Origin: a virus
Length of the DNA: 28,625 nt
Direction: 5' to 3' (one strand)
IMG/VR virus record: IMGVR_UViG_3300009504_000028
Span: 1-28,625 of that record
Part shown: piece after piece, positions 1 through 28,625 of the stretch
How the letters are laid out: each line of letters opens with the position of its first letter
Numbering within the stretch: position 1 is the first letter of the stretch
Program-made: the position numbers and the translations under genes
The notes under the pieces: model-generated
Seen by the model: the letters and a program-made list of their open reading frames with translations, nothing else
What the model was told of the DNA's origin: nothing
Databases searched by the model: none

Positions 1-123
1 ATTGAGCCTGAGGTCTGGGACAAGCCCTCCCTCAGTGTGGTATATTGTGCCACCATCCAGGTATCTCCTGTTAGACAAATTGGCTATGTGACAACCAATA
101 CTGGCCAGATAATAGGGAGCATA
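1..123. repeat. Terminal direct repeat, left copy (circularisation overlap)
   Basis: Bases 1-123 are identical to 28503-28625. The repeat has no termini-like features and lies within a coding frame that reads without a break across the join. It is best explained as assembly overlap of a circular or circularly permuted genome of about 28,502 bp. A true short direct terminal repeat is possible but less likely because it would cut an essential-looking ATPase gene. Confidence 0.95.
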
Positions 124-186
124 CCTGTCAGGCCATAGCATCCCCATGTCCACCAAATACTCAAGAGCCACATCAAAGATGGACAC
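1..186 (-). CDS. MCM-like AAA+ ATPase, N-terminal part (continues at 28502)
   Basis: These are the first 62 codons of the ATPase gene that continues from 28502 down to 27519 once the genome is closed. I place the start at the GTG at 186-184. It has an AGGAGG Shine-Dalgarno site 7 bases upstream and overlaps the end of the preceding gene (stop at 175-173) by 14 bases. The frame is closed upstream by a TAG, and an in-frame ATG 12 codons further downstream lacks such a site. An ATG just upstream of the AGGAGG would leave the Shine-Dalgarno inside the gene, so GTG is preferred. The segment encodes an N-terminal helical region ending just before the Walker A strand. The family call rests on the C-terminal part. 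Confidence 0.8.
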   Translation of the reverse strand, partial: MSIFDVALEYLVDMGMLWPDRYAPYYLASIGCHIANLSNRRYLDGGTIYHTEGGLVPDLRLN

Positions 187-652
187 TGCCAAACCTCCTA
201 TCATATTCTATCTGGATGGACATCTCCACATCTCTTAGGGTCGCTTTCAATAGCATCTCAGATTTAGAGGACCAAGGACCTGCCAATAACAATGGAGCCA
301 TGAGACTGGCCCATCTATCAGCCACCTTGGCCCCCATGGGATGGGTGGAGAGCATCCTGCAAATATGGTCCTGGACATCACTGGACAGCCTGAAAAATCC
401 ATCATGCTCCCAGCCCAAGTCAGCCCTGAGACAACAGTCCAATATCTGCTGGAGCTGCTCTCTCTTAACCATCCTGCCCCACATCCAGGTCTCCCCCATA
501 AGCCATGGAAAAAGCCTGGCTGTGACCAGTCTAACACCTATTGTGGTCAAACATCCATCTATCATGTGTTGGCTGAGCATCTGGAGGATTGTGTCATCCA
601 GAGGGGTCCTGAGCTTAGGAGGGAGTGATATGATGCCCTGCCATTGGTCCAT
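173..652 (-). CDS. Hypothetical protein, 159 aa, early operon
   Basis: I do not recognise this protein. It is mostly helical in appearance and tryptophan-rich, with no nucleotide-binding, metal-binding or membrane motif. The ATG directly follows the TAA stop of the RecA-like gene (655-653), with an AGGTGGA-type ribosome site a few bases upstream. Its end overlaps the GTG start of the MCM-like ATPase by 14 bases. Tight coupling between a recombinase-like ATPase and a helicase-like ATPase suggests a role in viral DNA replication, for example as a loader, primase-like or adaptor protein, but this is inference from position only. Confidence 0.75.
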   Translation of the reverse strand: MDQWQGIISLPPKLRTPLDDTILQMLSQHMIDGCLTTIGVRLVTARLFPWLMGETWMWGRMVKREQLQQILDCCLRADLGWEHDGFFRLSSDVQDHICRMLSTHPMGAKVADRWASLMAPLLLAGPWSSKSEMLLKATLRDVEMSIQIEYDRRFGSVHL

Positions 653-1687
653 TTATCCACCTGCCCGTTTCCCTTTTTTGGTCTTAGACTTAAGAGCCCC
701 CATCCTGAGCTGTTCCATGGATGCTCCAATCTTGAGAGCTCCATGGTCCTTGATGAGCAGATGCTCATCATCATCAGTGTCCATGTCCCTTAGGCTTTCT
801 ATCCTGATGAGCCTCATACTACTCCCAATAGGCAGGCCATATCTTTCAGCAGACCAGTTGTCAATGATAGTCCTGGAGCATATAATAGAGCCATCCATCT
901 CATGGACTACTCCATAGCCTCCCAGGACTGTGGCATCCTTCTCCTCCCAGTGACCCCCCGATTTCTGGTTGATGCAGAGGACAGCTGGTTTGATGTTATC
1001 CTTCTCCATCATCTCCCAGAGGCCCTTGGTGAAGCACTGGGCAAAATAGTAGGCTTGTGCTGGCCACAGTCTGCAGAGCTTGGACAAGCTGTCTATGACC
1101 ACCAGCTTGGGCTTGACTTTTCTGAGCTCCACCCCAATCTCCTTGAGCACAAATTGATTGGTGAACCTCTCAATGCTCTGAGGCTTGGGGTCTCTGAGTG
1201 TCTGGCCATGCAGGTCTAAGAACCTCATGGTCACCAGGTCCTCCATACTAAGGTCCAGCTCCTGTCTATGGCTATTGGCTATGGTCATAAATCTGGCTTG
1301 GGGGCTCTCATTATATATGTAGAGAACAGGGACCCTGGCCTTAGCCTGGAGCATGGCCTCTTGGAGGCAGAGAGTGGTCTTGCCAGACTTACCAATGCCA
1401 GTCACATTAATAATGCTCATCTCTGGCCAGCCCTTGGCCCCAAGGAGCTCTTGGAGCCCTGGGACCCTTGCAGGCAGACACGTCTCATGGCTGGTGGCTG
1501 TGTTATACCAGCCATGTTGTCTGGCTTGGTTAGTGTGGACTGAGGGGCCCTTGAGCTCTTTATGTCCCTGGAGGACCCTGCCATCACTGGTATGGATGAC
1601 AGGCTCAAGGGGCTTCTGGCCAGTCCCAAGCTGTCTGGTCTTAGGCTTAGAGGAGAAGGTGTCTCCCCATCCTGCTGCTGCTGTCAT
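653..1687 (-). CDS. RecA-fold ATPase of the RadA/RadB/KaiC type
   Basis: The protein has 344 residues. It has a P-loop GIGKSGKT at about residues 97-104 and a Walker B strand LVVIDS at about 195-200. A further strand, near residue 238, carries INQKSGG, as in the L2-proximal region of RecA/RadA/KaiC proteins. The first 80 residues are low-complexity and not recognisable, and there is no helix-hairpin-helix domain as in full RadA. The 20 C-terminal residues are very basic. Homologues act as strand-exchange recombinases, recombination mediators or regulatory ATPases. Here the neighbouring nuclease, OB-like and Spo11-like genes favour recombination. The start has a strong AAGGAGGG site 7 bases upstream and lies 3 bases after the nuclease stop. 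A KaiC-like or RepA-helicase-like role cannot be excluded. Confidence 0.8.
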   Translation of the reverse strand: MTAAAGWGDTFSSKPKTRQLGTGQKPLEPVIHTSDGRVLQGHKELKGPSVHTNQARQHGWYNTATSHETCLPARVPGLQELLGAKGWPEMSIINVTGIGKSGKTTLCLQEAMLQAKARVPVLYIYNESPQARFMTIANSHRQELDLSMEDLVTMRFLDLHGQTLRDPKPQSIERFTNQFVLKEIGVELRKVKPKLVVIDSLSKLCRLWPAQAYYFAQCFTKGLWEMMEKDNIKPAVLCINQKSGGHWEEKDATVLGGYGVVHEMDGSIICSRTIIDNWSAERYGLPIGSSMRLIRIESLRDMDTDDDEHLLIKDHGALKIGASMEQLRMGALKSKTKKGKRAGG

Positions 1688-1690
1688 TTT

Positions 1691-2179
1691 TTATCCCTCC
1701 TTCATCCAGGATATGAAGCTCCTGGGATGAAAAGACTTGAACTGCTGCTGGAGCTGGGAGACACTGATTGAGGCCCTCTTATCTGGCTTAATGTGGATAT
1801 GGTCAGCAGGGGTCCAATAGATGCCCTTCCATAATATGACTGGCTCTGCCTCATCAGGAGTGACCAACTCATAAACGATAAAGACATAGCAACAGCCCTG
1901 ATGTTGGATGAGCATCTCATGGCTCTCAGGCCTAATAATGACTTTGCCATCCCTCAGCCTGTTACATGATTGCATCCCATCCCTGGTCTGCCAAACACTT
2001 AAGTCTCTGACTTTCGACCTCACTGCTTTGACCTCCACATAGCTGACAGCCACATCATGGCTGACCCTCAGGTCAGCTCCCTGGCATCTAATAGCCTCCA
2101 CATTCAGACCCCACATCTGGAGCAAGGAGACCATCTGGTCCTCAACCAATGTCCCAATAGTTTTCTCCAGCTGGCTCAA
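1691..2179 (-). CDS. PD-(D/E)XK nuclease (Holliday-junction-resolvase or restriction-like)
   Basis: The 162-aa protein shows the core of the restriction-endonuclease-like fold. An N-terminal helix carries an acidic residue (E13). GAD follows with D36, then a hydrophobic strand ending in E49-V50-K51 (VEVKA). D36 and E49-x-K51 are the expected metal-binding and catalytic residues. The length fits archaeal Hjc resolvases and viral exonucleases, but I cannot choose between them. The C-terminal half has aromatic strands and a basic tail. Translation probably starts at TTG (2179), which overlaps the TGA of the DUF932-like gene and has a GAGGAGG site about 10 bases upstream. It sits directly before the RecA-fold ATPase, so resection or resolution in recombination is the likely job. 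Confidence 0.75.
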   Translation of the reverse strand: MSQLEKTIGTLVEDQMVSLLQMWGLNVEAIRCQGADLRVSHDVAVSYVEVKAVRSKVRDLSVWQTRDGMQSCNRLRDGKVIIRPESHEMLIQHQGCCYVFIVYELVTPDEAEPVILWKGIYWTPADHIHIKPDKRASISVSQLQQQFKSFHPRSFISWMKEG

Positions 2180-3201
2180 ACCTTAGCAGCCTCCTCTTTC
2201 TCATGCTCATGCCTCAGCTTCTTGAGAAAGGTGAATGGGTCATCATTGTGCTCCATGAGCAATCTGTGAGCATCCTGCTGGAGCTTCAGCTGATAGCTCT
2301 TAGCACACTGGTCATGGTGGCTGGCCACCCATGTCATAGCATTGACCAGACCATAGACAGTCCAGCCCTCATGCTGACCTTGACGCTGACTGATGGTCCT
2401 GGACAGATGGTCTGGATAGTGCAGGTCTTTGGTCAAAAACCTCTCTACATCCATCTGAATAACACAAGTATTTTTAGATGCATTGATGGCAGGGATAAGA
2501 AAGCTGGCTGACTGAATAGTCTGCTCTATCATCCTCCAAAGCTCAGTCTGGAGCTCTGTCTTGTCACCAATGTGTCTGAGCTTCTGGCTATGGATGCCAG
2601 TATTGGCCATCATACCATTGGAACATATTTGTCTCCTGACATAGAGATATACACCTACACTGGCCATCCCTGTCTCACTGTTGGTTAGGGTCAAGCCCAC
2701 TGTATGGGTGTCAATCCCTTCTCCAATCTGCTGGTCCAACATCAAAGTCCTCATGGTCTTTCTGCTGGTCTCAATCTCATGGATGACCTTATACTCCAGA
2801 CCATTGGCCTTGAGGAGCATCTCTACTGTCTCAAAGACCTCAGTATGAGTGACCTCAGTATAAAGAGAGGTCACTACTCCAGCCACTTGTCTGGAGCCCT
2901 CTGGCAACCTCAATATTAGGGGGTTCCGTGACTGGTCTGATAGCCTCTGATTTAGGAGCTCCTGGGCTCTTAGATTTCTAATCCTCCAATCTCTGACCTT
3001 TCTGAGGTCTCTGAGATTTCCATCACAATGAGACCAGAGCTGGCTCTCAGCACTATCCCTAACCTCATAATAGGACCCATCAGGGAGGGTGATTTTTGTC
3101 CACTGTTCCAGGTGATGTGGCCACTGCTTGCCCCTAAATCTAAAAACATGGACCTGGGAGCCCTTGGGGAGCTCCAGGTCTTGATATATCTGCTGCTGCA
3201 T
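2176..3201 (-). CDS. DUF932-like protein
   Basis: The 341-aa protein resembles the DUF932 family of phages and plasmids. A central beta-rich segment ends in a basic stretch followed by QICSNGMM (residues 191-198), which matches the family's conserved Cys-x-Asn-Gly motif. An alpha-helical C-terminal third with a Lys/Glu-rich tail follows. The molecular function of the family is not established; members are common beside phage replication and recombination genes. The frame could begin 5 codons earlier, but the ATG at 3201 has a GGTGA site immediately upstream, so I choose it. The stop overlaps the TTG start of the nuclease gene. The gene begins with three CAG codons, a trait shared with other early genes here. 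Confidence 0.72.
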   Translation of the reverse strand: MQQQIYQDLELPKGSQVHVFRFRGKQWPHHLEQWTKITLPDGSYYEVRDSAESQLWSHCDGNLRDLRKVRDWRIRNLRAQELLNQRLSDQSRNPLILRLPEGSRQVAGVVTSLYTEVTHTEVFETVEMLLKANGLEYKVIHEIETSRKTMRTLMLDQQIGEGIDTHTVGLTLTNSETGMASVGVYLYVRRQICSNGMMANTGIHSQKLRHIGDKTELQTELWRMIEQTIQSASFLIPAINASKNTCVIQMDVERFLTKDLHYPDHLSRTISQRQGQHEGWTVYGLVNAMTWVASHHDQCAKSYQLKLQQDAHRLLMEHNDDPFTFLKKLRHEHEKEEAAKV

Positions 3202-3234
3202 TTTTTCACCATCCAAAGGAGGGGGGGTTAGCCC

Positions 3235-4683
3235 TCAAAAGAGGGCATAGGGGCCTCTCTCCCCCTGCTTGATGATGTCTCCCTGCTCCATGAGAGCCTC
3301 AAACTCAATCTTGGCTCCCTGGAGGCTCATGCCAATGCTCTTGGCTGCCTCCAAGACACTTGCCTTGGTGAATGTGTCCCCCTCATTGGGGAACAGAGCT
3401 CTGAGAGCCTTATACAGCCCTCCTGAGCTCATATCTACATCAGGGAGGGTGTCAGGTCCTACCTTGGCTTCTTTGGCCTTAGGGGGCTTCTCTGGTGGCT
3501 TGTCAGGGACAGCTTGAGCCTCATCAGGCTGCAAGATGGATATTTTGCCATCTATCTCCACCACATCACCCAGCTCCACCAGATACTGGACAGCCACATC
3601 ATAGGCCTTTTTGTCTGCCTTGAGGACCTTTTGGACAGTGGCTGGTATGACTGGCTTGTCTCTCTGTCTGAGGTCATCCATGATGCTCTTGGCCAGCTCT
3701 GGGTCCAAGATGTCTATGAACTGGTCCAGAGTGCTGTTGAAGCCCTCATCTACCCACATCAAGAGGCTGTCTCCCCAGAGCTTGATTGATGGGGTGGCCA
3801 TCCTGATTGGGACCCAATCCTCCTTGCCCTTGGGGGGCTTCATGTCTCCCTTCTGGACTGCCACTCCTGCCTGAGGGTCATCTGGAGCCACCCATCTGAA
3901 TGGGTCAGCCACTCCTATGATGAGGAGGTCTCTGTCCCTCATCATGTCACTGAGCTCCAGCATGGCAGTATCATGGAGGCCATCATGCTCCATCTGGGTC
4001 AGCCAGTCAATGTCCTCAGTGCTCCCCAGCAGCATGATTAGAGTGTCCAGGTCTGGGATATAGACATTGGCCTGGCCCATGCCCTCACTGTCAGAACCTA
4101 TGACCAGCTTGAGATTGACCTTGGTGTCATGGGTGGTCACTATGGGCCTGGCCTCTCCTTTTATCCCATCTTGCCAGTCTGCCAAGTCATTGACATACCT
4201 GATGGGGGCCAGGATTGCCATCCTCCTCCTGTCCTTGATATCAGCAGGTCTCTGGGCCCAGTGATATATTTCATCCTTGCTGAGCTTGGGCTCCTTGGTT
4301 ATCACTGTCTCTGGGCTGGTCTGCATCCAGGTCATATCCTCACTGCTGCCCTGATATGTCCTGACCTGGCTGATGTTGATGGGGGTCAGTGGGCTCAGCT
4401 TGAAGTCTGGAGCTGGTGTCTGAGGGTCCAACTTGACCTTTATGGGTCCCTGTTCTGTCATTATGTGGAGACCATGGCCTGTCTTGGTCTCATAGCCCTT
4501 GAGAAATAGGCCAGTCACCTGGTCCTCTTTGAGGATAGTGCTGCCTACATCCTTGGCCAGCTTCTTGAGGGCAGAATATCTATTTCTTGCCCCCTCGGAT
4601 ATGGCTTGCCTTATAGCCTTTTGGAGCTCTGCTGGCCCCATGCTCTTGAGCAATTGTCTCTCCAGCTCTGCCATTGAGGTCAT
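3235..4683 (-). CDS. Putative ssDNA-binding protein: OB-like segment plus two winged-helix-like domains
   Basis: This 482-aa protein is not confidently assigned. Residues about 55-130 have alternating beta strands and a TGLFLKG-like opening that could form an OB fold as in archaeal RPA. Residues about 130-330 are mixed alpha/beta. Residues about 335-395 and 418-482 each look like a winged helix, separated by a Pro/Lys-rich linker, and the last ends in a beta-hairpin GERGPYALF. Archaeal RPA32-type proteins and MCM C-termini carry similar winged helices. The ATG at 4683 abuts the TGA of the previous gene and has AAGGAGG 8 bases upstream. The position amid recombination genes fits an ssDNA-binding or origin-binding role. 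A replication initiator is an alternative. Confidence 0.65.
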   Translation of the reverse strand: MTSMAELERQLLKSMGPAELQKAIRQAISEGARNRYSALKKLAKDVGSTILKEDQVTGLFLKGYETKTGHGLHIMTEQGPIKVKLDPQTPAPDFKLSPLTPINISQVRTYQGSSEDMTWMQTSPETVITKEPKLSKDEIYHWAQRPADIKDRRRMAILAPIRYVNDLADWQDGIKGEARPIVTTHDTKVNLKLVIGSDSEGMGQANVYIPDLDTLIMLLGSTEDIDWLTQMEHDGLHDTAMLELSDMMRDRDLLIIGVADPFRWVAPDDPQAGVAVQKGDMKPPKGKEDWVPIRMATPSIKLWGDSLLMWVDEGFNSTLDQFIDILDPELAKSIMDDLRQRDKPVIPATVQKVLKADKKAYDVAVQYLVELGDVVEIDGKISILQPDEAQAVPDKPPEKPPKAKEAKVGPDTLPDVDMSSGGLYKALRALFPNEGDTFTKASVLEAAKSIGMSLQGAKIEFEALMEQGDIIKQGERGPYALF

Positions 4684-5133
4684 TCAGATGTCCTCCTTGG
4701 TCATCTGGAGCTCTGAGAGGTCCAGTCCCTTGAGCTTCTTGGGGAGGTCTGCCACCCCATCCACTCCAGACAAAAATCCCAGCTTCTGGAGGGTGAACAG
4801 GCTGGACACCATTGTGGAGATGGTCTCATTGGCTGCTTGGAGACCAGTCATCCCATAGGTCTTGACCTCTACATTGGCTATATCTCGCTCTTTAGCTCCC
4901 CACTTCAAGGAGACACTCTGCTGCTTGCTCAGCTGTCCCTGGAGGATGCTTATCCTCCTCTTGAGGGTGTCTCCTGCCAGCTGTTGGAGCTCTATGTATT
5001 CCACCAGCTTGTCCTTTGGGAGGGCCAAAAGGCTCTCTTTGCTCATGGTTGCCCCAGCCATCTGGCTGGTTCCTGCTATGGGCTGTTCTATTGTGGACCC
5101 TGCCCCAGGGTCACTGCTGCTGTTTTTAGCCAT
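4684..5133 (-). CDS. Hypothetical coiled-coil-like protein, 149 aa
   Basis: I do not recognise this protein. It has a Ser/Gly/Thr-rich disordered N-terminus (about 30 residues). A helical region follows, with heptad-like hydrophobic spacing around residues 35-75. The C-terminal part ends in a helical KKLKGLDLSEL stretch. No catalytic motif is visible. The ATG has an AGGAG site 8 bases upstream and is preceded by a perfect stem-loop (5155-5187). The gene is joined stop-to-start with the large OB/winged-helix gene, so it may be a partner of that protein. Confidence 0.72.
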   Translation of the reverse strand: MAKNSSSDPGAGSTIEQPIAGTSQMAGATMSKESLLALPKDKLVEYIELQQLAGDTLKRRISILQGQLSKQQSVSLKWGAKERDIANVEVKTYGMTGLQAANETISTMVSSLFTLQKLGFLSGVDGVADLPKKLKGLDLSELQMTKEDI

Positions 5134-5154
5134 ATAATGGGCTCCTGTTTTTGA

Positions 5155-5187
5155 GGAGAGCCAGGGAGTTAAACCCTGAAGCTCTCC
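5155..5187 (-). promoter_or_regulatory. Stem-loop in the leader of the 149-aa gene
   Basis: A 7-bp outer stem (GGAGAGC with GCTCTCC) encloses a 5-bp inner stem (CAGGG with CCCTG), a 7-base A/T-rich loop and a 2-base bulge. It ends 21 bases before the ATG of the 149-aa gene, just upstream of its Shine-Dalgarno site. No T tract follows on the minus strand, so translational or RNA-stability control is more likely than termination. Confidence 0.5.
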
Positions 5188-5199
5188 ATAAAGAAGGAG

Positions 5200-5215
5200 G
5201 GGGCACTGTGGCCCC
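5200..5215 (-). terminator. Short GC-rich hairpin after the 80-aa gene
   Basis: GGGGC and GCCCC form a 5-bp stem around a 6-base loop, 11 bases beyond the TAA stop of the 80-aa gene. On the minus strand it is followed by a C/T-rich stretch with a TTCTTT tract. It could be a weak terminator splitting the early operon at this point. Confidence 0.3.
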
Positions 5216-5226
5216 GATAAGAAGGT

Positions 5227-5469
5227 TTAGTCCAGGTCATTGGGGTCTATGTCATCCAGATGCTTGACCTCTATGACCAGCTTGGCACTTCTCCTGTTGG
5301 TCTGGGTGGAGCTGACCCGATATCTCATCTTGGACAGGTCTGAGGGGTCCTTGATGTTGCATTGGAGGAGGGCCTCCTGGAGCTTGTAGGCATCCAGATA
5401 GACATGGGCTCCTTGGCTATGCTTGCCATGAGGTCTGAGCTTTCTCCAGAGCTTGGCCTCTCTGCTCAT
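5227..5469 (-). CDS. Small basic hypothetical protein, 80 aa
   Basis: This 80-aa protein has a strongly basic first half (repeated Lys, Arg, His), a central helix, and an acidic C-terminus rich in Asp. No known family is recognised. The basic N-terminus could bind nucleic acid. Its ATG overlaps the TGA of the upstream gene (ATGA), and a GGGAGGGG site lies about 6 bases before the start, so it is translationally coupled. Confidence 0.72.
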   Translation of the reverse strand: MSREAKLWRKLRPHGKHSQGAHVYLDAYKLQEALLQCNIKDPSDLSKMRYRVSSTQTNRRSAKLVIEVKHLDDIDPNDLD

Positions 5470-5852
5470 ACTTTGCCCCTCCCATCAGCCCAGTATCCAT
5501 GATAAAGATAAAAGGCCACTTGACCACTTATCTCTCCCTGCTCTGCCATCTCTCGGACCCTAACCCCTATAGTGGCAACCATGGGCTCTCCTGATGCCTC
5601 TGAGAACCTTGCAGGGCTTTGAGGTGTCCTTATATCCTTGGTAGGAGAAAGAGGCTTAGAGGGCTCAAAAAGGCCCTCAGAGGTTAAGACATCAATGAGG
5701 GACACTCCCACAGTCCTGAGAGCATATTGAGCCCCCTTGAGAGAGGGGTCTATGGTCCCTGTATTGTGAGATAGATTGGCCTCCACTATGAGAAGGTTAG
5801 CCCAAGCCTCAAGGGCCTGGGCAAGGCTTTTCTGACCTGTCTGCTCACTCAT
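5466..5852 (-). CDS. Hypothetical protein, 128 aa
   Basis: I do not recognise this protein. The N-terminal 60 residues look helical (an ALEAWANLL-type amphipathic helix), then comes a Pro/Ser-rich linker, and the C-terminus has a helical and an aromatic segment (FYLYHGYW). The frame is open to 5900, but the ATG at 5852 overlaps the stop of the Topo VI-A-like gene (ATGAGTGA) and has AGGAGG 9 bases upstream, so this start is preferred. Being directly coupled to the Spo11-like gene, it is a candidate partner protein for it. No GHKL ATPase motif is present, so it is not a B subunit. Confidence 0.72.
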   Translation of the reverse strand: MSEQTGQKSLAQALEAWANLLIVEANLSHNTGTIDPSLKGAQYALRTVGVSLIDVLTSEGLFEPSKPLSPTKDIRTPQSPARFSEASGEPMVATIGVRVREMAEQGEISGQVAFYLYHGYWADGRGKV

Positions 5853-7014
5853 CCTGGTCATCCTCCTGGTCAGCTGGGTCCTCTCCCTCACTCCACACAA
5901 TGCTCAGCTCAGAGCCATCCCAGCATAAGTCATCCACATAAGCAGATAAGATGTGCTTGACTACTCTCTCAGGGTGGTCACTCAGGCTATGGCTAAACAC
6001 TCCAGTGGTCTTAGCCCTCCTCTGAACAGTGCCAGATGATAAAAGACCTCTGTCATCAGACCATCTGCCATCCTTCTGGAGCTGCTCCACCTTGTCATAT
6101 ATCTCACTCTTGATGGTTCCCATCAACTGGATGGTTACAGCATCCATGGACCAATATGGGAGGTCCTTCCAGCTGCTCTGCTTCAGCCACTCATAGAGGC
6201 TCCTCTCTGGGCACTCCTCCTCAAGGACCTTTATGAGCAACTCCTTTCTCCTGAGGCTGTCCACAGCCTGAAGCTCCAGACCATAGGCTCCATCAATGCC
6301 ATGCTCCTCAACCCATGCCTCATCATAGGGGCAGTTTACTGGGATGCTGAACTTCAAGCTGTCCAAGTCCTCAAGGGGAACATCAGATGGGCAGATGCCA
6401 GCTCTCCTGGCCCTGATTGAGACCCCCAAAGTGGTCATCCTCCTCTCCAGGTCCTCAAGTATCTTGAAGCCATAGGCATCATAGTCAGTGAGGCCAATGA
6501 GCAAATAACGCTTGTAGGACCACTCAGAGCCATGTCTCAGCTCCAGCATCCCTATGAGCTTCTCAATGAGAGCAGTAGCCTCAAAACCCTGGCCCTCAAT
6601 GGCCCAGCATCTATAAGCCTCAGCCACAGTCTTGACCTTCACAAAGGTGGCATTATCCTCCACAAAGATGATGACATCATCAAAAGGACCAGTAGCATCC
6701 ACATGGTCCCTGCTCTTGTCCTTGATGCCAACATCCCTGTATTTCAGCTCTCCAGATAACACCATGTCAGAGAGCACTGCACTGAGAGCCTGGCTGGCCT
6801 TTCTGCCCCAGTTAGGCTGTCTTGACTTGTCTGGCTCATATCTCATCAGAGGGATTTTTATGGCCTGATACCACATCTCTCTGAGGGTCCTGTCCTCAGT
6901 GTAGGTTTTGGTAGTCTCATTCTGGATGAGGGCTCTGAGAAGCTCAGCCCTGCTCTTAAACTCTATCTGGAGCTTCTCTGTGGACATCTTGAGAAAGTTA
7001 ACGGTCTCTGCCAT
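5845..7014 (-). CDS. Topoisomerase VI subunit A / Spo11-like protein (orphan, Mini-A type)
   Basis: The 389-aa protein has the two hallmark domains of type IIB topoisomerase A subunits. In the N-terminal winged-helix (5Y-CAP) domain, LREMWY at residues 44-49 matches the RDIFY-type motif, making Tyr49 the candidate DNA-cleaving tyrosine. The Toprim domain follows. It has Glu119 after a hydrophobic strand, a CWAIEGQGF stretch around 136-144 equivalent to the TGKGYP region of Topo VI A, and the metal-binding Asp177-x-Asp179 in LTDYDAYG. Full A subunits work with a GHKL ATPase B subunit; none is encoded here. Orphan A-like proteins of mobile elements are known as Mini-A. The ATG has AGGAGGG 7 bases upstream. 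Expected activity is DNA double-strand cleavage, for recombination or replication initiation. Confidence 0.85.
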   Translation of the reverse strand: MAETVNFLKMSTEKLQIEFKSRAELLRALIQNETTKTYTEDRTLREMWYQAIKIPLMRYEPDKSRQPNWGRKASQALSAVLSDMVLSGELKYRDVGIKDKSRDHVDATGPFDDVIIFVEDNATFVKVKTVAEAYRCWAIEGQGFEATALIEKLIGMLELRHGSEWSYKRYLLIGLTDYDAYGFKILEDLERRMTTLGVSIRARRAGICPSDVPLEDLDSLKFSIPVNCPYDEAWVEEHGIDGAYGLELQAVDSLRRKELLIKVLEEECPERSLYEWLKQSSWKDLPYWSMDAVTIQLMGTIKSEIYDKVEQLQKDGRWSDDRGLLSSGTVQRRAKTTGVFSHSLSDHPERVVKHILSAYVDDLCWDGSELSIVWSEGEDPADQEDDQDE

Positions 7015-7015
7015 T

Positions 7016-7213
7016 TCAAGACCCTCCTGGTGAGGCAAGATATATCCCAGGAGCTATTTGATAGTCCTTAAAAACCTCCCAAATATCACCATCTGGGCCT
7101 ATTCTATATTCTATATTCAACCTTTTTTCTTTATATGTCTGCTCACTCTGTATGAGCTGCTCTGGGCTCTTGTTTTGGGAGGCTGCCCCAGCCTCTCTCT
7201 GCTGCTGCTGCAT
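7016..7213 (-). CDS. First small protein of the early operon, 65 aa
   Basis: This 65-aa protein begins with four glutamines (CAG repeats), has a charged helical middle and an aromatic C-terminal segment. It has no recognised family. The ATG is preceded by an AAGGAGTGA ribosome site 6-7 bases away. Its stop lies just before the start of the Topo VI-A-like gene, so it heads that operon, about 80 bases downstream of the predicted transcription start. A regulatory role is possible but unsupported. Confidence 0.65.
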   Translation of the reverse strand: MQQQQREAGAASQNKSPEQLIQSEQTYKEKRLNIEYRIGPDGDIWEVFKDYQIAPGIYLASPGGS

Positions 7214-7313
7214 ATTTGGTCACTCCTTGCAGGGCCTGAGCTAAAGTGACAAAAACAGTGCTGGTCACAGGGTCACTCAGGAACTGCATAGATGCCCCTA
7301 TGGAGTTGGAAGC

Positions 7314-7326
7314 ATATATAATTTTT
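7314..7326 (-). promoter_or_regulatory. Archaeal-type promoter of the early operon (BRE/TATA)
   Basis: On the minus strand an A5 stretch (7326-7322), resembling a BRE, runs into TTATATAT (7321-7314), a near-consensus archaeal TATA box. Transcription would start about 25 bases downstream, near 7293. It is the most A/T-rich spot between the late tail genes and the early operon. The prediction is by eye. Confidence 0.55.
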
Positions 7327-7328
7327 GT

Positions 7329-7340
7329 TGGTTGCAACCA
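7329..7340. promoter_or_regulatory. 12-bp perfect palindrome next to the early promoter (operator candidate)
   Basis: TGGTTGCAACCA is a perfect palindrome located 2 bases upstream of the BRE/TATA element of the early operon. A dimeric transcription factor bound here could recruit or block TBP/TFB. No regulator gene is identified in the window. Confidence 0.4.
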
Positions 7341-7374
7341 CCCAAGCCAGTGGCATAAAAATCAACTGCTGGCT

Positions 7375-9687
7375 CTATTGAATAGCCTCAAGACCAATCA
7401 CAATGCCCAATTTAGCCCACTTATAAATAAAATCTGGAGCCAAAGGAACAGTAAAATCAAAGACCATACTACCAGGCACACTCTCAGGATACCTGGCCAC
7501 CCTCAAGACCTGACCCATCTTAGGCATCCTCCTATGTTCCATGTTAGGTGGAAAGAACCAAGATGTGTGTCTCCTGGTGTCAGCTGGAAATCCAACATCC
7601 AAGGTGTCAGTTGGCAAAACCCATGGAGTGACAGGCAGACCACTTAAATCCTCAATCCTGGCCCACCCATTGGCCATAACCAAAGCATTACCACCGTTGA
7701 TAAATGCTGTCTGGGGAGAGGCCAGCTTGGTCTTAGCCATGATGGTCCTCTGCCTATCAAAGTCCTCAGGGATACTGGTCCTCTCAGATTGGTTCAGCCT
7801 CCTATCCATCATACGCATGGTCTTGACAAGGTTAGCAACATCTCTGGAGAGCCTGACTTTGGTGGTCCATCTCCCCCTGGTGACATCCTCCACTCTGAGA
7901 GGTTCATTCAAACCAATGCTATCAATCCTGACATGGATGATGCTCCCAGGCCTCAGGACTGTTGGCCAAACACCATCCAGAGACAGCTCTCCAGTCCAAA
8001 CAGGCTGCTGCTTAGCCAGCTCCAGATTGGCCAATATTCTCATATCATCCAGACTGGCCCAGCCAGTCTTTTCGACCTGGCCAGTGGAATAAAAGCCAGG
8101 AGTGAAACCAAAGGATGGAGCATCTGGATTTACATCCAGGTCAGACACAAACGAGGACTGGCTCCTGATTACCTGAGGATACTTTTTGAGTGTCTGGCAT
8201 CTGGATATAATCTGAGTATAGATGACATCAGATGACTGGACCATAGAATGACCTATAATCAGATTTCTGGTAGATATGCCACTCTCTCCCTGGTCCACAT
8301 AGAGAACAGGAGAGGATGACAGGTCTGGGAGCAACCCATAATATGCTTTCCAGTCGCTCTGGCTGAGATAAGAAAAAACATCATATTGGTCCATCAATAT
8401 GTCCAGGATGTCCCTAACAGTGCTGCCAGTAGCATCCAGGGCAGGGATAGTAATGGATAGAGGGACACTACCCCTGGGCTCCATCCCAGCAGCATACCAG
8501 AGGCTCCTAAGCACATTATTTAGCTGGACACTCCCTCTGATATAGCTGGCCTCAACGAATGGATAAGAGAGAATGTCTGGCTGTCTCCATTTATCAAAGA
8601 CTATATAATCTACCCCTCCACTGGACTGAATGGAAAAGTCCAGACCTTCAGTCAGCTCTTCCATTTCCTGAATAAGATTAGCTCTCACATATCCAGTGAC
8701 CTGGGGAGTGGACAGCCATGTTCCTGTCTGGTCAAACTTGTGAATAGTCCTCTCCTTATTCTCAAAATAACTCTCCATGGGCATCCTGACATCATAATAC
8801 TGAATGTTCCCAAACGGGTCCAGCTCATTCACCTTCAACGTAAACCTATATAGTTGATTAGGGTCCAGATGCTGGAATATGCCCAAAAAATATTTCCAGT
8901 CCCAAGTCAAAGTAGAAGGAACATTAAGAGCAGGATTGACAAACACAGTAGGACTGGACAATGCTGATGGCAAGGGGAGCACTGCTCCAGATGGATTATC
9001 CACCCTCTCAACCAAAATATAACAACTAAGAGCAGTCGGGTCATGGCTCCCATCAGACTTAAGCCTGTTTATATACATAGGAATAGACAAGCCAGTCACC
9101 CAAGCATCCCATCCCCTAAAATTTATGGCCAGAGCTGTCCCAGTGAATAAACCACCAGAGACAGGAGGCAGCTTAACCACACTAACCCAAGTGACAGGAG
9201 CTCCAGGCCATGGAGGGTCCCTTTCTATCCATTCCCTGGCAGGACCTGTCTTATAAAATTCATAGAACATGAGCTTAACATCCCTAAGAGGCTTCTGCCA
9301 ATCACTATGAGGGATGGCTGCATAAGGATACGGGAAGGTTCCCAAGAGCTCAAAAAACAGAGGCTCTTTGATAGCTGTAAACTGGCTCATAAACAGCTCA
9401 TCAATGCCAGAGCCGGATAGATGAGCCAATCTATCCAAACACGTAATGACCAAATTGCCCTCTGGGTCATTGGCAAGCTTTCTCACAGCCCCCATCCACG
9501 TCTGGACACCCCCCTCAGACACAGTGACTATATCTCCCTGCACTATCCCCCAACCAGAGGGCCTCCTCTCCAAAGTTATGGTCAGCTCTCCAGGACCTCT
9601 GATGCTCTCCCAAAGCTGCCAGTCCACTATAGCATTGGCATCACCAGGCTGGAACGAAAGAGCCCCAATCTGGATGATATATGACAC
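7375..9687 (-). CDS. Tail hub / baseplate-type protein, 770 aa
   Basis: This is the largest late protein and the last gene of the tail module, following the tape measure and a distal-tail-like gene. That position is normally occupied by the tail-associated hub protein. The N-terminal 100 residues are beta-rich, with alternating short strands like the gp27/gpD-type hub fold of tail tips (WESIRGPGELTITLERR and a VITCLDRLAHL element). The middle has aromatic-rich beta segments that may be an inserted carbohydrate- or receptor-binding domain. No peptidase or lysozyme motif is visible. It starts at GTG (9687) with an AGGGGGT site 6 bases upstream, immediately after the previous stop. The specific subfamily is uncertain. 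Confidence 0.75.
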   Translation of the reverse strand: MSYIIQIGALSFQPGDANAIVDWQLWESIRGPGELTITLERRPSGWGIVQGDIVTVSEGGVQTWMGAVRKLANDPEGNLVITCLDRLAHLSGSGIDELFMSQFTAIKEPLFFELLGTFPYPYAAIPHSDWQKPLRDVKLMFYEFYKTGPAREWIERDPPWPGAPVTWVSVVKLPPVSGGLFTGTALAINFRGWDAWVTGLSIPMYINRLKSDGSHDPTALSCYILVERVDNPSGAVLPLPSALSSPTVFVNPALNVPSTLTWDWKYFLGIFQHLDPNQLYRFTLKVNELDPFGNIQYYDVRMPMESYFENKERTIHKFDQTGTWLSTPQVTGYVRANLIQEMEELTEGLDFSIQSSGGVDYIVFDKWRQPDILSYPFVEASYIRGSVQLNNVLRSLWYAAGMEPRGSVPLSITIPALDATGSTVRDILDILMDQYDVFSYLSQSDWKAYYGLLPDLSSSPVLYVDQGESGISTRNLIIGHSMVQSSDVIYTQIISRCQTLKKYPQVIRSQSSFVSDLDVNPDAPSFGFTPGFYSTGQVEKTGWASLDDMRILANLELAKQQPVWTGELSLDGVWPTVLRPGSIIHVRIDSIGLNEPLRVEDVTRGRWTTKVRLSRDVANLVKTMRMMDRRLNQSERTSIPEDFDRQRTIMAKTKLASPQTAFINGGNALVMANGWARIEDLSGLPVTPWVLPTDTLDVGFPADTRRHTSWFFPPNMEHRRMPKMGQVLRVARYPESVPGSMVFDFTVPLAPDFIYKWAKLGIVIGLEAIQ

Positions 9688-9689
9688 TC

Positions 9690-10073
9690 TCAGACCCCCT
9701 CTTTCTGGACCAAAGTCAGCTCAACCCATCTGTGGGTCAAACTGCTTATCATCCTGGGAGCCCGATAATCAGACACCATCAACTTGGTCTGGCCATTATA
9801 ATAGGTCTCTCCTGGAGCAGAAAGGGTCAAGAGAGTGCCATCCCTCTGCCACTCAAAGAGCAGATTAACAGCCAGCTCTTGATTGGGCAGAGTGTCCAAT
9901 ATGACCCCTCTCATCCATATCCTCAGAGCCATAGCTCCATCATGGAGGACCCTGGACCAGCTCCTCCCCTGAACATCAATCTCCCTCCTGATAGGGAGCT
10001 TATTCCTATCCCACTCCACCACCTGGCTCAAGGTAAAAGTGCTCACTCCATCAGTCAAAGTCCATGTAGGCAT
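9690..10073 (-). CDS. Distal tail-like protein, 127 aa
   Basis: The 127-aa protein lies between the tape measure and hub genes and is predominantly beta-stranded, with a central IDVQGRSW turn. Size and place suggest a small distal-tail or baseplate component (Dit-like N-terminal domain), though the full Dit is usually about 200 residues or more. The frame opens with GTG at 10082, overlapping the tape-measure stop. The ATG at 10073 is better spaced from the AGGAG site (10 bases versus 1). Confidence 0.6.
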   Translation of the reverse strand: MPTWTLTDGVSTFTLSQVVEWDRNKLPIRREIDVQGRSWSRVLHDGAMALRIWMRGVILDTLPNQELAVNLLFEWQRDGTLLTLSAPGETYYNGQTKLMVSDYRAPRMISSLTHRWVELTLVQKEGV

Positions 10074-10078
10074 ATCAA

Positions 10079-10993
10079 TCACACTCCTGTCCTACTGGTC
10101 ATGCCCATCCTGGCCTCATCTTTGGCCATATAGGCACTGAGCCTGGCAGCAATAGCTCTCAGACCAGTCTCGCTATTGATATCCCAGACCCCCTGGAGGA
10201 TGATGATAGGCCCTCCCTCTTGCCCCCTCATCCTCCTCATGGGACCTGGAGCAGATATCTCAGCAGGCCTGATAATCTCCTCCCCCCTATGCACCTTGAC
10301 CAGGCCTGTCTCCTCAATCATCCTGACCTCTCCAGGGCTGGTTTGACCTTCAGGCATCAGCTCTTTAGACATGGTTCTCATATCCTTTTTAGTGCTGGCC
10401 ATATAGGTGGCCATAGCTGCCAGGCTCCCAGCTATTATAGCCACCATAGCAGGAGCAGCAGGACCAGCCTTAGCCACCCAGACAGATGCCTCAGCTGCTG
10501 CCAGAGTAAACTGAGCAGCTGCCAAAGCCACAGAGACCCCAGTTAAGACAGAGAATAAAGCCCTCTGCCTATCACTCTCAGCGTTAGTGGCCATATACGC
10601 AAACGCCACAGCCCCAGCAGCAAAAGCCACCCCCAGCAGGGATGGAATAAGCATAGCTGTGTTAGTAGTGGCCAACATCTGATGAGCAGATTGGAGCATC
10701 TTAGCTGACCCAGTAGTCAAATCCAGAACCCCCTTGACCTTTCTGAGCTTGACAGCCAGCTCATCATTGATGAGGCCCAGCTCTCTGGCCCCACTAAACG
10801 CTTTGCCATAACCAGAGGCAACACCATCCAGAGCCTGCATCTGAGCAATGAAAGAGACATTAGCAGCCATAGCACTATCCCTGGTGGCATCCAGCTGGTC
10901 CCTGAACTCCTCAGTCTCATCAGCAGCAGTGACCATTTTATCAGTATATCTGTCATCAAAATTGGCTCTAATCGTCAGCTCCTCATCAGCCAT
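10079..10993 (-). CDS. Tape measure protein, unusually short (304 aa)
   Basis: The gene directly follows the frameshifted tail chaperone, the conserved place of the tape measure. The N-terminal 110 residues are helical and charged. Three long Ala/Gly-rich hydrophobic segments follow at about 113-135, 146-174 and 177-199, as in other tape measures. The C-terminal region holds GLVKVHRGEEIIRP, like the GE-x-I motif found near tape-measure C-termini. At roughly 0.15 nm per residue the tail would be only about 45 nm long. The ATG overlaps the end of the -1 frame extension of the chaperone, with a GAGGAGG site upstream. Confidence 0.8.
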   Translation of the reverse strand: MADEELTIRANFDDRYTDKMVTAADETEEFRDQLDATRDSAMAANVSFIAQMQALDGVASGYGKAFSGARELGLINDELAVKLRKVKGVLDLTTGSAKMLQSAHQMLATTNTAMLIPSLLGVAFAAGAVAFAYMATNAESDRQRALFSVLTGVSVALAAAQFTLAAAEASVWVAKAGPAAPAMVAIIAGSLAAMATYMASTKKDMRTMSKELMPEGQTSPGEVRMIEETGLVKVHRGEEIIRPAEISAPGPMRRMRGQEGGPIIILQGVWDINSETGLRAIAARLSAYMAKDEARMGMTSRTGV

Positions 10994-11162
10994 ATATTGC
11001 CCTCCTCATTGCCAGCATCATTCTCAATGTCTCCCTCTCATACCTAACTTCAGACCACATGGTCATCAGATGGACCTGTCTTATTGTGAGCTCTCCCAGT
11101 CCCAGTCTCCCAAGGGCTCCAGCAGTATCCAATACTGCCTGGACCTCAGGAGACATCAGGAG
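10986..11162 (-). CDS. Tail assembly chaperone T domain, made by -1 frameshift
   Basis: In the -1 frame relative to the upstream chaperone gene there is an open frame of 58 codons running from the slippery site to a TGA at 10988-10986, just overlapping the tape-measure ATG. It encodes a basic helical domain that starts LLMSPEVQAVL and ends in MRRAIYG. No ribosome site precedes its first ATG, so it is best read as the gpT-like part of a 224-aa G-T fusion. Size and place match lambda-type gpGT organisation. Confidence 0.75.
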   Translation of the reverse strand, partial: LLMSPEVQAVLDTAGALGRLGLGELTIRQVHLMTMWSEVRYERETLRMMLAMRRAIYG

Positions 11163-11659
11163 TTTTTTAGGGTCTCAATCTCCTCAGCCTTGGGTGGAGA
11201 TGTCATCTCAGCCACTATCTCATAGAGCTTGTTAAGCTGGGACTGCTCCAGAGTAGCCATCCACTCTATCAGCTGCTCCTGGGTCAATGTAGGCTCCACA
11301 ATAGTCAGCCTCAAGATGTCCAGCTGATATGGCAGGCTAACCTCATTCCAGAGCATCAGGTCAGCCTTGTCATCCATGGACCACTCTGACTGTGCTATGC
11401 CATGCAGTGCAGCCACCCTGTCCCTCAGCTCCCTATTCCTGCCCAAGAGAGCCCCATGGGAGGCATAAACCCTCTGGATGCTGACCATGCTGGGCCTCTG
11501 GACCCTGACCTTGTAGCCCTGAGGCTCAAAGACCAGGGTCTTGGTCTCCTTGTGCTCCTCCAAGATAGTGTGTATATCCAGGATTGGAGTGTCTGAGTAG
11601 TTGCTCTCATCCTCTGAGCTCACAGATATGAGCTCATGCTTTGTTGCTTTCTTTGCCAT
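11156..11659 (-). CDS. Tail assembly chaperone (gpG-like), 167 aa
   Basis: The gene lies between the tail tube and tape measure genes. The protein is acidic and helical after a beta-rich N-terminal part, and ends in an acidic tail (AEEIETLKNS). The longer frame (to 11776) is not used: the ATG at 11659 has a GGTGAT site 4 bases upstream, fully complementary to an archaeal 16S tail. Its last codons contain the slippery heptamer A AAA AAC. Most ribosomes would stop at 11156, while a fraction shift to -1 and make the G-T form. The chaperone pair is known to guide tail tube polymerisation around the tape measure. Confidence 0.8.
   Translation of the reverse strand: MAKKATKHELISVSSEDESNYSDTPILDIHTILEEHKETKTLVFEPQGYKVRVQRPSMVSIQRVYASHGALLGRNRELRDRVAALHGIAQSEWSMDDKADLMLWNEVSLPYQLDILRLTIVEPTLTQEQLIEWMATLEQSQLNKLYEIVAEMTSPPKAEEIETLKNS
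11162..11168 (-). other. -1 ribosomal frameshift slippery heptamer A AAA AAC
   Basis: The heptamer is correctly phased for the X XXY YYZ rule: the zero frame reads CTA AAA AAC TCC TGA. Slippage gives AAA AAA and continues with CTC CTG in the open -1 frame for 58 codons. It lies two codons before the zero-frame stop. Frameshifting at this place is conserved among tailed phages. Confidence 0.78.
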
Positions 11660-11783
11660 GTTTATCACCCTTGATTTAGTGCCTATGATGGGCCTTCTGG
11701 GCCCTCTCTCCACATATATGCCCCAAGGGGTTATATCCTTATTCCCCAAAGAGAAAGTGCAACAGAGAGCCTGCAAGAGGCCT
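11660..11783 (-). promoter_or_regulatory. Intergenic region before the chaperone gene; possible weak promoter and hairpins
   Basis: This 124-bp gap between the tail tube and chaperone genes contains a CATATATG TATA-like box (11713-11720) about 54 bases before the chaperone ATG. It also contains a GGGCC/GGCCC hairpin (11690-11704) and a CCCCAAGGGG palindrome (11721-11730). No BRE-like A tract precedes the TATA box. It may provide termination after the abundant tail tube gene and re-initiation. I see no small gene here. Confidence 0.3.
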
Positions 11784-12782
11784 TTATGTCGATGTAGTAG
11801 TCAGTGAGTTAAATGAGAGATTGACAGGTTGCTTCATAAGGACCAGCTCCTTGATGCTCATATCCCCAGTATCAATGCCCCCTCCAGTCAAGCTAAATAT
11901 TGTTTCAGACAAGCCAGAGCCTGTTGGATGCATTAGGATGAGCTTGAGCTCATCAATCAAGTCCAGCCTATTGACCAGCCTCTCATATATGTCCAGATGC
12001 TTAGGATTGATAGTCAGACCAACAGTCATCTCCTGACCCTCCTCAGACCACTCCTCAGGGAACGGATAGAGCTCCCCATCATCACCCTCAACAGAGCCAG
12101 GTATGAGGACCAGATTATTGACTGCGGTTAGTGTCAGCCCATCAATAGGAGGCAGACTGACCAGGCCAGCTCCCCAATCTATCTGTGGCCTTGGGATGTC
12201 AGTGAAATTATAGGCTGGGACAGTTGGCTGAGCAACCCTGCTCCCAATAGTCAAGGGGGTCCCACTGGAACCCTGGAAGCCCACATAAGAAGTGAGCCAA
12301 TCAGGAGCCCCTGAACTGACCTTGGATATTTGGACAGCCTGAGCCACCATATCCAAATCCAAGCTCAATGGCTGACCATAAGTCCAAGACAAGCCCAGGC
12401 TCTTGAGCTTAACTCCATTGTAGAGGTTAGCCATGTAAAACCCATCCTTCGCCAGGATAGCCTCCAGGCTCTTGCTGGGCAAGCAGTCATCAGTGACCCC
12501 CATGGAGGAGCCAAGAGCCAGTTTGAACCAGTCCAAGATGTTCTTAGGTCCTTTGGGAGCCAGCTGGGCTTTTAAATTGACCTGATGGTCTCCATCCAGT
12601 CGCTCCAAGTATCTCCTGCTGCTGATGCCAGTGAGCTTAGTCACATTGGGGTTGAACGTGGGAGACAGGTCCTTGACCACCCCCATCCAATCCCATGCTC
12701 CAGCAGCTGGGGTCTTTCCATATTGGCTTTCATCAATCATGTATAATCTGGCATTGTGGCCAGCTAAATTCTCACAGCTCAT
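11784..12782 (-). CDS. Major tail tube protein
   Basis: The 332-aa protein is beta-rich with a typical N-terminus for long tail tube proteins (a VKDLSPTFNPNVTKL-like segment followed by an SSRRYLE loop). It lies between the tail completion gene and the tail chaperone, which is the conserved place of the tail tube. The C-terminal third has a second beta domain with long strands (QPVNLSFNSL), possibly an Ig-like or duplicated tube domain. The ATG overlaps the preceding stop (ATGA). It should be one of the two most abundant virion proteins. Confidence 0.78.
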   Translation of the reverse strand: MSCENLAGHNARLYMIDESQYGKTPAAGAWDWMGVVKDLSPTFNPNVTKLTGISSRRYLERLDGDHQVNLKAQLAPKGPKNILDWFKLALGSSMGVTDDCLPSKSLEAILAKDGFYMANLYNGVKLKSLGLSWTYGQPLSLDLDMVAQAVQISKVSSGAPDWLTSYVGFQGSSGTPLTIGSRVAQPTVPAYNFTDIPRPQIDWGAGLVSLPPIDGLTLTAVNNLVLIPGSVEGDDGELYPFPEEWSEEGQEMTVGLTINPKHLDIYERLVNRLDLIDELKLILMHPTGSGLSETIFSLTGGGIDTGDMSIKELVLMKQPVNLSFNSLTTTST

Positions 12783-13222
12783 ATTATATCCTCTCCTGGT
12801 ATCTCAAACCTGGTCATCATCACATTGATAGTGGACTGATATATCCCCTCTGCCATGCTCAGAGTGTCCAGATTAGCTCCAGTGCCCACTTTGAGCCAGC
12901 AATATGGCTCCAAGCCACCACTGGTGTCCTGGAGCAGCTCTCGTATCTTATTCAAGAGCCTCCTCTTTCTGGCTGGGGTATCGGCAAACACCCTAACCTC
13001 AATAGTCTCATCAACCCTGTCCAGCTCATTAGTCACACTCTCTGGGACAGTAGCATCCAGCAGAGACTTGACAGTCACCAGAGGGGTCTCATAGGTCCTC
13101 TGGCTGCTTGCCAGAGACACCCTAACCGACCAGTCTGGAACCTCACTATCCAGCTTGGCTTTGAGATATGCAATCAGTTTATGCTCAGCATCAGTTATGG
13201 GAGGGCTGTCAGGTATGGTCAT
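12779..13222 (-). CDS. Tail completion / neck protein, 147 aa
   Basis: The protein begins with a helix, followed by alternating strands and a basic helix (ARKRRLLNKIRELL), then strands. This alpha/beta pattern and the place between head closure and tail tube genes fit tail terminator / tail completion proteins (gpU or gp17-type). I choose ATG 13222: it overlaps the stop of the head closure gene (ATGA) and has AGGAGGT 9 bases upstream. A longer open frame to 13249 lacks a site. Confidence 0.7.
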   Translation of the reverse strand: MTIPDSPPITDAEHKLIAYLKAKLDSEVPDWSVRVSLASSQRTYETPLVTVKSLLDATVPESVTNELDRVDETIEVRVFADTPARKRRLLNKIRELLQDTSGGLEPYCWLKVGTGANLDTLSMAEGIYQSTINVMMTRFEIPGEDII

Positions 13223-13575
13223 TGTGGGATGACCTCCTGGACCATGCACTCCATCTGGAGGCTGGACTTATATGGAGTGCCAATCACACTCCATCTGATG
13301 TCTGGATAATCAGCAGCTATGATGTGGTCATTAACACTAATCTCAGTGCCCCAAGGGACAAAGATGGTGGCACTCCTGCTGACCCTGATGCCCAGCTCAG
13401 TCACAGTGTCAGGAGCCTTGACCACCTGGAAATGACCCATCACAGTGCTGGTGGTCTCCACAAACACTGGCTGACCATATTCATCTCTACTATCCTCCAC
13501 CCTATGAATGATGGTTATGGTCTGCTGGAGCACTGGGATGACCTGACCAAACAAATCAGGATTTAATAAAGGCAT
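13219..13575 (-). CDS. Head closure (head-tail joining) protein, 118 aa
   Basis: The 118-aa, beta-barrel-like protein has an RVEDSRDEYGQPVF segment typical of SPP1 gp16 / HK97 gp9-type head closure proteins, followed by a strand-rich core (SATIFVPWGTEI). It overlaps the connector gene upstream by about 20 bases and the tail completion gene downstream. It would close the connector and provide the surface for tail docking. Confidence 0.72.
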   Translation of the reverse strand: MPLLNPDLFGQVIPVLQQTITIIHRVEDSRDEYGQPVFVETTSTVMGHFQVVKAPDTVTELGIRVSRSATIFVPWGTEISVNDHIIAADYPDIRWSVIGTPYKSSLQMECMVQEVIPQ

Positions 13576-14209
13576 AGTCCAGCTTCCCCCCTATGTTGGT
13601 TAACATCTTTTCAGTCTCCTGGATGAGGAGCTTAATCCTCCCATCATGGGCTCCACTGCCCCAAGAGATAGACAGAGCCCCTTCTGTGATAGACTGGAAA
13701 CCAGAAGGATTGGACTGTCCAGCATCCATCTGGAGAGCAAAAATGCTGGCCATCCTGATGCTCAGGTCCTTAATATAGCCAGGTATGCTCTCATAACCAT
13801 ATTTGTAGGAGACCCTAACTGCATCTCTCATCCTGCCTGGAGGGTTAGAAATCCATTCCAGGATACCAGCTCCAGACTGCTTAATCCTCCAAGAACCAGT
13901 CCTGGTGTTAGGGTCCCATTCTAATCTGGATATCCATTCAGTCCCATTCCAGACCTCCAGCTTGGACACAGATATGACTGGATAATGGATGAGCCTGAGA
14001 GTGTTATATCCAGTGGTATCATGCAACTGCTCTCCTATATTTACTGGGCTCCAAACCCTACCTGTCAAGAGGCTTATCTGGCTATCCCCCATCTGTATTG
14101 CAGATAAAAGCTGACCATCACTAACCCTGGACAGAGGGATACCTGAAAACGCTCGCACATCCTGGATATTACAGTAACCTCCAGGTCCAACAGGGATAAG
14201 CTCAGTCAT
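13556..14209 (-). CDS. Head-tail connector (gp6/gp15-like adaptor), 217 aa
   Basis: The N-terminal half carries the adaptor pattern: an N-terminal DVRAFSGIPLSRVSD helix start, then a helix ISLLTGR, a strand-rich central part and VRVSYKYGYESIP leading into C-terminal helices. This is characteristic of HK97 gp6 / SPP1 gp15-like connector proteins that dock below the portal. A GGAGGAG site lies about 7 bases upstream of the ATG, just after the preceding gene's TAA. The gene opens the neck module and is separated from the capsid gene by the fibre-like cassette, which is not the usual order. Confidence 0.75.
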   Translation of the reverse strand: MTELIPVGPGGYCNIQDVRAFSGIPLSRVSDGQLLSAIQMGDSQISLLTGRVWSPVNIGEQLHDTTGYNTLRLIHYPVISVSKLEVWNGTEWISRLEWDPNTRTGSWRIKQSGAGILEWISNPPGRMRDAVRVSYKYGYESIPGYIKDLSIRMASIFALQMDAGQSNPSGFQSITEGALSISWGSGAHDGRIKLLIQETEKMLTNIGGKLDYAFIKS

Positions 14210-14222
14210 ATCTTACTCCTCC

Positions 14223-15761
14223 TTACACATAATCCCTGGGGTCAGTTGTAGGATTAGGCACTGACCCATCAGGGCTAATAGCCCTCCATTCCAGAGCATC
14301 CACATGGCCATCTTTATAGAACCACAGGATGTATATGCCATCATCCAGCATCATGGTCCATTTACCATCCACTGTGGTCCATGTCACAGTCAAGAGCCTG
14401 GTCCACTTATGGGTCACAGGGTCCTCCAGATAAGCATGGACCAGCACATCATCCAGGGGGTTCTGTCCATCATTCACAGGGCCCTGGCCATTATCATGCC
14501 AAACAGGAGGAGCTTGACCATCCAAAAATCCATCTTGATTGGTCAGCCTCTCCCCAAGACCTCCACCCACAAAGCTGGTCACCTTGGTATATGTGGCCTC
14601 CAGGACCTTGGAGATAGTGTCCAGTCCTGACAATGGTGTCAAAGAGCCCAGGAGGGTCTCAATATCATCTACATTGCCATCCACTATGGCCAGATTAGCC
14701 AGGATGGTGTCCCTCTGGGTCTTGGCTGCATTGAGCCCATAAACCCCATTGACCAGATGGCCATTGGCAGAGATGGATTGATTGGTCCCATTATTGAGAA
14801 CCAACTGAGCAGGGGTCCCATCTATCAGGAAGTCCCAGACATCACTTGCAGACAGGTCATTAAGACCATCCACCAAGTCCTTAAGAGCACCCAAACCATA
14901 AGTGGCAGATTGGATATCACTATGAGCCTCCGATAAGAGCTCAGCTACACTATCAGAGACAGGAGAGGATGGAACATGAGCCCAAATATCCTCAACAGAT
15001 ATAATAGCCGTTCTGACATCATATAGATAACCAGCCATAGTGCTCAAAAGCTTATCATAGACACCAATCAAGACCTGAGCATCAACGACAAAAACCGGAG
15101 GGGTCTGGAGAGAATATGGACACATCAAGTTAGAATTATCCCAGATACCACTGAAGCCCTGGATAAGGTCCAGCCTATCCCACTGTGGACCCCTATCCAC
15201 AGGTGGATTAATGCTCTCCCTCATCACTCTCCCAGCCATCCTACCACCAAATACCTGCCACCAGACCAAATTAGTCCCACTGTCCCCACTAAGAGCAGCA
15301 CTGACACCCAATATAGGATTAGCAGAATACACCCATAAATTATAGGTCCCAGAAAGTGGAACCTGAAAAGACGTTTCGAGAATAGCCTCATTCCAATCAG
15401 ATGAAAAAGAACCATCAACAAAGACCCTCTCAAACACCTGGTCAAACACATCAACCCCAGCCCCCCCAGCTGCATCATTGATGACCAAGCCAATATTATT
15501 ATCAGGCCAGACATTGCCATTACTGTGACCAAACAACTTTACAGAGACCACATCACCAGCAACCAAATCTACATCAACATGGTCCACCCCAATCATCAGC
15601 CTACCATCTATTTTTCTGTTCAGACCCGATGAGAATGTAGCAGTAGGATAGCCAGGGAGCTGGCTGAACCTCAAAGCTTCCAGAGCCAGAGCTTTCTCCA
15701 TCACCAAAAAATCCACAGCTATCCCAGCAGTCTGGACCCTATACTCAATATTATTTATCAT
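14223..15761 (-). CDS. Fibre/adhesin-like structural protein, 512 aa
   Basis: The protein has no enzymatic motif. The first 200 residues look beta-rich, with a jelly-roll-like or galactose-binding-like character. Residues about 250-420 are helical with regular hydrophobic spacing. The C-terminal 100 residues form a beta-sandwich-like domain with WTTVDGKWTMMLDDGIYILW, resembling carboxypeptidase-regulatory / SpaA-like domains of virion adhesins. The frame is open to 15851, but the ATG at 15761 overlaps the upstream TGA (ATGA) and follows an AGGAGG site 11 bases away. It probably sits at the virion surface as a head fibre, neck whisker or receptor-binding protein. Confidence 0.65.
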   Translation of the reverse strand: MINNIEYRVQTAGIAVDFLVMEKALALEALRFSQLPGYPTATFSSGLNRKIDGRLMIGVDHVDVDLVAGDVVSVKLFGHSNGNVWPDNNIGLVINDAAGGAGVDVFDQVFERVFVDGSFSSDWNEAILETSFQVPLSGTYNLWVYSANPILGVSAALSGDSGTNLVWWQVFGGRMAGRVMRESINPPVDRGPQWDRLDLIQGFSGIWDNSNLMCPYSLQTPPVFVVDAQVLIGVYDKLLSTMAGYLYDVRTAIISVEDIWAHVPSSPVSDSVAELLSEAHSDIQSATYGLGALKDLVDGLNDLSASDVWDFLIDGTPAQLVLNNGTNQSISANGHLVNGVYGLNAAKTQRDTILANLAIVDGNVDDIETLLGSLTPLSGLDTISKVLEATYTKVTSFVGGGLGERLTNQDGFLDGQAPPVWHDNGQGPVNDGQNPLDDVLVHAYLEDPVTHKWTRLLTVTWTTVDGKWTMMLDDGIYILWFYKDGHVDALEWRAISPDGSVPNPTTDPRDYV

Positions 15762-16135
15762 AGATAACCAAGCCTCCTCAACGTCTCCAGCACTATAAAC
15801 ACCAGAGTGACCAAGCCACCAATAGCACTGACCTGATGGCGGGATATCCACTCTATAGGCCTCCTCATCAGCCCATATTTGTCCATCTCCTCTCTGATAG
15901 TCCTCTGCATCTCCCCATCATGCAAGTGAACCCCATCATCATAGATATGGCTCTTTATCTGGCTATCAAGGACAGCAGTGTCCCTGACCAGTATGTCCAC
16001 CTGGCTCTTGACCCCTGCCACCTGGCTCTTGAGCTCCCCAATCTCCCTGCCCTGGGTCTTGGTATATGCCTTGATGGCTCCCAGGTCCTCCTTGATGTCA
16101 AAGAGCCAGTCAGGTATCTCATGGGGGATGCTCAT
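15758..16135 (-). CDS. Coiled-coil protein with C-terminal membrane segment, 125 aa
   Basis: Residues about 15-65 have coiled-coil spacing (repeats around ELKSQVAGVKSQVDILV). The C-terminus has one hydrophobic segment (about 103-119, IGGLVTLVFIVLETL) followed by RRLGYL. The arrangement resembles XhlA/hemolysin-type phage membrane proteins and fibre-associated small proteins. It could take part in host lysis or in anchoring an adhesin. Starts and stops overlap with both neighbours (ATGA), so it is co-translated with the fibre-like genes. No partner holin or endolysin is recognised. Confidence 0.68.
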   Translation of the reverse strand: MSIPHEIPDWLFDIKEDLGAIKAYTKTQGREIGELKSQVAGVKSQVDILVRDTAVLDSQIKSHIYDDGVHLHDGEMQRTIREEMDKYGLMRRPIEWISRHQVSAIGGLVTLVFIVLETLRRLGYL

Positions 16136-16785
16136 ATTGGTGGCCTCCCAATCTGCCAGGGTCTGCTGGGGACCATAAAGGGGCCCTGGCTCATCACAAA
16201 GTCATCATAGAGAATAGAAACCTGAGAACCAGGGACAAACACACTTATCTGGTTTATCTGGGTGGTCTCCTCTGACAAAGGTGTCCTAACCCATGGACCC
16301 ATATTTGATGGGAGCCCCAGCCTCCATTGAAGCTCCTGGGTCTCAAAGTCCACATAGAGGTCAGCCCTGTTCCACCCAGTGGTCCAAGGATAATCTCCTG
16401 GATTGACAAAAGCCCCATCCTCCCAGACCTTAACTTGCCTGTCACCTAACACTTTAGCCAGAGCCAGAGCTGTCACAAAAGAGGCATCAGGACCAGTCTC
16501 CTCTGATAAAGCCACCCCCCCAATCAAATCATCCAATATGACAGTAGCCTCAGGCCCTCTCTTGAGAAAGAGACTAAGCCTCTTGGGAGTAGCCTGGGTC
16601 CACTCAGGGAACGTCTGGGTCCAAACAGAAGCAGCCCTAACCCTCATAGAATGGGGAGGGCTTACACTGTCAATCTGGGTGACTGCATAAAGAGGAGCTA
16701 ACCCAATAATGTTACTCTCCCAGCCTAATGGAGGGCGTTCTCCCTCTGGCCTGTCATCAAAATTCTGGACCCACACAGGCAACAT
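16132..16785 (-). CDS. Lectin-like (jelly-roll) virion protein, 217 aa
   Basis: The sequence starts with a QNFDDRPEGERPPLGW element and alternates beta strands with aromatic residues (a PPHSMRVRA turn, LYVDFETQELQWRLG), the typical pattern of concanavalin/LamG-like jelly rolls in phage adhesins and archaeal surface proteins. It has no signal peptide. Two in-frame ATGs (16788, 16785) follow the AGGAG site; spacing favours 16785. A carbohydrate-binding role on the virion is inferred from fold pattern and context. Confidence 0.6.
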   Translation of the reverse strand: MLPVWVQNFDDRPEGERPPLGWESNIIGLAPLYAVTQIDSVSPPHSMRVRAASVWTQTFPEWTQATPKRLSLFLKRGPEATVILDDLIGGVALSEETGPDASFVTALALAKVLGDRQVKVWEDGAFVNPGDYPWTTGWNRADLYVDFETQELQWRLGLPSNMGPWVRTPLSEETTQINQISVFVPGSQVSILYDDFVMSQGPFMVPSRPWQIGRPPI

Positions 16786-16787
16786 CA

Positions 16788-16901
16788 TCACTCCTGCTCT
16801 TTCACAATGTTAGAACCACCACAGTCCACACAGACTGTGGGCTCAACCTCACTTATCCAGATATAATGAGGACTATGGTCCAGACACTTGTTTATCCACA
16901 T
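16788..16901 (-). CDS. Zinc-knuckle-like microprotein, 37 aa
   Basis: This short gene fills what would otherwise be a 109-bp gap. The ATG (16901-16899) shares its A with the TGA of the upstream fibre gene (TGATG), and AGGAGGT lies 6 bases upstream. The TGA end overlaps the ATG of the lectin-like gene in the same way. The peptide has Cys6, His9, His12 and a CVDC knuckle at residues 24-27, a likely single zinc site. Conserved-looking overlaps at both ends and a strong ribosome site argue that it is real. Its role is unknown; being inside the fibre cassette, it may be structural or a small regulator. Confidence 0.6.
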   Translation of the reverse strand: MWINKCLDHSPHYIWISEVEPTVCVDCGGSNIVKEQE

Positions 16902-17881
16902 CAGATAACCTCCTGAGAATACTCAACCACAAGACCAGCAACAGACTTACCACTGCCAGCACTTGTGGAGAAAGACACACTCAGCTCATTAGCCTCATTA
17001 AAATCTATGGGGCCATCACCAATAATCTTAAAGACACCAGGGTCAGAGACAGTCCCTACAAGACTGGTGTCCAGACCATTTAGCCTGACCCTAAGGGTCA
17101 GAGTGCTGCCCTCCCCAATCACTCTGCCACAGATAGAGAGGACCTTACACTTAGGCATCCTGACCTTATTATAATCCTCAATGGCACTGATGCCAACAGT
17201 GCTCTGGAACAGCCTCAAAAAACCAGACTGATTGCCACCAATGATAGCTGGATAACCACCAACTGGCAAGAGACAAATAGGCTCCTTATGGGTCACAGGG
17301 TCCCCTCCACCAGGCAGATGACTATCTCCATGGATGCTGGGAGCATGAGCCCTGACCCCAGCCAGGTTCTGACCCTCCAGCTTAGGACTGTCCAAGACAG
17401 TCAGCTTCTGAGAGCTCACATCAATGGTGGAGCCATCCACCTTGTCACCCAAAAAGCCAGCAGTTGCATCAGTAGAACTGGCCTTAACCTTCTCATCAGT
17501 CTCAGAATACAACGTATCAGTATAAGCCTTGATACCCTCTTTTATCCTAAGCCAGGATAGACGCTTTTTGGCAAAAGAGGCCTCACTGTCCTCCATCACC
17601 AAAACATCGGCATCCACAGGAACAGTCTTTTTAGTGATGCCATATATCTCTCCATCCTCATTCACATGGATGGCATTGACATCAACAGCAGAAGGAGCAT
17701 CATCCCACAAAAGACCACCCAGGCCATCTGGCTTAAGGACCTTATCTGTATTGGTCTCAATGGTCCCAAGAGCCTCAGCCATCACAGAGCTCTCATCAAT
17801 CTGCTGGCCAGTGATACTGTTATCCACAATATCATCACCAGTCACATCACCTGGCATCAGACCTGGCTTTCTCAGTGCCAT
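16901..17881 (-). CDS. Fibre-like virion protein, 326 aa
   Basis: The N-terminus (MALRKPGLMPGDVTGDDI followed by VDNSITGQQI) has the repeated Asp/Gly/Ile pattern of trimeric tail-fibre shafts. The middle contains a SIHGDSHLPGGGDP motif, like the SHxPGGxDP motif common in phage and archaeal fibre proteins. The C-terminal 120 residues are beta-rich and likely globular. I start at ATG 17881, 9 bases after AGGGGG; a TTG three codons earlier abuts the site. Its position between capsid and connector genes suggests a head-associated fibre or a displaced tail fibre. Confidence 0.65.
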   Translation of the reverse strand: MALRKPGLMPGDVTGDDIVDNSITGQQIDESSVMAEALGTIETNTDKVLKPDGLGGLLWDDAPSAVDVNAIHVNEDGEIYGITKKTVPVDADVLVMEDSEASFAKKRLSWLRIKEGIKAYTDTLYSETDEKVKASSTDATAGFLGDKVDGSTIDVSSQKLTVLDSPKLEGQNLAGVRAHAPSIHGDSHLPGGGDPVTHKEPICLLPVGGYPAIIGGNQSGFLRLFQSTVGISAIEDYNKVRMPKCKVLSICGRVIGEGSTLTLRVRLNGLDTSLVGTVSDPGVFKIIGDGPIDFNEANELSVSFSTSAGSGKSVAGLVVEYSQEVI

Positions 17882-17895
17882 ATCCAGCAACCCCC

Positions 17896-18633
17896 TCAGG
17901 CCTCTCCCTCAGCATCCACCCGATAAAGGACAGCTGCATTAGCAGGAGCCCTCCTCAGCTGGATAATCTGGGTCCAGACAGTCCTGGTCAAGCTCTCTCC
18001 CTTCTTGAGCTCAGCCCAAGAGATACCACCATCCAGAGAATACTCCAAGCTATTACCTGTGGGGCCAGTGCTGTCATCATTGGTCATGTCCCACAGCTTC
18101 CCAGTAGCCCCAAAGTCCAAGGTCACAGTAGCTGGGAGTGCTGGCAGAGGGTCACTCACATGGCTCCAATGCTTCCAAGCCACATGAGGCTCAACATTGA
18201 GCTCCAAGCTCTCTGACAAAGAGACCAAGCTCTGAAGCTCAGCCTCCAAGTTGCTCAAAGGAATGTTAAGCTGAGTAGCCAAGAGAGTGTCAATGCTCTC
18301 CAGCCAGCCAGTCTCATCCTCCACCAACGTCATCCTCCAGAGGTCATTGACATCATCATAAGCCAGAGCCTCATCCATGATAGATGTGGGCACTGGGTTA
18401 GATGTAGAGACATCTGACTGGAGGACCTGCATATTAGCCCTGGTATGCAACCTCTGCTGGGCATCCACCTTGACCTTCTGGCTTGGGGTATCAGGGTCCT
18501 CAATCTGGACAGCACCAACCTCAACAGTGCTGCCTTCAATGTCCACACTGGCCTTGATGGACTTGTTAGCCTCATCATAGATGCTGGACAATACCTCCTG
18601 GATACTATATCTCACTTTGTCAGCTCCAGACAT
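17896..18633 (-). CDS. Virion surface-like protein with beta C-terminus, 245 aa
   Basis: Not recognised at family level. Residues 1-75 include a VDIEGSTVEVGAVQIED strand-rich segment. Residues 85-145 are helical. The C-terminal 100 residues look like a beta-sandwich (ATVTLDFGATGKLWD, SLEYSLDGGISWAEL), like discoidin- or fibre-head-type domains in adhesins. The start could be GTG 18642, overlapping the previous stop, but the ATG at 18633 is better placed 10 bases from AGGGGAG. It is the second gene of the fibre-like cassette. Confidence 0.62.
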   Translation of the reverse strand: MSGADKVRYSIQEVLSSIYDEANKSIKASVDIEGSTVEVGAVQIEDPDTPSQKVKVDAQQRLHTRANMQVLQSDVSTSNPVPTSIMDEALAYDDVNDLWRMTLVEDETGWLESIDTLLATQLNIPLSNLEAELQSLVSLSESLELNVEPHVAWKHWSHVSDPLPALPATVTLDFGATGKLWDMTNDDSTGPTGNSLEYSLDGGISWAELKKGESLTRTVWTQIIQLRRAPANAAVLYRVDAEGEA

Positions 18634-18638
18634 CCAAA

Positions 18639-18902
18639 TCACTCTCCCCTAAGTGAGGCAAGCCTACTATCAGCAGCCTGCCTGGTTCCCTTGAGCCTGG
18701 CATAGTTGTCCAGGGTCTCCAGGAGCCTGACATCAACCACCTTCTTGATGGCCTCAGTGGCCTTTGCCACAGTCAGAGCATCAATCTCCTCAAAGATTAT
18801 GGCCCTCTGAGCATCTGTCAGACCAGTCACCATTGGTGTCTGGCCCTCAACCCTACTCCTCCCATGCTTTAGAGTGGTCCTTCTCATAGTGGTTCTTATC
18901 AT
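18639..18902 (-). CDS. Small helical protein after the capsid gene, 87 aa
   Basis: The protein has a basic Arg/Thr-rich N-terminus and a long helical region (about residues 25-85). I choose the ATG at 18902 because GGGAGGG lies 7 bases upstream. A longer TTG-initiated frame would translate the T tract and stem-loops of the intergenic region. The stop overlaps the next gene's possible GTG. The role is unknown; a small capsid-associated or fibre-attachment protein is possible from position. Confidence 0.62.
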   Translation of the reverse strand: MIRTTMRRTTLKHGRSRVEGQTPMVTGLTDAQRAIIFEEIDALTVAKATEAIKKVVDVRLLETLDNYARLKGTRQAADSRLASLRGE

Positions 18903-18929
18903 ATCAGTCTCCCTCCCAAAGTAAGGGAG

Positions 18930-18970
18930 ATTGGTCCGAGGGCAGGTAAAAAAATAACCCAAGGACCAAT
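18930..18970 (-). repeat. 8-bp inverted repeat flanking a T7 tract
   Basis: ATTGGTCC (18930-18937) and GGACCAAT (18963-18970) are perfect inverted copies 25 bases apart. On the minus strand the loop holds a TTATTTTTTTA tract. The element sits directly downstream of the CCCCC/GGGGG hairpin and could be part of a termination or RNA-processing structure. Confidence 0.4.
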
Positions 18971-18983
18971 CCCCCAGTGGGGG
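18971..18983 (-). terminator. Probable terminator after the capsid gene
   Basis: CCCCC and GGGGG form a 5-bp stem with a 3-base loop 24 bases beyond the capsid gene stop. About 17 bases later on the minus strand comes a run of seven T (18944-18950 region). Archaeal termination depends on T tracts, so partial termination here would raise capsid mRNA over downstream fibre genes. Confidence 0.45.
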
Positions 18984-18999
18984 TTTAAGAGTTAGCTCT

Positions 19000-19016
19000 C
19001 CCAGTCTCAGACTGGG
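19000..19016 (-). promoter_or_regulatory. Stem-loop with the capsid stop codon in its loop
   Basis: CCCAGTC and GACTGGG form a 7-bp stem whose 3-base loop is exactly the TGA stop codon (TCA on the plus strand, 19007-19009) of the capsid gene. It is the first of three clustered stem-loops and may protect the 3' end of the capsid message. Confidence 0.4.
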
Positions 19017-19930
19017 GGAGCCTTGCCTCCTGCGGATTTCACGACTACCACCTGGTAATCGTTGAGGACCTTGGCCTCATATTCCATGACAGATGCCATG
19101 GTGTGGGTCCTTGCCAGAGCATCCTCCTCCTCTGTGAAATCAGGCTCACTCTTGATGGCCTCACAGATGCCCCTTGCTCCCCAGAACAGAGTAGAGTAAA
19201 CCTCTACACTGCCAGCATTTGGGGCATGGGGGGCCTGAGTGCTCTTGAACACCTTGACACCCAGATATTCTCCAATCTCTCCAGTCCTGACCACTTCAGC
19301 AGAACCATACTCAGAGGCACTGACAAACTGCTCATCCTCCAACAGGCTCCTCTTGATGACAGGGTGGACCAGGCATCTGATTGGCTCAGGTGTATTGGCT
19401 GCCTCAAGGGCTGCTATGGCATCCTTGAACAGAGACACAGTGAATATGTCATCTGCTGTGATGTCATCCACTCCAGACCCAGCTGAATAGATGACAAGAC
19501 CAGCCTCATCAACAGCAGCCTCTATGATGTCCGCATCCTCCTTCAGAGCCAGGGCCTCCCCAAGCTCCTTGGTCAGCTGCTCCATCACATTGATATAGGC
19601 TCTCCTCAGGCTCTTTTTGGTCACAGTGACCCCAGCTCCCACTTCTGTGGGGGTCAGGTCCACTGTCACAGTGGCATCCCAAGCCTCTGCCACAATAGGG
19701 TCAGTCTCTGTCAGCACATTGGCTGTCAAATTTCCCAGCTTAGGGATATGGACTATATCCCCAGGGGCATCCAGCAGCTCAGTGTTAAGGACAATGAGCC
19801 CCCTCATCACCCTGTTAGGCCTGGCTGCCTCCTCTACCTCCTGGGCCCAAACCTCTGGAATTATTCCATCCAGCTCTGTGGTCCCAGTGAGGGCCTTTTG
19901 GACATCAAGGTCCATCTCAAAGTTTTTCAT
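19007..19930 (-). CDS. Major capsid protein, HK97 fold
   Basis: The 307-aa protein follows the prohead protease and has the HK97-type pattern. An N-terminal helix leads into the segment PEVWAQEVEEAARPNRVMRG. The E-loop-like region is ELLDAPGDIVHIPKLGNLTA. A long spine helix (EQLTKELGEALALKEDADII) and C-terminal A-domain strands (SVEVYSTLFWGARGICEAIK) follow. About 300 residues is normal for capsid proteins of this type without a separate delta domain. GGAGGG lies 8 bases before the ATG. The stop codon is embedded in a stem-loop. Expected to be the most abundant virion protein. Confidence 0.88.
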   Translation of the reverse strand: MKNFEMDLDVQKALTGTTELDGIIPEVWAQEVEEAARPNRVMRGLIVLNTELLDAPGDIVHIPKLGNLTANVLTETDPIVAEAWDATVTVDLTPTEVGAGVTVTKKSLRRAYINVMEQLTKELGEALALKEDADIIEAAVDEAGLVIYSAGSGVDDITADDIFTVSLFKDAIAALEAANTPEPIRCLVHPVIKRSLLEDEQFVSASEYGSAEVVRTGEIGEYLGVKVFKSTQAPHAPNAGSVEVYSTLFWGARGICEAIKSEPDFTEEEDALARTHTMASVMEYEAKVLNDYQVVVVKSAGGKAPPV

Positions 19931-19958
19931 GTTATTTCCCTCCTATCTCCTGGACCAT

Positions 19959-20936
19959 CTACTGTTTGTATCTGGCTTCCCAGGCTTTCTTGGCCAGAGC
20001 CAGCCTCTGGCTCTTGTCCATCTTTCTCACATCCACAGTCTTGGTGGATGGGGCTGGCTTTGCCAGGCTCTTTTTTTCTCCAGCCACTATGGCTGTCTCT
20101 GTCTCTGCCTCTGGCTCAGCTTCTGGTTGCTCTGGCTCTTTCTCAAGAGCTGCCACCCTGGAGGAGAGCTCAGCAAGCTGAGCCTTCATGGCCTCAATCT
20201 CGACCATGAGCTCCTCAGGGACAGCAGGAGCATCCTGCTTCTCTATCTCCTGGCCCCCTTGGGGGGCATCTCCATTCTCTGTCATATCTTTTCCTCCGTC
20301 ATGCCCTGTGGGCTGTGACTGTAATATGGCCATCTCCATGGCCTTGAAATATCTGGCCTCATCCTCAGTATTAGCCAGACCTAACTTGATAGCCTTGGCA
20401 ATCTGGACCTCACTGACCTGAGACCAAAAAGGGCCCAGGTCCTTGCTGGTCCTGAACAGTGCCTCTGGATTAGCAGGGACACTCACAATGGACAGCTCAA
20501 AAAGCTTCAGACCCCTGAGCACAATAGCCCCAGCCTGCCTGACCTTCTGAGCAGCCTTGCCACCAATGGAGAAAGCCCTCAATATCCCAGCCTTAATGAG
20601 ATTGATAACCTCCTGTCCCAGACTGGTCTCAGAACTGATTACAGCTTTGACCCAGAGCCTCTGCTTGTCACCATCCTCAGGGTCAGGGACCTTCTCCAGC
20701 TGGACTACCCTGCCAATAGGCTTAGACGTGTCATGCTGATAGAGCAAGACTGGATTATCCAAAAACTCAGAGATATCCATGGAGCTAATATCCACCCTCT
20801 CCCCATCCCTATCCAGAGCATCAGTGCTGGCATAGCCCTCAATCTCCAGAGCTCCATCCTGAGAGCTCTTTCTGGTCATAATCTCAAAGTCAATCCTGAC
20901 ATCCTTGACCACCTGGTCACTGTTCTCATCTGTCAC
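19959..20936 (-). CDS. Prohead protease fused to a scaffold-like C-terminus
   Basis: Residues 1-165 match HK97-type prohead proteases (peptidase family S78/U35). His68 is in LLYQHDTSKPIGRV and Ser123 in AFSIGGKA, the expected catalytic pair, and FELSIVSVPANPEA follows with a conserved Glu147. Residues about 235-290 form a coiled coil followed by a Glu/Pro-rich linker, and the C-terminus is basic (KKAWEARYKQ), as in protease-scaffold fusions. Translation starts at GTG (20936), overlapping the preceding TGA. The fused tail would serve as internal scaffold that is later digested. Confidence 0.88.
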   Translation of the reverse strand: MTDENSDQVVKDVRIDFEIMTRKSSQDGALEIEGYASTDALDRDGERVDISSMDISEFLDNPVLLYQHDTSKPIGRVVQLEKVPDPEDGDKQRLWVKAVISSETSLGQEVINLIKAGILRAFSIGGKAAQKVRQAGAIVLRGLKLFELSIVSVPANPEALFRTSKDLGPFWSQVSEVQIAKAIKLGLANTEDEARYFKAMEMAILQSQPTGHDGGKDMTENGDAPQGGQEIEKQDAPAVPEELMVEIEAMKAQLAELSSRVAALEKEPEQPEAEPEAETETAIVAGEKKSLAKPAPSTKTVDVRKMDKSQRLALAKKAWEARYKQ

Positions 20937-21436
20937 CCTAAATCCCCTCTCTTGAGCTTATCAATGGACTGGCCCCAAAAAGCTCCCAAATATTCCAGGG
21001 CCCTCTTGACAGGCACTCTCACAAAACTGATGCCCTTGAACCTGGCAGGAGTAATGACTTTAGAGACAGTCACCCTATTATCTGGATTAGGTTTAGCCTG
21101 CAAGAGTAGCCTCCCCTTTTTCCCAGCCTCCCAGCTTAGAGCTTTCTTATTGACTGGCAGGATGGGGGTATCCCTCCTCCAGCCATACTCAACAGCCATA
21201 GCATAAGGGGCCTTGTATTTGATGACAGCAGACATCCCTCCATTTTCAATGTACATCTCTCCACTCTCAGCCAATATGCCAGTATCCACAGGACAAGCCA
21301 TCTGGCTGGCATTAAACGCATAGGTCCCCCACTCTCTGACAGTATCCTGGACAGCCTTATCCAAATCTCCTCTGGCCATCCCCCTCATCTTGGCCACCAG
21401 CTCATCCATCCCATCAACCCTGAACTCAATAGCCAT
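20933..21436 (-). CDS. HK97 gp10-like head-tail protein
   Basis: The 167-aa protein carries the HK97-gp10 family pattern: an N-terminal helix (GMDELVAKMRGMARGDL), then CPVDTGILAESGEM, a segment where a Pro-Val-Asp-Thr-Gly motif precedes a beta hairpin, then YAMAVEYGW. The family includes tail completion or head-tail joining proteins. ATG 21436 follows the portal stop by 1 base, with a GGGGGTTGA ribosome site; the longer open frame is rejected. Its place between portal and protease is unusual, because family members usually lie after the connector genes. Confidence 0.75.
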   Translation of the reverse strand: MAIEFRVDGMDELVAKMRGMARGDLDKAVQDTVREWGTYAFNASQMACPVDTGILAESGEMYIENGGMSAVIKYKAPYAMAVEYGWRRDTPILPVNKKALSWEAGKKGRLLLQAKPNPDNRVTVSKVITPARFKGISFVRVPVKRALEYLGAFWGQSIDKLKRGDLG

Positions 21437-21437
21437 C

Positions 21438-23642
21438 CTAATCAACCCCCTGCAAATATGATAATCTGGCCAGCTCATTAGCCCTGTCCCTCTCAGCCCT
21501 GATGTCCTCCACCAGGTCCTCTGCCTTAGGCACTCCCTTGGGGAGCTGCTCCTGGGTCCTGAGCAGTCTGCATCTACAATTTATGGACCCATCAATCTCA
21601 GCCAGACCCTGAGATAACTTCAGCTGTTGGCCATGGAGAGCCTGATGAGCAGGTCTGACCCTGGTGTCCAGAGCAGTGACCCAAGTTACCAGGGGGTCAC
21701 TCTCTCCAGCCATCTCCCTATACATCTGGCCCCTGGCATGATTGCTGGTCCTGTTAATGCTGGTCCTGGCAATCCTGTCCAGCTTGTGCTGTTCCCTCCA
21801 CAGATTAGTCTCCAGCTCCTGCTCCACCAGTGTCCTATATGTGTAGAGGTCAGGCGCATCCTGAACCTGGGCCAGACTGGTCTCAATGACCCTAACCTGG
21901 TCCTCTGTAAAAGTGACTATGGCAGTGTTAGCCCAGGCCCTCTGAAGGGCCTCAAGCTCTATGATGTCATCATTGGTCATGTGGAGGCTGGTCTGGAGGT
22001 CCAGGGCAGCTCCTGCCTTGCCCTCAAAGTAGGCATCTAACAGAGCCTCCTTTGATGCCTGGTCCATCTCCACTGCATACTTGGCAGCAATATCATTGGC
22101 CTCAGCTAATAGCTGCTCTTGAGTGATGCCTTTTGCCTTGGATGTGGTCTGCTGTCCACTGGTCAAGATGAGGTCCTGCCTCCTGACCAATCTGAGCAGG
22201 TCCCTTCTCATCCTGGAATATATCTCCTGGAGCTTGTCAGTCAAGTCCACAGTGACCACTTGGTCCTCTGGGTCAGCTTGCACTCTGGCTGTTTTTGCCA
22301 GAGGGGCCTGGACAGGCCCCCCTGGACTTGCAGCAGCAGTCATCTGGAATAAGCTTGGAGCCTGAGCTCCCATGGGGCTAAAGGGCTGGTCTCCCCAATG
22401 AACAGGCTCCAGACCCATGTTGGACCTAATCTCATTCACAGTCAAGATGTTCCCCTTCAGCCTAATATCATCAATCTGGGCCTGCTCCAACTCCTCCTCA
22501 TCCCTTGCACTGATGATGTGGAGATAGTAGCCAGTCAGCCCACAGATGTCTCTGGCCCACAAAGTAAGGGCCTCACTTATCTGCTCAGAGCCCTCCTCAA
22601 TCATGTCCCAATATTTGTCAGTCTGGCTCTTGCCAACTACAATGCCAGCCCCTCCAGCCTCACTGATACCAATGGCCACTGGAGCAATCCTCCACCTGGC
22701 CAGGATGCTCCTCTCCAGATATTTAACCAGCTCCAGAAACTCCATGTCCCTCATGCTATCCATCAACTTGAGGACCTGGGCATTTTTACCAGCCAGAAAC
22801 TCAACAGTCTGGGGGTTCGCATCAACCTCCTCCTCCATCCTGTCCAGCATCCTCTCAAGGTCCTCAATGCTGGTGTCAAGGCTAACCATCTGCTTTGGGA
22901 CCTTCTGGCCACTAAACGTGGCATGATTATACCGGATGGCCTCTTGCTGGGTCACAATGAGTAGGATGACACTGATAAGCTTGGGCACTCCATACAGCCT
23001 GCCAGGAGTAGCACAAATATGGATGACCTCATCAGCCAGCCACTCTGCAACCATCTTACCATCCAACATCTGCTGATATGCAGGCAGACCAGTATCAGGG
23101 TCTGGCAACAGCCCTCTCTGGTCACATAGGATGGATACCTCTCCATCTAAGATGGGCCACATCTGGATTGGCTCTCTACCCACCACTTGGCCAGTGGCCA
23201 TGTTTATTAGATTGCCATAGACCACTTCTATGAACACATCTCCAGTGGTCTCAAGCTCATCATTGATGGCCTTGAGTAGGTCTTTACCTGTCATCTGAGG
23301 ATTGGGTCTCCTGAGCAGCTTCTCCAACTTGTCTCTCTTGAGCTGTTGCTCTGGTGATGGCTCAGTGGTCTCCTCTTGAAGCCATTCCCAGCCCTCTTTG
23401 GTTCTGTCACTGATGACAGCATCAATGGCAGTGCTGACAGTATAGTTGAGCTTTCTGAGACTTCTGAGGTCATGGATGCCCACTCCACCCTTAGTAGACC
23501 ACTGCCTCCTCTGCCTCCTCCCAGTGAGGGAGGTCTTGATGTGGCTCTTGGGAGTGGGCCTGGCCCTGAGAGCCTTGGCTGTGGATGGCTTCTTTCCTAT
23601 GAGCCTCCTGAAAAATCCTGGGGACTTGGAGCTCTTGGACAT
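21438..23642 (-). CDS. Portal protein fused to a MuF-like head morphogenesis domain
   Basis: The 734-aa protein joins two normally separate functions. Residues about 30-430 look like a phage portal, with helices around ELVKYLERSILARWRIAP and a PPVAIGISE-type stem region. Residues about 560-695 match the SPP1 gp7 / Mu gpF minor head family: a helical ARTSINRTSNHA stretch, then WVTALDTRVRPAHQALHG (D659, H666) and INCRCR (Cys689, Cys691), the signature region of this domain. The portal forms the dodecameric DNA entry channel and the MuF domain is usually an internal or injected head protein. GTG 23645 or ATG 23642 may start it; a TATA-like box is 25-28 bases upstream. Confidence 0.88.
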   Translation of the reverse strand: MSKSSKSPGFFRRLIGKKPSTAKALRARPTPKSHIKTSLTGRRQRRQWSTKGGVGIHDLRSLRKLNYTVSTAIDAVISDRTKEGWEWLQEETTEPSPEQQLKRDKLEKLLRRPNPQMTGKDLLKAINDELETTGDVFIEVVYGNLINMATGQVVGREPIQMWPILDGEVSILCDQRGLLPDPDTGLPAYQQMLDGKMVAEWLADEVIHICATPGRLYGVPKLISVILLIVTQQEAIRYNHATFSGQKVPKQMVSLDTSIEDLERMLDRMEEEVDANPQTVEFLAGKNAQVLKLMDSMRDMEFLELVKYLERSILARWRIAPVAIGISEAGGAGIVVGKSQTDKYWDMIEEGSEQISEALTLWARDICGLTGYYLHIISARDEEELEQAQIDDIRLKGNILTVNEIRSNMGLEPVHWGDQPFSPMGAQAPSLFQMTAAASPGGPVQAPLAKTARVQADPEDQVVTVDLTDKLQEIYSRMRRDLLRLVRRQDLILTSGQQTTSKAKGITQEQLLAEANDIAAKYAVEMDQASKEALLDAYFEGKAGAALDLQTSLHMTNDDIIELEALQRAWANTAIVTFTEDQVRVIETSLAQVQDAPDLYTYRTLVEQELETNLWREQHKLDRIARTSINRTSNHARGQMYREMAGESDPLVTWVTALDTRVRPAHQALHGQQLKLSQGLAEIDGSINCRCRLLRTQEQLPKGVPKAEDLVEDIRAERDRANELARLSYLQGVD

Positions 23643-23645
23643 CAC

Positions 23646-23792
23646 TCCCTTAATCAGCTTGTGGAATTAATAAAGGTTGCTCCATAAGGGGCCCTTCCCT
23701 GCTCTCTGATGAGCCTCAGCCTCAAAGTAGGATAAAGCCACAGATGACAAGAGAGGCCCAAGGAGAGAGCTCCTGAGAGCCCATGGTTGCCA
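23646..23792 (-). promoter_or_regulatory. Intergenic region before the portal gene with TATA-like box
   Basis: The 147-bp gap has no convincing gene. On the minus strand TTTATTAATT (23674-23665) resembles an archaeal TATA box. Its centre is 25-28 bases before the portal GTG/ATG, so the message could be leaderless or nearly so. An AGGGAG lies too close to the start to be a good ribosome site, which supports a leaderless start. Confidence 0.35.
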
Positions 23793-24017
23793 CTATATGA
23801 GCTTCTTGAGCTCATACCTAACCCTATAATACTCAACCCTTGGAGACACCCATCCCTCCTGGACCTGAGGCCTAAGCCTACTCACAGCCTGAGCAGACCT
23901 CAACCCATGCACCTTATAGTTAGCCTCCAGCCACAAAAACAGCTCTTGACTGGTAGCATCAGGACCACAATAATCCAGAGCCTCTTTCAACCTCCTGAGC
24001 TGGAACTTACTGGCCAT
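23793..24017 (-). CDS. Small hypothetical protein between terminase and portal, 74 aa
   Basis: The protein looks helical with many Arg and Leu residues (SKFQLRRLKEALDY) and a basic C-terminus, possibly a small DNA- or protein-binding domain. The ATG shares bases with the TerL stop (TGATG) and has GGAGGG 7 bases upstream. No family recognised; small genes here sometimes encode packaging accessory proteins. Confidence 0.65.
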   Translation of the reverse strand: MASKFQLRRLKEALDYCGPDATSQELFLWLEANYKVHGLRSAQAVSRLRPQVQEGWVSPRVEYYRVRYELKKLI

Positions 24018-25222
24018 CACACTGCCCTCCGCAAGAGACCAGGCCTCTTAGGCCCAGACCCCCTCTTGCCCAAACAATATCTCAGAGCATCCATAGCATG
24101 GTCCATCTCTTTCACAGGCTTATCCCTCTCCTCATCCCAATGATATGAGTTAAGCTCATTGATAGTCATCTGGCACTCCTCAGACACCAATAGCCTCCCA
24201 TTCGCCAGCAAGCTCTTAATGTGCTGGATGCCACCCTGGACCTCATTAGAGGCAGCCATAACATCCAGACCCTCAGCCCTCATCTCCTCAATCTCTCCCT
24301 TAGCAGATGGGTCAGCCAATATAGGCCCAGGCCTCCCAGCCTGCATCTCCTTGATGACAGGGATAGTGCTGGACAACAGAGCCCTCCTCTGATAAAACTC
24401 CCTGGTCAAGACCTGTCTGCCATCAGGCAACTGGGCCACCTGGAGCAAGACCCTGGGATTGGTAAAGCCAGCATCATAACCATATCTCCACACAATGCCA
24501 GGACCACTGACCAGCTCATCAACATCTCTCCTGGACAGAACATCCTGGACACTAAACTCAGGATAGACCAAGCCAGAGAACTTGACAAAGGCCCCATAAA
24601 ACTCCTGCTTCAAGAAATCTCCAGAATAGCTGGACCTAAGGTCCTCATAATATTCAGGGCTGACAAAAGGATTGGTATCACTGGCCACCCCCAGGATGGC
24701 CTGGTATCTCTCAGGATGCCCCTCCTTTCCAAAGTGCTCCCAGACCCAATCAAAGCCCTTAGGGGTGGTGGTCAGGGCCATCCTCTGCCCTGTTCCCTGC
24801 CTCATCCTGGCCCTCAAGACCTTGAAGGCATAGGGGGGAATATAGCTGGCCTCATCCAGCCAAGCCCAATTTACAGTCAGCCCCCTTATCCTGTCCACCT
24901 GAAGCTCTCCCTCCAAGGACCTGAACAGCAACTTAGCACCATTGGCCAAGACCATGATGGCCTCATTCTTATTCCAGTCTTTCACCAGGTCCTTAGGGAT
25001 AACCTCCTGGATGACAGGGATGATGACATCTCTGAGCATGGGATATGTCCTGCTCCCAATCAGCCCAGTCATACCAGGCTGTTCCATGGCCCTGAGCAGA
25101 CACCACAGTGCTCCTGCCCAAGTCTTTCCACATCCCACTCCACCCACAAAAGCCACATACCTGGAATTGAGCTCAAGGAAATCTGCTTGGGGGTCACTGG
25201 TCTGAAAGGCCAGCTCAACCAT
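24017..25222 (-). CDS. terL: Terminase large subunit
   Basis: The 401-aa protein has the two-domain architecture of phage packaging motors. The ATPase domain has Walker A GGVGCGKT at residues 27-34 and Walker B WAWLDEAS with Asp123-Glu124, followed by a coupling TTTPKG motif. The RNase H-like nuclease domain has candidate metal ligands in YGYDAGFTN, ILADPSAKGEI and MDHAMDALRY. It translocates and cuts viral DNA at the portal. It is slightly shorter than many TerL proteins (430-550 aa). The ATG overlaps the end of the small terminase gene by 8 bases and follows a GGAGAG site. Confidence 0.93.
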   Translation of the reverse strand: MVELAFQTSDPQADFLELNSRYVAFVGGVGCGKTWAGALWCLLRAMEQPGMTGLIGSRTYPMLRDVIIPVIQEVIPKDLVKDWNKNEAIMVLANGAKLLFRSLEGELQVDRIRGLTVNWAWLDEASYIPPYAFKVLRARMRQGTGQRMALTTTPKGFDWVWEHFGKEGHPERYQAILGVASDTNPFVSPEYYEDLRSSYSGDFLKQEFYGAFVKFSGLVYPEFSVQDVLSRRDVDELVSGPGIVWRYGYDAGFTNPRVLLQVAQLPDGRQVLTREFYQRRALLSSTIPVIKEMQAGRPGPILADPSAKGEIEEMRAEGLDVMAASNEVQGGIQHIKSLLANGRLLVSEECQMTINELNSYHWDEERDKPVKEMDHAMDALRYCLGKRGSGPKRPGLLRRAV

Positions 25223-25691
25223 CTTGATGCTCTCCTGACAGGTCAGAGCCCTTCCTTTGAATAACTATCTGGATGGGCCCAGTGAGGTCCATCTTGTCTG
25301 CCTCTCTCTCCAAGACCCCAATGCTCTGCATATAGCTGGCAAAAGACAGAGCCATCTCATAGGCCTCCACACTCTTACCATGCTCCTGGAGGTCCCTAAA
25401 CGCTTTTTCAAAGCTGGTCAGGACAGTGCTCTTAACCTGGTTGCTGGACACATTAGAGGCCACATAGGCATCCAGAGCCTGGATATCCTGGGACAGCTGG
25501 CCAATAGATTTCTCAAACAGCCTGGCCATCTCAGTCCTTGAGACCAGCCTACTACCACCCAGCCTAACCACTTCTCCCAGCAAAAAGGCCCTCCTCTGAG
25601 CATAAGTCCACTGGCCATAAGGCTTGACCTCAGGGTCAGGGAGCTCCACAGATGAGTAATCCACTCCATTTTTACAGTCTGCTTTAGCCAT
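25215..25691 (-). CDS. terS: Terminase small subunit (inferred)
   Basis: The 158-aa protein precedes TerL with an 8-base overlap. Residues 25-70 form a helix-turn-helix-like region (YAQRRAFLLGEVVRLGG, then SRTEMARLFEKSIGQLSQDI), and a long helical region follows, as in small terminases that bind the packaging site and oligomerise. I take ATG 25691 rather than GTG 25700 because GTGAT then serves as the ribosome site. Two lines support the call, the HTH pattern and the position; sequence similarity among TerS proteins is too low to confirm by eye. Confidence 0.75.
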   Translation of the reverse strand: MAKADCKNGVDYSSVELPDPEVKPYGQWTYAQRRAFLLGEVVRLGGSRLVSRTEMARLFEKSIGQLSQDIQALDAYVASNVSSNQVKSTVLTSFEKAFRDLQEHGKSVEAYEMALSFASYMQSIGVLEREADKMDLTGPIQIVIQRKGSDLSGEHQDG

Positions 25692-25700
25692 TTTTATCAC

Positions 25701-25897
25701 TGGTCTGGTCTATGGGAGTGCTTGGACTTAAACTTTATGGTGTGAAGTGTAAAATAGAGTGTGGGGGGTCTTGTGGTGGTTCTGTGGGTTTTTGGGTGGT
25801 GTCTATGGTATTGTGAGGGTGGGTTATAGAAAAGGGGTGTAAGGGGGTTAGGTGGCCCTTGTGGGGCCTGTTTTGGGGGTCTGTTAGGGGGGGCCTG
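25701..25897. other. Noncoding G/T-rich region between early and late halves (origin/packaging candidate)
   Basis: This is the longest gene-free stretch. The plus strand is strongly G/T-rich with many G runs of 3-7, while flanking genes are C/T-rich on the same strand, so base composition shifts abruptly. Four G runs between about 25863 and 25911 could form a G-quadruplex. The minus strand carries ACCACC/CCCCA-like stretches. It contains the late promoter. Being next to the terS gene and between the two transcription units, it is the best place for an origin of replication or a pac/cos site. Confidence 0.45.
25727..25738 (-). promoter_or_regulatory. Late-operon promoter candidate (BRE/TATA)
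   Basis: On the minus strand ATAAAG (BRE-like) is followed by TTTAAG (TATA-like), centred about 38 bases before the TerS ATG. Transcription would begin near 25704, giving a leader of about 13 bases that includes the GTGAT ribosome site. Confidence 0.45.
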
Positions 25898-26026
25898 TTA
25901 TGTTTGGGGGTCCTCCTCTTTGTATAGGTCTGGGTATAGTCTCTTGCATTGGTTGCAGGGGTGGTCTCTGGCAGATGTGGTTAGGTCTTTGCAGCCATGA
26001 CACTGCTCTCTATAATAGGTGGTCAT
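25898..26026 (-). CDS. Double-CxxC zinc-ribbon-like microprotein, 42 aa
   Basis: The last gene of the early operon is only 42 codons. The ATG (26026-26024) overlaps the TAA of the preceding gene (TAATG) and has AGGAGG 7 bases upstream. The peptide has CHGC (Cys9-Cys12) and CNQC (Cys24-Cys27), a 4-Cys zinc ribbon or knuckle, with a basic segment and an acidic C-terminus. The strong ribosome site and cysteine pattern argue it is a true gene. Such mini zinc ribbons often bind nucleic acid or RNA polymerase; this is inference. Confidence 0.72.
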   Translation of the reverse strand: MTTYYREQCHGCKDLTTSARDHPCNQCKRLYPDLYKEEDPQT

Positions 26027-26364
26027 TATGGAGCCTCCTGTCTGTCCATATCGTAGACCTCTCTGAGGAGGCTTGTGACCTCCCCAATGGTCTTGCAGGT
26101 CCTGATACCAAGGGCTATCTGGAGGAGTTTATAATCCAGGGTCATCTGTTGCTCAATATTTGTCAGGTATGGTCCCAGGGCCTCTTTTCTCTCCTTGGCT
26201 ATTACTGACCCATCTGTTGGCAAGCAAGGAGACATTATAGCTGGATAATCATGTGGCCAGCCACTGGCATTAATAAGAGCTTGCTCAAGACAATTCATCT
26301 GGTCCTCATGCTTATCACTCCAAAGCTTTTCATCCACCACTATGGACAGCCTCTTTAGTGCCAT
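26026..26364 (-). CDS. Hypothetical protein, 112 aa, early operon
   Basis: I do not recognise this protein. It opens with a strand-like segment (LKRLSIVVDEKL), then helices; the C-terminal 40 residues look helical (a NIEQQMTLDYKLLQIALGI segment). The N-terminus could be a ribbon-helix-helix-like strand, followed by helices, but the match is weak. The ATG overlaps the preceding stop (TAATG) and has an AGGAGG site; its own stop overlaps the microprotein start. Confidence 0.7.
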   Translation of the reverse strand: MALKRLSIVVDEKLWSDKHEDQMNCLEQALINASGWPHDYPAIMSPCLPTDGSVIAKERKEALGPYLTNIEQQMTLDYKLLQIALGIRTCKTIGEVTSLLREVYDMDRQEAP

Positions 26365-26990
26365 TATTTTCTCCTCCTGGCAATTGCACTGTCTGCAAAA
26401 AATGACTGGCTCCTCTGGTTCTGGACATTTTTATGACCTGTCTGATTGGTTAGTCTCTTTAGGCTCTGGCATTGATGGAGCCTTTTCAGGAGGGTCTGCT
26501 CTCTGAGAGATGGTAATAAACCCATGGGCTCCCATGTTATGGTTATCAGGCTGGCTCCTGGTCCATAGAGACTGGATAGATAGTCCCAGGTCTGGTCTCT
26601 GGTCCACCCCCATCCAGATGGAAATTCAGGGCCATATACATCATTTTCTAACAGGCTATATTGACCTATCCATTGGGGGTGGTCTTTGGATGGGGGGAGC
26701 TGCCATTCCATGGTATTTATGACCCTGGCATCATAGAGCCAGTGACAGGGCTTATGCCAGATATCTTTGTCTTTCTCCCAATAGATGCTCAAACGGTCTC
26801 CTATTTTTATGGGTCTGATGCTCCTGGTGGTTTTACGTTTTTCCATTGTGACCAGCTCATCAAAGAACACATTGAAGCTGAGAGTGTGTCTGGCTGCTTG
26901 CAGGGGGGCTGGGCCCTCAGCTTCTCTGGTCTGGACTTTGGCTTCTTTCTCCAGTAGTATCTGCTCTTGCTCTGGTTCTGTTGGTTCCAT
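26364..26990 (-). CDS. ASCH/PUA-like domain protein, 208 aa
   Basis: Residues about 38-110 contain FFDELVTMEKRKTTRSIRP followed by IKIGDRLSIYW. This resembles the ASCH (PUA-like) domain, in which a KT-x-R element and a GD-x-L strand mark the RNA- or nucleotide-binding barrel. The N-terminal 30 residues are Glu-rich and the C-terminal 60 are basic. ASCH proteins bind RNA or modified nucleotides, and some are hydrolases. I start at ATG 26990, 8 bases after AAGGAGG; the longer frame overlaps the upstream gene. The domain call is by pattern only. Confidence 0.62.
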   Translation of the reverse strand: MEPTEPEQEQILLEKEAKVQTREAEGPAPLQAARHTLSFNVFFDELVTMEKRKTTRSIRPIKIGDRLSIYWEKDKDIWHKPCHWLYDARVINTMEWQLPPSKDHPQWIGQYSLLENDVYGPEFPSGWGWTRDQTWDYLSSLYGPGASLITITWEPMGLLPSLREQTLLKRLHQCQSLKRLTNQTGHKNVQNQRSQSFFADSAIARRRK

Positions 26991-27004
26991 ATTATTGGCC
27001 TCCT

Positions 27005-27400
27005 TTAGGGTCTCCTCCCATAGGTCCAATCACAAGCATGGCATACCAGCCCAAGCTTAGTCCTATTCAAGGGTCCAAGACACCAAGGACATGGAGAGAC
27101 CCTTAACTCGTCTTGCATGGCTTTGCCCCAGCTCAAGATATGATTAGGGCTCTTTCGGAGCTGGGCCCTAATGGGCTCTGTGACCAGCTCCACCCAATCC
27201 CTCAAAAGCTCCTTATTCTCCTCCAAGAGGAGAGGATTATCACCCTGGACCATGATAGCATCCTCAATGATGATAGCATCTCCTCCCAGAGCATAAATGA
27301 GCATGGAGTGGTTCCATGCTTTATCTGTCAGCTCATCAGCCCTGCTGCTGACTGCCTCATCTGGCACTAATCTCTCTATCTGCTGCTGTTCTTTTTTCAT
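27005..27400 (-). CDS. Zinc-ribbon protein, 131 aa
   Basis: The protein has a Gln-rich, charged N-terminus, a helical middle, and a C-terminal zinc ribbon with CPWC (Cys104, Cys107) and CHAC (Cys120, Cys123) separated by 12 residues. This C-terminal type of ribbon is common in archaeal DNA/RNA-binding proteins. The frame runs upstream to 27478 with a hydrophobic segment and Cys, but the ATG at 27400 has GGTGA 7 bases upstream and is preferred. The second codon block is CAG CAG CAG, like other early genes. Confidence 0.7.
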   Translation of the reverse strand: MKKEQQQIERLVPDEAVSSRADELTDKAWNHSMLIYALGGDAIIIEDAIMVQGDNPLLLEENKELLRDWVELVTEPIRAQLRKSPNHILSWGKAMQDELRVSPCPWCLGPLNRTKLGLVCHACDWTYGRRP

Positions 27401-27518
27401 ACTTCTGTCACCTTCTTTTTTTTCACTGTCTGGCTCACATCCTCCCAGAAATAAGTAAGAAATAAGCCAGATGGCCAAAAAGGCCTTTTTTCTCTGACCA
27501 AGGGGTCTAAAGTGGTCA
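27401..27518. other. Intergenic region after the MCM-like gene with A/T palindrome
   Basis: The 118-bp gap holds the palindrome AAAAAGGCCTTTTT (27477-27490) overlapping GGCC-A5-GGCC (27473-27485), about 30 bases beyond the MCM-like gene stop, and several T-rich stretches on the minus strand. It may be a terminator and/or a site for a DNA-binding protein. No convincing TATA box or small gene is seen. Confidence 0.35.
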
Positions 27519-28625
27519 TCACATAACCTCTGGGTTAGCTCTGACCATGGTCACTGGTCTCCCCTTGGTCTTTATCCTGGACATGATTATGGCCTCATGT
27601 CTCTTGAGACTGTCCAGCACTTCTGCTGTCTCCACATAACTCAGACCAAAGGCCTGAGCTTTCTTTTTCAAGTGGCTCATCTGGATGCCATCTGGATGCT
27701 CCTTTATCATGCTGAGCAGCTGAGCTCCATGGCTGTCTCCCATGATGCTGGCTCTCCATAATAGGGACCTGTCAATGAGGCCCTCCAGGGTGGGGTCCAG
27801 TTTGACATCCAGATTTCTGGCTCCTGGCTTATAGTATTTTACTATGTTGTATCCAAGGGCCAGCCTCCCAATCAGCTCCTCATCATTATGGGTTAGGTCA
27901 GGGTCAATGAAGTCCAGATAGTCATAGAGGTCCTGGGACCAGCTTAGCTCTCTAACCGCAAAGCCCTTCAGGAGCTTGGAGAAGCCTGCTCTTACCTTAC
28001 CAAGCTTTACAAAATCCGGCTTGAGACCTCTGGCTGACCTCTTAGTTGTTTTGAGGGCCTGTCTCTCAATGGATGAGGGTATGAACTCCATCAGGAGCCA
28101 TCTCCTGCCCTGACCACTGGAGAGCTTAAATCTGGAGTGCTGGGTCCCAGCCCACAGTGTGGAGAAAGACTGATAGTTGATGTCTCCTCCAGAGAGGGTC
28201 TTGTGGACCCATCCATCATCAAGGAAGTCCAGGATGGCATTGTCCAGCTTGCCACTGTTCTCGCCCTCTCCCTGGATTGCATCCAGCTCATTGAGGCAGA
28301 TGATGCCATCCCTGTGGGTCCAGGCCAGCCCTCTTATCTCTTGACCATCCTTGAAGGTCCCTATAAGGCCAGCCTCTGTCATAAAGCCCCTATACACTGC
28401 ATTGATGCCACTCTGGTCCAAAAAGCCTGTTTTAGAGCCCTCACTGATGAACCTCTTGGGAGTATAGCTTTTCCCATAGCCACTGGGGCAGACCATTAGG
28501 AGATTGAGCCTGAGGTCTGGGACAAGCCCTCCCTCAGTGTGGTATATTGTGCCACCATCCAGGTATCTCCTGTTAGACAAATTGGCTATGTGACAACCAA
28601 TACTGGCCAGATAATAGGGAGCATA
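27519..28625 (-). CDS. MCM-like AAA+ ATPase (main part; gene continues at base 186)
   Basis: In the closed genome this is complement(join(27519-28502, 1-186)), 389 aa. It resembles the AAA+ core of archaeal MCM helicases. Walker A is CPSGYGKS (residues 67-74). Next comes an INAVYRGF helix like the MCM SAAGL segment, then Walker B GIICLNELD (128-136), where the usual Asp is Asn133 although Glu134 is kept. A beta-hairpin region (SGGDINYQSFSTL), sensor-1 TLWAGTQ and an Arg pair (195-196) in the arginine-finger place follow. The C-terminal 75 residues form a winged helix. The MCM N-terminal OB/zinc domain is absent, so it is about half normal MCM length. It could be a replicative helicase or a helicase-recruiting ATPase. 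Confidence 0.75.
   Translation of the reverse strand, partial: YAPYYLASIGCHIANLSNRRYLDGGTIYHTEGGLVPDLRLNLLMVCPSGYGKSYTPKRFISEGSKTGFLDQSGINAVYRGFMTEAGLIGTFKDGQEIRGLAWTHRDGIICLNELDAIQGEGENSGKLDNAILDFLDDGWVHKTLSGGDINYQSFSTLWAGTQHSRFKLSSGQGRRWLLMEFIPSSIERQALKTTKRSARGLKPDFVKLGKVRAGFSKLLKGFAVRELSWSQDLYDYLDFIDPDLTHNDEELIGRLALGYNIVKYYKPGARNLDVKLDPTLEGLIDRSLLWRASIMGDSHGAQLLSMIKEHPDGIQMSHLKKKAQAFGLSYVETAEVLDSLKRHEAIIMSRIKTKGRPVTMVRANPEVM
28503..28625. repeat. Terminal direct repeat, right copy
   Basis: This is the exact copy of bases 1-123. Joining 28502 to base 1 restores one continuous 389-codon minus-strand gene. Confidence 0.95.

Follow-up and report, generated by a model that had tools for sequence, protein, structure and literature searches.

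A divergent, Mini-A-like orphan homologue of type IIB topoisomerase A subunits encoded by a tailed virus

Orphan A subunits and the viral locus

The meiotic DNA breaker Spo11 derives from the Topo VI family, and orphan relatives of the Topo VI A subunit, termed Mini-A, have already been described in many phages and viruses of archaea. Mini-A proteins have been described as truncated Top6A homologues of archaeoviruses and bacteriophages, with Pseudomonas phage NP1 as an example (review figure, PMC7614492). They are close to Topo VIII and occur mainly on mobile elements, and no archaeal Topo VIII or Mini-A has been characterised (review, PMC8185306). Such lone A subunits are common among viruses (our searches gave at least 466 IMG/VR loci), and their function is not demonstrated in the available literature. 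Here, we have analysed a 389-aa viral protein that shares several traits with Mini-A (NP1; Haloarcula virus HCIV-1 ORF35), being a virus-encoded A homologue without B, with a short N-terminus and a replication-type gene context; what is new is its unusual divergence.

The analysed sequence (hereafter the window) is the complete IMG/VR record IMGVR_UViG_3300009504_000028, of 28,625 nt. An identical 123-bp repeat at both ends (1-123 = 28503-28625) makes the record look circularly closed at 28,502 bp and probably complete. All main genes lie on one strand, and those for terminase, portal, prohead protease and major head protein bear out the initial annotation of a tailed virus. The features relevant here are as follows.

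5845 to 7014, minus strand: 389-aa orphan type IIB topoisomerase A-subunit-like protein (Mini-A-like), ATG start
7023 to 7028, minus strand: strong Shine-Dalgarno (SD) sequence AGGAGG of the 389-aa gene, 8 nt upstream of the ATG
7016 to 7213, minus strand: 65-aa ORF with its own SD, stop 1 nt ahead of the ATG of the 389-aa gene
5466 to 5852, minus strand: 128-aa ORF, its start overlapping the stop of the 389-aa gene by 8 nt
653 to 1687, minus strand: RecA/KaiC-superfamily ATPase (thermo_KaiC_2, E=4e-25, below the NCBIfam cut-off; RadB, 5e-6)
1691 to 2179, minus strand: 162-aa ORF with a PD-(D/E)xK-like motif, GADLRVSHD...VEVKA, as read by eye
2176 to 3216, minus strand: DUF932 protein (PF06067, E=3.7e-10)
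24017 to 25222, minus strand: terminase large subunit (phrog_2, E=2e-51)

The 389-aa ORF lies where it had been annotated, without a strand; it is read on the minus strand, from 7014 to 5845. It does not head an early operon as had been proposed, because the 65-aa ORF (7213-7016), probably the first gene of the block, precedes it. Neither is it beside recombination genes: the ATPase and the PD-(D/E)xK-like ORF are found several genes downstream. A search for relatives of the ATPase found none. The PD-(D/E)xK-like ORF, which had no match in profile libraries or in the PDB, is possibly a nuclease or resolvase. Separately, an AAA+-like ORF on the minus strand (27519-28625 plus 1-204; GYGKS Walker A, weak PF00004 match, MCM-like by eye) spans the record ends, which is consistent with a circular assembly.

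Family membership and catalytic residues

The 389-aa protein escapes detection by Pfam, NCBIfam and PADLOC. Nothing credible was retrieved from the first two; TP6A_N and TOP6A-Spo11_Toprim gave no match to the protein at E<1 or to the genome at E<10, and a PDB sequence search returned noise only. Its sole match among the 38,880 PHROGs families was a weak one, to phrog_6247 "DNA topoisomerase" (E=0.0091), at residues 114-203 in the Toprim region. No close relative was found in IMG/VR viral_contigs, genome_contigs or plasmids, and the phages collection held only non-significant matches (E>=1). When TDYDAYG was searched as a DNA pattern in IMG/VR, the five matches were all due to chance. The gene has no relative at 27 IMG/VR loci with a related terminase (about 30% identity), and phrog_6247 is missing from ten of the related virus records.

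Relatives of Topo VI-A and of Mini-A were sought with two consensus-like baits, and we counted as evidence only the real sequences that these retrieved. One such bait matched phrog_6247 at E=4.8e-71 and retrieved 76 annotated phage records, that of Pseudomonas phage NP1 included; as this family includes the published prototype, we take phrog_6247 to be Mini-A. An HMM built from ten Mini-A proteins scored the 389-aa protein at 20.3 bits (E=1.4e-5, Z=1000). One thousand shuffles of the protein reached at most 5.6 bits, and all other ORFs of the window were far below it. In a decoy set of 2420 ORFs of at least 150 aa, drawn from all retrieved loci and about 2,300 of them unrelated, the protein ranked directly after 93 strong Mini-A ORFs and ahead of the rest, among which was a true Topo VIII (11.0 bits). 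When the single sequence was compared by hhalign, the similarity was weak (probability 8-12%; in one comparison, E 0.002-0.004). The HMM search proposed as a check of the annotation thus gave a score above shuffles and decoys with the Mini-A profile, no match with the Pfam Topo VI-A/Spo11 families and a weak one with phrog_6247. That the likeness is fortuitous and the protein unrelated is hardly credible: curated families do not recognise it and its single-sequence fold fails (see below), but the shuffle and decoy tests speak against chance, as does a model matched well by Topo VI-A/Spo11 only.

The candidate catalytic residues had been named from the sequence as Tyr49, Glu119, Asp177 and Asp179. 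All are present as numbered, and in an alignment with 72 IMG/VR Mini-A proteins they occupy the family's catalytic columns.

6868 to 6870, minus strand: Tyr49 codon, candidate cleaving tyrosine (TLREMWY), column invariant in the 72 Mini-A
6658 to 6660, minus strand: Glu119 codon, Toprim glutamate (IIFVED), column invariant in the 72 Mini-A
6478 to 6486, minus strand: Asp177-Tyr178-Asp179 codons, Toprim DxD (TDYDAYG), Asp177 column invariant in the 72 Mini-A

At position 179, 70 of the 72 Mini-A have Asp and two have Asn. Eight residues are identical in all rows: Arg45, Tyr49, Asp99, Arg102, Glu119, Gly143, Asp177 and Gly182. The Ala292 column is also invariant; it belongs to the C-terminal part, where the alignment is poor, and we give it no weight. 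The order R-x3-Y, D-x2-R, E, G, DxD...G is that of Mini-A, with similar spacing. Tyr135 is the catalytic residue of yeast Spo11, and the tyrosine of the 389-aa protein stands four residues after the arginine, as in the Arg131/Tyr135 pair of that enzyme. All this is kept at 13-23% identity to Mini-A, compared with a median of 46% between Mini-A proteins. Unlike Mini-A, the protein reads DYDAYG instead of GDHDPSG and ED instead of EK, its C-terminus is about 85 residues longer, and it differs at six otherwise invariant Mini-A positions (R85 to V, E115 to I, K120 to D, S146 to A, G176 to T and P180 to A).

The retention of the catalytic set at such low identity is our main argument that the 389-aa protein may be regarded as an enzyme. 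In the same sense, the survival of R-x3-Y, E and DxD through near-total divergence argues that covalent cutting would be the conserved job. If the protein were a remnant that still binds DNA, in a structural or regulatory capacity, but has lost catalysis, this could account for the very long branch in the tree (4.4 changes per column) and for the loss of several family residues; we consider it very improbable, given that the four catalytic residues are all kept at an identity of 23% or less. A plain metal-dependent Toprim nuclease, hydrolysing DNA at the Toprim site with no covalent tyrosine intermediate, would have its precedents in OLD and in JetD/MksG (Wadjet/MksBEFG). The latter are nucleases without topoisomerase activity, with a related Toprim and winged-helix architecture. 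Known Mini-A match JetD models weakly (E about 0.001), and also DUF2399, and the usual strand passage is impossible for an A subunit without an ATPase. Nevertheless, Arg45-x3-Tyr49 is kept here and invariant in the 72 Mini-A, which is hard to explain with an idle tyrosine, and the 389-aa protein itself, unlike JetD/MksG, has no PADLOC JetD match at E<1. SMC/kleisin partner genes were not recognised among the window proteins scanned. We judge this nuclease reading unlikely.

Two Mini-A genes retrieved in the searches have an unusual structure. In that of Clavibacter phage 33 (L038:1896-2885), about 37 residues surrounding the Toprim glutamate motif are duplicated in frame. In Parabacteroides phage PDS1 (L033:4911-5797), Mini-A is split across two frames, annotated as "DNA topoisomerase" and "DNA primase".

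Predicted fold and phylogenetic placement

AlphaFold run without an alignment gave no usable fold (pLDDT 36). With a 73-row Mini-A alignment the model reached a pLDDT of 70 and a pTM of 0.63, with residues 13-205 mostly above 80. When this model was compared with the PDB by Foldseek, the only matches below 1e-3 were Topo VI-A chains (1d3y_B, 8.8e-5; 9o0g_C, 2.9e-4; 1d3y_A, 4.3e-4), followed by Spo11 (8urq, E=1.3e-3) and then by a next match at 0.037. A viral structure library gave general Toprim matches only, none below 1e-3. The global rmsd of about 10 A makes the domain orientation in the model unreliable, and the Mini-A alignment supplies much of its signal, so that the fold match is support and not independent proof. 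Within these limits, the predicted structure supports a 5Y-CAP plus Toprim fold, in which the winged-helix tyrosine and the Toprim acidic residues resemble those of Topo VI A/Spo11. The structure prediction that had been suggested as a check therefore agrees with the annotation, with a model that is partly alignment-driven. In contrast to Topo VI A/Spo11, the 389-aa protein has no N-terminal B-binding region, lacks the TR of the PDxxTR motif, is not matched by the Pfam families TP6A_N and TOP6A-Spo11_Toprim, and is not accompanied by a B gene.

A tree that combined the 389-aa protein with Mini-A, Topo VIII-A and Topo VI-A placed it next to Mini-A as a weakly supported sister (85/54), outside a Mini-A clade supported at 96/97. 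Tree tests found grouping with Topo VIII (p 0.165) or with Topo VI (p 0.32) compatible with the data. Because the weak sister placement goes together with profile scores that favour Mini-A, we file the protein as Mini-A-like and not as a proven Mini-A. The annotation of an orphan Topo VI-A/Spo11-like protein stands in that it is nearest to Mini-A by profile, matches Topo VI-A/Spo11 by fold and has no detectable B subunit. On its sequence, we regard it as a very divergent variant of the orphan A subunits already described. Alternatively, it could belong to an orphan type IIB A-subunit lineage of its own, so far unrecognised and with an origin outside known Mini-A, acting as a lone maker of programmed double-strand breaks that start recombination-dependent replication. 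This is rather unlikely in our estimate; if true, such a lineage would be a functional analogue of Spo11 in a tailed virus.

Membership in Topo VIII was also considered. Like Topo VIII (Paenibacillus polymyxa pPPM1a and plasmid relatives), the 389-aa protein would be a type IIB enzyme on a mobile element; BLASTP is collinear over residues 45-190, and DYDAYGFKI resembles DADAAGTKI of Topo VIII (DxDAxG). Unlike this fusion of A and B with a GHKL ATPase, it has 389 aa only and GHKL was not found. What the likeness of DYDAYG to DADAAG suggests is borne out neither by the profiles (6.4 bits with Topo VIII-A vs 20.3 with Mini-A) nor by the tree, although the latter is compatible with it, and we disfavour this assignment.

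Partner genes and proposed mechanism

The claim that the genome has no Topo VI B-like gene was confirmed: neither the GHKL ATPase (PF02518) nor the Topo VI-B transducer (PF09239) matched anywhere in the record at E<=10, and control genomes matched as expected. The N-terminal region of Topo VI-A contacts the B subunit. The tyrosine is at position 49 in the 389-aa protein, vs 109 in a haloarchaeal Topo VI-A and a median of 42 in Mini-A, which implies that the B-contacting N-terminal part (about 60 residues) is missing, as in Mini-A. Topo VI-A activity normally requires B, and this usual need counts against a stand-alone action.

In another reading, the protein would borrow Topo VI-B from the host, if the host is an archaeon, and replace or poison the host A subunit. 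Archaea generally possess Topo VI, and there are two weak hints of an archaeal host: the terminase is closest to that of a Methanofastidiosa virus (31%) among its matches, and the ATPase resembles archaeal KaiC-like proteins. Borrowing is quite improbable nonetheless, since the B-contacting residues before the winged helix are the ones missing, and related Mini-A are present in phages of Pseudomonas, Salmonella and Flavobacterium, lineages not known to possess Topo VI or its B subunit.

The virus itself could also supply a partner. The SD of the 128-aa ORF sits within the 389-aa gene and, together with the 8-nt stop/start overlap, implies coupled translation, in agreement with the initial annotation. 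The further suggestion that the 128-aa product is a partner fared less well. Among 78 Mini-A loci no family of gene neighbours recurs in more than four, and the only window neighbours with relatives there are terminase, portal and a weak DUF932 match, which argues against an obligatory linked partner and for an A subunit that acts without a viral one. Moreover, none of the libraries searched contains a relative of the 128-aa protein, and overlapping or abutting genes are common in this tightly packed virus genome. A two-gene enzyme made of the 389-aa protein and the 128-aa (or 65-aa) product is therefore a long shot.

Two of the Mini-A loci do have a nearby protein with a GHKL-like IGQFGSGAKHAI motif that is unrecognised by Pfam. 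These 476-aa proteins (L060:4946-6376 and L078:9878-11302; motif IGQFGSGAKHAINTLLRAG) are 55% identical to each other and are possibly a B-like ATPase in a few Mini-A viruses, judging from the motif. The window holds no relative of them.

Taken together, the reading we hold somewhat more probable than all others combined is that of a divergent stand-alone homologue of type IIB A subunits, acting as an ATPase-free homodimer that cuts both DNA strands in viral replication or recombination. The lack of a close homologue, the failure of the single-sequence fold and the lost Mini-A residues count against it. Based on the retained residues and on the established type IIB chemistry of Topo VI and Spo11, the protein would form a homodimer with no ATPase partner. 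Each Tyr49, on its winged-helix (5Y-CAP) domain, would attack one DNA strand next to the metal-binding Toprim site contributed by its partner protomer, and this two-metal, tyrosine-dependent transesterification would leave a double-strand break with the protein linked to the 5' ends. ATP-driven strand passage is unlikely in an enzyme that lacks an ATPase, a point that bears on how Spo11-type cutters could operate without passing strands. As to the physiological role, we would conjecture that the substrate is viral DNA, the cut serving to start recombination-dependent replication, or to relieve and release intermediates. Host DNA, which the initial annotation also named as a target, may be another substrate. 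The RecA/KaiC ATPase, the DUF932 protein and the PD-(D/E)xK-like ORF, all in the same direction, make a role in replication or recombination the best guess.

Two further observations concern mobility and sequence repeats. HCIV-1 is a tailless sphaerolipovirus, and on one virus contig (L045:4512-6966) an HCIV-1-type Mini-A, 58-60% identical to that of HCIV-1, lies right after the terminase gene of a tailed virus, a sign of transfer between unrelated virus classes. In the window, a 34-nt inverted repeat (5568-5601 and 23764-23797, 85% complementary) has one arm within the 128-aa gene; its second arm lies upstream of the portal gene and extends into the end of a 75-aa ORF.
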